Origin: Zhongshania aliphaticivorans
Lineage (GTDB): Bacteria; Pseudomonadota; Gammaproteobacteria; Pseudomonadales; Spongiibacteraceae
Direction of reading: 5' to 3'
Length of the DNA: 64,000 nt
NCBI RefSeq assembly: GCF_902705875.1
Contig: NZ_CACSIK010000001.1
Coordinates: 2,187,632-2,251,631 of the forward strand
How positions within the stretch are numbered: position 1 is the first letter of the stretch; each line of letters opens with the position of its first letter. This document shows, in pieces, positions 1 through 64,000 of this stretch. The position numbers and the translations under genes were made by a program. The notes beneath the pieces are model-generated. The model was given only the letters and a program-made list of their open reading frames with translations. It had not been told where the DNA came from and searched no databases.

Positions 1-438
1 GAAATGCCCGACATCGCCACAGACTCGGCTGCCGCGGCAGGTATAGAAGCCCAGAGCTTTCGCGCTGCGCTGCCTAAAAAAGCATACGAGCAAGCTGGCA
101 TAGGGCCAGAAGATGTCAGCTTGGCTGAAGTCTACGATTTATCCTCTGCCTTAGAATTAGATTGGTATGAAGATCTCATGCTATGCCCTCGCGGAGAAGC
201 AGCCCAGTTAGTTCGGGAAGGGGCAACCAATCTTGACGGTCGGCTGCCGGTAAATACATCAGGGGGCCTAGCTTGCTTTGGTGAAGCAGTACCTGCGCAA
301 GCGCTTGCACAAGTGTGCGAATTGACATGGCAACTGCGGGGGCAAGCTGGCGAACGTCAAATAGACAATCCGAAAGTAGGCATTACCGCCAACCAAGGCT
401 TGTTTGGCCACGGCTCGTCAGTCATTCTGAAGAAGTAA
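1..438 (+). CDS. Thiolase family protein, C-terminal part (cut by window edge)
   Basis: This is the C-terminal domain of a thiolase of the SCP-x/lipid-transfer type, which would cleave or form beta-ketoacyl-CoA esters in the cytoplasm. The reading frame is open to base 1, so the gene starts outside the window and the first ATG at position 4 is internal. Recognisable thiolase blocks are the LAEVYDLSSALELDWYEDL segment, NTSGGLACFGEAVPAQA and the final GLFGHGSS motif. The last replaces the catalytic Cys-Gly motif of classical biosynthetic thiolases, so this probably belongs to the atypical SCP-x-like subgroup. A large imperfect hairpin follows the stop. The exact substrate cannot be read from the sequence. 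Confidence 0.85.
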   Translation, partial: EMPDIATDSAAAAGIEAQSFRAALPKKAYEQAGIGPEDVSLAEVYDLSSALELDWYEDLMLCPRGEAAQLVREGATNLDGRLPVNTSGGLACFGEAVPAQALAQVCELTWQLRGQAGERQIDNPKVGITANQGLFGHGSSVILKK

Positions 439-450
439 TTAATGATTTTT

Positions 451-496
451 GTCGGTAGTATAGGGGGATAATCGCTTGCCACCCTATATTACCGAC
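451..496. repeat. 15-bp inverted repeat after the thiolase gene
   Basis: GTCGGTAGTATAGGG at 451-465 pairs with CCCTATATTACCGAC at 482-496, all Watson-Crick except one G-T pair, around a 16-base loop. No T tract follows on either strand, so it is not a typical intrinsic terminator. It could still separate the thiolase transcript from the small gene at 542 or stabilise the mRNA 3' end. Confidence 0.6.
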
Positions 497-541
497 CTGT
501 GGTTTAGGTGGCTCTACTCTCTATATTGGAGCCCGTAACAT

Positions 542-721
542 ATGGCACAACTACTCACCATTCTCGCCGTTCTATTTATTGCTCTAATCGTATTGGTTCC
601 AATTATTGAACGCTTTGGGCCTCGGCCATCGCCTGAACAACAAGCAAAAATTAGCCGCTGGATTTTACCCTTAGTAGGGATATCCCTCATTATCGCCCTG
701 TTTAAATCGTTTATGTCCTAA
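542..721 (+). CDS. Small two-helix membrane protein, unknown function
   Basis: A 59-residue open frame starts at ATG 542, with GGAG about ten bases upstream. The predicted protein has two hydrophobic segments, at residues about 3-22 and 41-56. They are joined by a charged, proline-containing loop (ERFGPRPSPEQQ). The pattern of two clean transmembrane helices with a short polar linker argues for a real gene. It is probably transcribed apart from the thiolase, because a strong hairpin lies between them. I do not recognise the family and assign no function. Confidence 0.6.
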   Translation: MAQLLTILAVLFIALIVLVPIIERFGPRPSPEQQAKISRWILPLVGISLIIALFKSFMS

Positions 722-821
722 CTTCAGACAGTACCGGACTGATGCCAAAGGCTCAATTCACACTTTAGCGGTCATACGAAGCCTGTCAATTTGAAAGGAC
801 TATTTCAGGAAAGCAGCCATT

Positions 822-890
822 CGATAACGCCGTGCTCTGGGGCAAACCGGAGCACAGCGTAGGTTTGTCCCTAGCAGCACTTTGTTAGGC
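822..890 (-). repeat. attC recombination site of cassette A
   Basis: Read on the minus strand, the site runs from inverse core GCCTAAC (884-890) to core GTTATCG (822-828) around an imperfect palindrome. GTGCTCTGGGGCAAACC pairs with GGTTTGTCCCTAGCAGCAC, with extra bases on one arm, as in integron attC sites. The stop codon of the DUF4145 gene (885-887) lies inside the inverse core. The inverse core is the exact complement of this cassette's own left boundary GTTAGGC at 1613-1619. Confidence 0.8.
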
Positions 891-1592
891 GCTGTCACCA
901 GGCTCTCTCCTTGCTTGTCTTCTTAATTTTGCCATCTCTAAACGGCGAGGTTCTGTATAAAGCCTTTCTAATAGCATGTAGGTAAAATCAAGAATATCTG
1001 CTGCATCTTCTTCGGAAAGATTGCCAGCGTGAGCCCCATCATTACCATCCTCTTTTATACATGTAGATAATTCTTGCAGAGCTGTAGGTAAAATATTTTT
1101 TTCAAACAACCACTCAAGCCTTAAGCCCAAGCTACGTCGAATTCTGTTATTTAAGCCATTCTCATTTTCTTCAGGTAACATTGAGTTTGTTGCTAGGTCT
1201 ATGCAGAGTCTAAACATAGTTGCACCGGCATTATGACAACCAATAGCCATACAAGCTGCACCTTCGACATAGATAGAGTTAATGTCTTCCGGTAAATGTT
1301 CAGGTGGTTGTTCTGCAATCTCATCCTTAAGTGAAATATGTCCTTTAACTATTGCCACCTGATTTACAGAAAAATCCATTTCCGGCAAAGATTTTTTACG
1401 CAAGTATTCTCTATCGTCGTAACTTTTTTGCTGCAAAACGAAAATAGTTGATTTGAAACAATTTCTGCAAATGCAGAATGTCTCCCAATTTTGTTGCCAA
1501 CCATGATACGCAACAGTCGGTAATGCTTGCACCAAATCAAATGTCATCTGTTGTGACTTACACCTTGGGCAATTTGCAACTAACTCAGACAT
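885..1592 (-). CDS. Zinc-ribbon plus DUF4145 protein (integron cassette A)
   Basis: This 235-residue protein has an N-terminal zinc-ribbon-like segment, with CxxC pairs at residues 8/11 and 42/45. A C-terminal DUF4145 domain follows (about 110-225), including the IKEDGNDGAHAGNLSEED signature. DUF4145 is often found alone or attached to restriction and other nucleic-acid enzymes; its biochemical role is unknown. The start at 1592 is supported by AAGGAG about ten bases upstream. The gene fills one integron-type cassette (828-1618), opens about 26 bases after the cassette boundary and stops inside attC. Expression would depend on a promoter further upstream in the array. A stress or defence role is speculation. 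Confidence 0.85.
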   Translation of the reverse strand: MSELVANCPRCKSQQMTFDLVQALPTVAYHGWQQNWETFCICRNCFKSTIFVLQQKSYDDREYLRKKSLPEMDFSVNQVAIVKGHISLKDEIAEQPPEHLPEDINSIYVEGAACMAIGCHNAGATMFRLCIDLATNSMLPEENENGLNNRIRRSLGLRLEWLFEKNILPTALQELSTCIKEDGNDGAHAGNLSEEDAADILDFTYMLLERLYTEPRRLEMAKLRRQARREPGDSA

Positions 1593-1612
1593 TTATTCGA
1601 TCTCCTTTCTTC

Positions 1613-1693
1613 GCCTAACGCCGCGCACACAGGTAAGCCACGCAGTGGCGAGTCCTGAACGCGAAGCGTGCGTAGTGCTGCGCCTTGTTATAT
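1613..1693 (-). repeat. attC recombination site of cassette B
   Basis: On the minus strand it runs from ATATAAC (1687-1693) to GTTAGGC (1613-1619). The inner part can form an imperfect stem including CACGCAGTGGCG and TGAACGCGAAGCGTGCGTAG segments. The stop codon of the cassette B gene (1688-1690) is within the inverse core. ATATAAC is the exact complement of this cassette's left boundary GTTATAT at 2072-2078, which is the hallmark of a cassette excised and inserted as a circle. Confidence 0.78.
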
Positions 1694-2059
1694 TTTTTTA
1701 TCGACAACGCCGACACCATAACTTAGTTGTTGAGGTTTGGTGGCAGACTCAATAAACCCACTAACCTTCATTTTCTGGTCGGGTTTCAAATCGAATTCTC
1801 GACGTTCCGTAGCAATCACTCTCTGAGAACTCATCTTGGCTGCTCCTGGAATGCCAAAGGCGTTAATCCTCACATACGCCAATGTTGGTTTCCTACTCCA
1901 ATTTGTAACTTCGAGCTCATACGAGCACCCATTGTGAAAACAAGTGTAAGTCCAGTCATTCGATGAGACTTCAGCCTTAGTATACGAATAGAAACAAACA
2001 ACCCCCGCTACAGCGGCTACCAGGACGAACAATGCTATTTTGATATTTCTATTAGTCAT
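1688..2059 (-). CDS. Small membrane-anchored protein of unknown function (cassette B)
   Basis: The protein of about 123 residues begins MTNRNIKIALF at 2059. The frame stays open to 2155, but that extension only reads through the attC of the preceding cassette, so I reject the longer start. Residues about 6-25 form one hydrophobic segment, followed by an exported domain with two cysteines in a TCFHNGCSYE context that could form a disulfide. I know no family for it. It has no other gene partner inside its cassette (1619-2077). A role at the cell surface is only inferred from the topology. Confidence 0.75.
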   Translation of the reverse strand: MTNRNIKIALFVLVAAVAGVVCFYSYTKAEVSSNDWTYTCFHNGCSYELEVTNWSRKPTLAYVRINAFGIPGAAKMSSQRVIATERREFDLKPDQKMKVSGFIESATKPQQLSYGVGVVDKKI

Positions 2060-2071
2060 CACGCTCTGAAA

Positions 2072-2139
2072 ATATAACACCAAGCTAAATGGACCAAAAG
2101 CCACAGGCTTTTGTGGTCCATTTGAGCGTTTTGTTAAGC
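2072..2139 (-). repeat. attC recombination site of cassette C
   Basis: On the minus strand, inverse core GCTTAAC (2133-2139) and core GTTATAT (2072-2078) flank a strong palindrome. AAATGGACCAAAAGCC pairs with GGCTTTTGTGGTCCATTT, with one extra base on one arm. The hydrolase stop codon (2134-2136) lies in the inverse core. GCTTAAC exactly complements this cassette's left boundary GTTAAGC at 2989-2995. Confidence 0.85.
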
Positions 2140-2967
2140 ATTGGGATTGGCACAATGCTTGTTTATAAATGCTAATGTATCATCAAACCATATGTGTACT
2201 CCGGCCCATGGCAAGCTGTGACCTTCTTTAGCAGAAGAGCCAAACGGAGGATAAATTTTCACCTCAGCTATTTTTCCATGTTTCTTCATTTGTGCCGAAA
2301 GCACCTTAGTAGGTGCTAGGTTGTAGTCATTCTCGGCCTGAAAGAAAAATATAGGACTATTAGCATTAGCTACTGCCTGTTTCATTACATTCTGTAGACC
2401 TTCAGAATCCTCCCAGCTTTGGGCGGCACCTGTTGCATTGACACCTGCACAGTAAGTTGCTTTCTCAACCCCCAGAACAACCTGAATACCTCCAAAGGAA
2501 TTCCCTGCTGTGGCGATTCGGCCTGCATCTACAAAACTCTGCTTTTTTAACCACTCAAGAGCAGCCATTTGATCGGATAAGTGATCTGTTTGATGAAGCT
2601 CTACTAATTTCTTGGCCGCTTTGCCCCACCCGGTCCATCGTGCAGAGTTAATTTCATCGATTATATATGGGCCTTGATCCTCACTAAGACCTTGGCCCCT
2701 ACGGTATGGCATAAAAAAGCCCCAGCCATTTTTGGCAAACTCTGGGCCTATAGCAGCACTGGCAATGCTATTTTTCATTTTGGGTGCACTGCCATGGTTG
2801 TAGAGTACGACAGGAAATGGGCCTTTTCCTTCTGGGAGAAATAACTCCCCGCCCAAGGTTAGTTTACCACTTGGAAATTTAACGACTTGAGGGTTATCTG
2901 TATCTGTAACAGCAAAAGAAGACATGCTGACAAAGCAAAGAAGGTAGATAGCTATTATTTTTCTCAT
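2134..2967 (-). CDS. Secreted alpha/beta hydrolase, dienelactone hydrolase type (cassette C)
   Basis: This is a 277-residue serine hydrolase with an N-terminal signal peptide (residues 1-19, cleaved near SSFAV-TD), so it probably acts in the periplasm. The oxyanion-region NHGS is at 57-60. The nucleophile elbow GNSFGG places Ser157, and likely acid and base are Asp214 (AENDYN) and His250 (EGHS). The fold resembles dienelactone hydrolase/prolyl oligopeptidase-like esterases. The substrate cannot be inferred. The start lies 27 bases inside the cassette boundary and the stop is in the attC, so the gene is a complete cassette passenger with little untranslated sequence. Confidence 0.88.
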   Translation of the reverse strand: MRKIIAIYLLCFVSMSSFAVTDTDNPQVVKFPSGKLTLGGELFLPEGKGPFPVVLYNHGSAPKMKNSIASAAIGPEFAKNGWGFFMPYRRGQGLSEDQGPYIIDEINSARWTGWGKAAKKLVELHQTDHLSDQMAALEWLKKQSFVDAGRIATAGNSFGGIQVVLGVEKATYCAGVNATGAAQSWEDSEGLQNVMKQAVANANSPIFFFQAENDYNLAPTKVLSAQMKKHGKIAEVKIYPPFGSSAKEGHSLPWAGVHIWFDDTLAFINKHCANPNA

Positions 2968-2988
2968 TTATATATCCGTATTTTGAAT

Positions 2989-2995
2989 GCTTAAC
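2989..2995 (-). other. Cassette boundary (integron core site)
   Basis: On the minus strand the seven bases read GTTAAGC, matching the GTTRRRY core. They mark the 5' end of cassette C. No clear attC palindrome and no integrase gene lie on the far side, so this is either a decayed attC/attI or the edge of an orphan array. Confidence 0.65.
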
Positions 2996-3683
2996 CGTTT
3001 TATTATGAAGACTGGGGCCTTATATCACTTTGGCTCCCTATCTCCGGAGCCGGATTCTGAATGGCGTCAAAAACCATAGCAATATCATTCACTTGATTGT
3101 ATTTAGTTGAATTAGCTATCGATGTTAGCAATACTCGCTCCCTCTATTTTTTCTGAAATCCCTTCTCCTGATCATAAACCCATATCTTAAAGAATCAACA
3201 ACTTAGACTACGATCTACGGAATTAGTGAGCCCGCTTCTACTGAACACACTATTAGTAAGCGTGAATGAGATTTAGCTCCGCCGGAGAATCGGTCGCCGT
3301 GAATGTCCGCTTTGGTGACTGGCAGTTCGGCTGCATCTTCAGAAATGATGACCGCTTTTGGCACGAAGCAGCAAGTTAATTCCTCTCATAAAAAACACAC
3401 TAGAGGCTACCTTAACCAGCAACATTCCCTCAACAACTCCGTTATTAACACAACTTTTCTTGTATTTAAGAATCACTCTTACTACTATTTGCATCTTTGA
3501 AAATTGCTTAATGCTCACTATATTAGCCACTGATTATCATGCTGCCGCATCTTCTCATTCACACAGGGCAAGCTTGGCAGTCAGCTATCACCGATTTACG
3601 GCATCTAGAACATCGCCAAAGCGCAGTGATGGTGAGTTTATTTTACTGCATCACCACGCTAACTAACTTTTGGACACCTCCGC
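2996..3683. other. Long non-coding stretch beside the cassette array
   Basis: No convincing gene is visible in these 688 bases; the short open frames are low-complexity and overlap each other on both strands. A GGCTCC/GGAGCC hairpin lies at 3032-3051. Around 3303-3370 are two related segments, TGTCCGCTTTGG and ATGACCGCTTTTGGCACGAA. The second partly resembles ATGACCGCTAAAG on the minus strand at about 759-771, on the other side of the array. The stretch may be degraded cassette DNA. Confidence 0.5.
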
Positions 3684-4226
3684 ATGATAAATGGGCTTTT
3701 AGGCGTCATTACCGCTGCAGCCAGTATCACTTGCCTTTATCTATCATGGCAAAACCGCTTCCCGCGCCACACCTGGCTTATGCCTACAGGCTGGCTCGCG
3801 GCACTGGTCAGCACCCTTTTCTTAATCAGCGCCAATGGTGCTGAATTCGGCATTGCCTACGCCTGTTTATTCATTCCCTTATTTGCATGGTTTGCCGTAC
3901 TTTTAAATTTGGAAATAAAGCGTAAACACCAACGCATTAATGAATCAGTTGCTATTGTCGTTCCTGCAACCAGAACTGTTTTACGTCATATCGCACTGTT
4001 TTTTATTACCGTACCTTTAAGTGGTATCGCCACAGCTTATGCCAGTGTTGCGTTCGTCATGTTACTGCCATTATCCGTGGTCAACGCAGTTGTCCTTGTG
4101 GTGCTCATTGCGCCAATAAGCTGGGGCGTAGCCGCATGGTGGGCCTGTGCAGATCCCAAGCGGTTCAGACCAATCATTTGGATAAGCACTGTCGGCCTAC
4201 TTGGTGCGGCATTGGTTTATAGCTAA
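3684..4226 (+). CDS. Polytopic membrane protein upstream of PepSY gene
   Basis: This 180-residue, highly hydrophobic protein has about five or six predicted helices in two halves (about 1-80 and 95-180), separated by a basic loop EIKRKHQRIN. The N-terminal half resembles the small DUF3325-like membrane proteins that accompany PepSY proteins in iron-uptake loci, but I cannot confirm the family. It lies 55 bases upstream of the PepSY gene in the same orientation, so the two probably form an operon. The ATG at 3684 is the first start after an in-frame stop, although no clear ribosome site precedes it. The function is inferred only from context. Confidence 0.65.
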   Translation: MINGLLGVITAAASITCLYLSWQNRFPRHTWLMPTGWLAALVSTLFLISANGAEFGIAYACLFIPLFAWFAVLLNLEIKRKHQRINESVAIVVPATRTVLRHIALFFITVPLSGIATAYASVAFVMLLPLSVVNAVVLVVLIAPISWGVAAWWACADPKRFRPIIWISTVGLLGAALVYS

Positions 4227-4281
4227 ATTGCCAAGTTCATCACCAAGCGACCCGTTAACTACCACCTTAAAAGAGCGATAG

Positions 4282-5730
4282 ATGAAACAGCTACTCTCAC
4301 CATCACTTGTCAAAAACTCACTGTCCAGCCACTCTTGGTTGGGGCTGATGGTTGGCGCACTGATGTACCTGGTTTGTATATCAGGAACTTTGGCTGTTTT
4401 CTTTCAAGAATTTGAACGCTGGGAGCAACCCGCCGCTGAAGAGTTTTTAACAATTAGCGGCGATGCTCTACAAGAAAGTTACACCAAGGTGCTGGCGCAA
4501 AGTGACGACACCAAAGACATAATGATCGCACTACCCCGTGACGACATGCCAAGGGCCTCTATCTCTAATGACAAAGAGGGCTGGTTTTTAAACCAAGATG
4601 GCTCTCTGGGAGAGGCCGTTAATCATCCGTGGACTCACTTACTCACTGATCTCCATATTTTTCTGCACCTGCCAGAAAATATCGGCGTATTAATTGTCAG
4701 TATATTGGGCGCATTATTGTGCGGATTGATTATTTCTGGCTTTTTCGCGCACCCGCGGATATTTCGAGACGCCTTCACTCTGCGTTTAAAAGGCTCTAAA
4801 CATTTAGAGCAAGCAGACATTCACAACCGTTTAAGTGTCTGGGGCGCTCCTTTCCACTTAATGATCGCCATAACAGGTGCTTACTTTGGCCTTGCATTGG
4901 TGCTCAGCCTGATTGTTGCCCCAGCATTTTTTGAAGGTGAAATGGCGATAATTGTCCCCACCCTTTTTGGCTTTGATCCGGTATTAGAGCAAGAATTACA
5001 CCTCGCCAATATTAGTCACGTCCTCGCGCAATTACCAAGCATTGCACCAGGCACCACGCCTTTGTATCTCAAAGTTGAAAACGCCAACACCGCCCAGCAA
5101 TTCATTACCGTGGCAGTCCAACACCACGATAGGCTGATTTATGCTGAGCAATATCAATTTGACGGTATGGGTAACTACCTTGATAAAGTCGGTTTTTCTG
5201 ACGGTGAAGCCGGTCGCCAAGCAATTATTTCATTATACCGACTACACTTTGGCCACTATGGCGGTTTTTTTGTCAAAGTCTTGTACGGCATTTTCGGCTT
5301 GGCACTCACGGTTGTTTCTGTCAGCGGGATTAATGTCTGGTTTGCCCGCCGCAAACACCGCGACGCCCTTAATAAACTGTGGTTAGGCTTGGTTTGGGGT
5401 GTACCGCTAGCATTTAGCATCACGGCCGTATGCCAGTTAATTTTTCAATATAGCTCCATTGGCTTATTTTGGCTGTGCATCGTTGCCTGTTCAGCAACAG
5501 CTCAAACCCTCAATAATGATGTGCTATCTAAAGCCTTATTATTGAAGCTAAATGCCGCTGTGCTCATTGGCCTCGTTATCACTTATACCCTGCGGCATGG
5601 CGATCACGCTCTGCAGACAGTTCCTCTGAGTATTAATGTCAGCCTCGTTATCACTGCTGTTGTGCTCTATCTAATGGCATCACCAAAAGCAAAGAGCACA
5701 TTCAACAGCGAGAGTGTTCCTAAGCCCTGA
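4282..5730 (+). CDS. PepSY-associated TM (PiuB-type) membrane protein
   Basis: This 482-residue inner-membrane protein belongs to the PepSY_TM/PiuB group, which is commonly linked to siderophore receptors and is thought to reduce ferric siderophores at the membrane. The first helix is near residues 18-45 (SWLGLMVGALMYLVCISGT). A periplasmic part follows, then helices near 135-160, 195-220 and 325-350, and four more hydrophobic segments at the C-terminus. The SGTLAVF and VSGINVW motifs are typical. It ends 11 bases inside the convergent DUF2061 gene. Iron control is suggested by the family; the only Fur-like site seen nearby is at 6015-6034, on the far side of the convergent gene. Confidence 0.8.
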   Translation: MKQLLSPSLVKNSLSSHSWLGLMVGALMYLVCISGTLAVFFQEFERWEQPAAEEFLTISGDALQESYTKVLAQSDDTKDIMIALPRDDMPRASISNDKEGWFLNQDGSLGEAVNHPWTHLLTDLHIFLHLPENIGVLIVSILGALLCGLIISGFFAHPRIFRDAFTLRLKGSKHLEQADIHNRLSVWGAPFHLMIAITGAYFGLALVLSLIVAPAFFEGEMAIIVPTLFGFDPVLEQELHLANISHVLAQLPSIAPGTTPLYLKVENANTAQQFITVAVQHHDRLIYAEQYQFDGMGNYLDKVGFSDGEAGRQAIISLYRLHFGHYGGFFVKVLYGIFGLALTVVSVSGINVWFARRKHRDALNKLWLGLVWGVPLAFSITAVCQLIFQYSSIGLFWLCIVACSATAQTLNNDVLSKALLLKLNAAVLIGLVITYTLRHGDHALQTVPLSINVSLVITAVVLYLMASPKAKSTFNSESVPKP

Positions 5731-5938
5731 CCACGGCCATCGCCGCATCTTGACGTAATGGCCTGGGTCCACGATCTAGACGCAGCCATGCCTTCTCATG
5801 GAAGTAAAACACAACCGTGTTCACCGCGGGCTCGATTAATGCCAGCATGCCACCAACTACCGCACTACCTGTGAGAATGTAGGCAACTGAGAACGCCACA
5901 GTGAAATGCATCATGGCGAAACTGATTGTCTTTTTCAT
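5720..5938 (-). CDS. DUF2061 small membrane protein
   Basis: This protein of about 72 residues has two hydrophobic helices (residues about 3-25 and 30-50) and a basic C-terminal tail. It matches the DUF2061 pattern: an MKKTISFAMMH start, a conserved TGS block and NTVVFYFHEKAW. I choose the ATG at 5938, because GAGGAGG sits about six bases upstream. The earlier ATG at 5956 has no ribosome site. The Fur-box-like sequence at 6015-6034 lies about 80 bases upstream, so iron-regulated expression is plausible. It is convergent with the PepSY gene and the two overlap at their 3' ends. The role is unknown. Confidence 0.75.
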   Translation of the reverse strand: MKKTISFAMMHFTVAFSVAYILTGSAVVGGMLALIEPAVNTVVFYFHEKAWLRLDRGPRPLRQDAAMAVVRA

Positions 5939-6014
5939 AATGGCCTCCTCGGTCATTGTCTTGTTAATTAAAATGTATCTAGTCGATGCTCATAGCTGTA
6001 GCTGCCGACAGAAA

Positions 6015-6034
6015 GAATGATAATGATTATCAAT
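6015..6034. promoter_or_regulatory. Fur-box-like operator
   Basis: GAATGATAATGATTATCAAT closely matches the GATAATGATAATCATTATC Fur consensus (core 6019-6031). It stands about 80 bases before the DUF2061 start on the minus strand and about 275 bases before amtB on the plus strand. The former is the more likely target. Confidence 0.6.
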
Positions 6035-6235
6035 AAATTATTAAAATTGGATGGTATAATAATAACCATCGTTGAAACCTATCAATTAAACGGTCACTGA
6101 TAAAATAATCTCGCACCACCATTGGTCGTATATTTGCCGCCGCGACCCAAACTAGAGCTCACTTTCATCGATATGTGCCACAAGCCTTTAATACAAGCCT
6201 AAGCATTCGGACGTCGCCACAAGCTCACTCACCCT

Positions 6236-6252
6236 TTGGCACAACAGTTGCA
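6236..6252 (+). promoter_or_regulatory. Sigma-54 promoter of amtB
   Basis: TTGGCACAACAGTTGCA has the GG (6238-6239) and GC (6250-6251) dinucleotides separated by exactly ten bases and matches the sigma-54 consensus at nearly all positions. Transcription should start near 6263, about 48 bases before the amtB ATG. This implies nitrogen control by NtrC. A GCACC/GGT dyad around 6113-6125 resembles an NtrC site, but its spacing is off by one. Confidence 0.85.
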
Positions 6253-6310
6253 CACTATCTTTCAGAAGCGCGCCGATACAGTGCGCCACCACTAGAAACG
6301 AAGGGTTCTA

Positions 6311-7624
6311 ATGAAAAAAGCGCGCCTCCCTCTCTCGCTCGTAACGCTGGCCTTTTCCTCTCAACTATATGCCGACGACCTCTCTGAATTAACAGGCGCT
6401 ACCGATATGGTCTGGCTTGTCACAGCCAGTGCCTTGGTGTTTCTTATGCAGGCTGGCTTCGCCTTGCTTGAGTCAGGTATGTCGAGAACCAAAAACTCCC
6501 TAAATGTGGTTATGAAAAACTACATGGATGTGTGCATAGGAACTTTAATATTCTGGGCTCTCGGCTACGGCTTTATGTTTGGCAGCAACCCCAGTGGCCT
6601 CATTGGAACTGATTTATTTCTGCTTAATGAAAGTGACCCAACAAGCTACGGCACTCTTTTATTTCAAACCATGTTTGCGGCAACCGCCGTGACGATTGCC
6701 AGCGGTGCCATGGCTGAACGGACGCGATTCGACGCCTATTTAATTGGCGCAATTATCATTACCGCCATAATCTACCCCATCTTTGGCAGCTGGGTATGGA
6801 ATGCCGATGGCTGGCTGGCAAAGATGGGCTTTATCGACTTTGCCGGCTCTACCGTCGTTCATTCCGTTGGCGCTTGGTGTGCGCTTGCCGGCGTGATCAT
6901 ACTGGGCCCTCGACTCGGTCGTTTTGACAGACAAGGCAAACCCCGCGAACTTCGTGGACACAACCTCACATTTGTGGCGCTAGGTGGTTTTATTCTGTGG
7001 TTTGGCTGGTTTGGTTTTAACGGTGGCTCAACATTAAGTGCCTCAGCGGACATCGGCCTTATTAATTTAAATACCCAACTCGCCGCCGCCGCAGGTGCCT
7101 GTGCAACGATGATACTGTCAGTCATCATGCGTAAACCCATATTACTCACTGACACCATAAATGGCAGCCTTGCGGGTTTAGTTGCCATTACCGCTGGCTG
7201 CGCCTCCATGCTGCCGGCCTACGCCGTGCTAACGGGTGCCATTGGCGGTGTCATTTGTACGCTTGGCGGTAAATTAATGCTGAAGATGCATCTTGATGAT
7301 GTTGTTGGTGCGGTATCCGTCCACGGCTTTGCTGGGGCGTGGGGTACATTAGCAGCCGGTATTTTCTTTACTGGAAATATGTTCGATAGCAAATTAATTA
7401 CCGTGCAGCTCATCGGCATTGCCGCCTGCTTTATTTGGACGTTCTGCTGTGCATTAATTATGTACTTCATTATCGATGTATTAATGGGTCTTAGAGCACC
7501 AGCCCAACACGAGCAACGTGGCTTAGACCTTAGTGAACACGCTGAAATTGGCTACCCAGAGTTCAATACCGGAAACATTGCCTACACAGCTGAACGCGCC
7601 AACCAAATGGACTTACAGCGATGA
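6311..7624 (+). CDS. amtB: Ammonium transporter
   Basis: This 437-residue Amt/Rh-family channel for ammonium uptake lies in the inner membrane. A signal peptide (residues 1-22, ending QLYA-DD) precedes about eleven transmembrane helices. Family landmarks are the N-terminal FALLESGMSRTKNS block, the GAMAERTRF motif, the first pore histidine in STVVHSVGAW and the second in VSVHGFAGAWG. The start at 6311 follows GAAGGG. A sigma-54 promoter precedes it. Usually a PII gene (glnK) accompanies amtB; here the gene instead overlaps an unrelated frame by four bases (ATGA), so the two are translationally coupled. Confidence 0.95.
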   Translation: MKKARLPLSLVTLAFSSQLYADDLSELTGATDMVWLVTASALVFLMQAGFALLESGMSRTKNSLNVVMKNYMDVCIGTLIFWALGYGFMFGSNPSGLIGTDLFLLNESDPTSYGTLLFQTMFAATAVTIASGAMAERTRFDAYLIGAIIITAIIYPIFGSWVWNADGWLAKMGFIDFAGSTVVHSVGAWCALAGVIILGPRLGRFDRQGKPRELRGHNLTFVALGGFILWFGWFGFNGGSTLSASADIGLINLNTQLAAAAGACATMILSVIMRKPILLTDTINGSLAGLVAITAGCASMLPAYAVLTGAIGGVICTLGGKLMLKMHLDDVVGAVSVHGFAGAWGTLAAGIFFTGNMFDSKLITVQLIGIAACFIWTFCCALIMYFIIDVLMGLRAPAQHEQRGLDLSEHAEIGYPEFNTGNIAYTAERANQMDLQR

Positions 7625-8250
7625 GCAGGCGCAGTGTTAGCGAGCGTCGCCGCGCCATCTTTACCGGTCTACAAGGTTTTATGGATGAGGTTACGGTACT
7701 AAAGGCCATCACCCACTGGGAGAATCGTTATATTGACCAGCCAAGTCTGGCCTTACAACGCTTTGTTGCCGATATCTGCCAAGCACCCGAGCTCAAACCA
7801 AAACGTTCGGCAATATTAAGAAGCCTCATCAAGGCAATGAGCTTGGAAAGTACAGATCTATTAGCCGACCCGAGAGGAAATACGCCTGAGACAATATCGG
7901 AAAATCCAATATCTGCGAATCAGGCTTTTGCAGAATTGATGCTCGCAATGATGTCTCAGTTAGATGACGAATTACAGCATAAGCTGCGCATTGACCTCTT
8001 GGCGACACTTCGCCAACGCCGCCTTCCCATACACACACTGGATGCATTACAGGGCTGGCTTGGTAATCGCCAACGATTGGAACTTGGCACTGTATCGCCC
8101 GTATTACTTCAAAAGTTATTAAATCAATATTATATATTATTGTGTGAAAACATCGGACCAAGCCACGCCGACAACATTCTTGCTAACGGTGTAAGCCACA
8201 TACAGCGGAAGCACCCCAAGTTAGATAAATTCTTAAACGACTTACTATGA
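7621..8250 (+). CDS. Protein of unknown function, coupled to amtB
   Basis: This 209-residue soluble, mostly helical protein has no signal peptide and no membrane segment. It starts with a basic stretch (SRRSVSERRRA) and ends in a basic helix (HIQRKHPKLDKFLNDLL). I do not recognise a domain. It overlaps the amtB stop by four bases and should be made from the same sigma-54 transcript. A role in nitrogen sensing or in regulating AmtB is inferred from position only. It is not a PII protein: its length is wrong and the T-loop is absent. Confidence 0.75.
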   Translation: MSRRSVSERRRAIFTGLQGFMDEVTVLKAITHWENRYIDQPSLALQRFVADICQAPELKPKRSAILRSLIKAMSLESTDLLADPRGNTPETISENPISANQAFAELMLAMMSQLDDELQHKLRIDLLATLRQRRLPIHTLDALQGWLGNRQRLELGTVSPVLLQKLLNQYYILLCENIGPSHADNILANGVSHIQRKHPKLDKFLNDLL

Positions 8251-8476
8251 CACTCCAGCCCCATAAAGAGACTTAAGAAGCCAAGTTTAGTCCTGTTCAA
8301 ATTTCATCGAAACAAACTTATATTCCCTCCCTACCTTTAACGTAATATAGTTTTTTACAGGCATTGACCGAACCGTCACCCAACTACAGAAAAGCGGCCA
8401 ATTTCCCGCTTACCTGCATCCGCTATGCTCCGTTTCGTTATTGATCCCCCATCCACGGGAACAGAAGAGGCAAATC

Positions 8477-10279
8477 ATGACTATATATACAGCGCCAGTA
8501 CGCGATATCAATTTTGTTATCAATGAATTACTGGACTTCAACGCCCACTATCAAACCATTCCTTCCGGCGCTGAAGCTACTCCAGACATGGTAGAGGCAA
8601 TTACTCTAGAAGCCGCAAAATTTGCAGAAGAAGTGTTGGCACCACTTAACCAAATTGGCGACGAGCAAGGTTGCCAGTGGAACGACAGCGAAGTTACCAC
8701 CCCAGAAGGCTTTAAAGAAGCGTATAACCTATGGGTTGAAGGCGGCTGGCAAGGTTTGTCGCACCCTGTTGAATACGGTGGTCAAGGTCTTCCAATGTCA
8801 ATGGGCCTCATCAAGTCAGAGCTCGTTGGTACGGCTAACTGGTCTTGGGGAATGTACCCAGGGCTTAGCCTAGGCGCCATGAACACACTCTATGTTCACG
8901 GCACCGAAGCGCAAAAACAAACTTACCTCACAAAACTATGCGAGGGAACTTGGACGGGCACCATGTGCTTAACAGAAGCACACTGTGGTTCAGATCTAGG
9001 CCAAATGCGCAGCAAGGCAGAACCCCAAGCTGATGGCAGTTACAACATCACCGGCACAAAAATCTTTATCTCTGCCGGCGAACATGATCTTGCTGAAAAC
9101 ATTATTCACATCGTACTTGCCCGCACACCAGGCGCACCGGAAGGCACCAAAGGTATTTCACTTTTCATCGTGCCTAAATTTAATACCACTGAAGACGGCA
9201 CCATCACCGATCGCAATGGCGTGAAGTGCGGCAGTATTGAACATAAAATGGGGATTCACGGTAACGCTACCTGCGTAATTAACTTCGATTCCGCAACTGG
9301 CTATATGCTCGGCGAAGAAAACGCTGGCCTAAACGCCATGTTTACCTTTATGAATACCGCTCGTATCGGTACCGCAATTCAAGGCTTAGCCGCATCTGAA
9401 CTGGCTTACCAAAATGCGCTGCCATATGCATTAGATCGTTATTCTATGCGTTCATTGTCTGGTGTTAAAAATCCAGACAAAGCGGGTGATGCTATCATTC
9501 ATCATCCAGATGTACGCCGTATGCTACTCACGGCAAAAGCATTTGCTGAAGGTGGTCGCGCAATGATTTATGACGCGGCTAAATACTCAGATCGCATGGT
9601 GCAAGCAGAAACCCAAGAAGAACGCGATGCAGCAGAAAACGAACTTGGCTTTTTGACCCCCATATTAAAAGCCTTCTTGACGGAAACCGGCCTTGAATCT
9701 GCAAGTAATGCAATGCAGGTATTTGGCGGCCACGGCTTTATTAAAGAACACGGTATGGAGCAAATTTACCGTGACGCACGTATTGCCACCATGTACGAAG
9801 GCACCACCGGTATTCAGGCCATGGACCTGATCGGCCGTAAAGTCGTTCTCGATGGCTTTAAACTGTACGGTGGTTTCTGCAAAAAATTATATAAATTTGG
9901 CTTCAAAAATTTAGTGGGGGGCAAGCGCCGCGGCTATTCTGCCAAGTTAATTGGCTATACCTTGTCATGGAATTGGCACACCGTAAAAATGGTTGCTCGC
10001 GCCTCTAAAAATCGCGACGCCGTCGGTGCAGCCTCTTACGACTTCTTAATGTACAGTGGTTACCTGTCTATGGCTTATTACTGGGCAATGATGGCAGAAG
10101 TTGCTGCGGCAAAACTCGCAGAAGGTACTGAAGATAAAGCGTTCTACGAAGCAAAATTAGAAACAGCAGAATTTTACTTCTCACGTCTATTGCCTCGCGC
10201 CAAAGGTCACGCTGCTTGCATGAACAGCAGCACCGACAGCGTAATGGCAATGCCATTAGATCGTTTCACTACTCGCTAG
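8477..10279 (+). CDS. Acyl-CoA dehydrogenase, long (about 600 residue) form
   Basis: This 600-residue FAD enzyme introduces the alpha-beta double bond in acyl-CoA. It resembles the long proteobacterial group that includes DmdC (methylmercaptopropionyl-CoA dehydrogenase) and FadE5-like enzymes. The N-terminal, middle and C-terminal ACAD domains are all present: CLTEAHCGSDLG (FAD/substrate contact), GIHGNATC, the ARIGTAIQGL helix, and QVFGGHGFIKEHGMEQIYRDARI. ARIATMYEGTTGIQAMDL carries the likely catalytic Glu region. A C-terminal extension of about 130 residues is typical of this group. I start at ATG 8477 because GAAGAGG precedes it; the frame is open 36 bases further upstream. The gene is monocistronic with a terminator. 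The chain-length preference is unknown. Confidence 0.92.
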   Translation: MTIYTAPVRDINFVINELLDFNAHYQTIPSGAEATPDMVEAITLEAAKFAEEVLAPLNQIGDEQGCQWNDSEVTTPEGFKEAYNLWVEGGWQGLSHPVEYGGQGLPMSMGLIKSELVGTANWSWGMYPGLSLGAMNTLYVHGTEAQKQTYLTKLCEGTWTGTMCLTEAHCGSDLGQMRSKAEPQADGSYNITGTKIFISAGEHDLAENIIHIVLARTPGAPEGTKGISLFIVPKFNTTEDGTITDRNGVKCGSIEHKMGIHGNATCVINFDSATGYMLGEENAGLNAMFTFMNTARIGTAIQGLAASELAYQNALPYALDRYSMRSLSGVKNPDKAGDAIIHHPDVRRMLLTAKAFAEGGRAMIYDAAKYSDRMVQAETQEERDAAENELGFLTPILKAFLTETGLESASNAMQVFGGHGFIKEHGMEQIYRDARIATMYEGTTGIQAMDLIGRKVVLDGFKLYGGFCKKLYKFGFKNLVGGKRRGYSAKLIGYTLSWNWHTVKMVARASKNRDAVGAASYDFLMYSGYLSMAYYWAMMAEVAAAKLAEGTEDKAFYEAKLETAEFYFSRLLPRAKGHAACMNSSTDSVMAMPLDRFTTR

Positions 10280-10328
10280 AGAAGTCATTTCATCGTCAGC
10301 TATTTACTAGTGGCGAAGTCTTCGTAAA

Positions 10329-10360
10329 AATCCTCGATAGAAATATCGGGGATTTTTTTT
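10329..10360 (+). terminator. Intrinsic terminator after acyl-CoA dehydrogenase gene
   Basis: AATCCTCGATA pairs with TATCGGGGATT (one mismatch) around a GAAA loop and runs into a tract of eight T. It lies about 50 bases after the stop. Confidence 0.88.
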
Positions 10361-10434
10361 CATCTGTCTGGAAGAGTTCGATTTCTGAACACAAGTCAAT
10401 TCTGCTCGACTCACAAACATCACACAAAATCAGC

Positions 10435-10791
10435 CTAAAACGTGACTTGAGAAACCTGATAAGCGGCGCTATTTTGCATACCACAGGGATTGGCAATGTC
10501 TCGACTAGCTCCAGGGCTCACCACAAACGATTGCACATTCATTACTGATTTATTATTTAGGTCTTCCTTGTAATAGCTTAATACGCCACTCACCTTAGTG
10601 TCACAGACATTTCTAACTCTAAAGCGGGTTGAAACCTTATTGCTATTAAAATAGGAACAACTAGACTGCGCTGAGCTTGCAGAAAATGTTTCCACTTTCC
10701 AGTCCAAACAACTTTCCGGCTCTGCAGATACCGATAACGCTGACACGCTAACAAACGCACACAAGACACGAGCTGCTAAAATATTGTTCAC
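10435..10791 (-). CDS. Small secreted protein with four cysteines
   Basis: This 118-residue protein has an N-terminal signal peptide (about 1-23, cleaved after SVSA). The mature part contains cysteines at about 28, 45, 63 and 103, enough for two disulfides, and alternates short polar and hydrophobic stretches, suggesting a small beta-rich domain in the periplasm or outside the cell. I do not recognise the family. It is a single gene, convergent with the acyl-CoA dehydrogenase. A palindrome TTATCTC-N4-GAGATAA lies about 48 bases before its start and might be an operator. Confidence 0.65.
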   Translation of the reverse strand: MNNILAARVLCAFVSVSALSVSAEPESCLDWKVETFSASSAQSSCSYFNSNKVSTRFRVRNVCDTKVSGVLSYYKEDLNNKSVMNVQSFVVSPGASRDIANPCGMQNSAAYQVSQVTF

Positions 10792-10838
10792 GGCACACCT
10801 ACTTTGCTAAACGGCGTTATCACCCAAACCTGCTGTCA

Positions 10839-10856
10839 TTATCTCTTATGAGATAA
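10839..10856. promoter_or_regulatory. Perfect palindrome upstream of the small secreted protein gene
   Basis: TTATCTC and GAGATAA flank a four-base TTAT spacer. The position in the promoter region of the minus-strand gene fits a repressor or activator site, but no regulator is known for it. The rest of 10792-11076 shows nothing further that I can identify. Confidence 0.35.
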
Positions 10857-11076
10857 CCCTAAGCGGCAATAACAGTGATCCTTAGCTGTACAATAGTTAA
10901 TCTTTCAGGCTATTGGCAGTGCGTATTAATGCTTAAATATATCAGTGATTGTCTTTCATCACTTTATAAAACAAACACTTAAGTGAGAAATATATGTAAA
11001 CCCGTTTATATTCAAAGCTTGGAATTGTGACACCCTTCGCAAATAATGTTTTATGTTAGACCCCGCATTCGCAATA

Positions 11077-13203
11077 TTAAGGTTTAATACCGCGAATGAG
11101 ACGCGACAATAAACGCGCTTGCAGATTATTCTCCCTCAAGCCCAGCACCGAGATAATACGCTGACTGGTTTTTGAATCTTGACCACCGCTTATAAGTGCA
11201 CGCCCCTTTTGCAACAATGACAATTCGGATATTTTTTTCAACGTCGCAGCAGCGGCTAATTCATCATCGCTAAAATCACAACCAAAAGGAAAGGCTGGCA
11301 TTAAATCCTTTGATTGTGCCCAACTCATATTTGCATTAATAACATCAGGGAAGTTTTGCCTAAATGCTGGCGCAATCTCATAATTTTTATCCAGCTTTCC
11401 AGCCGCTTTGCCCGCAGCAACTAACTCAGCTTGAAATCGTGAATCAGCAATATTAATAAGTGCGATACAAACCTCTTCATCGGTTTTAGAGCGCAAATCG
11501 GCAATCCCATATTCAGTGATAATGATATCTCGCAAATGGCGAGGTATGGTGCACGCGCCATAGTGACTGAGAATATTGGATACCGCTTTGCCATTTTGAA
11601 TTCGGCTCGCACGAATCATTAAAATGGAACGGCCACCATCTAACTGATGGGCCATCGCCACAAAATTATACTGACCACCGACACCGGAAAGTACCTGTCC
11701 ATTTTCCAAGGTATCAGACGCCACTGCGCCATTAAGACTGACATTCAAACCTGTATTGATAAATCGTGCGGCCTGTCGCTGCGCTTTGAACAGGCGCGGA
11801 TTCTGATCAAGCTGATTAATTTTTTCTACCCCACACATGGCAAGCATACTGCGTTCATGCTTGCTCATATCCCGGAGACTGCTATAAAAATCTGTACTAC
11901 CTAGAAAGAAGCCGCCATGTAATACCTTGCCATTTCGCAACTGTGAACCTAAGCAGTGTCGCGCCATAAATTGTTGGCTATCAGGGTTAGCCATATTTGC
12001 TGGGCAAGATTCACCACTCGCCGAAAACAAACGTCCTTCTTTATAATGACAATCTTCTCGGAAAAATCCGTGGTACTGCAAACTATCAAAATCTTTACCA
12101 CGTAACTCCCTTACACCTACATCTGCCAAGGCCTCTAAACACGTTTCATCTAGCGCTGACGGTTTACAACGGCCAAGATTAATTAACTGCTGAAGCGCCC
12201 AAAAATCATATACTTGACGGCATAAAATACCGGCCTTAAATAAATGCAAAAAGCCTTCGACAAACATCTCAGTGGCGCCATATAAACCCTGATCAAAACT
12301 CTCTCGGCCGCCTATCTCATCAACAAGTTGTGCATTGTGCTGATCGACACCAAATTTGCTTAATAACTCACGGTAATCCGCATTATGTTGCTGCCTCAGT
12401 AAAATTGATTGCACAATCGCATCACCCATTGCACCAATGCCCAACTGCAAGGTCCCTCCATCTGCAATCAATGCACTGGCGCGCAGGCCGATGACATAAT
12501 CGGTATTGGGTATTGGTGGCAAACGCGGCACAGGAAATAAACCGTATTGGCTAGATTTAGTTTTTGCTAAGAAATCAAATTGATCGACAGCGACTTCCGC
12601 ATCACCATACATAAACGGAAGGTCTGGATGAATAACCCCTACCGCAACAAAATCTCTCCCAGTGTCTTTTAAACGGCTTACCAATTCTGCTGAGGTGTCA
12701 GGGTTGCAGCTCATACTCAGCTTAGCGTTTTCACAGGCAAGAAGCTGAATAACTACATTACAGCCTTGAGCAACAACATCTCTGGCTGCATGCGTATAAT
12801 TTGAACTGATATAGTTTCGCTGCGCTGTAGCATGCCCTATTCGACTTCCCGCTTTAAAATAAAATTCACAGAGTTTAATATTCGCCGGCACTTGTCCTTT
12901 ACGCTCGTCCTGCAAATAAAGTGGCTCGGAATACTGGCTGTATAAGCGGTCAAAAACAGGGTTGAGTAGACGGGCTCGAATCCCATCTTTCTCACTTGGA
13001 CGCTCCAAACTAAGCGCCGTTAAAATAGTTAGCGTTATACTTGGGTCAGCACTAGCACGACGATAAATGGCGTCAATCAACTCTACAGGCTTCCCAAGCC
13101 CCAAAGGCATTGCCACGCGCAAATCTTTTCCCACACGGCGAATTATTCTATCTACACAATCTTCAATATCAACTAGATCAAAATCAGTATGCTCGTTGCG
13201 CAT
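11077..13203 (-). CDS. Acetyl-CoA hydrolase/transferase family protein
   Basis: This large (708 residue) member of the class I CoA-transferase/acetyl-CoA hydrolase family transfers CoA between carboxylic acids or hydrolyses acyl-CoA. The N-terminal half holds the first CoA-transferase domain. The second half contains ADGGTLQLGIGAMGDAI and the conserved GACTIPRHLRDIIITEYGIADLRSKTD region of the C-terminal domain. It is longer than the usual 430-550 residues and has an extra stretch of about 60 at the end. The start at ATG 13203 has GGAG eight bases upstream; the open frame before it needs a TTG. An FNR box 47 bases upstream, shared with the divergent hemerythrin gene, suggests low-oxygen expression. 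The substrate is unknown. Confidence 0.85.
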   Translation of the reverse strand: MRNEHTDFDLVDIEDCVDRIIRRVGKDLRVAMPLGLGKPVELIDAIYRRASADPSITLTILTALSLERPSEKDGIRARLLNPVFDRLYSQYSEPLYLQDERKGQVPANIKLCEFYFKAGSRIGHATAQRNYISSNYTHAARDVVAQGCNVVIQLLACENAKLSMSCNPDTSAELVSRLKDTGRDFVAVGVIHPDLPFMYGDAEVAVDQFDFLAKTKSSQYGLFPVPRLPPIPNTDYVIGLRASALIADGGTLQLGIGAMGDAIVQSILLRQQHNADYRELLSKFGVDQHNAQLVDEIGGRESFDQGLYGATEMFVEGFLHLFKAGILCRQVYDFWALQQLINLGRCKPSALDETCLEALADVGVRELRGKDFDSLQYHGFFREDCHYKEGRLFSASGESCPANMANPDSQQFMARHCLGSQLRNGKVLHGGFFLGSTDFYSSLRDMSKHERSMLAMCGVEKINQLDQNPRLFKAQRQAARFINTGLNVSLNGAVASDTLENGQVLSGVGGQYNFVAMAHQLDGGRSILMIRASRIQNGKAVSNILSHYGACTIPRHLRDIIITEYGIADLRSKTDEEVCIALINIADSRFQAELVAAGKAAGKLDKNYEIAPAFRQNFPDVINANMSWAQSKDLMPAFPFGCDFSDDELAAAATLKKISELSLLQKGRALISGGQDSKTSQRIISVLGLRENNLQARLLSRLIRGIKP

Positions 13204-13249
13204 GGATGCTCCGTCGCACAAAAATCAAACACTACTATTAACAGGCCTT

Positions 13250-13263
13250 TTGACCTACATCAA
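13250..13263. promoter_or_regulatory. FNR/Anr box between CoA-transferase and hemerythrin genes
   Basis: TTGACCTACATCAA fits the TTGAT-N4-ATCAA consensus with one mismatch. It lies 47 bases from the minus-strand CoA-transferase start and about 90 bases from the hemerythrin start, so it could act on either or both. Confidence 0.7.
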
Positions 13264-13353
13264 GAAAGCTCGCCATAAATATCGGTAAATTCCACACTTC
13301 ATATTTTTAATCATTGAACAGCGAATGACGACGAGTAAGCCAAGAGTTTTATC

Positions 13354-13893
13354 ATGCATCAGCTTATTGAACAGTTAGAGCAAGATCATCATCACATGTT
13401 AAAGATGATGTATTTGTTTGCTCAAATCATTAATCAGCTAAGTCTTGCTAACTGCTCGCTAGACATTGTAGATCGCGCATTAGCAATTCTTGATGATATA
13501 CAAGGTTATCCAGAAAAATGGCATCACCCAACAGAAGATACTTTATTCAGTTACTTATTAAGTAAACAGCACATCAATGACATCGCCATCCTCTCACTAA
13601 TAGATGAGCACCCCCACTTAGAAGCACAAAGCACCCAGCTCTCGCAGATGTACAGAAAACATCAAACCTTACATAGCTGGCCGTCGCAGCAAACTTTAGA
13701 ACTAAGTCGATATTTTTGTCGCAAGCAAATTGCCCATATCCATGCTGAACGAAACATCTTTGACGCAATTCGTCAGCGCTTCACGCCACAGGACTGGCAA
13801 GATATCGCCACTCAAATAGTTCCTCGTCCCAGCTCTGCCCATGAAACACCTGCAATAGAAATTCCACAGCAAAACCACATCGCTAATCATTAA
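13354..13893 (+). CDS. Hemerythrin HHE-domain protein
   Basis: This 179-residue, four-helix, probably di-iron protein has likely metal ligands spread as in the HHE cation-binding family. These are DHHH at residues 11-14, HHPTE at 57-61, DEHPH at 84-88 and HIHAE at 128-132. Such proteins bind oxygen or nitric oxide or help repair iron centres. It lies 32 bases before hemN, and an FNR box precedes it, so it belongs to the low-oxygen block. The last 25 residues are a polar, proline-rich tail. The ligand (oxygen or NO) cannot be decided from sequence. Confidence 0.85.
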   Translation: MHQLIEQLEQDHHHMLKMMYLFAQIINQLSLANCSLDIVDRALAILDDIQGYPEKWHHPTEDTLFSYLLSKQHINDIAILSLIDEHPHLEAQSTQLSQMYRKHQTLHSWPSQQTLELSRYFCRKQIAHIHAERNIFDAIRQRFTPQDWQDIATQIVPRPSSAHETPAIEIPQQNHIANH

Positions 13894-13925
13894 CACTTTG
13901 CACTTTTCCCTGATGGGGTAACACT

Positions 13926-15332
13926 ATGTCAAACACGATTACTACTCAGCCGGCTCATAAGAACACCCATTTCGCCCCCAATTTAGTCGCAAAATACAAC
14001 ACCCAAGGACCTCGGTATACGTCCTACCCTACGGCACTAAAATTCAATGACGATTTTACGATTGCCAACTACGATTATTATTTAAACCAAGCTCGAAATA
14101 CGCCAAGCCCATTGTCGCTATATGTTCACCTGCCTTTTTGCCGCTGGCTTTGTTACTACTGTGGATGCAATAAAATAGTCACTAAAAAACCGGGAGTAGC
14201 TCGCGAGTACTTAACTCATCTTGCCAAAGAAATAGAGCTTCTCGCTAAACGGGTTGGTAAAACAAGGAAAGTTTCACAATTGCACTTTGGCGGTGGAACA
14301 CCCACCTACCTTGACGATGGCGAGCTGACAGAATTAATTCATCTGCTCGCCCGTCATTTTAACTTTGATGACAGCAAGCAACGTGAATTCTCCATTGAAA
14401 TTGATCCGCGTACCGTCAATTCAGACCGCTTAGCACTCTTACGTGGACTCGGCTTCAATCGCCTCAGTTTTGGTATTCAAGATACGGATCCAGAGGTACA
14501 GCGAGCTATTAATCGACTTCAACGCACAGAAAAAATTGCCGAACTGGTGTCATCAGCCCGGCTCTATCGTTTTAGCTCAATAAGCTTTGATTTGATCTAC
14601 GGGCTACCTCAACAAAATAGTGAGACCTTGGCGCGCACGCTGGATGACGTGATCACACTACTACCCGACCGAATCTCTTTATACAACTACGCTCATTTAC
14701 CCAAGCAATTCCCCCCCCAGCGCGCGATTGGACGTCACACCCTTCCCAGCGCTGCGGAAAAACTCACCATGCTACTTTTAGCCACTGAGAAATTAATCGA
14801 CGCTGGCTACATTTATATAGGCATGGATCATTTTGTACGTCCAGAAGACGAGTTAGCACAGAGCCAAAAAGCGGGGCAGTTACAACGTAATTTTCAAGGC
14901 TACTCAACACGGCTCGCCTCGGATGTGCTCGGTATTGGGGTATCTGCAATCAGCTCCATTGGAGATTGCTACGCCCAAAACAGTAAAGACTTAGCTAGCT
15001 ACTATCAAAAATTGGCCTCTGGCGAACTTCCGCTACAACGCGGCCTAGTCAAAACGCCTGAAGACCGTTTACGCGCTTACATTATCATGGCCTTAGCCTG
15101 TAACCTCTGCGTGTCTACCCTTCACTTTACTCGCCAATTCCATATATCGTTCTGGGAAAAGTTTGCAGATCTGCTGCCACAATTAGAAGATATGCAAAAG
15201 GACGGTTTACTGACCCTTAGCCCCGATGCCATTCATGTTACTCCCGCAGGCCGCATGATGTTACGGAATATTTGTATGGTATTTGATCAATATTCAAGCA
15301 AGAACAATACGAGTTATTCTAAGACCCTATGA
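13926..15332 (+). CDS. hemN: Oxygen-independent coproporphyrinogen III oxidase
   Basis: This 468-residue radical-SAM enzyme decarboxylates coproporphyrinogen III to protoporphyrinogen IX without oxygen, in the cytoplasm. The [4Fe-4S] ligands are Cys72, Cys76 and Cys79 in PFCRWLCYYCGC. N-terminal GPRYTSYPTA, the SAM-binding GGGTPTYL motif and SFGIQDTDPEVQRAINR are all present. The full-length match and C-terminal HemN domain distinguish it from the shorter HemW. It follows the hemerythrin gene by 32 bases and precedes the fnr gene. This arrangement suits haem supply for the cbb3 oxidase under oxygen limitation. Confidence 0.95.
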   Translation: MSNTITTQPAHKNTHFAPNLVAKYNTQGPRYTSYPTALKFNDDFTIANYDYYLNQARNTPSPLSLYVHLPFCRWLCYYCGCNKIVTKKPGVAREYLTHLAKEIELLAKRVGKTRKVSQLHFGGGTPTYLDDGELTELIHLLARHFNFDDSKQREFSIEIDPRTVNSDRLALLRGLGFNRLSFGIQDTDPEVQRAINRLQRTEKIAELVSSARLYRFSSISFDLIYGLPQQNSETLARTLDDVITLLPDRISLYNYAHLPKQFPPQRAIGRHTLPSAAEKLTMLLLATEKLIDAGYIYIGMDHFVRPEDELAQSQKAGQLQRNFQGYSTRLASDVLGIGVSAISSIGDCYAQNSKDLASYYQKLASGELPLQRGLVKTPEDRLRAYIIMALACNLCVSTLHFTRQFHISFWEKFADLLPQLEDMQKDGLLTLSPDAIHVTPAGRMMLRNICMVFDQYSSKNNTSYSKTL

Positions 15333-15488
15333 ATAGCCACGCCCCAATTACCAGCCGCTGAAGCTTATGCGTCTAATCATGCTAAATACTTGAATTCGCT
15401 TCCGGCTTTACGTAAAACTAGTGGTATATTGCACGATCAGAAATATTTTGCGGGGCCATCTACTTTGAGTATTGTAAGCACGAACAGC

Positions 15489-16217
15489 ATGCCAGCAGAA
15501 AATAACTGCCCGCATAACGCGGCTCTAAATTGCTCCAAGTGCCGACTCAATGCCATCTGCTTGCCTCTGGCCTTAGAACAAAGTGAGATCGTTCAGCTGG
15601 ACGAAATTGTTCAACAAGGCCGTCCCTTACAAAGAAACCAGCACCTCTATCGAGAAGGTGACGCCTTTAACTCCATTTTTGCTGTCCGCTCTGGTGCAGT
15701 AAAAGCCTATAGTATTTCAGACAATGGCGAAGAACAGGTCACAGGTTTCTATTTACCTGGTGAAATTCTCGGTATGGATGGCATAGGTCAGAACCGCTAC
15801 GCTAGCTCAGCACAGGCCATGGAAGTCTCCGCAGTTTGTGAAATCCCTTTTATCAAAATAGAGGAGCTCAGCGGTCGCCTGCCCAATATGCAAAAGCACT
15901 TTTTTAAACTGCTTAGCCAAGAAATTGTTGAAGATCAGCGTCATATGACCCTGCTGAGTAAGCACACCGCCGAAGAGCGCCTCGCTTCTTTACTGGTCAG
16001 CATTTCAGCTCGCAATGCGCGCCGAAACTTGTCTGCGTCTAGTTTTCACTTGCCAATGTCACGCACTGACATAGGTAACTTTCTAGGCCTTACCATAGAA
16101 ACTGTCAGCCGAGTTTTCAGCCGCTTTGCCAAACAAGACCTCATTGACATCAATAAAAAAGAGGTCTATGTAATAGACATCGACGCATTAAAGCGCATTG
16201 CCTTGATAGAAAAATAA
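15489..16217 (+). CDS. fnr: FNR/Anr-type oxygen-sensing regulator
   Basis: This 242-residue CRP/FNR-family activator forms a [4Fe-4S] cluster without oxygen and binds TTGAT-N4-ATCAA. Cluster ligands are visible: CxxC-x5-C at residues 15, 18 and 24, and the fourth Cys at about 117 (SAVCEIP). The cyclic-nucleotide-like fold is followed by a helix-turn-helix near residues 190-215 (SRTDIGNFLGLTIETVSRVF) with the E-SR specificity residues of FNR. I use ATG 15489, which gives the usual length. The frame extends to a TTG at 15390, and no start has a strong ribosome site. FNR boxes lie upstream of three neighbouring transcription units. Confidence 0.93.
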   Translation: MPAENNCPHNAALNCSKCRLNAICLPLALEQSEIVQLDEIVQQGRPLQRNQHLYREGDAFNSIFAVRSGAVKAYSISDNGEEQVTGFYLPGEILGMDGIGQNRYASSAQAMEVSAVCEIPFIKIEELSGRLPNMQKHFFKLLSQEIVEDQRHMTLLSKHTAEERLASLLVSISARNARRNLSASSFHLPMSRTDIGNFLGLTIETVSRVFSRFAKQDLIDINKKEVYVIDIDALKRIALIEK

Positions 16218-16332
16218 CGGGGATATTCATTCACTTGCAACGTTAAAAACTGATAATTACATCAAGATTGCAGGTCCCATGAAGCATATGGGGAGTATGT
16301 AGCTCTGACATTTTTCATTCACTGCAAGACAA

Positions 16333-16346
16333 TTGATCTAGGTCAA
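16333..16346. promoter_or_regulatory. FNR/Anr box upstream of Yip1 gene
   Basis: TTGATCTAGGTCAA matches the FNR consensus except for one base. It lies about 63 bases before the Yip1-family start, in the intergenic region after fnr. Confidence 0.75.
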
Positions 16347-16408
16347 TAAGTCAGTAAAAGTACTTTGTTATTGTGCCGCTACGTTTTGAATGAGGCTAGG
16401 TATTGCAA

Positions 16409-17020
16409 ATGATTAGCTTGGTTAGTAACCCACTAGGATTTCTATTTAGCCCTCGGCAGCAATGGCAAGCCGTAGGTGCCTTGCCCAATACTGCGCTCCC
16501 CAGTAAATTACTCTACGCCATTATCCTTGCCATAGGGCCCTGCATCGCATGGTATTACGGTGCCACCAAGGTGGGTTGGAGTATCGGAGATGGCGAGATT
16601 GTTTTATTAACTGAAGCCAGCGCACTTCGTATCGTCATTGCCTTTTACGCGGCCATGCTCGGCTCGCTATGTGTTATTGGCTACTTTATCCACTGGATGG
16701 CTGATACCTACGGCAGTGAGTCGTCCATGACAAAAGGGATCGTTGTCGCCAGCTATACCGCCACCCCCTTATTTATTGCCGGGCTCTGTGGCTTTTACCC
16801 CGTCTTTTGGTTAGATATGTTATTGGGTATTGCCAGCCTTAGCTGGGCTGTCTATTTGCTATACGTCGGTATTCCTGCAGTTATGAATATCCCCAGTGAG
16901 CGGGGATTTCTCTATGCATCCGCCGTCGTCGGTGTCTGCATGGTCATTTTTATGGCGCTTATGGGCGGCGTTGTCATTCTCTGGGAAATGGGCCTCGCGC
17001 CGGTTTTTGTCGACGGATAA
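16409..17020 (+). CDS. Yip1-family membrane protein
   Basis: This protein of about 203 residues has five hydrophobic segments (about 32-52, 73-97, 110-133, 138-155 and 165-190) and the Yip1/DUF1282 signature at its start (NPLGFLFSPRQQWQAV). Bacterial Yip1 proteins are of unknown function. The ATG at 16409 follows GAGGCTAGG; a TTG two codons earlier is the alternative. An FNR box upstream and its position between fnr and ccoN place it in the low-oxygen block, suggesting it is made with the cbb3 oxidase. A role in membrane assembly is speculation. Confidence 0.8.
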   Translation: MISLVSNPLGFLFSPRQQWQAVGALPNTALPSKLLYAIILAIGPCIAWYYGATKVGWSIGDGEIVLLTEASALRIVIAFYAAMLGSLCVIGYFIHWMADTYGSESSMTKGIVVASYTATPLFIAGLCGFYPVFWLDMLLGIASLSWAVYLLYVGIPAVMNIPSERGFLYASAVVGVCMVIFMALMGGVVILWEMGLAPVFVDG

Positions 17021-17061
17021 GCCCTTAATTTAACGCAAATTTTCCTGTGCCACACCCGTCC

Positions 17062-17075
17062 TTGATTTAGATCAG
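17062..17075. promoter_or_regulatory. FNR/Anr box upstream of ccoN
   Basis: TTGATTTAGATCAG matches the FNR consensus except at the last base. Its centre lies about 78 bases before the ccoN ATG, as expected for an FNR-activated cbb3 oxidase operon. Confidence 0.8.
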
Positions 17076-17146
17076 AACAAACACAAGGACAACTTGCGAA
17101 AATACATGTATTAACCGATTTCTGTAAAAAGATGAAAGGAATCCAT

Positions 17147-18580
17147 ATGGACTCTCAACTCCCTCTCCCACGGTACGATTACAAGGCAGTAAAAATGTTT
17201 ACTGTCATGGCCGTCGTCTGGGGCATTGTTGGTATGGCGGTAGGCGTTCTCATTGCCGCGCAGTTAGTATGGCCGGTGCTTAACTTTGATATACCATGGC
17301 TTAGCTTTGGACGCTTGCGCCCCCTACACACCAATGCAGTGATTTTTGCATTTGGTGGCTGTGTTCTTATGGGCTCCTCATTTTTTGTTGTACAGCGCAC
17401 CTGCCAAGCTCGCTTGGTGGGCGGCCCCTTAATCCCCTTTGTATTTTGGGGCTGGCAATTGGTTATTGTTTTAGCAGCAATCACCTTGCCAATGGGCTAC
17501 ACCAGCACCAAAGAATACGCAGAGTTAGAATGGCCAATTGATATATTAATCACCTTAGTGTGGGTTGCCTACGCCATTGTATTTTTTGGCACCATCATGA
17601 AACGGCGCATGAAACACATTTATGTGGCCAACTGGTTTTACGGTGCGTTTATCATCACTGTCGCCGTTCTGCATATCGTCAACAGCATGGCGGTTCCGGT
17701 CAGCTTAACTAAATCCTACTCGGTGTATTCCGGTGCAGTAGATGCCATGATCCAATGGTGGTACGGCCACAATGCAGTTGGCTTTTACCTAACTGCCGGC
17801 TTTCTGGGCATGATGTATTACTTTGTTCCTAAGCAAGCCGAGCGTCCGGTTTACTCTTACCGTTTATCCATTGTGCATTTTTGGGCGCTGGTTTCCGTAT
17901 ATATATGGGCTGGCCCCCACCACCTCCATTACACAGCGCTACCAGACTGGGCGCAAAGCTTGGGCATGGTTATGTCACTGATCTTATTAGCGCCATCTTG
18001 GGGAGGCATGATCAACGGCATGATGACCCTATCAGGGGCATGGCATAAATTACGCACCGACCCCATTTTGCGATTCTTGGTGGTATCCCTGTCCTTTTAC
18101 GGCATGTCGACATTTGAAGGCCCAATGATGGCCATTAAAACGGTCAACTCACTGTCTCACTACACCGACTGGACCATAGGCCACGTCCACTCTGGCGCCC
18201 TAGGTTGGGTGGCAATGATTTCCATCGGTACGATTTATCACTTAATCCCCGTTCTTTTCAACAAGCCCAAAATGCATAGCGTGCCCGCCATCAATGTGCA
18301 CTTTTGGTTATCGACTATTGGTACGGTGCTATACATTGCCTCTATGTGGGTAAACGGTATTGTTCAAGGCTTAATGTGGCGCGCCTATAACAGCGATGGC
18401 AGCCTTACTTACAGCTTTGCAGAATCGGTGCTGGCGAGTCACCCTGGCTACATTGTTCGCTTTTTAGGGGGCTGCATCTTCTTAAGCGGCATGCTAATTA
18501 TGGCTTGGAATGTATGGCAAACCATTCGCAATGAGGACGCACTCCCCGTGTCTAAAGGTGCAGCGGAGGTGGCGGCATGA
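17147..18580 (+). CDS. ccoN: cbb3-type cytochrome c oxidase subunit I
   Basis: This 477-residue catalytic subunit of the high-affinity terminal oxidase has about twelve transmembrane helices and binds low-spin haem b and the haem b3-CuB centre. Haem and copper ligands are visible as conserved histidines: H in [30 protein letters not shown], and the paired [12 protein letters not shown]. The ATG at 17147 is preceded by AAGGAA; an ATG five codons earlier has no ribosome site. The next gene overlaps by four bases. FNR control is suggested by the box at 17062. Confidence 0.96.
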
Positions 18581-19185
18581 ATCACGATCTAGTTGAAAAG
18601 AACATCGGCCTAATGATTATTTTCATCATTATCGCCATTAGCTTTGGTGCACTGGTTGAGCTGGTTCCCCTTGCCTTTCAGAAGGAAACCACTGAACCCA
18701 TCAAAGGCCTAAAACCCCTTAATGCAATGCAGCTAACAGGCCGCGACATATACATTCGCGAAGGTTGCCACGTCTGTCATTCGCAGATGATTCGTCCAAT
18801 GCGTTCTGAAACTGAACGCTATGGCCACTACTCCGTCGCCGGCGAGAGCGTTTACGAACATCCATTTCTCTGGGGTTCTAAGCGTACCGGCCCCGACCTA
18901 GCCCGTGTAGGTGAGCGCTACAGCGATGAATGGCACCGCGCCCATCTTTACGACCCTCGAGCCGTTGTTCCCGAGTCCATTATGCCCGCCTACCCTTGGC
19001 TCTTTAACAACGAGATTGACGCGTCTATGGTCGGTAAAAAAATGGCGGCGTTGCGCAAGGTTGGCGTTCCCTACACCGACGCTGATATCGCCAACGCGGC
19101 AGAAAGCGTACAGGGTAAAAAAGAGATCGACGCCATGGTTGCCTACTTACAACAGCTTGGCACGCTGATCAAATACAAACGCTAA
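18577..19185 (+). CDS. ccoO: cbb3 oxidase monohaem cytochrome c subunit
   Basis: This 202-residue membrane-anchored cytochrome c passes electrons to CcoN. One N-terminal helix is at residues about 8-30. The haem site CHVCH follows in [15 protein letters not shown], with a distal Met ligand probably in [10 protein letters not shown]. The start codon overlaps the ccoN stop (ATGA). The length is normal for the family. Confidence 0.95.
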
Positions 19186-19201
19186 GGCTAGGGGGCATCA
19201 A

Positions 19202-19393
19202 ATGGATCAAGATAATCTAAGAGCATTAGCAACCCTATTAACATTTATCGCTTTTATCGCTTTAAGCATTAGTGTATTTCGCAAGAACCGAAAAGCCTAT
19301 TTTGAAGATGCCGCCCTACTGCCTTTTGCTGAAGATGACAGCAACCGTCAGCAAGAACGAAACGGCAAAGACGTGGAGAACCACAATGAGTAG
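19202..19393 (+). CDS. ccoQ: cbb3 oxidase small subunit
   Basis: This 63-residue protein has one helix (about 9-27), followed by RKNRKAYFEDAALLPF, the typical CcoQ pattern. It stabilises the oxidase complex. The start follows TAGGGGGC. It overlaps ccoP by eight bases. Confidence 0.9.
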   Translation: MDQDNLRALATLLTFIAFIALSISVFRKNRKAYFEDAALLPFAEDDSNRQQERNGKDVENHNE

Positions 19394-20264
19394 TTTTTGG
19401 AGTATGTGGATCATCGTTCTAACGGTGATCTCTATTGCCCTAATTGTGTGGCTATTATTTAGTAATCGTAAAATAACGGCGAGCAAAGAAAACCAAACTA
19501 CCGGTCACATATACGATGGTATAGAGGAGTACGACAACCCACTGCCATCGTGGTGGTTCAAAATGTTCGTAATCAGTATTGTCTTTGCAATTGGCTACCT
19601 TATTGCCTTCCCAGGCTTGGGTAATTTCCCAGGACTACTCAACTGGACCTCGGTAGGTAAATGGGAAAAAGAAGTGGCCCGTGCAGAGCAAGCCAACGAC
19701 GCCTTGTACGCTGGCTTTATGACAACCGATACCCAAACCCTAGCCGCCAACAAAAAAGCCATGCGAATTGGCAAACGTATTTTTGCCAACAACTGTGCTA
19801 TTTGCCACGGCGTGAATGGCGAAGGTAGTTATGGCTTTCCAAACCTCACCGACCAAGATTGGCTTTACGGCGGTACACCTGAGCTAATCCAAACGTCTAT
19901 ATCTCAGGGCCGCAACGGCGCTATGCCGGCATGGAATGCCATGTTCGACAACGACGGCCTAGAAGCGATGGCCCAATACGTTAAAAACCTAGCGTCAACC
20001 GACTTAGACACAGACAGTCCAGCAGGAAAAAAATTCGCCATGTTATGTGCGTCCTGCCATGGCGCAGAAGGACAAGGCAATCAAGCGATGGGAGCTCCCA
20101 ATTTAGCTGATAATATTTGGCTTTATGGCGGCGACGCAGGTCAAATTAAACATAGCATTGCCAGTGGACGTGGAGGTCAAATGCCAGCCCATCATGACAA
20201 GCTCAGTGCGGAAAAAATTCATTTATTAACCGCCTATGTCTATCAATTAAGTCAACAGCAATAG
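19386..20264 (+). CDS. ccoP: cbb3 oxidase dihaem cytochrome c subunit
   Basis: This 292-residue subunit has two N-terminal membrane helices (about 5-27 and 58-77) and two cytochrome c domains with haem sites CAICHG and CASCHG. Methionine ligands are probably in GAMPAWNAM and GQMPAHHDKL. It receives electrons from soluble cytochrome c. The start at 19386 is inside the end of ccoQ. The open frame reaches back to 19272 but that extension only re-reads ccoQ in another frame. The YDGIEEYDNPLPSWW block is the CcoP hallmark. Confidence 0.95.
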   Translation: MSSFWSMWIIVLTVISIALIVWLLFSNRKITASKENQTTGHIYDGIEEYDNPLPSWWFKMFVISIVFAIGYLIAFPGLGNFPGLLNWTSVGKWEKEVARAEQANDALYAGFMTTDTQTLAANKKAMRIGKRIFANNCAICHGVNGEGSYGFPNLTDQDWLYGGTPELIQTSISQGRNGAMPAWNAMFDNDGLEAMAQYVKNLASTDLDTDSPAGKKFAMLCASCHGAEGQGNQAMGAPNLADNIWLYGGDAGQIKHSIASGRGGQMPAHHDKLSAEKIHLLTAYVYQLSQQQ

Positions 20265-20298
20265 CCTTAATGATCGGTTCCGCCGAGGCACGGCAAAT

Positions 20299-21756
20299 AT
20301 GAACACCAACACACCGACGAACCCGTCCGACAGGCATAGCATGGATAATGACCCGAACCGCATACCTGTCGAGGAATTTGTACCGGCAGAAGTCTCAGAA
20401 ATCGACCTGTATCAGAAGCGTGAAAAAATTTACACTCGAAAGATTGAAGGTTTTTTTCAGCGTATTCGCACACTGACGGGCTGGCCACTGTTGATGGGGT
20501 ATTTTCTTGTTCCCTGGCTGCAATGGGACGGCCGTCAGTCAGTGCTTTTTGATCTACCTGCCCGACAATTTAATATTCTCGGTCTCACCTTTTGGCCCCA
20601 AGACCTCACAATGTTGGCCTGGGTCCTGATCATCTCCGCATTTTTACTGTTTACCGTAACCAATTTTGCCGGCCGTGTGTGGTGTGGATTTAGCTGCCCA
20701 CAAACGGTTTGGACCAGTATCTTTATGTGGATAGAACAAAAAGTCGAAGGGAGTCGAAATCAACGTATTAAATTAGATTCAGCGCCCTGGAGCGGCCAAA
20801 AATTTGGTAAAAAACTGCTTAAACACAGCATGTGGTTAGCAGTGGCATTTTACACCGGCTTTACGTTTGTGGGTTATTTCACGCCCATTATCGATTTAAG
20901 CTACGGGTTTTTCGCGCTCTCCATCCACCCTTGGGCCTTGTTTTGGATTGCGTTCTTTACTATTGCAACTTATGGCAATGCGGGCTGGCTTCGGGAACAA
21001 GTCTGTATGTATATGTGCCCTTATGCACGTTTTCAGTCAGCGATGTTTGACCCCGACACACTGATCATTTCCTATGACAAACAGCGTGGTGAAAAACGCG
21101 GTTCCCGTAAACGCAATGAGCAGTCTGCAGACGTCGGCCTTGGCGACTGTATTGATTGCCAACTTTGCGTGCAAGTCTGTCCAACAGGCATTGATATCCG
21201 CGATGGCTTGCAATACCAGTGCATCGGTTGTGCACTGTGTGTTGACGCCTGCGACTCGGTTATGGATAAAATGCATTACCCCAAAGGCCTGATTCGCTAC
21301 ACCACAGAAAACACCTTAAACGGCAAGCCGTCTAAAATTCTGCGGCCGCGCTTAATAGGCTATGTGATCGCATTGCTTGTCATGTGTTCTTTACTGACCT
21401 ACCGGATTACCGCTAGAGAAACTATTGAGTTGAGCGTCCTCCGCGACCGCCAAGCACTTTATTATCAAAACGAACAAGGCGATATTGATAATCGCTACAC
21501 CCTAAAAGTGGCCAACAAAACTCAACAAGCACACCAATATCAGTTATCAGTATCATCACCGCACCCACTCTCGTTATTGGGCTCCATAAAATTTCAAGTG
21601 CTCAGTGGTGAAGTGGTTGATATCCCCATCACCCTGCGCGCCAATGCTCAGCAAGCATTACAGGCCAGCTTTGCAATAACCTTTGAAGCGCAACGGCTAG
21701 ACGCCGACAACGACATTGTCAGCCAAGAAAGTCGCTTTTTTGCACCCACAGAGTAA
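20299..21756 (+). CDS. ccoG: cbb3 maturation polyferredoxin
   Basis: This 485-residue membrane iron-sulfur protein of the FixG/CcoG family reduces copper during cbb3 assembly. Several helices lie between residues 60 and 220. CGFSCPQTVW and CMYMCPYARF are followed by two 4Fe-4S motifs, CIDCQLCVQVCP and CIGCALCVDACD. The C-terminal third is a periplasmic Ig-like domain. The start at 20299 follows GAGGC. It opens the ccoGHIS maturation group, 34 bases after ccoP. Confidence 0.94.
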   Translation: MNTNTPTNPSDRHSMDNDPNRIPVEEFVPAEVSEIDLYQKREKIYTRKIEGFFQRIRTLTGWPLLMGYFLVPWLQWDGRQSVLFDLPARQFNILGLTFWPQDLTMLAWVLIISAFLLFTVTNFAGRVWCGFSCPQTVWTSIFMWIEQKVEGSRNQRIKLDSAPWSGQKFGKKLLKHSMWLAVAFYTGFTFVGYFTPIIDLSYGFFALSIHPWALFWIAFFTIATYGNAGWLREQVCMYMCPYARFQSAMFDPDTLIISYDKQRGEKRGSRKRNEQSADVGLGDCIDCQLCVQVCPTGIDIRDGLQYQCIGCALCVDACDSVMDKMHYPKGLIRYTTENTLNGKPSKILRPRLIGYVIALLVMCSLLTYRITARETIELSVLRDRQALYYQNEQGDIDNRYTLKVANKTQQAHQYQLSVSSPHPLSLLGSIKFQVLSGEVVDIPITLRANAQQALQASFAITFEAQRLDADNDIVSQESRFFAPTE

Positions 21757-21762
21757 ACCCAC

Positions 21763-22314
21763 ATGTCCGCAAACAATGTGACACAGTCAGAGCCTGCCGC
21801 CGCCAAATGGTATCAACAATTTTGGCCTTGGTTTCTTATTGTGCTTCCTGGCATCGTTGTTATTGCGAGTATTGTAACTGTGGTTATAGCGCTAACGCAT
21901 AGCGACAATCTAGTTCGGGATGATTATTACAAAGAGGGCTTGGCGATTAACCGTTACTTGGCCCAAGATGAAGCCGCGCTAGCGATGAAACTTGTCGCAG
22001 AGGGTCAGTTAAGCAAGCAAGGGTTTATACAAATTTCTTTGCGCGGGAATAGTATTCCATTACATCAACATCTACTTTTAAACTGGCAACACCCCACTGA
22101 CGAAAATTTGGATTTTCAAACCGTATTGCTTAGAGACGGGAGCCATCATTACAGTGCGCAAGTTAAGCACGATATCGACAGTCGCTGGTATCTCGCCCTC
22201 AGTCCTTATGATGACGGTGAGCAACACCAATGGCGCTTAAAAGTCGAGTTTGACGCAAAAAATAGCGCCAATTTCATAATGCATAGCCAAAGCAGCAACC
22301 GAGAAACTCAATGA
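21763..22314 (+). CDS. ccoH: cbb3 maturation protein FixH/CcoH
   Basis: This 183-residue protein has a single N-terminal helix (residues about 23-46) and a periplasmic domain. The DNLVRDDYYKEGLAIN block is diagnostic for FixH. CcoH stabilises assembly of the cbb3 complex. It starts six bases after the ccoG stop and overlaps ccoI by four bases. Confidence 0.9.
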   Translation: MSANNVTQSEPAAAKWYQQFWPWFLIVLPGIVVIASIVTVVIALTHSDNLVRDDYYKEGLAINRYLAQDEAALAMKLVAEGQLSKQGFIQISLRGNSIPLHQHLLLNWQHPTDENLDFQTVLLRDGSHHYSAQVKHDIDSRWYLALSPYDDGEQHQWRLKVEFDAKNSANFIMHSQSSNRETQ

Positions 22315-24755
22315 GTCTAGACTGCTATCACTGCGGAGAACCACTACCAAGCGGAGTTAACTTTCATGTTGTTGTTAACGGACAGCCCAAACAAGTTTGC
22401 TGTCGTGGTTGCCAAGCTGTTGCAGAATGTATTTTGTCTGCAGGTCTAGATGATTATTATCGATTGCGATCCTCCGTCGCGGACACACCAAGTGATAGCA
22501 ATGAGGACTTTAGTCGCTATGATGACCCCGTACTTATTGAAACGTTTTCGCACCGCGAAGAGCAATACTGGGTCAGCCGATTCAATATTGGCGGGCTAAG
22601 ATGTGCAGCCTGTGCTTGGTTAATTGAACACCATTTACAGGGTATTGATGGTGTTGCATCCGTTACCGTACACCTGCAAAATGCGGTAGCCACTGTAAAA
22701 TGGAATCCAGATTGTATACCCGTTAGCCAGCTGTTTAGGCATTTCAATACCTTAGGCTATCAGGCCTTACCTTGGTCAGCTGCTAACCGTGATAAACAGA
22801 TACACGACGAAATGGATGGCCTGCTGCGACGGCTGGGTATAGCCGGTATTGGTATGATGCAAGCGGGCATGGTTGCCATTGGTTTATATGCCGGTGATTT
22901 TCAAGGCATTGAACAAAGCACCTCAACCTTACTGCGAGTGTTCAGCCTGATTGTTACCACACCGGTACTGCTCTACTCTGCACAACCCTTTTTCAAAAAT
23001 GCGTGGCGCTCCCTGCGACACTGGCACCCCGGCATGGATGTTCCAGTCTCCATTGCGCTAGCTGCTGCGTACCTTGCGAGCTTACTGGCAACAGTGCGCC
23101 AAGGCGAACACGTGTATTTCGACACGATCAGCATGTTTACTTTTTTCTTGCTACTCAGCCGCTACCTGCAGCTTCGTGTCAGCCAGCATCAACATAGCCA
23201 ACCTTGTCTACCAATATCAGCCAGACAAATCACCCTGCTTGGTAGCAATGAGTTTGCATGGACGCCGGTACAATCATTAGAGGTTGGCGACCTTATCAGC
23301 ATACACCCAGGCGAAACCATTCCCATTGATGGCATTATCCGACGAGGTCAAAGCGATATTGAAAACAGCGCCTTCAGTGGCGAGTTCATCCCAGAGCAAG
23401 GTCAGCCCGGCACTGCCGTCATGGCTGGATGCGGAAATATCGACGGTAATATCGACTTAGAAGTAACTGCAACTGCCGCTAACTCGGCATGGACAAAAAT
23501 AGACCAACTGCTAGAACAGGCCCAATCTAACAAACCCTTGGCAGCGCAATTAGCCGATCGCTTATCTAGCCAGTTTGTTATGCTTGTACTTCTTGTTAGT
23601 GGTTTAAGTTTTGCCTATTGGCATAACCACGACGGCGGATCAGCGTTTCTCATTGCCCTTTCCGTCTTAGTGGTTAGCTGTCCCTGCGCCCTATCCCTGG
23701 CTACCCCTGCCAGCTATACCGCCGCGATTAAAGCCTTAAGACAAAACGGCATATTATTAAGTAATGGCCGTGCACTAGAACAATTAAAAAATATTAGCCA
23801 TATTATTTTTGATAAAACCGGCACTCTAACTGAAGGTCGACCGCACATCCTAGCTTGCCACTTATTTGGCAATAGCAATAAGCAAGAAATATTGCGTATT
23901 GCAGCCAGCTTAGAGCAGCTTTCACAACACCCTATCGCTCATGCCTTTGCGCTTAAGCAAGAACATGCACTAGAACTAAAAAACGGTCAGGTAAGCAGTG
24001 GCGCGGGGGTAAGCGCTACAATCAATGGCCGAGAATACCGTATTGGCAGTGCCAAATTTTGTCGAGTTGAAGCTCCCCCGATAAGCCCTCATCTTAATGT
24101 TTACCTCTCTGGTCAAGACGGCCTGCTGGCTCACTTTGAACTTACTGATGAAATTCGTCCTGACGCTTCAGCACTAATACAAACCTTAGATAATTCTGGT
24201 CTTAACGTCGAGGTACTTAGCGGTGACCATTCCGATCAAGTTGCCACTGTTAGCAAAATTCTCAACATAAAAAATTATCACTCAGGGTACAGTGCAGCAC
24301 AAAAACTCGACCATGTTAAACAACTTCAAAAGCAAGGCGCCGTGGTTATGATGGTCGGCGATGGCATAAACGATGCCCCTGTCATTGCAGCGGCAGACAT
24401 CTCAGTGGCCATGACCAGCGCAAGTGAGTTAACCCGCGCGCAATCCGATGTCATTCTGCTAGAGAACAGACTTAGTGCTATTATCGAATTATTCAACAAG
24501 GCAAAACAAAGCCGACGGATACTATTGCAAAACTTGACCTGGGCGCTGCTCTACAATCTTATCAGCCTGCCGCTCGCCGCGATGGGCTTAGTACCTCCGT
24601 GGCTGGCAGCATTAGGTATGTCGCTAAGTTCATTATTGGTTGTTTTTAATGCTCTGCGTATAAGTGCAACACAAGCACCGCAGCCTTCCGCTCTAGACCA
24701 AGTCCAAGCCACGCCCAGCGAGTTACTGCCCCGTCATGGAGGCCAACATGGCTAG
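22311..24755 (+). CDS. ccoI: Copper-translocating P1B-type ATPase for cbb3 assembly
   Basis: This 814-residue membrane pump exports copper for the CuB site of cbb3 oxidase. An N-terminal cysteine-rich segment (CYHCGE near residue 4 and CCRGCQAV near 30) is followed by a heavy-metal-associated domain with GLRCAACAWL. Next come the transmembrane part with CPCALS, the actuator SGE motif, the phosphorylation site DKTGTLTEG and the hinge GDGINDAPVI. The extra N-terminal ferredoxin-like cysteines are typical of FixI. It overlaps ccoH by four and ccoS by eight bases. Confidence 0.95.
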   Translation: MSLDCYHCGEPLPSGVNFHVVVNGQPKQVCCRGCQAVAECILSAGLDDYYRLRSSVADTPSDSNEDFSRYDDPVLIETFSHREEQYWVSRFNIGGLRCAACAWLIEHHLQGIDGVASVTVHLQNAVATVKWNPDCIPVSQLFRHFNTLGYQALPWSAANRDKQIHDEMDGLLRRLGIAGIGMMQAGMVAIGLYAGDFQGIEQSTSTLLRVFSLIVTTPVLLYSAQPFFKNAWRSLRHWHPGMDVPVSIALAAAYLASLLATVRQGEHVYFDTISMFTFFLLLSRYLQLRVSQHQHSQPCLPISARQITLLGSNEFAWTPVQSLEVGDLISIHPGETIPIDGIIRRGQSDIENSAFSGEFIPEQGQPGTAVMAGCGNIDGNIDLEVTATAANSAWTKIDQLLEQAQSNKPLAAQLADRLSSQFVMLVLLVSGLSFAYWHNHDGGSAFLIALSVLVVSCPCALSLATPASYTAAIKALRQNGILLSNGRALEQLKNISHIIFDKTGTLTEGRPHILACHLFGNSNKQEILRIAASLEQLSQHPIAHAFALKQEHALELKNGQVSSGAGVSATINGREYRIGSAKFCRVEAPPISPHLNVYLSGQDGLLAHFELTDEIRPDASALIQTLDNSGLNVEVLSGDHSDQVATVSKILNIKNYHSGYSAAQKLDHVKQLQKQGAVVMMVGDGINDAPVIAAADISVAMTSASELTRAQSDVILLENRLSAIIELFNKAKQSRRILLQNLTWALLYNLISLPLAAMGLVPPWLAALGMSLSSLLVVFNALRISATQAPQPSALDQVQATPSELLPRHGGQHG

Positions 24756-24939
24756 CTTAGTTATCCTCATTCCCATCGCACTGGTCTTCTTCGGCTTAAC
24801 CATCTATCTATTTTGGTGGTCCGTTGATAACGATCAATTTGAAGACTTAGACCGAGAGGGACAACGCTTATTATTTGACGAAACAGACCACCTTCAAAAA
24901 CCTTATCACTCTGACGACGAGCATAGCGAGGAACAATGA
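24748..24939 (+). CDS. ccoS: cbb3 maturation protein CcoS
   Basis: This 63-residue protein has one N-terminal helix (about 3-24) and the WSVDNDQFEDLDREG motif diagnostic for CcoS, which is needed for cofactor insertion. I choose ATG 24748 because GGAGG lies seven bases upstream; an ATG four codons earlier has none. It overlaps ccoI by eight bases and the next gene by four. Confidence 0.9.
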   Translation: MASLVILIPIALVFFGLTIYLFWWSVDNDQFEDLDREGQRLLFDETDHLQKPYHSDDEHSEEQ

Positions 24940-25739
24940 TACCCGAGGCACTAAGCTACTCAGCAGCGTTTTTATTAGGCTTGGTAGGCAGTCCCCACTG
25001 TGTCGGAATGTGTGGTGGTATAGCAGGACTTTTGGGTGCATCAACTACATCGCCAATAACTGCAAAAACACAAAATATCATAGCTCGGAGTTTCGCCGCC
25101 AATAGCGCCCAGAGTATTTACTATGGCCTGCTTTTCCAACTGGGACGCATCGCTAGTTATGCCTTTCTCGGTGCGATACTCGGTGGCTCGGTGGCCTTGG
25201 TAGGCGCAATCGCTGACCCACAACTGATGTCAGTAAGCAAAATCATGCGAATTCTTGCCAGTATCATGCTCGTCGTTATGGCGCTATCCATCGCCGGTTG
25301 GAGTCACGTTGCAATGGCCTTAGAAAAATTGGGGGGACGTTTATGGCACCTAATACAGCCCTTAAGCAAACGATTCATACCCATAGACACCGCTAGCAAA
25401 GCCATTGCAGTGGGTGCTCTGTGGGGATTTCTGCCCTGTGGACTCATCTACAGCGCCCTAGCATGGACATCACTCAGCGGCAGCTCAAGCCAATCAGCAC
25501 TGCTTATGGCATGTTTCGGTTTGGGGACTGCACCAGCCGTATTAAGCATTGGCAGCCTAAGTGGTGGTCTTCGCAGTGCCTTGAACAAGCCACTGACACG
25601 CTATGGCTTTGCGGCACTGCTTTTATTACTGGCCTTATACCCTATGTATACTCTTTTTCTGCAACATTCTGAGACGCCATCACATACAAATACGGCACAT
25701 GCCAATACGCCTATGCATCATCACGGCATGAACCATTAG
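24936..25739 (+). CDS. SafE/TauE-like membrane protein (UreH-type) with His-rich tail
   Basis: This 267-residue polytopic protein of the sulfite-exporter/UreH_2 group regularly follows ccoS. The GSPHCVGMCGGI motif near residues 19-30 and GALWGFLPCGLIYSAL near 170-185 contain conserved cysteines also seen in copper-handling members. The C-terminal tail is rich in His (THTNTAHANTPMHHHGMNH) and could bind metal. It overlaps the ccoS stop by four bases. A role in copper delivery to the oxidase is an inference from this context. Confidence 0.82.
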   Translation: MIPEALSYSAAFLLGLVGSPHCVGMCGGIAGLLGASTTSPITAKTQNIIARSFAANSAQSIYYGLLFQLGRIASYAFLGAILGGSVALVGAIADPQLMSVSKIMRILASIMLVVMALSIAGWSHVAMALEKLGGRLWHLIQPLSKRFIPIDTASKAIAVGALWGFLPCGLIYSALAWTSLSGSSSQSALLMACFGLGTAPAVLSIGSLSGGLRSALNKPLTRYGFAALLLLLALYPMYTLFLQHSETPSHTNTAHANTPMHHHGMNH

Positions 25740-25776
25740 CACCCTCAAAACCACATTTACATCTGTATCGCTGTTT

Positions 25777-28572
25777 TTATAAAAACCGTTCGATATTCAT
25801 ATTCAAATCAAGCGCATCTAAAGATACCGGGCGAGAAAAATAATACCCCTGAACATAGTCCACACCCATTGCCCTAACAATGTTCAAAGCCTCTAGATTT
25901 TCAACCCCTTCTACAATCACTTTCTTATTCAGGTTGCGACTCATTTCTACCATCGATTGCACCAACAGCTGGTCCTTTGGTCGCTCGTGAATAAAACGTA
26001 CAAAAGACTGGTCAATTTTTATGTAATCTACCGGAAGTTCTCGCACATACTCAAAGGAGGTAAATCCAACACCAAAATCATCTAACGCAATTTTAGCACC
26101 AATGGTACGAAACTTTTGCAACAGGATATTCGCTGAATTTATCGACTCAAGACTATCCGTTTCTACCACTTCAAAAATCAGCTTAGTGGGGTCCGCACCA
26201 GTGTCTGCCAGCAAACGGTTAAGACTATCTTCAAAACCGTCACTTTCCATTGTTTGAGCCGTGATATTAATACTTAAACCTAAATCGATGCCCTTTACCG
26301 CCCAACGTCGCTGCTGATGCATTGCCATCTCCATCACTGCAAAGTCAATCTCCGGTAACAAGCCCAGATCTGCCGCCACCCCCAAAAACACAAACGGAGC
26401 AACTATTTGACCTTCTTCATCAAGCATGCGAACAAGACACTCATAATGGCTAATCCGTTTATGACGCATATCAACAATAGGTTGATAGAATAACAACAAT
26501 CGTTTCTCGTCTAGGGCCTTTCGCAACAAGTCTTTTACAAGGTATTTTTCATTACGGGACAAACGATCTTTCTGGTCATTATTAATAAAGAATAACTGCC
26601 CTCTTGCTCGCTGTTTTACATTTTCCATGATCGCGGTGCAATCAGAGAGTGTTTCATCAATCTCAAAATCCTCATCCATCGATATGGTGTTGATAACAAC
26701 CGAGATATGCACCGTCTCGTCACCAATATTTGTCGCTATAACATAACGTGTTAAGCGATCTAGTAAACTCCGATAATCAGTACCTTCAGTAATATCAGAG
26801 GGTCTTAGCAATACTGAAAACTCACCTGAGCCAATGCGAGCGATAATACTAGAATCAGGTAAAAGCAAAGTAATATGCTTACCCAGTTCTAATAAAAGCT
26901 GGTCACCTAAGGCAAAACCAAAACGATCATTAAATTTGGCAAAATCATCAATATCGAGTAATAGTAAATCCCATGATTCATTTTCTTTACTAGACAACTC
27001 TAGCTCACCAACTTCATCAATAAAGCTAAGTCTATTTAATAGTCCCGTTACTCGATCATGTTCACCCAACCACCGTAAATTACGCTCTGATTCATGTTGT
27101 TCGGTAACATCAATACCAATGGATAATATACATTTTTCTCCCTGATTGGATATTGCTCTATGCATCCAAAGAATATCGGCTTTTCTTTTGTCCTGTGTGA
27201 ATATAGGTATTTCACCTTGTAGATGTCGCTCTTCATCCACACTCAGTGAACGCAACGCATCTGAAATAGAGCCCCCCTCATAGCTCCGATGTATTATGTC
27301 TCTTACCTTTTTCCCTTTAACATCCTTACCCAGTAATTTACGACCAAAATCATTTATGCTAGATATCACCCCATCCAGATTATGGATCATAATAATCAGG
27401 GGACTTGTATCGAGTAACATAGCGTTAAATCGCTGGGCTTCGGTTAACTCTGAAATTTTTAAACTTAAGTTTTTTCGGTGCTCCGTATTGCGTTTATTCA
27501 GTGTATCGAGGTCGTTGACTACATCATTCAAGCTCTCGCGTAAGACGTCAGTTTCGTCGTGCCAGCTTGGGCTCAGGGGAATAACGGCTAGATCACGGCG
27601 TGCATTATCAAAATTTGAATCAGATAGCTGCCTAATAATCTTGGATATATGTAACACTTTTTTCAGAGAGGGTCTCAATATTATCGAGATCAAGGTCATG
27701 CTAAACAATAATGCAAAAAGAATTGTAATCGCCGTTAACCGAAGTTCATGCAAAATAAACTCCCGTATCTCGGATTGCTGGCGATAAATAAGTACCGAAA
27801 TATCACTACTGGTATTCGCATTCAGTTTAAATAGCTGACTGCTGTAATAATCATTGGCTAAAGAAAATAAATGAGCTTGCTCTGAAAACCTATCTTGCTC
27901 CAAACTTTGCAATATATTAGGTATAAACTCTTTTCTAAGCGCAGCGTGGCTAGCCAATACAATGTGATTTTTATTATCTAGATTATTCATATCGACTAAC
28001 GCGATATCTGCGCTGGTTAAACTATAAAAATCTTGAATAACAATACCTAGGCTTCTCGTTATATTGGCGATAATTTCATCACCATTTTTTGCTATTAACG
28101 GAACAAAAACACTTTGTTCACAGACATCAAGGCAATGAACATGAGATTTTGGCTCGCGTTGTTCCGCTACTTGACGAATGATACTAGCGTGATATTGCAA
28201 CTGTTCTTGGGATGGTAACTGACTACGCTGATTTCCTGCCAGCAAAGCACCAGAATCATCAAAAAACACCACAGACTCTATACCTGACAAGAGTGATGGT
28301 TCGGTTAAATGTAATAGCGCCGGTGCATCACCACGGGAAATTTCGTACTGGTTTGCTAAACGGAAAAGCTCAGTGGCCGACTGGGCCAATAACTCGTGAA
28401 AAACCTCTTTTGCCCTAGCCATATTTTTAAGTATAGCTGTTTCCTGAACCGCCATCATGTGCTGAAAACTAAAATAGTGCAAAGCCAAAAGGACAATGGT
28501 AAGCGCTAAAAAAATCGCGGTTGTGAATTTACGCTGCAAGCTAATGAATCGGCCGGAAGACATCTCCACCAT
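25777..28572 (-). CDS. Membrane PAS-GGDEF-EAL signalling protein
   Basis: This 931-residue protein is likely to control cyclic di-GMP. Two transmembrane helices (about 14-35 and 275-298) flank a periplasmic sensor, followed by a HAMP-like linker, a PAS domain (about 375-490), GGDEF (about 500-660) and EAL (about 680-925). The GGDEF loop reads GSGEF, missing the second Gly and the Asp, so cyclase activity is unlikely. The EAL domain keeps its metal and catalytic set: ECLVR, SINIT, FEVVET, ALDDFG, YIKID, VIVEGVE and QGYYFS. It probably acts as a phosphodiesterase. It is the last gene of an apparent operon with the barrel and binding-protein genes. Confidence 0.88.
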   Translation of the reverse strand: MVEMSSGRFISLQRKFTTAIFLALTIVLLALHYFSFQHMMAVQETAILKNMARAKEVFHELLAQSATELFRLANQYEISRGDAPALLHLTEPSLLSGIESVVFFDDSGALLAGNQRSQLPSQEQLQYHASIIRQVAEQREPKSHVHCLDVCEQSVFVPLIAKNGDEIIANITRSLGIVIQDFYSLTSADIALVDMNNLDNKNHIVLASHAALRKEFIPNILQSLEQDRFSEQAHLFSLANDYYSSQLFKLNANTSSDISVLIYRQQSEIREFILHELRLTAITILFALLFSMTLISIILRPSLKKVLHISKIIRQLSDSNFDNARRDLAVIPLSPSWHDETDVLRESLNDVVNDLDTLNKRNTEHRKNLSLKISELTEAQRFNAMLLDTSPLIIMIHNLDGVISSINDFGRKLLGKDVKGKKVRDIIHRSYEGGSISDALRSLSVDEERHLQGEIPIFTQDKRKADILWMHRAISNQGEKCILSIGIDVTEQHESERNLRWLGEHDRVTGLLNRLSFIDEVGELELSSKENESWDLLLLDIDDFAKFNDRFGFALGDQLLLELGKHITLLLPDSSIIARIGSGEFSVLLRPSDITEGTDYRSLLDRLTRYVIATNIGDETVHISVVINTISMDEDFEIDETLSDCTAIMENVKQRARGQLFFINNDQKDRLSRNEKYLVKDLLRKALDEKRLLLFYQPIVDMRHKRISHYECLVRMLDEEGQIVAPFVFLGVAADLGLLPEIDFAVMEMAMHQQRRWAVKGIDLGLSINITAQTMESDGFEDSLNRLLADTGADPTKLIFEVVETDSLESINSANILLQKFRTIGAKIALDDFGVGFTSFEYVRELPVDYIKIDQSFVRFIHERPKDQLLVQSMVEMSRNLNKKVIVEGVENLEALNIVRAMGVDYVQGYYFSRPVSLDALDLNMNIERFL

Positions 28573-28596
28573 AAAATATACCCAGCTTAGAAAAAA

Positions 28597-29727
28597 TTAG
28601 AAACGGTATCCGACCACAGCGGCAACAACTTGTGTGCGCTGCGATAGTGGTCTATTCATATTATCTACACCCGGTATGCCCGCAGTACCGTCCATTTCAT
28701 AAATATCTAAAGCCAAAATCCATGACGAAGTCGGTAACCACTGTACACCGGCAACCCAATGCCTGTTGTGACTCCGGCTATCACCATCCTCCACAGTGCG
28801 AGAGAATTCATACCTCAATGTCGCAAGAAGCGAAGGCAATACCCTATATCGTCCCTGAAGATACGCAGACTCTGCATAGGACTCTTCAACCACAACCGCG
28901 CCGACAGCATTTTTTAAATTTAAACGGCTATACTCACTGGTAAGTGAAAAACGAGGCCAGTTTCGTTCTGCAGATAAGATAAACCCCACAGCATCAACAC
29001 TTGAAAGCGGCACCATCGGCATGGCTTTGGTTGCCTGTAAAGCCACGTCTAAGATAGAGAGGGCATACCGGCTGCGGCCGCCATTGCGGCTATGCAGTAT
29101 TTGAGCAAAAAGGGGGCTTTCAATCTCACCTTTTATCAAGTTCGAACTTCCACCGGTGATGTTTCTCAACACATCTCGAGAAATACTTTTGTCTCGGCCA
29201 TAAGTCAAATTGAAAGAGGTACTGTGATTATCATCATCCCAATAGCTATAAAGTTGCGCCCCCTCAGAGGAGAACATCAGCTCTCGTAATCCATTGCCTT
29301 CATAATAGACTGCCTGGGGGTGGATTATGGTTGGCCGTGTAAAAATAACATCTCGGGTTTCATTATAAAAACCAATGCTATTTCGAACGCGTCCAACGCG
29401 TACTCCCATTCCCGAGCGTTCGCTTTCCGCAGCCTTAAAATCGGCAAACAAGTAATCAATTTTTATATCACCGTTGTCGGCATTTCCTGCATCACGGCTG
29501 AACAACTGCCCGGCCAAGCTTACCCCATTATCAAACTGGTAATTAGCATTGACACCTGCTTCAAAAAAGTCGGTAGAGCCGCTTGTACTATCGCCGTAAA
29601 TATTATTGCCATCACTGTGGATAAAAGCCTGCGACACAAAGCCGTGAATATTCAAGTCTTTATAATTCAGTGCAGAAGTCGTTAACGGCACCATTGCAAC
29701 AGCAAGAGTCATCAATTTATGTAACAT
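28597..29727 (-). CDS. Outer-membrane beta-barrel (porin-like) protein
   Basis: This 376-residue protein has a signal peptide (about 1-19, ending TSA-LN) and many amphipathic strands. It ends in an aromatic residue (VVGYRF), as outer-membrane barrels do. Recognisable elements are NIHGFVSQAFIHSDGN at the start and repeated strand-turn patterns. The ATG abuts the stop of the preceding gene, with GGAGGAG just upstream, so it is translationally linked to the binding-protein gene. It probably forms a channel for the small molecule sensed or bound by its neighbours. The substrate is not known. Confidence 0.8.
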   Translation of the reverse strand: MLHKLMTLAVAMVPLTTSALNYKDLNIHGFVSQAFIHSDGNNIYGDSTSGSTDFFEAGVNANYQFDNGVSLAGQLFSRDAGNADNGDIKIDYLFADFKAAESERSGMGVRVGRVRNSIGFYNETRDVIFTRPTIIHPQAVYYEGNGLRELMFSSEGAQLYSYWDDDNHSTSFNLTYGRDKSISRDVLRNITGGSSNLIKGEIESPLFAQILHSRNGGRSRYALSILDVALQATKAMPMVPLSSVDAVGFILSAERNWPRFSLTSEYSRLNLKNAVGAVVVEESYAESAYLQGRYRVLPSLLATLRYEFSRTVEDGDSRSHNRHWVAGVQWLPTSSWILALDIYEMDGTAGIPGVDNMNRPLSQRTQVVAAVVGYRF

Positions 29728-30255
29728 TTATTGCTCCTCCGAATACGAATACGATCGCTCGGGGTAAGAGTACGTAACGGTTAAGTTATGGTTTTCATCG
29801 AGGATACTGCTTGTATGGACATAACCAATCGCACCAGGTGTTTTAACGACCATATGCACCATTTCTTGCTGATTTTTTACCACTGTGGGGGCAACCCCCG
29901 TACCGCTGAACGTCATGCGGTCCCAGTGATCTCTTAGCACATAGGGGTAGCTGTGCAGCGCTGACTGACAAAATTGATGATGAAGGGAGTCACTCTCTTG
30001 TAATACGAAAACTCTAATCGGCGAGCCATCACTCCAACTCCGTTTTCTTATGGAGAAAATCGCACGCAGGTCAACAGGCGTCAAGCGGGCCTCGGGAACA
30101 GTTTTATTAACAACCACAACAAAAGATGGCTCAGCATTATCCCCAGCATTTCCAAAGGCATTAATACTGGCTAATAAGAGCAATAATGTATGTATTGCTC
30201 TTTGTCGTAGGCATATTATAAATTGGCAAACTGGCAAACCGGCAATCCCTGTCAA
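29728..30255 (-). CDS. PstS-like periplasmic binding protein
   Basis: This 175-residue protein has an N-terminal signal-like segment (LLLLLASINAFGNA) and one compact PBP-like domain. It contains VVVVNKTVP, LRAIFSIRKRSWSDGSPIRVFVL and GAIGYVHTSSI, typical of short phosphate-ABC-transporter-like binding proteins that lack transporter genes. The start seems to be TTG at 30255, with GGAG a few bases before it; no in-frame ATG precedes the signal sequence. It is the first gene of the group leading to the barrel and the EAL protein. A ligand-sensing role is inferred. Confidence 0.75.
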   Translation of the reverse strand: MTGIAGLPVCQFIICLRQRAIHTLLLLLASINAFGNAGDNAEPSFVVVVNKTVPEARLTPVDLRAIFSIRKRSWSDGSPIRVFVLQESDSLHHQFCQSALHSYPYVLRDHWDRMTFSGTGVAPTVVKNQQEMVHMVVKTPGAIGYVHTSSILDENHNLTVTYSYPERSYSYSEEQ

Positions 30256-30525
30256 AAGTCTCCGATGATTTTCAGTATAGACAAAATTGCCAATCCAGCT
30301 AGAAAATCGACGCTATTATTTGAAATAATATCGGAACAACTTTAGCAGCTTGTACTCAACACTACAGCACGTATTTTCACCTAAGTGACAGTGTTATTCT
30401 CACCAACGATAGCGACGTAAATTTGATAACGCCACCACCCCAATTTGCAGTAGCTCAGCTCATGACAAGCCTGTGTTGCCACTGCAATATTTACTCAAAA
30501 CGGCCATATAAGCCGATTTTATCTT

Positions 30526-31800
30526 TCAATGTAGCTTTAAGCGAGGCCGTAGCAATCGATTGAATCGACCAGCCATTAGCAACATGATCGTGCGCAACCA
30601 TCCATAAATGGCCGCTTGATGTAGCCGATACAAACTCACATACATCATTCTTGCCATCCACCCTTCTATAAAGAAACTACCGCTACGCATGCTGCCCATT
30701 AAATTCCCTAAAGCCGAATAGCCAGACAATGACACCAAAGAACCATGATCACGGTATTTAAACGGTTTTAGCGGCATGTTTTTGATAAGGCGCTGCAGAT
30801 TCACTGCCGTATGCTTTGCCATTTGCTGAGCCGACTGCGCTCGCGGTGGCACATTTTTACCCGCAACCAGCTCACAAGCGCAGCAGTCGCCAATGGCAAA
30901 AATAGCTTCATCGGCAGTTTGCAAAAAAGGAGTAACCATCAATTGATTTATCCTATTAACTTCTAGCCCCCATTTAGCAACTACCTCAGGTGCTTTAATT
31001 CCCGCCGCCCATACCAATAAAGCCGCGTCAATTCGCTCACCATCAGCGGTGATAAAGCCCTGCTCATCGGCTTGTTTCACCATGGTACCGGTATGAACCT
31101 GCACCCCCATACTTTCTAGCTCCACCTGAGCGGCAGCAGCTATTTGCTCACTCAAGGCAGGTAACAGGCGGGGCCCCGCTTCAATAATGTGTACCTGCAA
31201 GCGACTTCTATCTAATGACTTATGCCCGTACAGTTTTAAAAGTGCGATGGCGTGATGAATTTCTGCTGCCAACTCAACCCCTGTTGCGCCACCCCCGACA
31301 ATCGCCACCGACACTGGCTTACTATAATAATTGGCACTGACGCAGTGATTAAGAAAACGCTCATGGAAGCGATCCGCCTGTTCACGGGTATCTAAAAACA
31401 GGCAGTGATCTCTAACACCTGCCGTATTGAAATCATTTCCAAGACTACCCACAGTTATAACTAAATAGTCATATGGAATTCTGCGCTCAGGTAGGATTTC
31501 AAGACCATCTGGACTTACTGCGGCCTCCAAAATAATTTCTTTGTTGTCTCGATCTAAATCACTCATCCGGCCTTTATGGAAATGATAATGATTTTGGTGA
31601 GCGTGAGCGCGGTAATCTACCGCATCAAGATCTGAGTCAATGGCACCGGTTGCCACCTCGTGAAAACGAGGTTTCCAAATATGGCTAGCGCTAGCATCAA
31701 CTAGCGTGATATTTGCAATCCCCTTACGCCCTAGGCGTTTTCCCAACATTGTTACTAGTGGTAAGCCTCCTGCACCTCCGCCAACAATCACAATATTCAT
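30526..31800 (-). CDS. ndh: Type II NADH dehydrogenase (NDH-2)
   Basis: This 424-residue FAD enzyme oxidises NADH and reduces quinone at the inner membrane without pumping protons. The first dinucleotide-binding motif GGGAGG is at residues 7-12, and the NADH motif VAIVGGGATGVELAAEI is near 165-180. DEAIFAIGDCCAC marks the FAD contact. The C-terminal GSLVSLSGYSALG and basic amphipathic segment provide membrane attachment. The start follows GAGG. It is monocistronic. About 270 bases separate it from the binding-protein operon, and I see nothing else in that gap. Confidence 0.9.
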   Translation of the reverse strand: MNIVIVGGGAGGLPLVTMLGKRLGRKGIANITLVDASASHIWKPRFHEVATGAIDSDLDAVDYRAHAHQNHYHFHKGRMSDLDRDNKEIILEAAVSPDGLEILPERRIPYDYLVITVGSLGNDFNTAGVRDHCLFLDTREQADRFHERFLNHCVSANYYSKPVSVAIVGGGATGVELAAEIHHAIALLKLYGHKSLDRSRLQVHIIEAGPRLLPALSEQIAAAAQVELESMGVQVHTGTMVKQADEQGFITADGERIDAALLVWAAGIKAPEVVAKWGLEVNRINQLMVTPFLQTADEAIFAIGDCCACELVAGKNVPPRAQSAQQMAKHTAVNLQRLIKNMPLKPFKYRDHGSLVSLSGYSALGNLMGSMRSGSFFIEGWMARMMYVSLYRLHQAAIYGWLRTIMLLMAGRFNRLLRPRLKLH

Positions 31801-32269
31801 AAATACCTCATTGCATAGTTAAAGATTCTTTTTGCTTGGCGCGCCATCGCCTCAATGCCTTCCATCATCATTTATTACAACAATGGTCAAGCGCTTGTCT
31901 CGGTATGCCAAGCTAACTTTCCTGGATCAAATACTGCCCAGAAAAGCCCTAAAACATCGGCGTTATTGATAATAAGGAAAAAGTAACACCGGACTCACTG
32001 CGCAATTGTTGCTCTACGCTTTGTGCTGGCATGTGCAGCAAGAATACCAATCAGCTTGTTCCTTGGCGTAAGCTGTTAGGGACGGTTAACACTAAAACAA
32101 TGATTAATACGTCAATATCGGCATTTCATGGTGATTTTAAATGGACGAAAGTCGATTACTGAGAACCATACTAACCACTAACGCTGAGGAGTGCCGATCT
32201 GTAAATTACAGAAAATTGAATGTTAACCCGTTTGCTAATAATGCCTAGCAAGCAGAGACACAGCCGAAG
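31801..32269. other. Non-coding stretch between NDH-2 and DUF2721 genes
   Basis: No gene, RNA or repeat is recognisable. A 13-base palindrome CTGTAAATTACAG lies at 32199-32211, close to the end of the DUF2721 gene. The region must hold the ndh promoter, but I cannot place it with confidence. Confidence 0.4.
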
Positions 32270-32707
32270 CTATGGCCCATTAAGCATGATGCTGGTTGCC
32301 AGCTGAATTTCGTATAAAAAGCCCGTTAAGGCAGCGATTAAAAAACACATTGCAAACACAAATAATGAGGCCACAACAATACTACCATTCCAGCCCATCA
32401 CGGCGCTGACAAATAACATGGCAATCACCACGCACACCAGTAAGGCGCTTGTTGTGCTGAATCCAATAGCACGATGAACAACCCGCGCCCGACGCGTCAG
32501 TGTTGCCAATTCCTCGCGTATTACTGCACTTCGCTCTTCACTCACTGTTTCCAGCCGGTTATGAAGCAACCTTGTGCGATCAATAATTCGCGCTAAACGA
32601 TTTGTAAGTACATTCAATATACCGCCAATACCTGCCAACAAAAATACCGGAGCTACTGCTTGCTGAATTGCATGAGTAATATTTACGACGTCGATATCTA
32701 CTGCCAT
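32270..32707 (-). CDS. DUF2721 family membrane protein
   Basis: This protein of about 145 residues has a helix near residues 15-35 (APVFLLAGIGGILNVLTNRL). A charged stretch with RIIDRTRLL follows, then two or three hydrophobic segments in the C-terminal half. The pattern APVFLL-GIGG-LNVL-RLARIIDR is characteristic of DUF2721. The function is unknown. I use the second of two adjacent ATG codons because AAGGA is better spaced to it. The Rieske gene lies 37 bases upstream in the same orientation. Confidence 0.8.
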   Translation of the reverse strand: MAVDIDVVNITHAIQQAVAPVFLLAGIGGILNVLTNRLARIIDRTRLLHNRLETVSEERSAVIREELATLTRRARVVHRAIGFSTTSALLVCVVIAMLFVSAVMGWNGSIVVASLFVFAMCFLIAALTGFLYEIQLATSIMLNGP

Positions 32708-32744
32708 CATTTTCCTTACTGCGCTACCCCGCGCTATTTACACC

Positions 32745-33110
32745 TTACAAGATCAAAAAGACCTTTTCATCTTCACACTCTACTTTGAACGTTTTTAGGC
32801 TCTGGGGTGATTTACCCAAGGCAATTAATTTATGTGTCCACCCCGGCATGGGCATCCCAATAAAGGCATTGGTCCAATCGATATTGCGGCCATCAAGAAG
32901 ATCGAAGCTTGAACCATGAAACGGGCAAACTACCGCGCCGTCACAGATTTTCCCCTTGGCGAGGGGCAAGCCTAAATGAGGGCAGCGGTTTTCAACCGCG
33001 CAGATTTGCCCATTCACTTTTGCAAATAGCACTTTATTGCCATTAATCGTTTTACTTAATAATGCATCACTTTGAATCTCGTCTAAATTTGCTGCAAATA
33101 TCTTATCCAT
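32745..33110 (-). CDS. Rieske [2Fe-2S] ferredoxin
   Basis: This 121-residue single-domain Rieske protein has cluster ligands Cys43 and His45 (CPHLG) and Cys62 and His65 (CPFHGS). It has no signal or membrane segment, so it is a soluble electron carrier like those serving dioxygenases and other oxygenases. No oxygenase gene is beside it, and its partner is unknown. The start follows GAGG. It lies 43 bases from the Lrp-type regulator gene in the same orientation, and they may be co-transcribed. Confidence 0.88.
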   Translation of the reverse strand: MDKIFAANLDEIQSDALLSKTINGNKVLFAKVNGQICAVENRCPHLGLPLAKGKICDGAVVCPFHGSSFDLLDGRNIDWTNAFIGMPMPGWTHKLIALGKSPQSLKTFKVECEDEKVFLIL

Positions 33111-33153
33111 GATCGCCTCTATATAATCAAAACCAAAATAATAGTTATTAAGA

Positions 33154-33633
33154 TCAATATTGCTGTGATGACAACAAGGGGAGTGACGTTTTATTCACTG
33201 GCGACTTCATCACAAAGCTTGAGTGTACGCCTGTCACCCCTTCGATTCGAGTAATCTTGTTAAGTAATAATGCTTGGAAGCCATCCATATCTACAACTAT
33301 CACTTTCAACAAATAATCCGCGGCTTGCCCAGTTATCAAATGGCACTCTAGCACCTCAGGACATGCGCCAACATGACGCTCAAAATTATCAAACCGCTCC
33401 GGAGTATGCCTATCCATGCTGATCTGAATAAACGCCATCAGATTTAAACCTAAGGCCCGCGCATTGAGTAGCGCTCGATAAGCCGAGATAAGCCCCACTT
33501 CTTCAAGGCGGCGTACACGACGTAAGCACGGCGACGGTGACAGGCCTATTCGGTCAGCCAAGTCTTGATTACTCAGGCGACCATCTTCCTGCAGAGCCTC
33601 TAAAATTCGCTTATCATAGCTATCTAAATTCAT
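33154..33633 (-). CDS. Lrp/AsnC-family transcriptional regulator
   Basis: This 159-residue protein has an N-terminal winged helix-turn-helix (residues about 5-50, LSNQDLADRIGLSPSPCLRRVRRLEE) and a C-terminal RAM ligand-binding domain (HLITGQAADYLLKVIV). It resembles Lrp-type regulators that respond to amino acids. It is divergent from leuA across 307 bases, so leuA or leucine metabolism is a possible target. The sequence does not prove this, and no operator is recognised. Confidence 0.85.
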   Translation of the reverse strand: MNLDSYDKRILEALQEDGRLSNQDLADRIGLSPSPCLRRVRRLEEVGLISAYRALLNARALGLNLMAFIQISMDRHTPERFDNFERHVGACPEVLECHLITGQAADYLLKVIVVDMDGFQALLLNKITRIEGVTGVHSSFVMKSPVNKTSLPLLSSQQY

Positions 33634-33940
33634 TTAATTTCAACCATTCACAACCCACAAGCATAATATTCTATTATTTTCAGAATTTAAGCAACTTAAC
33701 GCCAATTAAAGCCGTTTTAAGCAGTAATTAGCAATCACCTGCCACTGCAATCTCTCTATACTGGGAACCGTGGAGTTACCGCTCTACAAACTACGTCGCT
33801 CTGAGCTCACCACCCCGCGCTCAGCCCGCACGGAAACAACAACTTTTACAAAAAGTGACTACAACGCACATGGTAAACCGCCCGGCACACCGGGCCCTGC
33901 CATCACTTATACACCGTAAAGACAAAGGAATTTATACATC
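33634..33940. other. leuA upstream region with GC hairpin
   Basis: The intergenic region holds an inverted repeat GCCCGG-CACA-CCGGGC at 33880-33895, about 45 bases before leuA. It also holds ACTTTT-ACA-AAAAGT around 33842-33856. No leucine-rich leader peptide and no T-box is visible. The short frame starting ATG near 33870 runs into leuA out of frame and is not leucine-rich, so a classical attenuator is not supported. Confidence 0.4.
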
Positions 33941-35620
33941 ATGGGCACGTTCAACCATCGCAAATATAAGCCCACACCGGTCATCACGATGCCTGACCGC
34001 CAGTGGCCCAATAACACCATCAGCCAAACACCGCAGTGGTGCTCCGTCGATTTACGTGACGGCAATCAAGCCTTGGTTGAGCCCATGAACGTACAACAAA
34101 AACTGCGGATGTGGGATTTGCTGGTTAAACTCGGCTTCACCCAAATAGAAGTGGGTTTTCCCGCTGCATCGCAGCCTGACTTTGACTTTGTCCGCGCACT
34201 GATTGATGGCGGCCGCATTCCCGACAACGTCACTATTCAGGTGCTGACACAGGCTCGCCAAGAATTAATCGCCCGCAGTTATGAAGCGCTAAAAGGCGCA
34301 AAAAATGCCATTATTCACGTTTATAACTCCACCAGCCCAGTACAGCGGGAACGGGTATTTGGCTTAGACAAACAAGGCATTATCGATATTGCGGTGCAAG
34401 GCGCAAAATGGGTCAAGGAGTACGCTGCCAAGCAAACGGAAACTAACTGGTCATTCCAGTATTCGCCTGAAAGCTTTAGCAGCACCGAAATTGAATTTTC
34501 GGTTGAAGTCAGTGATGCCGTCATTGCGGAATGGATCGACGTAGGCAACCCCATCATTATCAACCTGCCAGCCACCGTTGAATGCGCTAGCCCCAATGTA
34601 TTTGCCGACCAAGTCGAATGGTTTTGCCGCAATACCCAATACCGTGACGCCATTACCGTTTGCGTACACACCCACAATGACCGTGGCTGCGGTGTTGCCG
34701 CCGGTGAACTGGCGGTAATGGCCGGTGCAGATCGGGTTGAAGGCACCCTGCTTGGCAATGGTGAGCGCACCGGTAATATGGATATTGTTACCATGGCCAT
34801 GAATCTTTACAGCCAAGGCGTAGACCCTGGGCTAAATCTTTCTGACATGGATGAAATCATTGCCGTGGTGGAATATTGCACTGCCATTCCGCTGCATCCG
34901 CGCCACCCTTATGCGGGTGAATTGGTGTTTACTGCCTTCTCTGGTAGCCACCAAGATGCCATTCGTAAATGCCTTAGCAAGCAGCAAGCAGACGAACACT
35001 GGCAGGTTGCTTATCTGCCCATTGATCCTGCCGATCTGGGCCGCAGCTACGAAGCCGTTATTCGTATTAACAGTCAATCCGGTAAGGGCGGTGTAAGCTG
35101 GGTATTAGAAAATGACTACGGCCTGCAGCTACCCCGCTGGTTACAGATAGACTCAAGCCGTATGGTGCAAGCGCGGGCAGAGGAAATTTCTGGTGAGGTA
35201 ACGTCAGCGCAAATATGGGATTTATTTGACACCCATTATTTACAAGCGAGTAAAAACATTAGCATTCAGAACTTTTCAATCAGTCAAAACAACGTCGAAA
35301 ATGGCGGCCAAGACATGTTGAGCCTGAGCTACACGGATCAAGATGGCAGCGCTTCATTGCAAGGTCACGGCGACGGCGCAATTAGCGCACTAGTTGATGC
35401 CTGGCAGCAAAAGTTTGGCGACAAGATTGAAATCTTGGACTACCGCGAACACGCTCTGGGTACGGGTACTGATTCGCAGGCAATCGCTTACGTGCACCTG
35501 TCCATCAATAGCCAGCGTTATATTGGCGTAGCAAAACACCGAGATGTTATCTCGGCATCACTACAAGCGGTGCTTAACGCCTCGGTGCAAGCCGCAGAAA
35601 GCCAAACTGAAGCGGCTTAA
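33941..35620 (+). CDS. leuA: 2-isopropylmalate synthase
   Basis: This 559-residue enzyme condenses acetyl-CoA and 2-oxoisovalerate, the first committed step of leucine synthesis. It is of the longer LeuA type that begins with the PDRQWPNNTI motif. The TIM-barrel holds WCSVDLRDGNQALVEPM, with an Asp metal ligand and the HTHNDRGCG metal motif. The linker and C-terminal regulatory domain (about 440-555, LDYREHALGTGTDSQAIAYV) bind leucine. The start at 33941 follows AAGGA. An intrinsic terminator follows, so it is expressed alone. Feedback inhibition by leucine is expected from the intact C-terminal domain. Confidence 0.94.
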   Translation: MGTFNHRKYKPTPVITMPDRQWPNNTISQTPQWCSVDLRDGNQALVEPMNVQQKLRMWDLLVKLGFTQIEVGFPAASQPDFDFVRALIDGGRIPDNVTIQVLTQARQELIARSYEALKGAKNAIIHVYNSTSPVQRERVFGLDKQGIIDIAVQGAKWVKEYAAKQTETNWSFQYSPESFSSTEIEFSVEVSDAVIAEWIDVGNPIIINLPATVECASPNVFADQVEWFCRNTQYRDAITVCVHTHNDRGCGVAAGELAVMAGADRVEGTLLGNGERTGNMDIVTMAMNLYSQGVDPGLNLSDMDEIIAVVEYCTAIPLHPRHPYAGELVFTAFSGSHQDAIRKCLSKQQADEHWQVAYLPIDPADLGRSYEAVIRINSQSGKGGVSWVLENDYGLQLPRWLQIDSSRMVQARAEEISGEVTSAQIWDLFDTHYLQASKNISIQNFSISQNNVENGGQDMLSLSYTDQDGSASLQGHGDGAISALVDAWQQKFGDKIEILDYREHALGTGTDSQAIAYVHLSINSQRYIGVAKHRDVISASLQAVLNASVQAAESQTEAA

Positions 35621-35641
35621 TTGAGTTTCCTTAAAACCAAC

Positions 35642-35672
35642 GCCGTGCTGATATATTCAGCGCGGCTTTTTT
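35642..35672 (+). terminator. Intrinsic terminator after leuA
   Basis: GCCGTGCTGA pairs with TCAGCGCGGC (one mismatch) around a TATAT loop, followed by six T. Confidence 0.88.
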
Positions 35673-35739
35673 ATTTTCAAACAGCCATTTTTTAATTTAC
35701 GATGAACGAATATAGAAATAATCATATCCCCTTAGGTTA

Positions 35740-35749
35740 CCCCCCCCCC
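35740..35749 (+). repeat. Run of ten C upstream of TonB receptor gene
   Basis: Ten consecutive C lie about 176 bases before the receptor ATG, between the leuA terminator and that gene. Mononucleotide runs of this length are prone to slippage. If within the promoter or leader it could vary expression, but no -10/-35 pair can be fixed around it. Confidence 0.6.
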
Positions 35750-35801
35750 TTCAACTAGGAAGCAGCTCCCCGTTACATCCCTCAAATAACTTTTGCTTAC
35801 G

Positions 35802-35825
35802 CCTAAACTCACCCCTAAACTCACC
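35802..35825 (+). repeat. Two tandem 12-bp units in the TonB receptor leader
   Basis: CCTAAACTCACC occurs twice in direct succession, followed by further C-rich sequence. The frame through it begins with a TTG and is not the likely coding start. The rest of 35621-35924 shows no gene. Confidence 0.6.
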
Positions 35826-35924
35826 CCCCTCCCCCGCATACTGCGACAACTTGCCACATTGTTCGCCCATATTCGCTTTGATAATCTTGCCGCCGCGCTT
35901 CAGCACCTTTCATCAGAGTATTTT

Positions 35925-38015
35925 ATGACGATTTCCTTAAAGCCCATTCTTATTACACCGTGCCTATTTTTTAGTTTAACGGTGTCGGCCACAGAACAAT
36001 CACAAAGCGATAGCAAGCCTCGCGTTGAAGAGCTGACAGTATTCGGGCAGGAGCAAGGCAATTACACTTCGGCCTCAGTTTCTAACTTAAGTAATAATGG
36101 TATCGCGCTATCCGATACCCCTATTTCTATTCAAACAGTTCCTAAAGCGGTACTTGAAGACCAAGATGCGAACTCGCTACAAGACGCCCTGCGCAATGTC
36201 AGCGGTGTGCAACCGGCGTTTACCATGGGCGGGGCCTATGAGCGCCTCACAATTCGGGGCTTTACTAACAATCTCGCTAGCTATAAAAATGGGGTAATCC
36301 AGCCTGTATTGCATTTTTACCGGGCAAATACCGAACGAGTTGAAGTGTTAAAGGGACCAGCGGCATTGGAGCTGGGCATGAGTGACCCCGGTGGCGCAAT
36401 CAATGTGGTCACCCATAAGCCAACAGAAACACCTTATCTTAGTCTCAGCCAAAGTGTGGGCTCATTGGATGAATACAGCACCACCGTGAATGCGAACACG
36501 CCACTGGGCTCCAAGGACGTGTTGTTTCATGTTGATGCCTCGTGGCGACACTACGGCGGCTTTCGAGACATAACGGATACAGAAGAGTATATGATTGCGC
36601 CTTCGCTGCTGTTCAAACTATCTGATTCAACCCAGTTGCGTATCAATATGGAACTAGCGCAGGGCGAATACATTTACGACCAAGGCTTGCACGCCTGGGA
36701 AGATGGGATTATCGATCTACCCCGCGAGCGCAGCTACGGCCAAGACGATGCATTTCAAGATTTTGATAATCAAGCATTGGAATTGGTTATTGATCACGTT
36801 TTTAGCGAAGATTGGTCTTTGCAAGCCGGGGCCTCGTTTTCTAATTCAGAAACCTACTTCCGCTCTATTTACGCCACAGGAAACCCCTCACCGGGCAATA
36901 CTGTTGTGCGCCGCTCAGCGTGGTTTGGTCCCGAATCAGTCGATAGCCAAAGTTTTTGGACTCAACTAAACGGCCGCTTTAATACCGCGTCGATACAGCA
37001 CAATATCACGCTTGGTTTACAAGCCTTTGCCTACGATTTCGACGGCAAGGCATCTATTACGTTTATTGAAGAGATCGACATCCTTACTTACCGCTCAGGC
37101 GACTCAAGTATCAATGTGAGCGAGTACAACGGCTACCCCCAAGTCGATGCCATTACTCAGCAAGATGATCAGACTCAGGGTGTGTTCATTCAAGATCAAA
37201 TGTACCTGAGTGAAAGATTAATCGCGCTGCTTGGCCTCCGTTATGACTCGGCAAGCCGAGAGTTAGACACCTCGTATTTTTCTCCCGTTGAGCACTCTCA
37301 ACGAGATGACGATAAGACCACCGGCCGCGCTGGCCTTATTTATAAATTCGACAACGGCTTTTCGCCGTATATTAGTTACGCTACTTCCTTTGGCCCAGGT
37401 TTTAATTATTTACCCAGCGCGCTCTACGACCCCGAGGAGGCCGAACAAATTGAAGCGGGCTTTAAAGCCACGCTGTTTAACAATAAAGCACAGCTTAATC
37501 TGAGTATTTTTGAACTAACAAAAACCAATATACCCACTGCTGACCCCAATATTCCCAACCGCACTATTGCCATTGGCGAGGCGCAAAGCCGAGGCCTTGA
37601 ACTCGATGTTATCGGTGAATTTAATGACAATCTATCTGTTATGGGCAATTTGGCTTTGACCAAAACAGAGATCACCAAGGACTTTAGTGGCAATGAAGGC
37701 AATGAGTTGCCTAATGCGCCTGCAACCCAAGCCAGCTTATGGCTGCGATACACCTTGGGCTCTGTGGCATTAGGCGGTGGCCCTGTGTTTGTATCTGAGC
37801 GATTCGGCACGGCAGATAATAGCTATGAAGATGATGCCTACACCCGCTGGGATCTATTTGCGGCCTATGACTTTGAGCTGGGCAATGTTCCTGCCACCGC
37901 TCGCCTGGTGCTAAACAACATTACCGACGAAAGGTATTACACCCTGCGTTCACGCTGGTCGAATATGCCTAGCGAGCCCTTTAATGCGGTAGCGTCTGTT
38001 AGCCTTAGTTTTTAA
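35925..38015 (+). CDS. TonB-dependent siderophore receptor
   Basis: This 696-residue outer-membrane receptor for a ferric siderophore has a signal peptide (about 1-22, ending VSA-TE). A plug domain follows (about 45-160, with SIQTVPKAVLEDQ and GGAYERLTIRGF), then a 22-strand barrel ending in ASVSLSF. The TonB box is probably in EELTVFGQ near residue 33. I start at ATG 35925; an in-frame TTG at 35793 would add a proline-rich, non-signal sequence. The stop overlaps the PepSY start by one base, so the two are one operon. The ligand is unknown. Confidence 0.9.
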   Translation: MTISLKPILITPCLFFSLTVSATEQSQSDSKPRVEELTVFGQEQGNYTSASVSNLSNNGIALSDTPISIQTVPKAVLEDQDANSLQDALRNVSGVQPAFTMGGAYERLTIRGFTNNLASYKNGVIQPVLHFYRANTERVEVLKGPAALELGMSDPGGAINVVTHKPTETPYLSLSQSVGSLDEYSTTVNANTPLGSKDVLFHVDASWRHYGGFRDITDTEEYMIAPSLLFKLSDSTQLRINMELAQGEYIYDQGLHAWEDGIIDLPRERSYGQDDAFQDFDNQALELVIDHVFSEDWSLQAGASFSNSETYFRSIYATGNPSPGNTVVRRSAWFGPESVDSQSFWTQLNGRFNTASIQHNITLGLQAFAYDFDGKASITFIEEIDILTYRSGDSSINVSEYNGYPQVDAITQQDDQTQGVFIQDQMYLSERLIALLGLRYDSASRELDTSYFSPVEHSQRDDDKTTGRAGLIYKFDNGFSPYISYATSFGPGFNYLPSALYDPEEAEQIEAGFKATLFNNKAQLNLSIFELTKTNIPTADPNIPNRTIAIGEAQSRGLELDVIGEFNDNLSVMGNLALTKTEITKDFSGNEGNELPNAPATQASLWLRYTLGSVALGGGPVFVSERFGTADNSYEDDAYTRWDLFAAYDFELGNVPATARLVLNNITDERYYTLRSRWSNMPSEPFNAVASVSLSF

Positions 38016-39226
38016 TGCAGACGCAACGCAGCTTGAGCATATCGGGTTTACTTCGCTGGCTGCACCGCTATGTTGGCCTTGCCATTGCGTTGTTTATTAT
38101 CCTTGCCGCCTTTACCGGCAGTTTGCTCGCGTTTATGCCCGAGCTTGAAAAACTCACGGCGCCCAATTTGTTTAGCAGCAGCAATGCCGCCCCGCAATTG
38201 AGCTTTGCCGACTACGCGCTTGCCGCTGAAGCAATAGAGCCGCGTATTGTGGCGAAGTCGGTATCGTTTGCCGAACAAGGTCGGGTGATTGTCGGCGTTA
38301 TTGCTAAGACCAACCCTAGTAACGGACAGTTATTTACCGTTCCTTTTAGTCAGATGCTGCTCGACCCCGCCTCGGGGTCGCTGCTCGGCGTACGCACGCC
38401 GAGCGAGATTTCAGAGGGCTGGCAAAATATAATGCCCTTCATATACGACCTCCATTACAGCTTACTACTAGGCACGCCCGGCTGGTGGTTAATGGGCATT
38501 GTCGCCCTAATCTGGACAATAGACTGCTTTACCGGCTTGCTGATTACCTTCCCGCGCCGCAGTAAAAAAACCAACAAACACCGAAGCTGGGCAGCACAGT
38601 GGGGAAAAGCTTGGAAAATTAAAACCAAGAGTTCCGCAGCGCGTCTTAACTTTGATATTCACCGCGCCGCTAGCTTGTGGCTTTGGCTGATTCTTTTGGT
38701 CTTTGCTTGGAGCTCGGTCTATATGAATTTGTGGGCCAGCGTATACCTGCACGCTACCCGACAAGTGATGGAATATCATCCGCCGTGGCATTATCTTGCC
38801 GATCGCCAGCGCAGTGATCGCGAGCCGACCCTATCGTGGTCTAGCGCACAGCGCCACGCGACGGAATCAATGGCGACATTAGCCGAACAGGAAGGTCTGG
38901 ACATTATCCGCCCCAATGCGCTGGCATATACGGCGGCGTATGGCGCTTACCGCTATCGCGCCCAGACCAGTAGTGATTTAAGTGACCAGCACGTTCGCAC
39001 CGAAGTGTATATTGATGCTGTTAGTGGAGAAACTCTATTTACGTATCTGCCAACGGGACAGTTCTTGGGCAATACCGTCAGCTCTTGGCTACATGTATTG
39101 CATCGCGCGCGTATTTGGGGACTGTGGTATCAAATTGCGGTGAGTGCACTGGGCATTGCCTTAGTGGTGATCAGTGTTAGCGGTGTGCTTATTTGGTGGA
39201 AGAAACGCCGTCATAGCCGTCATTAA
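38015..39226 (+). CDS. PepSY-domain membrane protein coupled to siderophore receptor
   Basis: This 403-residue inner-membrane protein of the PepSY_TM group (FhuF/PiuB-like ferric-siderophore reductase class) has helices near 18-42, 145-170, 210-235 and 365-390. The first helix follows LLRWLHRYVGLAIALF and the last carries SVSGVLIWW. The overlap with the receptor (TAATG) shows tight coupling. It is a second copy of the PepSY theme; the protein at 4282 is a separate, longer paralogue. Confidence 0.85.
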   Translation: MQTQRSLSISGLLRWLHRYVGLAIALFIILAAFTGSLLAFMPELEKLTAPNLFSSSNAAPQLSFADYALAAEAIEPRIVAKSVSFAEQGRVIVGVIAKTNPSNGQLFTVPFSQMLLDPASGSLLGVRTPSEISEGWQNIMPFIYDLHYSLLLGTPGWWLMGIVALIWTIDCFTGLLITFPRRSKKTNKHRSWAAQWGKAWKIKTKSSAARLNFDIHRAASLWLWLILLVFAWSSVYMNLWASVYLHATRQVMEYHPPWHYLADRQRSDREPTLSWSSAQRHATESMATLAEQEGLDIIRPNALAYTAAYGAYRYRAQTSSDLSDQHVRTEVYIDAVSGETLFTYLPTGQFLGNTVSSWLHVLHRARIWGLWYQIAVSALGIALVVISVSGVLIWWKKRRHSRH

Positions 39227-39269
39227 TCGCCAGCAAGATTACCCTTTGTTTATCCCTATTTTATTCAGT

Positions 39270-40145
39270 TTATACAGCGCCATTTTTTATTAATTTCTGC
39301 AGGGCCTGTATTTGCTCAACAATATTGTCGCTGCCTGTCTTTGCCCCCATTGGGTCAACAGAGAACTGCACGGCATACCAGAGCACGGTTAAATAACAAT
39401 AGATAATCCGCCAGTGATATAAGCGCTGCCAATCTTTGCTTAGCAAAGATCGCTGTAAGTATTTAGACAGCAATAACTGCTGTTTCCCCTCGTCTAAACT
39501 GTGCCCCTCAACAATGACGGCAAGTTCATAAAATGCATCCCCCATCGCCGCGTACTCCCAATCAATCGCGTAAAGACATCCATCATCACTGACGATTAAA
39601 TTCTCTAACAACAAATCATTGTGGCAAACACAGCAAGCGGTATTTAATTTTTCCGCTTGTTTTATATGAGGGATAACCTGTGACGATAGTTTTTTTAAAT
39701 CATCATAAAATTCTTCACCGATATTTATCTCTGACCAATAGTGCTCCGCTTTTACATTAATATCTAAATATCCCTCAACTGCTGGCAGGGAATGAATACG
39801 CTGTAATAACTGCGCTAAAGACTGTAAACCTGCATTGTCGGCTTGCCAGTCACCCCCCTGCACATATCGGCTTACCATATACTGGTTTTGCGCATCATAA
39901 TGCACGAGTGGTGCACATAGCTCGGCGCTGTCAGCAGACCGCATTACCTGCGATTCCACTTTTCGATCTAAATTCAAGGCCGCGCTTAATGCTGAATTTT
40001 CACGCAAGACCATATCGACACCATCAGCCGATATTAAATAACTTTTGTTGGTTAAGCCCCCTAGTAAAGGCCTAATAAGCGAAGGCTTTTCGCGACTCCA
40101 TAAATGCCAGTCGGCGGGAATAATTGCAGACTGGCGTGACATCAT
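39270..40145 (-). CDS. Phosphotransferase, probable thiamine kinase-like
   Basis: This 291-residue protein has the aminoglycoside-phosphotransferase/choline-kinase fold. The catalytic loop CHNDLLLENL (His-x-Asp) is near residue 155, and the metal-binding IDWEYA near 175. It overlaps PnuC by four bases. In the thiamine-regulated operon it is best interpreted as a thiamine (or thiamine-precursor) kinase trapping substrate after uptake. That specificity is inferred from the TPP riboswitch and neighbours, not from sequence alone. Confidence 0.8.
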   Translation of the reverse strand: MMSRQSAIIPADWHLWSREKPSLIRPLLGGLTNKSYLISADGVDMVLRENSALSAALNLDRKVESQVMRSADSAELCAPLVHYDAQNQYMVSRYVQGGDWQADNAGLQSLAQLLQRIHSLPAVEGYLDINVKAEHYWSEINIGEEFYDDLKKLSSQVIPHIKQAEKLNTACCVCHNDLLLENLIVSDDGCLYAIDWEYAAMGDAFYELAVIVEGHSLDEGKQQLLLSKYLQRSLLSKDWQRLYHWRIIYCYLTVLWYAVQFSVDPMGAKTGSDNIVEQIQALQKLIKNGAV

Positions 40146-40768
40146 GGTGTAGAAGTAACCGCGTTTTCACGATTGTAAATAAGCCGCCACTGAAAGAATC
40201 CTATCACTACCAACACTACATACAGCACAAACAATAATGCGGTGAGATACAGCTCTCTATCTATATATAAATAAACCGAGACGCCATCAATCACAATCCA
40301 ATAAATCCAATTTTCCAAAACTTTACGCGTCACCATATAGGTGGTGACGACAGCACCCCAGGTGGTAAACGAATCAAGATACGGTAAGGCGGCATGGGTA
40401 GATGTTTGTAATATATAACCAAAACCTAGGGTTAAGATGCCTACCGCAGCAATAACAACAATATGCCTTAAAAATGACCAGCGATGTATGCGCAGGGTTT
40501 GTTCATTACCCCCACTTCGCCACTGCCACCAACCATATACCGCCATGACTAAATAAAAAATTTGCAAGGCAGATTCCATCAATAAACTCACATCCCAAAA
40601 CAGAAATATATAAATTGATGTACTGATAAACGCGGTATACCAACACAGACTATTTTCCCGCATAGCCAGTATTAGATACCCTAGGGCGAGAACAACCGCA
40701 GCCACTTCCCACCAGGACATAGCCGCAACGGCATCACCTATCGCAGCGACAATTTTATCTCTAGTCAT
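40142..40768 (-). CDS. PnuC-family permease, probably thiamine-specific (PnuT)
   Basis: This 208-residue inner-membrane permease of the PnuC family has about seven helices. The conserved tryptophan-rich block AVYGWWQWRSGG lies near residues 80-91. PnuC proteins import vitamins such as nicotinamide riboside, and PnuT members import thiamine. The TPP riboswitch and kinase-like neighbour favour thiamine. It overlaps the preceding YkoF-like gene by eight bases and the following kinase by four. Confidence 0.85.
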   Translation of the reverse strand: MTRDKIVAAIGDAVAAMSWWEVAAVVLALGYLILAMRENSLCWYTAFISTSIYIFLFWDVSLLMESALQIFYLVMAVYGWWQWRSGGNEQTLRIHRWSFLRHIVVIAAVGILTLGFGYILQTSTHAALPYLDSFTTWGAVVTTYMVTRKVLENWIYWIVIDGVSVYLYIDRELYLTALLFVLYVVLVVIGFFQWRLIYNRENAVTSTP

Positions 40769-41021
40769 TTTCAGCCACAGGGCTTAAATCGCCAATAAAT
40801 TTGCAGACAAAAATTGCACGGCCAAATTGTTCATACGAAGCCCGCATTTCCATTTTTAGGATATCCATCACCACATCATAATCACCAAACACCTGTGTGC
40901 TCATGGTATTGGTGAATACCTGCAAGGCAGGATGGCTATTCAAACGGTCAATGAAACCTTGAATCGCAGGAATAAATTCTTCCTTTAATGGGTACATACT
41001 GATTTCAACAGAGAGTTTCAT
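40761..41021 (-). CDS. Thiamine-binding YkoF/MTH1187-like protein
   Basis: This 86-residue protein is a small ferredoxin-like fold related to the YkoF/MTH1187 group (LSVEISMYPLKEEFIPAIQGF, then FGDYDVVMDIL). Members bind thiamine or its precursors and sit in thiamine transport operons. It lies 11 bases after the TonB receptor gene and overlaps the permease gene. The length is normal for a one-domain version. Confidence 0.82.
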   Translation of the reverse strand: MKLSVEISMYPLKEEFIPAIQGFIDRLNSHPALQVFTNTMSTQVFGDYDVVMDILKMEMRASYEQFGRAIFVCKFIGDLSPVAEND

Positions 41022-41032
41022 TTACGCCTTCC

Positions 41033-43177
41033 TTAAAAAGTATAATTAGCTGAGACACCCATTACCCTGGGCTCGCCAAACTGATAATACGTTTCTGGGG
41101 CGTAGCCATTAGCTGGGTTGTTACCAAAGGCATTACTGAAGTAAAAACCACGTGTTTGATAGTCTTTATCCGTCAAATTCCGCCCCCATAACGACACATC
41201 CCAATTGCTGGCATAGTAAGTTAATCGTGCATTAACTAGCTCATATGCACTGGATTTCTCGTTGTGGCTATTTGAAAAATAAAACTCATCCTTGCCTTCA
41301 AGCTCTACCCGCAATACCAGATTCGCCATCAAAGATAACTCACTGCCCACAAAGAATTGGTATTTCGGAGCATGAGCCACTTCGCGACCATCTAAATTAA
41401 CCGGCGCTAATGCCACACCATTATTGTCGTCTTTGGCGTCGACGTGGGACTGGCTTACAAAATCATCAAACTCGGCCTTCAACAAGCCGGCTGTGGCAAA
41501 AAAACGCAGCGACTCACTGGCCAAATAATTAAACTCTACTTCTATCCCTGCGGTTTTTCCACCAGCGGCGTTAGCGAGGAAATCATCAAAGGAGAAGTTA
41601 TTAGGGTCGAATATTGATTGCTTGGCCTGAACATCACTACGGTCCTGATAAAACACCGCCAATTGTGTTTGCAAGCGATTATCTAGCCAATTCCCTTTTA
41701 GACCCAGCTCGTAATTGATCATGCTCTCGGTATCAAACTCATACATATTCGAGCTAATGTCAGTGTTAGTCGCCGCTGCTGAGATAATGCGGCCATTCAC
41801 CCCACCGGCTTTATAGCCACGAGAAAGTGTGCCGTATAGCAATGCATTGTCTGTGAAGCGAAATTCCAAAGTGAGGTTACCACCCCACAAGTCTTCGTCT
41901 TTATCAGAGCGGACCAGTAAAGAATCACTGTAATCGGCGTTTCGCTTTTCAAAGCGCAGGCCAGATACCAAATCAAATTTATCATTAAGATGGCTTCTTA
42001 GCTGACCATAAAGGGCGTAATTCTCGGTTTCAAACTCACTATTAAAGCTGGCATTGCGCTCTAAATCTTCGCTTTCTTGACGTAAATAAACACCGGCAAC
42101 CCAGCTAGTACTGGCATTAAAAAGCGCAGATTCGTCACTGGAGATAAAACGCACATCGACACTGATATTATCTTTATCACGCAAGTAACTATCTACTGAG
42201 CTGTACTCAATGGGATCAAAACCGACGTAACTCCAGTCCTCATCGTAGCTATATTCAGACTCGGAGTTAGCAAAGCTTAATACCGATTCAAGACTAAATA
42301 AGGCATTACCCGACCAATGGGTAATAATTGACGCTGCCACCGTTTCTTGGGCGTCAGTACCCGGCTGATCTGATTGGGTTTGACGGTTTTGGAATAAAGA
42401 AAAAGCGTCATAGCCGTTATCTGCATCGAGGTACAGCAGATTAAAATCCATCTCTAGAGTGTCACTGGCCGCAAAACTCAGCTTGGCCCGCACTACCGAC
42501 TCATCTATATTGTTGACATCATCACGACCTAAAAAAGTGTTTTCAATATAGCCATCAGACTGCTGCTTTTGTAAAGCCACCCGGTAGCCCAGACGTTCAC
42601 TTAAGGGCCCACTACTGACGACACCCAAGGTCTGACTATTATACTCTGCCACCTCGGCCGATACTTTTACCATGGATTCTTCAGTCGGCGCATTGCTTGT
42701 CATGCTAATTAAGCCTGCCAAGGCATTCGCCCCGTATGCTGTGCCCTGCGGGCCACGTAAAACTTCTACCTGTCCGATATCTAGAGTACTTGCTGCCAAG
42801 CCCAAGCCGCTAAAATCGATACCATCAATAATCAAGCCCACCGAGGGGCTCACTGGATCGATAAACTGACTGCGCTCGCCAATACCGCGAATTTGAAAAT
42901 AGCGACCTCGTGATGCACCAGAAGAGAAATTGACGTTTGGTGCAAGGTTCAAAAGCTGCTCGATATTATTTGCGCCGCGCATCTCTATCGTGGCGGCGTC
43001 AAATACACTGACCGTGGCCGCAAGATCCAGTAAACGATGGTCTCTAAACTGGCTCGTAACCACCACTTCTTCAGGGGCAAGCCCTTTGGCATTGGCGGCA
43101 TGACTGGCACTCGCAGCAAAGAGGCAAGCTAGACTGATAGAACAAACGATGGCTTTGGGGGTAAAAAAAGGTTTCAT
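41033..43177 (-). CDS. TonB-dependent receptor of the thiamine operon
   Basis: This 714-residue outer-membrane receptor has a signal peptide (about 1-28, ending ASHAAN), a TonB box near PEEVVVTSQF, a plug domain (about 45-155, with RGPQGTAYGANALAG) and a barrel ending VSANYTF. I start at ATG 43177, which has GAGAGA just upstream; the frame extends to 43210 without support. It is the first gene after the TPP riboswitch, so it probably brings thiamine or a thiamine-like compound across the outer membrane. Confidence 0.88.
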   Translation of the reverse strand: MKPFFTPKAIVCSISLACLFAASASHAANAKGLAPEEVVVTSQFRDHRLLDLAATVSVFDAATIEMRGANNIEQLLNLAPNVNFSSGASRGRYFQIRGIGERSQFIDPVSPSVGLIIDGIDFSGLGLAASTLDIGQVEVLRGPQGTAYGANALAGLISMTSNAPTEESMVKVSAEVAEYNSQTLGVVSSGPLSERLGYRVALQKQQSDGYIENTFLGRDDVNNIDESVVRAKLSFAASDTLEMDFNLLYLDADNGYDAFSLFQNRQTQSDQPGTDAQETVAASIITHWSGNALFSLESVLSFANSESEYSYDEDWSYVGFDPIEYSSVDSYLRDKDNISVDVRFISSDESALFNASTSWVAGVYLRQESEDLERNASFNSEFETENYALYGQLRSHLNDKFDLVSGLRFEKRNADYSDSLLVRSDKDEDLWGGNLTLEFRFTDNALLYGTLSRGYKAGGVNGRIISAAATNTDISSNMYEFDTESMINYELGLKGNWLDNRLQTQLAVFYQDRSDVQAKQSIFDPNNFSFDDFLANAAGGKTAGIEVEFNYLASESLRFFATAGLLKAEFDDFVSQSHVDAKDDNNGVALAPVNLDGREVAHAPKYQFFVGSELSLMANLVLRVELEGKDEFYFSNSHNEKSSAYELVNARLTYYASNWDVSLWGRNLTDKDYQTRGFYFSNAFGNNPANGYAPETYYQFGEPRVMGVSANYTF

Positions 43178-43385
43178 GGTTCTCTCAAAACAATAGAACG
43201 AAGGGGCCAATGTATAAGTAGGTCATTAAATCTGTGGCAAGAAAGTAGCTGCAGATAACCGACATTCACAATATGTAAATGAGAGTTAGAGCGCGGTAGC
43301 GACGCCGACAGATGCAATAAAAACACTTAATCAAAGGCTCCCGAAGAGAGACCCGGTGCGCGCTAGAAAAGGATTGTGAACACAC

Positions 43386-43483
43386 CTATTCCTACGCCGG
43401 TATTAACCGGATCAGGTTCAAGGGTTTGCAGTGTGATTATCATTCACCGCATCTCAGGCCACAGCCACCCCTTAGGATTTCGG
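43386..43483 (-). ncRNA. TPP riboswitch (THI element)
   Basis: Read on the minus strand, the leader contains the classic conserved blocks: GGGGTGGCTGTGGCCTGAGA, then CCCTTGAACCTGATCCGGTT, then AATACCGGCGTAGGAA. These form the two parallel arms of the thiamine-pyrophosphate aptamer. It lies about 210 bases before the receptor ATG at 43177. When TPP is abundant the downstream uptake genes should be turned off. I cannot say whether control is transcriptional or translational, as no clear terminator T tract is seen. The remainder of 43178-43657 appears non-coding. Confidence 0.95.
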
Positions 43484-43657
43484 GCCAGACTATAGCAGAT
43501 ATAGTACTTAGCGGGAATGTCGTTTGTTGGCAGCCAAGGAATTGGCAATGTGAAGGATATAAATAGATGTAACACATGACGCTACTACGACATGTCTTTG
43601 TGGAGCTGTAAAAATTTACGCCTTACAGCGGGCTTAGCTTGAGCTAGTAGAGATTAA

Positions 43658-44110
43658 TCAATGTGCGGTTTTTGACATGGCCTTAATCAAATCTGCTTCA
43701 CTGGCAGATATTCCGCAACGTTGGGCCAACTCAGTTGCAGCAAGTCCCTGCCCGGCCATAACACTTACTTGCTGATAAAACCGCATGTCTTTTTTATCGG
43801 CATCACTGCGTTGCTGACGCTCGCCCAGCATTTCCAAGTATTCTTCCAAGGCCAAAACGCGTTCACCCAATATCGCCAGCGCTGAATTTTGATGTTCAAT
43901 TTTATGTTCTAAAGCCAAAACCAAGGCGTCGGAGTTAGTTTCAAGCGTCGCAGCGGCTTTTATCGTTGCGCTGCGACGTGATTTAAGGGCAAACATTAAC
44001 ACCCCTACACCCACTAAGCTCAACACCAAGCCCAGCATTGACGCTTCAGACAGCCCTTGAAACCATTCAATAAACGCCATTGGAAATTGCAGATATTCAT
44101 ATTTAGTCAT
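43658..44110 (-). CDS. DUF2802 protein
   Basis: This protein of about 150 residues has a transmembrane segment (residues about 24-43, ASMLGLVLSLVGVGVLMFAL) and a coiled-coil-like central region. It has a C-terminal helix-turn-helix-like segment (GLAATELAQRCGISASEADLI) that is the DUF2802 hallmark. In related bacteria this gene ends the chemotaxis cluster after cheW. Here it follows fliA directly. The ATG at 44110 is preferred; a GTG two codons earlier is possible. The function is unknown. Confidence 0.8.
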   Translation of the reverse strand: MTKYEYLQFPMAFIEWFQGLSEASMLGLVLSLVGVGVLMFALKSRRSATIKAAATLETNSDALVLALEHKIEHQNSALAILGERVLALEEYLEMLGERQQRSDADKKDMRFYQQVSVMAGQGLAATELAQRCGISASEADLIKAMSKTAH

Positions 44111-44176
44111 TGCCACTTCACCCTGTCGTTTTCAATAATCTATCGCTGCAAGCCTGCAACTTATCGCTGTGCTTCA

Positions 44177-44911
44177 TTACGCCGCCGTCCAATCGCTTAA
44201 TCGTCCTTTAAGCCGAACAATTGCCTGACTGTGTATCTGACAAACTCTCGATTCACTGACTTCCATGACCTCGCCAATTTCCTTAAGATTAAGTCCGTTT
44301 TCGTAGTACAGCGCCATGACGAGTTTTTCCCGCTCGGGGAGAGAATTAATTTGGGATGCTAAGGCATGCTGAAAATCATGCTCAAGCACATTTTCCAATG
44401 GTGCATAACGATCATCACCACCCCCTACTTCGACCACAGTGTCATTTTCACCTTCACTCATTTGATCTAGGCTAAACAACCGCACTGAACTCGTATCTCG
44501 CAATAGCTCGTGATACTCGTCCAAGGAAATATTCATTTCGTCAGCAATGTCTTGGCCATTCGCTTCTCGACCAAGGCGTCCCTCGACGCTCCGTACCGCT
44601 TCACTCATTTCCCGCAACTGACGCGTCACTGATCTTGGAGCCCAACCGGCTTGACGCATTTGATCAATCATCGCACCACGAACACGAATACTGGCAAAGG
44701 TTTCAAAGCTCGCCCCCTTGTCCATCTCGTAGTTACTACCCGCTTCTAGCAGGCCAATCATGCCGGCCTGAATGAGATCATCTACCTCCACACTGGCCGG
44801 TAAGCGACTTACCAAATGATAGGCAATTCGCTTAACCAAAGGCGCATGACGACTAACCAGCTCTTCGCGGCTACCATACTGCACATTTAAATAAGCGGAA
44901 CGACCATTCAC
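44177..44911 (-). CDS. fliA: Flagellar sigma factor 28
   Basis: This 244-residue sigma factor directs RNA polymerase to late flagellar genes. Region 2 (HAPLVKRIAYHLVSRLP, VDDLIQAGMIGLLEA), region 3 and region 4 (REKLVMALYYENGLNLKEIGEVMEVSESRVCQIHSQAI) are complete. It overlaps the fleN stop by four bases. It is normally held by anti-sigma FlgM, which is not in this window. Confidence 0.96.
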   Translation of the reverse strand: MNGRSAYLNVQYGSREELVSRHAPLVKRIAYHLVSRLPASVEVDDLIQAGMIGLLEAGSNYEMDKGASFETFASIRVRGAMIDQMRQAGWAPRSVTRQLREMSEAVRSVEGRLGREANGQDIADEMNISLDEYHELLRDTSSVRLFSLDQMSEGENDTVVEVGGGDDRYAPLENVLEHDFQHALASQINSLPEREKLVMALYYENGLNLKEIGEVMEVSESRVCQIHSQAIVRLKGRLSDWTAA

Positions 44912-45735
44912 ATTGCGGCTCCTGCTACAGCATCTTTAGCGAACATACGGTCGACAAAAAATTCAATGCCACCATTTGGCCCAGAGGGCATGTCCCACTT
45001 ATCGACAGTTTCAGCCAAGCGGCGAAACGCCATCGAAGACTCGGCTCCGGGGTATAAATCACTGACGGCTTTTTGACGAGTATCGGCCTTGATTAAATAA
45101 GGGTCGCGAGGGATAAATCCTGCATACTCCAGCGTGACATCTAAGAAGCGCTGCGCCACTTCATTCAAACGTTCGAAACCATCCCGAGCTTGGTCATGGC
45201 TATTCACCATATTTCGCAGCACTTTAAAGCGCTTTATGCCGGCATCACGATTCATAACCTTAATTAGGGCATAGGCATCGGCCATTGACGTCAGTTCGTC
45301 CGTCACTACCACTAATACATATTGGCTAGCTCGGCTAAAGGTAATGACGCTGTCAGAGATGCCCGCCGCGGTATCAACGATCATGACATCGTAATCACCG
45401 CTTAAGGCACTGAGTGAGCGCACAATCGCCGCGTGCTGCTCACTGGCAAGTTCAGCCATTTTCTTTATACCCGACGCCGCGGGGATAATCGTAATCCCAT
45501 CTGGACCAGGTATCAGAACATCTTCTATTGAACACTTGCCGTCTAGCACGTGCGATAAATTCCATTTTGGTTTAAGCCCTAGCATGATATCGACATTGGC
45601 AAGACCTAGGTCGGCATCCATTAGTAAAACGCGGTTACCACGTCTAGCTAGTTGGCAGGCCAAATTAACCGAAACATTGGTTTTACCAACCCCACCTTTA
45701 CCACTGCTGACTGCTATAACTTTGACTGCACTCAT
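44908..45735 (-). CDS. fleN: MinD-like flagellar number regulator
   Basis: This 275-residue ParA/MinD ATPase has the deviant Walker A motif SGKGGVGKTN near residue 11 and MDADLGLANVDIMLGL near 38-53. FleN (FlhG) limits flagellar number and opposes FleQ. I start at 45735; the longer frame to 45801 has no ribosome site and an odd N-terminus. It lies between flhF and fliA, as in polar-flagellated relatives. Confidence 0.93.
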   Translation of the reverse strand: MSAVKVIAVSSGKGGVGKTNVSVNLACQLARRGNRVLLMDADLGLANVDIMLGLKPKWNLSHVLDGKCSIEDVLIPGPDGITIIPAASGIKKMAELASEQHAAIVRSLSALSGDYDVMIVDTAAGISDSVITFSRASQYVLVVVTDELTSMADAYALIKVMNRDAGIKRFKVLRNMVNSHDQARDGFERLNEVAQRFLDVTLEYAGFIPRDPYLIKADTRQKAVSDLYPGAESSMAFRRLAETVDKWDMPSGPNGGIEFFVDRMFAKDAVAGAAM

Positions 45736-45876
45736 TGTTTTTATCACTCTCCCGACACATTTTAACCATCTAAATACCAATGGCCTCGGATTTCTGTACA
45801 ATTATTACTCTATGGTATGTCTGTCACTCAATAATTGATCTACGCAATATCACTCATTTTTTAGCTCTAATCTCGC

Positions 45877-47193
45877 CTAAACCCTTACGTTTAGAGAACT
45901 TCCACGATGTGCACGCATCGGCACAGCTGGAGTGTCAGCAACTGCTGGTGTTTCAAGTTTAGTCTCAATGGCCGTTGTTTGCGGGCCCTGACGACGAATT
46001 TCAAAAGCCTTGGTCATACGAACCGCCATATTCACGAGCTTACCTGCATCAGCCGCCGATAAATTCTGGGGAACTCGCGGACCGTTAGCACACCACACCA
46101 AGGGCAAACGATGTTGAATTAAGTTGGATAATGAACCACCCAAGCGCATTGCCTCATCTATCCTTGTCAATACCGCACCCTGTGCATTCAAAGAGCTATA
46201 AGCGTCGATAATCTCGCTTTGCACATAGGTTTCAACATCTGCGGGCAAGGTTAAATACACCGGCACATCTTGCATCGCTGACACCAGCTTATACAGCTCA
46301 TTAATGCCCTGTTTATCACGGAATGAAATACCAGCCGTATCAATAAGTACTAAATTCTTTTTACGTAATAACCGGTAGGTTTTTACGGCCTCTTCTTCAC
46401 TTCCAGCAACATGTACAGGTACTTGTAGAATGCGACCGTAGGCCCGTAGTTGTTCTTGCGCACCAACTCGTGCTGTATCAGTTGTTAAAATGGCAATGCC
46501 TGAACGGCCATGGGTAAGCACGTACTGCGCAGCTATTTTTGCGATTGTGGTAGTTTTACCTGCGCCTTGCGGTCCGACCAAACAAATCGCTCCCGAGCTG
46601 GGCGGCGATTGAACCGCCAATTTTTTGACCAGCAGCATTTTTAGCATTTCGCGCTGAACCGTGTCGCTCTCGTCTGCGGGTATTTCTGCGCAGAGGCGCT
46701 TGCCTAAAGCCGGATCAATATCCATTGCCGACAAATAAGCATTAAGTTCCTGCTGCTCAGGCGCTTGCTGATTGGCTTCCTGCCAATTATGGCCTTTGAG
46801 TTGTTCCATCAGCATAGACTTCATTGATGCCATTTCCTGCTTCATAGTGAGCAGTTCTTCATTCTGCGACCACACCATTTGCGGAGCAGGTTCACTTGCC
46901 TGAGCAGGTGCTGTTGATTTGCGCTCTTGTTGATAGCGCTCATCTTCATCAGTTTTGCCACGCTTTAATAAGGCGTCTAAAGCCGTTGGTTCCCGCTCAG
47001 CACCATCACTAGCCGCTCGGTTATGTTGTAAACTAGCAAAAGAGGATTCCGGCATACTCTCAAGGCTCACCACAACCTCTACACCGCCTGCAATACTGCG
47101 GCAGTCCAAAATCACCGCATCTGGGCCGTGAGCAGCACGCACCAATCTCATGGCTTGCTGTGTATCCGCTGCTTGATATTTTTTCACTTGCAT
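45877..47193 (-). CDS. flhF: Flagellar SRP-like GTPase
   Basis: This 438-residue SRP-type GTPase fixes the polar position of the flagellum. The N-terminal region (MQVKKYQAADTQQAMRLVRAAHGPDAVIL in two parts), a variable linker with Gln/Ala, and the NG domain with G1 GPQGAGKTTT, DTAG (IDTAGI) and TRIDEA follow. The ATG at 47193 has GGGAG nine bases upstream. It is followed by fleN. No sigma-54 motif is seen just before it. Confidence 0.93.
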   Translation of the reverse strand: MQVKKYQAADTQQAMRLVRAAHGPDAVILDCRSIAGGVEVVVSLESMPESSFASLQHNRAASDGAEREPTALDALLKRGKTDEDERYQQERKSTAPAQASEPAPQMVWSQNEELLTMKQEMASMKSMLMEQLKGHNWQEANQQAPEQQELNAYLSAMDIDPALGKRLCAEIPADESDTVQREMLKMLLVKKLAVQSPPSSGAICLVGPQGAGKTTTIAKIAAQYVLTHGRSGIAILTTDTARVGAQEQLRAYGRILQVPVHVAGSEEEAVKTYRLLRKKNLVLIDTAGISFRDKQGINELYKLVSAMQDVPVYLTLPADVETYVQSEIIDAYSSLNAQGAVLTRIDEAMRLGGSLSNLIQHRLPLVWCANGPRVPQNLSAADAGKLVNMAVRMTKAFEIRRQGPQTTAIETKLETPAVADTPAVPMRAHRGSSLNVRV

Positions 47194-47276
47194 TACCAAC
47201 TCCCAGTGCATTTCATATTGTGAAGAAACGCTAATTTAATATTTCCGGCTTTCTACTGTTAACACGCTAAAACAGT

Positions 47277-49382
47277 TTAATTTAGGCGCCCTTGCTGACC
47301 TATGGTAGTAAGCAATCTAACCTGCTTACTATCGGGTACTTCGTTGTACGACAGTACCGCTAACCCCGGTACACTGCGGCGTGTAAACCGCGACACCCAT
47401 GACCGTATCGACGGTGACACCAACACCACTGCCGGCTGGCCTGCTAACTCCTGACTTTGGCTGTATTCTGCCAAATCATTTTGCAGCCGTTCTGCTATGC
47501 CCGGCTCCAAACCCGCCGCGCCAGCATTGCCTCTGAGCATGTCTTGCAACAACTGTTCCAAATCAGGATCTAGCGCTGAGACAGGTAAATCTTCTTCTAA
47601 GCCATTGATTTCTTGGACAATCATCCGTCCTAGCGCAACGCGAACCCCCTCCAATAATTCGTCAGGATTTTTACTACGCGGCGCTTGCTCCGCCAAACTT
47701 TCGGCGATCATACGAATACTGCGAATTGATACCCCTTCTTTGAGCAGGCTTTGCAACACCCTAACGACAACGCTAAGAGGTAATTGTTTGGGAACAACAT
47801 TTTCTACCAAACGTGGATCGGTTTTAGCTAATCGGTCTAATAACTGCTGAACCTCTTCATGACCTAATAGTTCATGGGCGTGTTGTTTAATAATTTGACT
47901 TAGGTGTGTCGCAATAACGGTACAAGGATCAACCACGGTATAACCCATAGTTTGCGCCTGATCTCGTTGGCTAGAATCAATCCACACCGCCTCCATACCA
48001 AACGCCGGATCTTTGGTTACCGCGCCACGTAATGCACCTTGAGCACCACCGGGGTTAATCGCTAATTCTTTACCCGCTTGAATTTCGCCCTGGGCGATGG
48101 TGTCACCCAGCAACTGTATACGGTAGCTACTTGGCGACAATTCTAAGTTATCGCGAATATGGACGGGTTGAACCAGAAAGCCCAAATCCTTAGAAAGTTT
48201 TTTGCGAACGCCGGTGATTCTTGCGATCAGTTCGCCACCTTGATTTCGGTCAACCAAGGGAATAAGCCGATAGCCCACTTCTAAACTCACCACATCCATG
48301 GGTGTCACTTCGTCCCAGTTTAATTCACTTGGTTCACGAGCCGCTGGCAACTCTTCAAGCTTCTCGTCTTCATCAAGTAGTTCTGGCATGTTCTTCTTTT
48401 GATTTTGCATCCACCAACCGCTGCCGCCACACGCTGCCGCCAACATTAGGAAAACAAGATTGGGCATACCAGGAATGATGCCAATTAAGCCAAGTAATGT
48501 CGCCGCCATATACAGCACATTAGGATTGGCAAACATTTGCCCAACAATTTGCTTGCCCATATTTTGTGAGCGCGAAATACGAGTAACAATAATCGCCACC
48601 GCCGTAGACAGCAGTAACGAGGGCAATTGCGCCACCAAACCATCACCAATGGTTAGCAAAGTGTAATTATGCATTGCTTGCGCAAATGTCAAACCATGCT
48701 GGGCCATACCAACGCCCAGACCACCGATAACATTGATGAACAAAATCATGATACCGGCGACCGCATCACCTCGAACAAATTTACTCGCACCGTCCATAGA
48801 CCCGTAGAAATCAGCTTCGGTACGGACCTCTTCTCGGCGACGACTTGCCTCTTCCTGATTGAGTAAACCGGCATTCAAATCCGAATCGATTGCCATTTGT
48901 TTGCCGGGCATTGCGTCAAGGGTAAAACGAGCCGTCACTTCAGACACTCGCCCAGCCCCCTTGGTGACAACGACAAAGTTAATCACGACCAAAATGATAA
49001 ATACGACAATACCTACAACGTAATTACCACCAATAACAAATTCGCCAAATGATTCAATGACCTTGCCCGCAGCGCCAGGCCCACTGTGCCCTTCAAGTAA
49101 GACCACGCGGGTAGATGCCACATTCAAGGCTAGACGAAGTAAGGTTGCCAGTAACAATACGGTAGGGAATACCGAGAAATCGATGGGGCGATCCACGTAA
49201 ATCACCGCCAAAATGATGACTAGCGAGAGAGTAATATTAAAGGTAAAAAGCAAATCTAATAAGAAGGGAGGCATGGGTATAACTAACATACCCAAACACG
49301 CTACTAACAAGAGCAATACACCAATGCCACTATCTGCAGTCTTTTGCATCCATGCGGGCATTGCCATTGTTTGTGTTGCCAT
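47277..49382 (-). CDS. flhA: Flagellar export gate protein
   Basis: This 701-residue core component of the flagellar type III export gate has eight N-terminal transmembrane helices (to about residue 320), with the FHIPEP-type conserved loop GRVSEVTARFTLDAMPGKQM. A cytosolic domain follows, ending PGLAVLSYNEVP. A sigma-54 promoter at 49454-49470 precedes it. Confidence 0.95.
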   Translation of the reverse strand: MATQTMAMPAWMQKTADSGIGVLLLLVACLGMLVIPMPPFLLDLLFTFNITLSLVIILAVIYVDRPIDFSVFPTVLLLATLLRLALNVASTRVVLLEGHSGPGAAGKVIESFGEFVIGGNYVVGIVVFIILVVINFVVVTKGAGRVSEVTARFTLDAMPGKQMAIDSDLNAGLLNQEEASRRREEVRTEADFYGSMDGASKFVRGDAVAGIMILFINVIGGLGVGMAQHGLTFAQAMHNYTLLTIGDGLVAQLPSLLLSTAVAIIVTRISRSQNMGKQIVGQMFANPNVLYMAATLLGLIGIIPGMPNLVFLMLAAACGGSGWWMQNQKKNMPELLDEDEKLEELPAAREPSELNWDEVTPMDVVSLEVGYRLIPLVDRNQGGELIARITGVRKKLSKDLGFLVQPVHIRDNLELSPSSYRIQLLGDTIAQGEIQAGKELAINPGGAQGALRGAVTKDPAFGMEAVWIDSSQRDQAQTMGYTVVDPCTVIATHLSQIIKQHAHELLGHEEVQQLLDRLAKTDPRLVENVVPKQLPLSVVVRVLQSLLKEGVSIRSIRMIAESLAEQAPRSKNPDELLEGVRVALGRMIVQEINGLEEDLPVSALDPDLEQLLQDMLRGNAGAAGLEPGIAERLQNDLAEYSQSQELAGQPAVVLVSPSIRSWVSRFTRRSVPGLAVLSYNEVPDSKQVRLLTTIGQQGRLN

Positions 49383-49453
49383 AGTGAAATCTCTAATCTA
49401 TAACTAATAACACAGCTAAACTGCGCCAAAATTTCGTCGTTATAGACCAGAGT

Positions 49454-49470
49454 TGCAACAATAAGGCCAA
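49454..49470 (-). promoter_or_regulatory. Sigma-54 promoter of flhA
   Basis: On the minus strand the sequence is TTGGCCTTATTGTTGCA, with GG and GC separated by ten bases. It lies about 72 bases before the flhA start, so transcription should begin near 49443. In related bacteria flhA is transcribed by sigma-54 with FleQ. Confidence 0.75.
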
Positions 49471-49508
49471 TTTAGATAGCGGTTATTACTGATACAAACA
49501 AGTGGCGT

Positions 49509-50636
49509 TTACAAAAGGTTTCCAAGGTATTCGTCTGCAATATCTGGCTGCGGCGCTTCTGGGTAATCACCGCCCATGGTTTCCCAGCTCCGCAACTGAT
49601 ATACATACGTCAAGATTTGTGCGACCGCAAGGTATAAGCCACCAGGTATTTCTGAATCGAGATCGGTACTGGCAAACACAGCTCGCGCCAGACGGGGGGA
49701 TTCGACAATAGGAATGTCATGCTCGGTCGCCAGTTCCCGTATTTTACCCGCCGTGTTATCAGCCCCCTTTGCCAATAGCATAGGCGCCGTCATACGCGCT
49801 TCATCGTATTTTAAAGCAACCGCAAAATGCGTCGGATTGGTAATGATGACATCCGCAGTAGGCACTTTTTCCATCATTCTGTTATTGGCAGCCGCTTGCT
49901 GCATTTCACGTAACTTTGCCTTTACCTCTGGCCGGCCATCAGATTCTTTATGTTCGTCTCGCACTTCTTGACGAGTCATTTTTAATTCTTTATTGAAATT
50001 CCACAGCTGCCAAGGCACATCAATCGCAGCTATAGCGACTAAGGGTAAGCTCACAACAAAGAAAAACCACACCAATAAAGACGCACTGTTAACAATAGCT
50101 TGTTTTGGGGCTTGCAGGCCAAGTGCCAATATATCGTCAGCCATACCAGACAATAACAAAACTGCCGCCGCACCGATGAATATCATTTTCATAATGGCTT
50201 TGGCTAGCTCACCTAAGCTTCGCAATGAGAATATTTTCCCCACCCCTTTGATGGGATCCATTCTCTCAGGTTTAACACTTAAACTGAACGTCCACCCACC
50301 TAAAATAGTCGATGACACCATCACTGCGAGCAAGGCAATGGCAAGAATAGGCCATATAGTTAGTAGGCCTGTTACCAAGGTTTTGTAGAGAGCAGAAACA
50401 ATTTGAGATTCACTTTCAATCAACAAAAAATCACTGGATAAACTGCTGGCAAGTAATTCTTTTAACGCCAAAGCAAGCTCACCACCGGTAAACACCAACA
50501 TCGCGGCGCCACCAACCGTCACCATCATGGTGGTAAGTTCTTTGGACCTAGCTACTTGTCCTTTCTTTTTGGCATCGGCCAGCTTCTTGGCCGATGCCTC
50601 TTCTGTGCGTTCCTGACCGTCTTCGTTCTCTGCCAT
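49509..50636 (-). CDS. flhB: Flagellar export switch protein
   Basis: This 375-residue export apparatus protein has four N-terminal helices (about 30-220) and a cytosolic domain that cleaves itself at the Asn-Pro-Thr-His site, visible as ITNPTHFAVAL near residue 270. Cleavage switches export from hook to filament. It starts three bases after the fliR stop. Confidence 0.95.
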   Translation of the reverse strand: MAENEDGQERTEEASAKKLADAKKKGQVARSKELTTMMVTVGGAAMLVFTGGELALALKELLASSLSSDFLLIESESQIVSALYKTLVTGLLTIWPILAIALLAVMVSSTILGGWTFSLSVKPERMDPIKGVGKIFSLRSLGELAKAIMKMIFIGAAAVLLLSGMADDILALGLQAPKQAIVNSASLLVWFFFVVSLPLVAIAAIDVPWQLWNFNKELKMTRQEVRDEHKESDGRPEVKAKLREMQQAAANNRMMEKVPTADVIITNPTHFAVALKYDEARMTAPMLLAKGADNTAGKIRELATEHDIPIVESPRLARAVFASTDLDSEIPGGLYLAVAQILTYVYQLRSWETMGGDYPEAPQPDIADEYLGNLL

Positions 50637-50639
50637 TAT

Positions 50640-51416
50640 TTAGGCTCCAAGAAACTGTTCGGTAGCAATAAATGCATCACCCAACATAGACGTTAATAGC
50701 GGTAATAGATTTGGCAGTAGACGGTCTACGACCAAGAATCCAATTAACATAGCGATGGGGAAACCCACCGCAAATAAGTTTAATGTTGGCGCAGCACGAC
50801 TCACAATCCCCACTGCAAGTTGAACCACTAGCAGGGCAACCACGGCGGGAATCGCTACTCGAATTGCACCTGTAAATAATTCGGCGCCGCGCATCCACAC
50901 AATACTGAGCTGATCACCCGATACTCCGCTGCCACCAACCGGCCAATATTCAAAACTCCGAGCTAATAAGGCCAAAAAGTCGATATGGCCATTCATCGCA
51001 ACAAAAATAAGCATGGTAAAAATTAATAGGAATTGGGATAACACCGGCACCTGTGCGCCACGCTGCGGGTCCACCATCATGGCAAACCCTAAACCCATTC
51101 CCATCGCAATAATTTGCCCAGCAAGGATAATGGCATCAAAAACCAGCTGAATAATAAAGCCAATACAGATGCCAATCAGCAATTCATTTGCCGCCATTAA
51201 TAGGGCTTGATAGCCTATTAAATTCTTCACCGGCGGCTCAGGAAGCATCGGCAAGATAACTGCCGTGATAAACACCGACAATAATATGCGCGCCCGTGGG
51301 GGAATATAAGCTGCGCTAAATAACGGCGCTGTAATCATTGCACCGCCAATGCGTAAAAAGGGCAGCCACGCAGAAGCGAGTAAGACACTGAGTTGGTCTG
51401 CCGTTGGCGCGATCAT
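50640..51416 (-). CDS. fliR: Flagellar export protein
   Basis: This 258-residue inner-membrane protein has about six helices, including ARILLSVFITAVILPML and MVDPQRGAQVPVLSQFL (conserved FliR loop). It is part of the FliPQR export channel. It starts seven bases after the fliQ stop. Confidence 0.94.
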   Translation of the reverse strand: MIAPTADQLSVLLASAWLPFLRIGGAMITAPLFSAAYIPPRARILLSVFITAVILPMLPEPPVKNLIGYQALLMAANELLIGICIGFIIQLVFDAIILAGQIIAMGMGLGFAMMVDPQRGAQVPVLSQFLLIFTMLIFVAMNGHIDFLALLARSFEYWPVGGSGVSGDQLSIVWMRGAELFTGAIRVAIPAVVALLVVQLAVGIVSRAAPTLNLFAVGFPIAMLIGFLVVDRLLPNLLPLLTSMLGDAFIATEQFLGA

Positions 51417-51423
51417 AATCGGC

Positions 51424-51693
51424 TTAACCGACCAAACCTGGAATCATGGCAAATAGCTGTCGGGTATAATCAATCAACTGACCCAACATCCATGGCCCCG
51501 TAATACCCATAACCACAATTAATACGACGAGCTTAGGAATAAAACTAAGCGTCATATCCTGGATTTGCGTCGCCGCCTGAAACATACCTATCGCTAGGCC
51601 TGCTGCTAATGCGGATAACAATAAGGGTGCCGCCAACAGCACCGTGACATTCATTGCTTGGCGGCCCAGCTCAATTACGGTATCTGCATTCAT
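51424..51693 (-). CDS. fliQ: Flagellar export protein
   Basis: This 89-residue protein has two hydrophobic helices (about 16-38 and 50-75) and the ATQIQDMTLSFIPK motif of FliQ. It forms the export gate with FliP and FliR. Confidence 0.94.
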   Translation of the reverse strand: MNADTVIELGRQAMNVTVLLAAPLLLSALAAGLAIGMFQAATQIQDMTLSFIPKLVVLIVVMGITGPWMLGQLIDYTRQLFAMIPGLVG

Positions 51694-51733
51694 GGCGAGG
51701 TCCCGTTAATTTGTCTTGTCGCATCTATTGTCG

Positions 51734-52477
51734 TCATTGATAAAAGCTCGCTGCCAGTGATCCCATGACTAGGCCCCAGCCATCCACCAATACAAACAAC
51801 ATAATTTTAAACGGTAAAGAAATCATCATTGGTGACAACATCATCATACCCATCGACATCAATACACTTGCCACAACCAGATCAATGACAACAAAAGGAA
51901 TGAATAATAAGAAACCAATTTGGAAAGCTGTTTTTAATTCGCTAGTCAAAAACGATGCCATGAGAATTGAAAATGGAACATCCTCTGGCTTATCAAACTG
52001 TTGCATCCCAGCAATTTCCGCAAAGCGACCTATATCTTCTTCTCTAGTTTGGCGCAGCATAAATTCACGGAAAGGTGAAAATCCCGTTTCTAAAGCCTGA
52101 TCGAAAGTTATTTCCTCAGCAATATAGGGTTTAATCGCATCGTTATATGCAACCTCAGCTATGGGATGCATAATAAATAACGTAAGAAATAATGCGAGGC
52201 TGAGCAAAATCTGATTAGAAGGGGTTTGTCCTGTGCCTAAGGCCTGACGCAGTATGGATAATACAATCATAATCCGAGTAAACGCCGTCATACCTAACAG
52301 CAACGCAGGCAACAGCGTCAGTGCAGTCATGATTGCAAGCAGCTGTAGTGACACGGTGTATTCTTGGCCACCGGCAGCGGTAGGCACCGAGGTTACAGCC
52401 GGTAAAGCGAGAGGTGCAGCACTGGCAAATACAGGTAGGCAAAGCCCTAATAGTGGCAATAACCGTAATAGCCTCAT
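51734..52477 (-). CDS. fliP: Flagellar export protein
   Basis: This 247-residue protein has a signal peptide (about 1-20) and four helices. TRIMIVLSILRQALGTGQTPSNQIL and FIPFVVIDLVVASVLMSMGM (FliP signatures) are present. It forms the core of the export channel. It overlaps the fliO stop by four bases. Confidence 0.95.
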   Translation of the reverse strand: MRLLRLLPLLGLCLPVFASAAPLALPAVTSVPTAAGGQEYTVSLQLLAIMTALTLLPALLLGMTAFTRIMIVLSILRQALGTGQTPSNQILLSLALFLTLFIMHPIAEVAYNDAIKPYIAEEITFDQALETGFSPFREFMLRQTREEDIGRFAEIAGMQQFDKPEDVPFSILMASFLTSELKTAFQIGFLLFIPFVVIDLVVASVLMSMGMMMLSPMMISLPFKIMLFVLVDGWGLVMGSLAASFYQ

Positions 52478-52998
52478 GATTGGTCACCCTTATTTGCAGA
52501 GCTGCGCCGATCTTCTGCCTTCTTAGGAGTGACTATTTGATGTTTCGCCAATAATTTTGCGAACGCCGATTCCGGCGGTTTGGTATTTTCATCATCCGGC
52601 GCCGAGGCCCAGCTATGCAATGTATTGATGGCAGTTGTGGTGCATCCCAGAAGTAGTTTCTCGTCGCCCACTTGCACAACCAATAATTTTTCTTTCATGC
52701 TGAGCGGGATCTGCGACACCAGCTTCACACCAGCCTGCCCTGTGCCTGCCACTAATCGGCTCCGCCTTAGCATCCACATTAAACCGACAATACACAGAAT
52801 TACAAATACCAAACTGCTCACCATACCGGTGACATCAAAATTTGGTCCCGCCGGTAAATTAGCCGCCGCTGTACCGTCCGTTGCAACAACCTTTGCAACA
52901 TCCTGCCCTAACACCGACAGAGGAAGTATCAGTAATACCAAGCCCCATAAAGATAGGCGGCGTGCAAGGCAGTAAATATGCTGTGCTAGAACAGTCAT
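52474..52998 (-). CDS. fliO: Flagellar export assembly protein
   Basis: This 174-residue membrane protein has an N-terminal signal-like helix (about 13-31) and a second helix near 57-78. A conserved FliO core (VSQIPLSMKEKLLVVQVGDEKLLLGCT) follows. It helps assemble FliP. It overlaps fliN by one base (TAATG). Confidence 0.9.
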   Translation of the reverse strand: MTVLAQHIYCLARRLSLWGLVLLILPLSVLGQDVAKVVATDGTAAANLPAGPNFDVTGMVSSLVFVILCIVGLMWMLRRSRLVAGTGQAGVKLVSQIPLSMKEKLLVVQVGDEKLLLGCTTTAINTLHSWASAPDDENTKPPESAFAKLLAKHQIVTPKKAEDRRSSANKGDQS

Positions 52999-53366
52999 TA
53001 GTGACGCTCACGTTCATCTTGACCAACAACTTCGGTTAACATGATTCCGTATTTTTCTTTTACGACTACGATTTCGCCACGAGCGACAAGCGTTCCATTA
53101 ACAAGGACATCTAACGGTGTTCCTGCTGCGCGATCTAATTCTATGATTGCACCTTGATTTAAATCTCTAAGATCACGAATACTCATCTTGGTCCGCCCTA
53201 CTTCGACGGCAACATTGACATTGACGTCCATGATCATATCTAGACTCATATCATTACTCATGCGCCTGTTTCCTGTTGGTTTTGCTTTAGTTTGTGCTGC
53301 ATTTGTGTCACCCGCTGTTATGCCCTCGGCGCTCATATCCTGCTCATTATTCATTTGATCAGTCAT
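52998..53366 (-). CDS. fliN: Flagellar switch protein
   Basis: This 122-residue C-ring protein has a variable acidic N-terminus and the conserved SpoA domain (about 45-118, NVAVEVGRTKMSIRDL and GEIVVVKEKYGIMLTEV). I use ATG 53366, with GAGG eight bases upstream; a GTG one codon before is possible. It is followed by fliO. Confidence 0.94.
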   Translation of the reverse strand: MTDQMNNEQDMSAEGITAGDTNAAQTKAKPTGNRRMSNDMSLDMIMDVNVNVAVEVGRTKMSIRDLRDLNQGAIIELDRAAGTPLDVLVNGTLVARGEIVVVKEKYGIMLTEVVGQDERERH

Positions 53367-53375
53367 CACACATCC

Positions 53376-54323
53376 TCAATGCTGGTGTCGATTATTTTCA
53401 GATCTGCCACTCAAACAAACCGCTAATTTTTCATCGTTACTACCGAATTTACCGTACATAAATGGGCTATCATCAATCATTAGCACAACATCTTCTGCAG
53501 ATGGAATATCAATAACATCGCCGACTTTTAGCAATGACACCCGCTTCAAGCTCATACGGGTTTGCGCCAAAACCGCAACCAATTCAATGGGTGCCATTTC
53601 TAAGCCCTCACGCAAACGCTCTCGCCAATCGGCGCTCGACGCCTTGCTAGTAGGCTTTGCTGGATCACTTAAACTGTCACGCACCGCATCTATGGCGCTC
53701 CACGGCACGATAGACCAAAGACCACCGGAAAACTCACCAACATTGACAATAAATCGGGTTGCAACCAAGGAGTCGGCCTCAGCAATGGTGTCTAACATAC
53801 GAGGATCACTTACCTGGGCGGCAATAGCCGGCTCAGTTTTCATGACTGACTTCCAAGCACTACCTATTTCACCTAACAGAGCCGAATTTAGCATTTCCAT
53901 AAAGCTAAATTCAGAAACTGATAGCTGCTCCCTCTGACCTTTTTGGATACTTCCTGTACCACCGAAATACCGATCTACCATTTGAAAAACTAGGTCTGAC
54001 TCAAAGGCCAACAGCATATTGGCGCTCATTGGCAAACCACGAATCACTGAAATACTGCATGGTGCAGGCAAGGTATTTAACATTTCATCAAATTTCATGA
54101 TGGTAATTTTATCAACACGAACCGCTTCAACCGTAGATACAAACTCACGCATGCGATCTCGCGTTGCCGTTGCAAATTGGGCTTGGATAAGAGACAGCGC
54201 AGGAATTAGTCTTTGTATGGCATAATCTTGCCTTGCCAAATTGTATTTCTCGCGGCTGGGATCATTTTGATCTTCGCCTGCCATTAAGGCTTCTAATTCT
54301 TCGGGATCAAGAATATCGCTCAC
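53376..54323 (-). CDS. fliM: Flagellar switch protein
   Basis: This 315-residue C-ring protein has the N-terminal CheY-binding segment (SDILDPEELEALM), a middle domain with VDRYFGGTG, and the C-terminal SpoA-like domain. It couples chemotaxis signalling to motor direction, although no che genes are in this window. The start lies ten bases after the fliL stop. Confidence 0.95.
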   Translation of the reverse strand: MSDILDPEELEALMAGEDQNDPSREKYNLARQDYAIQRLIPALSLIQAQFATATRDRMREFVSTVEAVRVDKITIMKFDEMLNTLPAPCSISVIRGLPMSANMLLAFESDLVFQMVDRYFGGTGSIQKGQREQLSVSEFSFMEMLNSALLGEIGSAWKSVMKTEPAIAAQVSDPRMLDTIAEADSLVATRFIVNVGEFSGGLWSIVPWSAIDAVRDSLSDPAKPTSKASSADWRERLREGLEMAPIELVAVLAQTRMSLKRVSLLKVGDVIDIPSAEDVVLMIDDSPFMYGKFGSNDEKLAVCLSGRSENNRHQH

Positions 54324-54333
54324 GTCGCTATCC

Positions 54334-54804
54334 TCACTGAATCACGAATTTTGTAAAGTAAACGGCATCCACACCCGCCTTTCCTGACTCTTCCGTTAAC
54401 ACCGCGTTAATAGTTAGCAATGCTTCGTCTTGCAGAGTTTGGCGCTGCTCTGGAGTGGTAATGGCTGCCCGGTCTAATTTACTAAATAACATGAGTAAAT
54501 CATTTCGAATACGCGGCTCATACTGTTCAACACGTGAGAAGGCATCATCTCGCCGAGACATCAGCTCTATTTCCACCATTAGGAATCGAATTCCTCTCTC
54601 GTTCTGCAAATTAACAACTAAAGAAGGTGATAGGCTGTAATACTCTGGCGCTTTCTTTCCCACTGCCTTTTCTTCAACAGGCTGGCCGTCTTCACCTACG
54701 GTAGTGGGCTCTGGTGCGGGAGGACGAGTAAAAAACCAAGTTGCACCTATGGCGGCAATAAGAACTACCACCTGTATAGCAATCATAATAATTTTTTTAT
54801 TCAT
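54334..54804 (-). CDS. fliL: Flagellar basal-body-associated protein
   Basis: This 156-residue protein has one N-terminal transmembrane segment (about 5-25) and a periplasmic domain with YYSLSPSLVVNLQNERGIRFLMVEI, typical of FliL. It supports stator function. It is the first gene of fliLMNOPQR-flhB, preceded by a sigma-54 promoter. Confidence 0.94.
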   Translation of the reverse strand: MNKKIIMIAIQVVVLIAAIGATWFFTRPPAPEPTTVGEDGQPVEEKAVGKKAPEYYSLSPSLVVNLQNERGIRFLMVEIELMSRRDDAFSRVEQYEPRIRNDLLMLFSKLDRAAITTPEQRQTLQDEALLTINAVLTEESGKAGVDAVYFTKFVIQ

Positions 54805-54855
54805 ACCGCTCCCATTACCTTAATCGTCAATAATCTGCGTTCTTAATAGAGTAGA

Positions 54856-54872
54856 GCAAGCCTTATGCCAAA
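54856..54872 (-). promoter_or_regulatory. Sigma-54 promoter of fliL
   Basis: On the minus strand the sequence is TTGGCATAAGGCTTGCT, with GG and GC ten bases apart. Transcription should start near 54845, about 40 bases before the fliL ATG. Confidence 0.8.
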
Positions 54873-54921
54873 TAACTATATCTTTAAATATCAATAACTT
54901 AGGAAATTTAATCACTGAATT

Positions 54922-54938
54922 GACAATTTTTTGGCGAA
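54922..54938. promoter_or_regulatory. Candidate flagellar activator site upstream of fliL promoter
   Basis: GACAATTTTTTGGCGAA on the plus strand. The TTTTTTGGCGAA part (54927-54938) begins 55 bases upstream of the fliL sigma-54 element. The same motif lies 56 bases upstream of the flrC promoter. FleQ/FlrA or FlrC binding is an inference. Confidence 0.5.
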
Positions 54939-55184
54939 AAGCTTGAGCCCGAAGCCACTCTAACAACACAGGAAAATGCAGCTATTAGTAATAACCACAG
55001 CGAGGGTAGGCACAGATATCAACAAGAAGAAAAAACAGAGGGAATAAAACTAAAGCTCACCATCACTTTATAGGGTAGGAGTAGCAACACTCACCACGGC
55101 CATAAACATCAACTAGTGACCAATCTATAGCTCTAATAATTGCACCTAGTCAAGGGATGACCATATAAACGAGGCTTTGTGAAG

Positions 55185-56387
55185 CTAGGCATAATAATCA
55201 ACACCACTATTTTGCAATACGACATCGACATTCATTGCGCCTACTAAACTACCTTCTTCGTCAGCGCCATTATCTACAAGCCCTGACTGATTAATATTAT
55301 TATTTTTGGCAGTTTCTGATCCTTCATCGGCGGTTTGTCCAGCAGCTTGTTGTTGACCGCCATTTGCAGAGGCATTGTCATTTAAGTTTGGATTATGACT
55401 CACCTTCGCTTCTTCTAAGCGTAGGCCTTGATTTTCTAGACCGCTGTGAAGCCGCGGCATCATTTTTTCCATTAGCTCAGACGTATCCTTACTCTGTGCT
55501 TGAATTTGCACAGTAGTAGCCTCGCCTTGAACCGACAACTGCACGTGGATACTCCCTAGCTCAGCCGGATGCAATTGCATTGTTGCAGTGTGAACACCGT
55601 TGCCCGCCATCCAAGAAATCTTCGCGGACATGGCCTGTGACCATGCGGGATCAGTGAGAGCATTTTGTGTGACGGCAAGATTCACTGGCGCGCGCAGGGT
55701 GCTGGCATCTGATGATTTTGAAACAAGCGCGGTAGGCAATTCAATACTCAAGCCAGAGTCCGCACTCACATCAAGAGTGGGGTTCGTCATTTTAGCCGGC
55801 ATTAAGTTTGCTGCCGAACTTAACTGCATAGCAGTCGCAAAACCTGTCGTTGGCTTGCTTAATTCTGCTGCCGAGCCACCAAGAAGACTAGCGCTTGTCT
55901 TTAAATCAGACATATTTTCAGTTTGCTTAGCAAAAGCAGCCGCGGCAATATCACCACTATCCGTCATGCCATCTGCTATATCAGCCGAATTAATACCTAT
56001 CTGGCTTCCTGTAAGCGCGCTGGGCCGCTTAGACCAATCTAATTGTGATTGCTGCAAGGCAAACAAGTCACTGCGCTCATCGCCTACTTCCTGCTGACTT
56101 AGCTCATCCGCAGTCGCCGCAAAAAACGGCATATCTTCACCGCTGTCCGGCAACAAACCGCCCTCTACACCAAATTCTGACAAGGAGTCTGAGAAAATAT
56201 CTACATCGCCACTTAACTGATCACCGCTTTCGTTATGTGACGCTGCAGACCCACCGGCCTGGGCATCACCCAATAACTTATTAAACGATGCCCCTGACTC
56301 CGCCGCATCACTGCCTAGGCTATTAGAGACATTGTTTTTTGGCTTCACATCATTGTTTAACAGCGGTGAACCAACACTAGTTTGCAT
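55185..56387 (-). CDS. fliK: Flagellar hook-length control protein
   Basis: This protein of about 400 residues has a low-complexity N-terminal and central ruler region and the conserved C-terminal domain (about 265-350, MQLHPAELGSIHVQLSV and MMPRLHSGLENQGLRLEEAKV). It measures hook length and signals FlhB. I start at ATG 56387, with AAGG upstream. It lies between fliJ and the fliL operon. Confidence 0.9.
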   Translation of the reverse strand: MQTSVGSPLLNNDVKPKNNVSNSLGSDAAESGASFNKLLGDAQAGGSAASHNESGDQLSGDVDIFSDSLSEFGVEGGLLPDSGEDMPFFAATADELSQQEVGDERSDLFALQQSQLDWSKRPSALTGSQIGINSADIADGMTDSGDIAAAAFAKQTENMSDLKTSASLLGGSAAELSKPTTGFATAMQLSSAANLMPAKMTNPTLDVSADSGLSIELPTALVSKSSDASTLRAPVNLAVTQNALTDPAWSQAMSAKISWMAGNGVHTATMQLHPAELGSIHVQLSVQGEATTVQIQAQSKDTSELMEKMMPRLHSGLENQGLRLEEAKVSHNPNLNDNASANGGQQQAAGQTADEGSETAKNNNINQSGLVDNGADEEGSLVGAMNVDVVLQNSGVDYYA

Positions 56388-56500
56388 AGTTTTCAACCTT
56401 GCTTTTTACACGTCATCTTGTAAAAAAAATTATGAATAAAATGGTAAAAGATAAATTCTCATTCAACTAACAATATATTTTAGTGGTTATACTGCAATGC

Positions 56501-56965
56501 TTATGCCATCACATTGTCTTGACGCATTGCCCATACAAATCGTTGACTACTTAAATCGTCTGCAGTGCGCTGCTCTACCACATCAGCCTCGCGACGCTCT
56601 TGATCTCGATAGCGATCCGTCAATTTTTGCATGCTCATTGCACGCCGGCGACTGTCCATCCAATGTTTACGATCTGCATTCATGGTGGCTTCCGCAGCTC
56701 GTAGAATATCGTTTTGCTGGTTGATAGCTGCCGCCAATTTGGCCATGAAAGCTCGAGATTCCTGCAAGCGATGTAAATCTAAAAATTCATCAACAGGCTT
56801 TCTGCTTGAATCTATATACTCTTGATAATATTGTTTTAATTCATTTAACTTTTTCTGTTGGTCCTCGTACACACGCTGGCTATTAGCAAATATATCGGCC
56901 TTTTCACGCTCATTTCGTTCTGCAATACTATTCACAGATTCCATACGCTTAGATTTCTTCAACAT
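56501..56965 (-). CDS. fliJ: Flagellar export chaperone
   Basis: This 154-residue protein is predicted to be almost entirely coiled coil, with many charged residues and the RKPVDEFLDLHRLQESRAFMA segment conserved in FliJ. It escorts export substrates and contacts FliI and FlhA. The start follows GAGG. Confidence 0.88.
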   Translation of the reverse strand: MLKKSKRMESVNSIAERNEREKADIFANSQRVYEDQQKKLNELKQYYQEYIDSSRKPVDEFLDLHRLQESRAFMAKLAAAINQQNDILRAAEATMNADRKHWMDSRRRAMSMQKLTDRYRDQERREADVVEQRTADDLSSQRFVWAMRQDNVMA

Positions 56966-57014
56966 TCAGGCCTCTTTAGCTTCTCAAAAATCTCATCTTA
57001 GGTACCTTAAAAGC

Positions 57015-58352
57015 TTACCCATCTAACAGAATATTCAACTGGTCTAAGGCACTGTCAAATCGCTCTGACTCATCGTATGCCTGCTGTAAAAAGCTCACCA
57101 TTCTTGGCCAAACGGTAACGGCATGGTCCAAACGTGCATCGCTACCACGCTGATAAGCGCCGATAGTGATCAAATCCTTGTTTTGCTGATACAGCGAATA
57201 CATCTGTCTAAAATGACGAACCTGATCCTGATGGCTCTTGTCAGTCACATCATTCATTGCCCGACTAACAGAGCGTTCAATGTCTATCGCAGGGAAATGT
57301 CCTGCATCCGCTAGCGCCCTAGACAGCACCACATGGCCATCTAAAATCGCTCTTGCCGAATCCACAATTGGATCATTTTGATCATCACCCTCGGCGAGCA
57401 CGGTATAAAATGCGGTTATCGAACCGCCACCTGCTGCACCATTTCCAGCTCGCTCAACCAATGCTGGTAAACGCGCAAACACTGACGGCGGATAGCCCTT
57501 GGTCGCTGGAGGCTCTCCAGTAGCTAGAGCAACTTCACGTTGAGCTTGAGCGAAACGAGTTAAAGAATCCATAAGTAGTAACACTTGCTTGCCTTGATCG
57601 CGAAAGTGCTCGGCGATAGAAGTTGCCAGCCAAGCGCCACGCATACGCATCAAAGGCGGATGGTCTGCCGGTGTTGCAATGACCACAGCTCGCTTCATGT
57701 CTTCAGTCCCGAGAATACTGTCAATAAACTCTTTTACTTCTCGACCACGCTCACCAATCAGCGCCACCACCACCACATCGGCTTCAGTAAATCGCGTCAT
57801 CATGCCCAGTAGTACACTTTTACCAACACCGCTACCCGCAAATAATCCTAAGCGCTGACCACGCCCCACAGTGAGCAAAGCGTTAATAGAACGCACTCCA
57901 ACATCTAGAGGTTCACGTATTGGCTGACGTAATAAAGGATTAATCGGAACCCCAGAAATAGATCGAGTTTGACTACACTGCAGCGGGCCTCGACCATCTA
58001 GTGGTTTAGCCGCGCCATCCAACACTCGCCCTAACAAGCCATCACCAACGGGAAAATCTGAGCCCTTGGCAATGGGAATAACACGGGCGTTAGGCATCAC
58101 TCCACGCAATTCACCCGTTGGCATTAATAAGATTTTGTCCGTGGCAAAACCAACAACCTCGGTTTCTAACCATTCTCCGTCAGCGGTCTCGACTAAACAG
58201 TAGCCCCCAACGGGAGCTTTACACCCCACCGCCTCTAGCATGGTGCCAACAACACGTTTTAGCTGCCCTTCTACAACGGGCTGATCATTCGTACTTAGGC
58301 GCTGGCGGTACTGCGCAAATTTTGCAGCCATAGATTCATGTGACGTGGACAT
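57015..58352 (-). CDS. fliI: Flagellum-specific ATPase
   Basis: This 445-residue type III export ATPase has Walker A GSGVGKS near 175-181, Walker [21 protein letters not shown] and the [15 protein letters not shown] signature. It is related to F1 beta subunits. It works with FliH and FliJ at the export gate. The next gene downstream is fliJ. Confidence 0.95.
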
Positions 58353-58394
58353 GAATACTCCTTTTTATATTAAAACCGTTGGCTAACAAGCTCA

Positions 58395-59111
58395 TCAGCC
58401 ATCTATTGGCGGAAACTCCTGCGCCCCGACTATGTCTGCGGTAATACGTTGTAAGCGGGTTTCGAGCTCTTCATCGATGCGTGAATACTCATTGCTAATA
58501 CGGCAACCGCCTCGGCTGATTGTGGCGTCTTCCTGCAGAATCCATGATGAATCAATTGCTTCGCCACGATCTTCAGCGACTTGCCGAAGAACATCGGCAT
58601 CTGCTGGATTAAGCCAAATGCTTAGATCACCATTACTAACCGGCAGGGCCTCTATCGCCTGATGGACAAGATTCTCAATTATTTCCGGCTTAACACTGAT
58701 TTCATGCCGCAGTAATTGGCTCGCCAACACCATCGTCATTTTTAGAAGTTCACGCTCTAGCTCTGCATCTACATATTTTTGTGATTCTCGCAACGCAGCA
58801 ATTGCCAGTTGAAGCTGCTGACTTTGCTCGGCGAGAATACCTTTCGCCTCCGCCTGCCCCTCTGCCAATCCTTGCTGGAACCCCTGCTTCTTGGCTTCTT
58901 CACGAAGTGCATCCAATTCTTTGGCGATATCGTTTGCTGAAGGCCCATCATTCTTAGCCACTGAGGGTTCAACGACCGGCCCTGTCATTTTTGGAGGAAC
59001 CCAATTTTGATATTGGCTATTGGGCGTTATTGGTTCATTCAGATCAGGCTCATCCACAGCCACATCTTCGCCAATGATACGAGGACTAAAGACTTGGAAT
59101 ATATCCGCCAT
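58395..59111 (-). CDS. fliH: Flagellar export regulator
   Basis: This 238-residue peripheral protein inhibits FliI until docking. A proline-containing N-terminus precedes a long coiled coil with repeated GxxxG (QGFQQGLAEGQAEAKG) and the conserved C-terminal domain. It lies between fliG and fliI. Confidence 0.92.
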   Translation of the reverse strand: MADIFQVFSPRIIGEDVAVDEPDLNEPITPNSQYQNWVPPKMTGPVVEPSVAKNDGPSANDIAKELDALREEAKKQGFQQGLAEGQAEAKGILAEQSQQLQLAIAALRESQKYVDAELERELLKMTMVLASQLLRHEISVKPEIIENLVHQAIEALPVSNGDLSIWLNPADADVLRQVAEDRGEAIDSSWILQEDATISRGGCRISNEYSRIDEELETRLQRITADIVGAQEFPPIDG

Positions 59112-59156
59112 GACGACTCCTTAAGATGAAAGCAAGCTGATTTTATTGACCACCGA

Positions 59157-60176
59157 TTAAACGTAGTCGTCGCCACCGCGGCCCAAATCTATCTGACCTG
59201 CATCTGCCAATTTCCTTGCAATGGCGAGAATATCTTTTTGGGCTGCTTCAACGTCACTGAGCTTCATTGGTCCACGTGATTCCATATCTTCTACCAACAT
59301 TTCTCTAGCGCGCTTAGACATATTGCCTAGAAGCTTTTCACGCACTGCCTCATCAGCCCCTTTTAACGCCACCGGTAGTACGTCAGAACTCACCTCTCTC
59401 AGCAGTAACTGAATGCCTTTATCGGGAATGCTAATAAGATTTCCAAAGACGAACATTAAGTCTTGAATACGCTCTGATAACGTTTGGTTTTCTTTTGCCA
59501 CCGCCTCCAAAATGCGCTCTTCGGCATCTGGGTCTAGGCCATTCATAATGCCGGCTACGGTCATTGCACCATCAATTTTTCTATTCTTAAACGTAGCGGT
59601 AACCGAGAGCTTTTTCTTTAATACAGACTGTAATTGCCTCATGGCCGACTGCGGGATCGTTTTCATATTCGCAATGCGCATGACAATATCGTCTTGTAAA
59701 TTGGCTGGCATTTGCTTAAGCACTGCCACGGCCTGTGCTTGATCCATATGGGCCATCGTAATGGCAATTATCTGCGGATGCTCATCCTGAAGCATATGCA
59801 GCAACGCCTCGGGCTCCAACCAGCGCAAAGAGCTCATTTCCTGTGATTCTTCATCACCTAAAACTCGATCAGCTAAAGTACTGCCCTTTTGATCACCCAA
59901 AGTTGATGTAAATAACTTTCTTACATAGCCCTGAACCCCCACACCTAATGAGGTTTCTTGGTGTAAGGCAGACCTAAAGTCATCAACAACCGCCTCTGCC
60001 AAACTGTTATCTACACTGCGAATTGAAGCCATTGCCGTACCAATACGTTCAACCTCATAAGGCTCAACAAATTTAAGTACTTTAGACGCCTGCTCCTCAC
60101 CTAACATCAATAAGAACAACGCTGCCTTTTCACTGCCGTTGCCACCAGAACTCATTGCCGCCTCAGGATTTGCCAT
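59157..60176 (-). CDS. fliG: Flagellar motor switch protein
   Basis: This 339-residue rotor protein has three armadillo-like domains. The EHPQIIAITMAHM motif links middle and N-terminal domains. The charged C-terminal helix (GADEAVREKLLGNMSKRAREMLVEDME in two parts) contacts the stator. The start overlaps the fliF end by 14 bases. Confidence 0.95.
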   Translation of the reverse strand: MANPEAAMSSGGNGSEKAALFLLMLGEEQASKVLKFVEPYEVERIGTAMASIRSVDNSLAEAVVDDFRSALHQETSLGVGVQGYVRKLFTSTLGDQKGSTLADRVLGDEESQEMSSLRWLEPEALLHMLQDEHPQIIAITMAHMDQAQAVAVLKQMPANLQDDIVMRIANMKTIPQSAMRQLQSVLKKKLSVTATFKNRKIDGAMTVAGIMNGLDPDAEERILEAVAKENQTLSERIQDLMFVFGNLISIPDKGIQLLLREVSSDVLPVALKGADEAVREKLLGNMSKRAREMLVEDMESRGPMKLSDVEAAQKDILAIARKLADAGQIDLGRGGDDYV

Positions 60177-61797
60177 TTTCTTCTGCCACCCATTTTTTCA
60201 TTACTTGAGCAACCCGCTGCGGATTTTCATCAACAACAGAGCGCACCTCGGTCATTTTGTCCTCAAAACCCATACGCCCTGCAATGGGCGGCGCACCTAG
60301 CGCAGCAATTGCAGGATGTAGTACTTCACCACTCACACCATCTTCGCTGCCATCAGCGATAGCCTGCTGCCCCGCATGGCTAGCGTTAGTTATTTGCGCC
60401 TGCATCAAGGTTCGCATTCCTGGCCGTAGAATGGCAAAGACAATAAACAACACACCAATACCCACCAGTGACTGCTTAACCAAATTAGCAAACCAGGGAA
60501 GTTCCCAAAATCCCGGTTCGGCGGTGTCAAATTCCGCACTTTCTACTGGTCTAAAGTCTGCTGATACCACCGTTACGCGGTCACCGCGATTGGCATCAAA
60601 GCCAATCGCATCACGCACCAGTAAATTTAGCTTTTCAAGTTCAGCAGGCGACACCTCGACGCTACTCACATTGCCCTCATCATCAGCCCGTTGATGATTT
60701 GCCACCACAACCGCCACAGAAAGGCGTCTAACCATGCCGGTTGGTGTAGAGGAATGATTTAATATCCGCTCAATCTCATAATTTCTTACAATAGAGCGGT
60801 TTCCAGCATCGGCCGTTGTCTCTTCTCTAACCCCGCCATTGCCGGGTGGCTGGTTACTTAGCGCACCAGGAATACCTGTGGCATTGGCATTCACATCACC
60901 ACGAATTTGCTCGTTAATTTGCTCACTGCGAATCACCTTACTCGTCGGCGTCCAGCTTTCTCGACTTTCTTCAGCACTTGAGAAATCAATATCTGCAGCG
61001 ACTTTAACCCGTACCTGCCCCGCGTCAGCAAGTGGTCCCAATAATTCCTCAATACTCTCTTGGTAGGCATCTTCTATACGTTGGCGATAAGTGAACTGTC
61101 TAGAGCTTAGACCTAAATCATCCTGATCGCCTTGGTAGGACAACTGTTGACCCTGCTGATCCACGACGGTGACCTGTTCAGGCGATAAACCGCTAATACT
61201 AGAGGCCACCAAATTCACTATGGCACCCACATTTTGCTTATCAATAATGCTGCCTGGAAAAACATCCAACATTATGGATGCGCTCGCTGGTTTACGATCA
61301 CGCACAAACACAGATTGTTTTGGAATGGCCAAATGCACACGGGCCTTTCTAACCTGATGCATACTCTCTATGGTGCTACCTAACTCTTGCTCCAAGGCGT
61401 AGTGAAACTTTTTGGACTGCATAAATTCACTAACACCAAATCCTTGCTCCTGTTCTAGCATTGCCATACCAGAGCCATCACGCATTACCCCCTGACCAGC
61501 AAGCTTAATTCTGGCGTCGTGAAGCTGCTTGGTAGGTACCATAATAGAGCCAGTACTGTCCTGAATCTTATAAGGAATTCCCGCAGCGTTAAGGGCATCA
61601 ACCACACCAGCTGCCCGCTGAGGCTCCACATTGGCATAGAGGGTTCGGTAATCACTGCCTTGAGTCCACATCACCGCAGCCACACCGACTGCGACACTGG
61701 CAGCAATGCCGACTAAAATTAATAACTGACGAAGAACATCATTACCCGCCAGCTGCGCCAATAAATTGGCAGAAGGGCTTACATTGGTCTCAGCCAT
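60163..61797 (-). CDS. fliF: Flagellar MS-ring protein
   Basis: This 544-residue membrane ring protein has an N-terminal helix (about 20-45) and a C-terminal helix (about 440-465). YALEQELGSTIESMHQVRKARVHLAIP in two parts and the conserved RNYEIERI are present, followed by the FliG-binding tail. It is followed by fliG with a 14-base overlap. Confidence 0.95.
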   Translation of the reverse strand: MAETNVSPSANLLAQLAGNDVLRQLLILVGIAASVAVGVAAVMWTQGSDYRTLYANVEPQRAAGVVDALNAAGIPYKIQDSTGSIMVPTKQLHDARIKLAGQGVMRDGSGMAMLEQEQGFGVSEFMQSKKFHYALEQELGSTIESMHQVRKARVHLAIPKQSVFVRDRKPASASIMLDVFPGSIIDKQNVGAIVNLVASSISGLSPEQVTVVDQQGQQLSYQGDQDDLGLSSRQFTYRQRIEDAYQESIEELLGPLADAGQVRVKVAADIDFSSAEESRESWTPTSKVIRSEQINEQIRGDVNANATGIPGALSNQPPGNGGVREETTADAGNRSIVRNYEIERILNHSSTPTGMVRRLSVAVVVANHQRADDEGNVSSVEVSPAELEKLNLLVRDAIGFDANRGDRVTVVSADFRPVESAEFDTAEPGFWELPWFANLVKQSLVGIGVLFIVFAILRPGMRTLMQAQITNASHAGQQAIADGSEDGVSGEVLHPAIAALGAPPIAGRMGFEDKMTEVRSVVDENPQRVAQVMKKWVAEENGKS

Positions 61798-61839
61798 GAT
61801 GAATCTCCACTGCCGCTACTACGCTGCTAATTGTTGCCA

Positions 61840-62187
61840 TTACATCGACATCCTCATCACTTCTTGATAAGCATCTACAAACTTATTGCGCACCTCAACC
61901 ATGGCCTTAAAACTCACTTCTGACTTTTGCATGTTAACCATGACTTGCGTCAAGCTGACATCCTGGTCGCCCCGCTCAAACGAAGCCGTTAGCGCGCTAG
62001 CGTTCTTTTGCGTCTCATTAACCGCATCAATAGATTGCTTAAGCATAGAACCAAAATCGACTTTTGGCGTAGCACCAACATTAATGGCTCCCAGTTGACT
62101 GGGGTCTGCTTCCGTGCGATTTATTCCCGTTTGATCACGTAGAGAGCGTATCTGTGTGAGAATCTGGTCTACTTTCATATCAGACAT
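61840..62187 (-). CDS. fliE: Flagellar hook-basal body protein
   Basis: This 115-residue protein links MS ring and rod. The conserved C-terminal segment DVSLTQVMVNMQKSEVSFK is present, and the end is VMRMSM. It lies 11 bases after the flrC stop. I find no sigma-54 element just upstream, so it may be read through from flrC. Confidence 0.92.
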   Translation of the reverse strand: MSDMKVDQILTQIRSLRDQTGINRTEADPSQLGAINVGATPKVDFGSMLKQSIDAVNETQKNASALTASFERGDQDVSLTQVMVNMQKSEVSFKAMVEVRNKFVDAYQEVMRMSM

Positions 62188-62198
62188 AGTGCTAACCC

Positions 62199-63194
62199 TC
62201 AGTTGGCGATGTAGCTTTGTTCACGCAGACGCGCAAGCTTGTAACGTAAAGTGCGAGGGCTAATACCTAATATTTCAGCAGCCTCTTTCTTCGATCGCCC
62301 CATCCTTAATGCGTCACTTATCACGCGACGCTCTTGATCCCTCATAAAGCCACCCAAAATCCCGTTGTCATCGGCTTGTTGCTCAAGCTCATTAAGTGCT
62401 GGCGTGACAATTTCATTACGTGGGTTAATATCGCTGATAAAGCTAAGGCCTGTTTCAAACTGGATATCCCACTCGGTAATGATCTCTTGCTGGCGAAGTA
62501 TCAACGCTCGCTGAATGACGTTATCCAACTCCCGTACATTGCCCGGCCATGAATAACTCTTGAGCTTTTGTAGCGCTTCATCACTTAACATGATGCTAGG
62601 ATCCGTTACGCTGCTGTCCTGACTCAAAAAATAGTGAGCTAACGGCAAAATATCACCGCGTCGTTCAGCCAAGCTAGGTACGAGCAAAGGAAAAACATTA
62701 AGTCGATAGAATAAATCTTCCCGGAAATCACCCTCTCTAACCGCAGCCCGCACATCACGGTTGCTTGTTGCAATTACCCGGACATCTAACTGAAGGGTAT
62801 TTCGGCTCCCCAAACGCTCCAGTTCCCGCTCTTGCAACACACGCAGTAATTTACTTTGCAGGCCAAGATCCATCTCGGAAATTTCATCCAATAACAAGGT
62901 TCCGCCCTGAGCTTGTTCAAACTTCCCTGTGTGGCTATTTATCGCGCCGGTGAATGCGCCTTTTTCATAACCAAATAGCATCGCTTCCAACATATTTTCT
63001 GGAATCGCGGCACAATTTAAAGCAATAAATGGCGCTTCCGCACGTCGAGATTGACAGTGGATATATCGAGCATAGACTTCTTTACCTGCACCACTTTGCC
63101 CGCTGATCAATACTGTTGCATCGGTTTTAGCAACACGATCAGCCAAATCTTTTACTGCTTTCGATGCTCTGTCTGCCACAATTAGATTAGACAT
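62199..63194 (-). CDS. Sigma-54 activator of FlrC/FleR type, lacking receiver domain
   Basis: This 331-residue AAA+ activator of late flagellar genes has Walker A GQSGAGKE (about 32-39), GAFTGA sigma-54 contact (about 79-84), Walker B LLLDEI (about 101-106) and a C-terminal helix-turn-helix (about 300-328). Typical FlrC/FleR is about 450 residues with an N-terminal phosphorylated receiver; here the protein starts right at the AAA+ domain. The start at 63194 has GGAGG eight bases upstream. The matching sensor kinase gene (flrB/fleS) that normally precedes it is absent, so control by phosphorylation is unlikely. Confidence 0.9.
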   Translation of the reverse strand: MSNLIVADRASKAVKDLADRVAKTDATVLISGQSGAGKEVYARYIHCQSRRAEAPFIALNCAAIPENMLEAMLFGYEKGAFTGAINSHTGKFEQAQGGTLLLDEISEMDLGLQSKLLRVLQERELERLGSRNTLQLDVRVIATSNRDVRAAVREGDFREDLFYRLNVFPLLVPSLAERRGDILPLAHYFLSQDSSVTDPSIMLSDEALQKLKSYSWPGNVRELDNVIQRALILRQQEIITEWDIQFETGLSFISDINPRNEIVTPALNELEQQADDNGILGGFMRDQERRVISDALRMGRSKKEAAEILGISPRTLRYKLARLREQSYIAN

Positions 63195-63291
63195 TGGCTC
63201 GGCCTCCATTAACTGAAGCAAGGCCTTTTGCGATAGATAGCTCCTTATGTAAACGCTGACTAGCGTATGCTATCTCTTTATGAAAAAGCTC

Positions 63292-63321
63292 AAAGCAATG
63301 CATTTCTATTACATTGCTTTT
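63292..63321. repeat. Hairpin in the flrC leader
   Basis: AAAGCAATG and CATTGCTTT form a perfect nine-base stem around about a dozen bases, followed on the plus strand by several more T. On the plus strand it looks like a terminator, but no plus-strand gene precedes it. On the minus strand it falls within the flrC leader. Confidence 0.55.
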
Positions 63322-63396
63322 TTTGCTATCCACATTATTTTTGCTGTTTACGCTAACCATCGCTATAGGCTCACTTCAGTTGTATACAGACTGTAA

Positions 63397-63413
63397 AGCA
63401 ATCCTTGTGCCAT
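63397..63413 (-). promoter_or_regulatory. Sigma-54 promoter of flrC
   Basis: On the minus strand the sequence is ATGGCACAAGGATTGCT, with GG and GC separated by ten bases and a near-consensus GGCAC-N5-TTGC. Transcription should start near 63386. Confidence 0.85.
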
Positions 63414-63463
63414 CACAAAAATACATTGTATTTCAATGAGTTAATAAAAAATAAGGGTAGATA

Positions 63464-63491
63464 GACGGTTTTTTGGCGAAGGTTTTTTGGC
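63464..63491. repeat. Tandem 14-bp repeat upstream of flrC promoter
   Basis: GACGGTTTTTTGGC is followed directly by GAAGGTTTTTTGGC (one base different). The junction creates TTTTTTGGCGAA (63469-63480), the same 12 bases found upstream of the fliL promoter. It is a candidate activator binding site. Confidence 0.6.
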
Positions 63492-63652
63492 ACCTATAAA
63501 CAACGGATAAGTCGTTGCTATACCGTCACTAGGTAGAAGCTAAAAAGAACAGATAAGATAATTTTGGAGAGAGGTTTTGAAAGAGAAACTAACTAGAAGT
63601 TAGTGACTATACAAGAGTTTCAGTGTTGAAAAACAGTCATTTCCTTATGAAG

Positions 63653-64000
63653 TTATAGCACACCTAATTTTTTCATTTTTTCGGCTAAAGTAGTGCGTTG
63701 TAAGCCAAGTAATTGAGCAGCACGAGTGACAACACCATCTTCCTTACGTAGCGCTTCAGAAATAAACCACTGTTCAATATCTTGTAAGTAAGACTTCAGG
63801 TCAATTCCCTCTACCGGCAATGGTGGCTTGACATTGGCGGGTGAGACCTCTAAAGCAACATCGAAATCATCTTCACTCGGGCGAGCCAATAACGATGTCA
63901 TCAAAGCATCTTGATCTGCTCGTTCGTCATTAACCTTTAATTCAACCATACCCAAAGTACGAAACTGCTTAGGTAGGTCATTCATGCCAATCAATTTACC
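63653..64000 (-). CDS. flrA: Flagellar master regulator FlrA/FleQ, C-terminal part (cut by window edge)
   Basis: The C-terminal 115 or so residues of the sigma-54-dependent master activator of flagellar genes are here. The frame is open to base 64000, so the N-terminal FleQ and AAA+ domains lie outside the window. DLKSYLQDIEQWFISEAL and the helix-turn-helix DGVVTRAAQLLGLQRTTLAEKMKKLG match the FleQ end. In relatives flrB and flrC follow directly; here a 458-base gap leads to a shortened flrC. Confidence 0.85.
   Translation of the reverse strand, partial: GKLIGMNDLPKQFRTLGMVELKVNDERADQDALMTSLLARPSEDDFDVALEVSPANVKPPLPVEGIDLKSYLQDIEQWFISEALRKEDGVVTRAAQLLGLQRTTLAEKMKKLGVL

Follow-up and report, generated by a model that had tools for sequence, protein, structure and literature searches.

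How does an array of integron gene cassettes come to stand at a chromosomal site that carries no integrase, and does such an array still belong to a working system? We address this question for the window, by which we mean the whole stretch of 64,000 nucleotides analysed here from Zhongshania aliphaticivorans, where three integron cassettes span positions 828-2994 on the minus strand (Table 1). Each of the three consists of a single open reading frame that terminates within an attC site at the end of its cassette, as the initial annotation had proposed, and in each the first seven nucleotides are exactly reverse-complementary to the inverse core of that cassette (GTTAAGC/GCTTAAC, GTTATAT/ATATAAC and GTTAGGC/GCCTAAC). 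The usual attC core is GTTRRRY; the last core of attC3, GTTATCG, is non-consensus.

Table 1. Window positions of the cassettes, their attC sites and the parts of the platform that heads them
Feature	Position	Strand	Description
Tail behind last attC	745-827	minus	Also present at the IntI-adjacent array and at three further places in the same genome
attC3	822-890	minus	R2 38.7 bits; folding z -2.5/-2.1 (plus/minus strand)
Cassette 3	828-1618	minus	Gene 885-1592, 235-aa DUF4145 protein
attC2	1613-1693	minus	R2 39.6 bits; folding z -1.0/-1.3 (plus/minus strand)
Cassette 2	1619-2077	minus	Gene 1688-2059, 123-aa protein, no assigned function, hydrophobic N-terminus
attC1	2072-2139	minus	R2 29.6 bits; folding z -6.6/-5.4 (plus/minus strand)
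Cassette 1	2078-2994	minus	Gene 2134-2967, 277-aa alpha/beta hydrolase (PF00326/PF01738)
attI	2989-3046	minus	Core G^TTAAGC (2995-2989) and about 52 bp upstream; best-conserved platform part
Leader	2992-3247	minus	95.3% identity (blastn) to the 256 bp that separate the complete IntI from its first cassette (L009:7056-7311)
Candidate cassette promoter	3171-3198	minus	TTGATT-16-TATGAT within the leader; 9/12 positions match
Upstream platform extension	3248-3364	minus	Common to orphan copy C1:109514; absent at the IntI-adjacent copy

The attC sites were assessed with two covariance models. The first (R1) comprises 19 hand-collected sites, the three window sites among them, and misses attC sites longer than about 62 nt when run with filters off, whereas the second (R2) comprises 17 matches from outside the window, one site being counted twice owing to an overlap of two source stretches; the alignment of R2 was guided by R1, with the window sites in its training set, and R2 is therefore not fully independent of them. 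On the 64-kb window, R2 returns exactly three matches, at 39.6, 38.7 and 29.6 bits, and these are the three cassette-end sites. No attC-type match is found in the window with Rfam at the gathering threshold. Single-strand folding, proposed at the outset as a check, bears out the sites in part: relative to shuffles, the support is clear for attC1 and moderate for attC3, but attC2 folds no better than the shuffles. None of the ten integron integrase matches listed for the whole genome falls in the window. With three attC sites close together (822-2139), where at least two are required, and no integrase nearby, the array is a CALIN by definition. The initial label of an orphan array of this class is correct in that sense, but it does not convey that the attI and leader in front of the array are nearly identical to those that adjoin a complete integrase elsewhere in the genome, and the stretch at 2996-3683, taken to be non-coding, is in part this platform.

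The resemblance to the complete integron extends to both ends of the array. The window attI is 98% identical over 59 bp to the IntI-adjacent attI, and positions 745-831 match the end of the last attC and the tail of the complete integron at 96.6% over 87 bp. Because leader and tail both match, the window array shares the platform of the complete integron, minus intI; an attI is present by sequence identity, and an intI beside it is absent. On the upstream side, homology with the orphan platform at C1:109514 reaches 372 bp from the core (74.7% over 379 columns). The leader may act as the promoter of the cassettes. Its -10-like TATGAT is retained in 9 of the 11 leaders of this genome, and a promoter scan of the window leader gives 7 promoter-like sites versus 5.5 +/- 2.5 in shuffles, which is not significant alone. 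The tail was also considered as a general platform end and rejected as such, as it is found at five places in this genome yet is absent at the other 51 of 53 platforms.

The strain's own genome (G000, 3.98 Mb in 7 contigs) contains a single match to TIGR02249 above the cut-off of 265 bits, at C1:1869418-1870359 (418 bits), and this complete IntI gives 292 bits in an alignment to VchIntIA 2A3V that spans residues 14-326. A truncated integrase scores 195.8 bits with the same model at C1:997165. The complete gene, the nearest to the window array, lies about 320 kb from it, and the genome-wide search agrees with the initial observation that the window itself encodes no integrase. The leader recurs at 10 further places in G000 (E < 0.01), three of them decayed, and all 11 leaders end at G^TTA, where different cassettes or different sequence begin. 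A 66-bp attI query detects 8 clear copies, seven of which are followed by attC sites and one of which is adjoined by IntI. At least 21 attC sites were listed in a whole-genome search in which 150 of 387 candidates were scored, all within stretches in which a leader, a tail, an integrase or an integrase remnant is also present; attC1 of the window is not among these 21, and no attC was found at the three loci with decayed leaders. No cassette is near-identical between platforms within G000. Read by eye, the left end is similar in four of the own-genome platform copies.

Platforms of this kind recur across the genus. Among 57 genomes, of which 18 belong to Zhongshania (G000 included) and 39 do not, a 259-bp leader query matches 13 of the 18 and none of the 39, and the 66-bp attI is found at 53 places in 14 of the 18, three copies that lack a core by the pattern used being kept in the counts. 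At least one same-strand attC lies downstream of 38 of the 53 copies (R2 at 20 bits or more, within 4 kb); at the other 15, some of them near contig ends, no downstream attC was found with these settings. Near the 53 copies, 80 attC sites lie on the same strand and 2 on the opposite strand. The 52-bp block next to the core is the best kept, with a mean identity to the IntI-adjacent copy of 0.83 versus 0.59-0.67 in the other four blocks (49 copies). An integrase match lies within 2 kb of five copies (three full length, one of 273 positions and one of 113). A different attI region, from G010, was run against three of the four genus genomes that lack a match to the window attI (G013 was left out) and finds one further copy in G010 (88%), three in G007 and one in G012, each of the five with same-strand attC downstream. 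Outside the genus, the attI end that adjoins IntI on the complete Microbulbifer sp. YPW16 chromosome repeats at four more places, with same-strand attC after each.

We suggest that the window array is probably an integrase-less attI platform of a distributed integron, in which one IntI acts in trans on dispersed attI sites. The platform, comprising the leader with its probable promoter, the attI, the three cassettes and the tail, would be recognized by an IntI encoded elsewhere that binds the dispersed attI copies. Circular cassettes would be integrated by this IntI at G^TT and excised via the folded attC sites; expression of the first cassettes in each platform would start from the leader of that platform.

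The usual view of a CALIN would instead hold that a complete integron at the window locus lost its own intI. Such a loss would leave leader and tail equal to those of the complete integron on both sides, as is seen, and truncated integrases do occur in G000 and in relatives. However, several orphan copies share sequence to the left of the leader, in some cases to about 500 bp from the core, which the IntI-adjacent copy lacks; this fits one intI-less unit that multiplied and is not expected of many separate losses. The shared left part also does not match the 3' flank of intI, which we rejected as its source: in 11 of 12 comparisons the score was equalled by at least one of 200 shuffles, and the twelfth (C1:109514, z 3.8), which the shuffles do not reach, stands alone. 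In addition, 48 of the 53 attI copies in the genus have no integrase match within 2 kb, in a search at 1e-20 that could miss short fragments and weaker matches. We regard loss of intI in place as very improbable.

Different cassettes are found at matching orphan sites of different genomes. At G003:C89 and G017:C11, in two relatives, the flanks leading up to attI are 95.6% identical (1571 bp) and those behind the arrays 95.7% identical (1491 bp), and the content between them, 5.4 kb and 2.7 kb, respectively, shows no match; the corresponding site in a third genome (G005:C19) holds mostly other content. Similarly, G003:C113 and G017:C1:678848 agree at 97.4% upstream and at 92.6-98.2% downstream, where homology resumes 1.1 and 3.7 kb from attI. 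Finer differences are seen at G005:C63 and G008:C1:1897883, which belong to two species and are collinear (96.1% over 6.2 kb) apart from one cassette, an extra 682 bp with its attC that sits exactly between attI and the rest of the array. In Microbulbifer YPW16, the same cassettes occur in the IntI array and in an orphan array of one chromosome about 1 Mb away: cassettes 1 (607 bp, 100%) and 3 (473 bp, 99.8%) in the former reappear in the latter as cassettes 2 and 1, respectively, with the boundaries at the cores. Their near-identity indicates recent movement in this organism.

These differences bear on a further explanation, namely that whole arrays are exchanged between strains by homologous recombination in the flanks, with no integrase action at the orphan sites. 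The long flanking homology would allow this, collinearity between species extends over kilobases in some arrays, and the array differences between G003 and G017 could have arisen in this way. In contrast, neither a single-cassette difference placed exactly at attI nor two core-to-core cassettes in swapped order is predicted by recombination in the flanks, so that the 682-bp and Microbulbifer cases would be a poor fit, and we consider exchange of whole arrays an improbable account overall. The core of the first cassette pairs exactly with its own attC in 25 of 34 orphan platforms and in 27 of all 38 attI-headed arrays, versus 62 of 1406 mismatched pairs drawn over the 38; the 11 arrays counted as unpaired comprise 2 without a core and 9 (of 36 with one) in which the pairing is not exact. 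The exact pairing at all three window cassettes, judged from the start to be hard to obtain by chance, is in keeping with this control. Taken together, these comparisons indicate that cassettes have moved site-specifically at attI sites without an adjoining integrase, and action in trans appears to be the simplest cause of the cassette changes at orphan platforms.

Whether the enzyme responsible is still at hand can be judged from the flanks on the cassette side of 15 full-length integrase genes that pass the TIGR02249 cut-off, which is exceeded in 14 of the 18 genus genomes (weaker matches include other tyrosine recombinases). The window attI type stands beside 4 of the 15 (G000, G001, G005 and G015, the G005 gene having an in-frame TGA), another type with a GAGGCC..GGCCTC palindrome beside 4 (G009, G010, G011 and G014), and neither type beside 6 (G003, G004, G006, G007 and two genes in G016); the flank in G012 is too short to judge. 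G002, G008 and G017 carry attI copies and no integrase over the cut-off. By this comparison of flanks, the complete integrase and the orphan attI do match in G000, and in most relatives the orphan copies appear not to be visibly matched by a complete resident integrase. Either the platforms outlive their integrases, or integrases of a different type are able to act on them. This mismatch between attI and resident integrase is the strongest point against a simple reading as a distributed integron and, as G003, G008 and G017 have no visibly matching complete integrase today, the turnover recorded at their platforms may be old.

It also lends some weight to the view that such platforms are stranded, having spread and filled under a matching integrase and being inert now, with the window array a relic awaiting decay. 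Several relatives hold attI copies without a matching complete IntI, and 3 of the 11 leaders in G000 are decayed, with no attC at those loci. On the other hand, the IntI of G000 is complete and its own attI is nearly that of the window platform, the attI is better kept than the remainder of the leader, and the near-identical cassettes in the two Microbulbifer arrays imply recent movement there. We consider it unlikely that the window platform is stranded. A distributed integron that would be served in trans, and that presumably works in this strain today, is the reading we prefer.

The history of the locus itself is partly visible in two relatives, G016 and G017, in which the platform is not seen at the equivalent place. 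Between homologs of the small open reading frame at 542-721 and the membrane gene at 3684-4226, both carry a gene, a cupin (Pfam 34.9 bits in G016), and no platform; with the junctions read by eye, neither a clean empty site nor a target duplication for the window platform was found in these two genomes. Loot et al. are said to have studied attG in 2024. Insertion of cassettes off target, at a non-attI, attG-like site, is named as one origin of CALIN in the accessible text of PMC8618304, and attG sites figure in that of PMC12444791. What precedes the first cassette of the window array is a copy of the IntI-adjacent attI and not an unrelated site, and this identity refutes off-target insertion for the array itself, leaving it hardly credible as an explanation here; the first arrival of the platform at the locus is possibly of that kind. 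The leader and attI may perhaps have spread in the form of an attI-ended cassette that integrated at an attG-like site.

Conservation of the gene block in relatives, which the initial annotation held would speak against cassettes, is not observed: only cassette 2 recurs, and in 1 of the 17 other genus genomes. That copy, in G008, is 82% identical, with the homology stopping at the core and the inverse core; its core reads GCT rather than GTT. The cassette 2 protein is almost unique, with one homolog besides itself (76%). The cassette 1 protein has 2244 homologs, the best other than itself at 81%, and its start, read by eye, may be a signal peptide. The cassette 3 protein matches PF13643 (DUF4145) at 31.1 bits (cut-off 23.1), and the best 120 of its 1928 homologs include one at 89% labelled Idiomarina sp. 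A28L. A role for cassette 3 as a defence gene was considered on the basis of a PADLOC match to PD-T7-4 and rejected, as the match (33.8 bits) is too weak.

A probable distributed integron with multiple attI sites is a larger finding than the initial annotation stated, and the comparison of arrays supports its action in trans. In the genus, no integrase was detected next to 48 of the 53 attI copies, most of which stand at the head of cassette arrays. If IntI serves these platforms in trans, one enzyme would feed several at once and more first positions would be expressed in parallel, and a cassette could be stored or tried at several loci. More tentatively, leader and attI together may form a multiplying element that turns an integron into a network of satellite arrays under one integrase, and many CALIN might then be satellites and not debris. 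According to the text available for PMC9024848, attI sites other than those of class 1 escape IntegronFinder, and such platforms would therefore be missed in any annotation that relies on it.

Several known systems resemble the one described here in part. The platform unit may be likened to MITE-like non-autonomous repeats in that it is short, lacks protein genes and occurs in many copies, with the enzyme encoded elsewhere; it differs in being an insertion site for cassettes. The delta-attI (attI-ended) cassettes of class 1 and class 2 integrons also involve displaced attI pieces, which remain reactive within cassettes (PMC12901181, as far as its text is accessible), and offer a possible route for the spread of attI. 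They are, however, single and lie inside the array of an integron, whereas here leader and attI head separate arrays at distant loci. A sedentary chromosomal integron likewise has an attI, cassettes with attC sites and a probable cassette promoter, and G000 contains a complete one. Such integrons typically have one attI, close to the integrase (accessible text of PMC9024848), unlike G000 with its 8 clear attI copies and one complete IntI. The CALIN of Xanthomonas, like the arrays described here, lack an integrase and occupy conserved secondary loci within a genus; compared by description only, they differ in that the accessible part of PMC12444791 reports no attI copies at those loci. In the literature searched, with most subscription journals outside it, we found no report of repeated attI sites heading separate arrays, in Zhongshania and Microbulbifer or elsewhere.

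Like CALIN in general, the window array has multiple attC sites with cassettes and no integrase nearby. The portions of PMC8618304 and PMC11389934 at hand attribute CALIN to loss or translocation of the integrase, rearrangement and off-target insertion, and CALIN are described as mobilisable in trans in those of PMC12444791 and PMC11389934. Arrays of the window type differ in being headed by repeats of the attI and leader of the resident integron. Such a repeated attI offers a direct test of the nature of a CALIN, and integrase-less clusters with the appearance of remnants may be outlying parts of a common system of gene capture.

Two attI types are seen among the attI copies of the genus and in G007, G009, G010, G011 and G014, which are genomes of the genus. 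The first carries the motif GGCC-AAAGTGATATAW-GGCC about 25–30 bp ahead of the core, the GTT-type junction where cassettes begin, and the second carries GAGGCC..GGCCTC, which lies closer to the core than GGCC-AAAGTGATATAW-GGCC. The two motifs are possible candidates for lineage-specific recognition sites.

Unusual arrangements of attI are observed in relatives. In G009, two copies share one direction; the second, located ~100 bp behind an attC, is inside or behind an array. The GTT core is absent at the junction of both an attI copy beside an integrase gene (G001:C7:203143) and an orphan copy (G005:C38:15426), and the sequence past the junction is common to the two.

Four orphan platform copies (leader plus attI) of the Z. 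aliphaticivorans genome itself have their apparent start, on the left side, at TTGTYGATTYAYC, ~500 bp from the core, with unrelated flanks beyond. The multiplied unit may have its end at this point.

Further loci with attC sites are present on contig C1 of this genome (see table). At 997k–1009k, the open frame of the truncated integrase spans 243 aa; there are five or more attC sites, followed by a tail (sequence behind a last attC), a gene annotated by eye as catalase-peroxidase and more attC sites. The short integrase remnant at 878k–883k contains a stop codon, and a leader search found no attI leader at 51.9k–55.5k.

Coordinates of integron-related and other features
Feature	Local coordinates	Genome coordinates	Strand	Remark
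Two attI copies, one direction	L210	G009:C5:378-417 and 5118-5170		~4.7 kb between
Counterpart of window cassette 2	L267 1490-1900	G008 C5:573008-573400
Second integron-like stretch	L010 7042-12857 + L045	own genome C1:997k-1009k		truncated integrase, attC sites
Short integrase remnant	L047 8337-8595 and 9944-12772	own genome C1:878k-883k		near two attC
Three attC sites, decayed tail	L046 9878-13495	own genome C1:51.9k-55.5k
TPP riboswitch	window 43372-43482		minus	71.5 bits

The copy of cassette 2 in G008, a different species, has an attC-like stretch ahead of it, where the core reads GCT, not GTT. The protein of cassette 3 (window 885-1592) weakly matches the PADLOC model PD-T7-4 (33.8 bits). 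In many Microbulbifer draft assemblies, a contig ends within a few kb of the integrase, the pattern that assemblies broken by repeated platforms or arrays would show.
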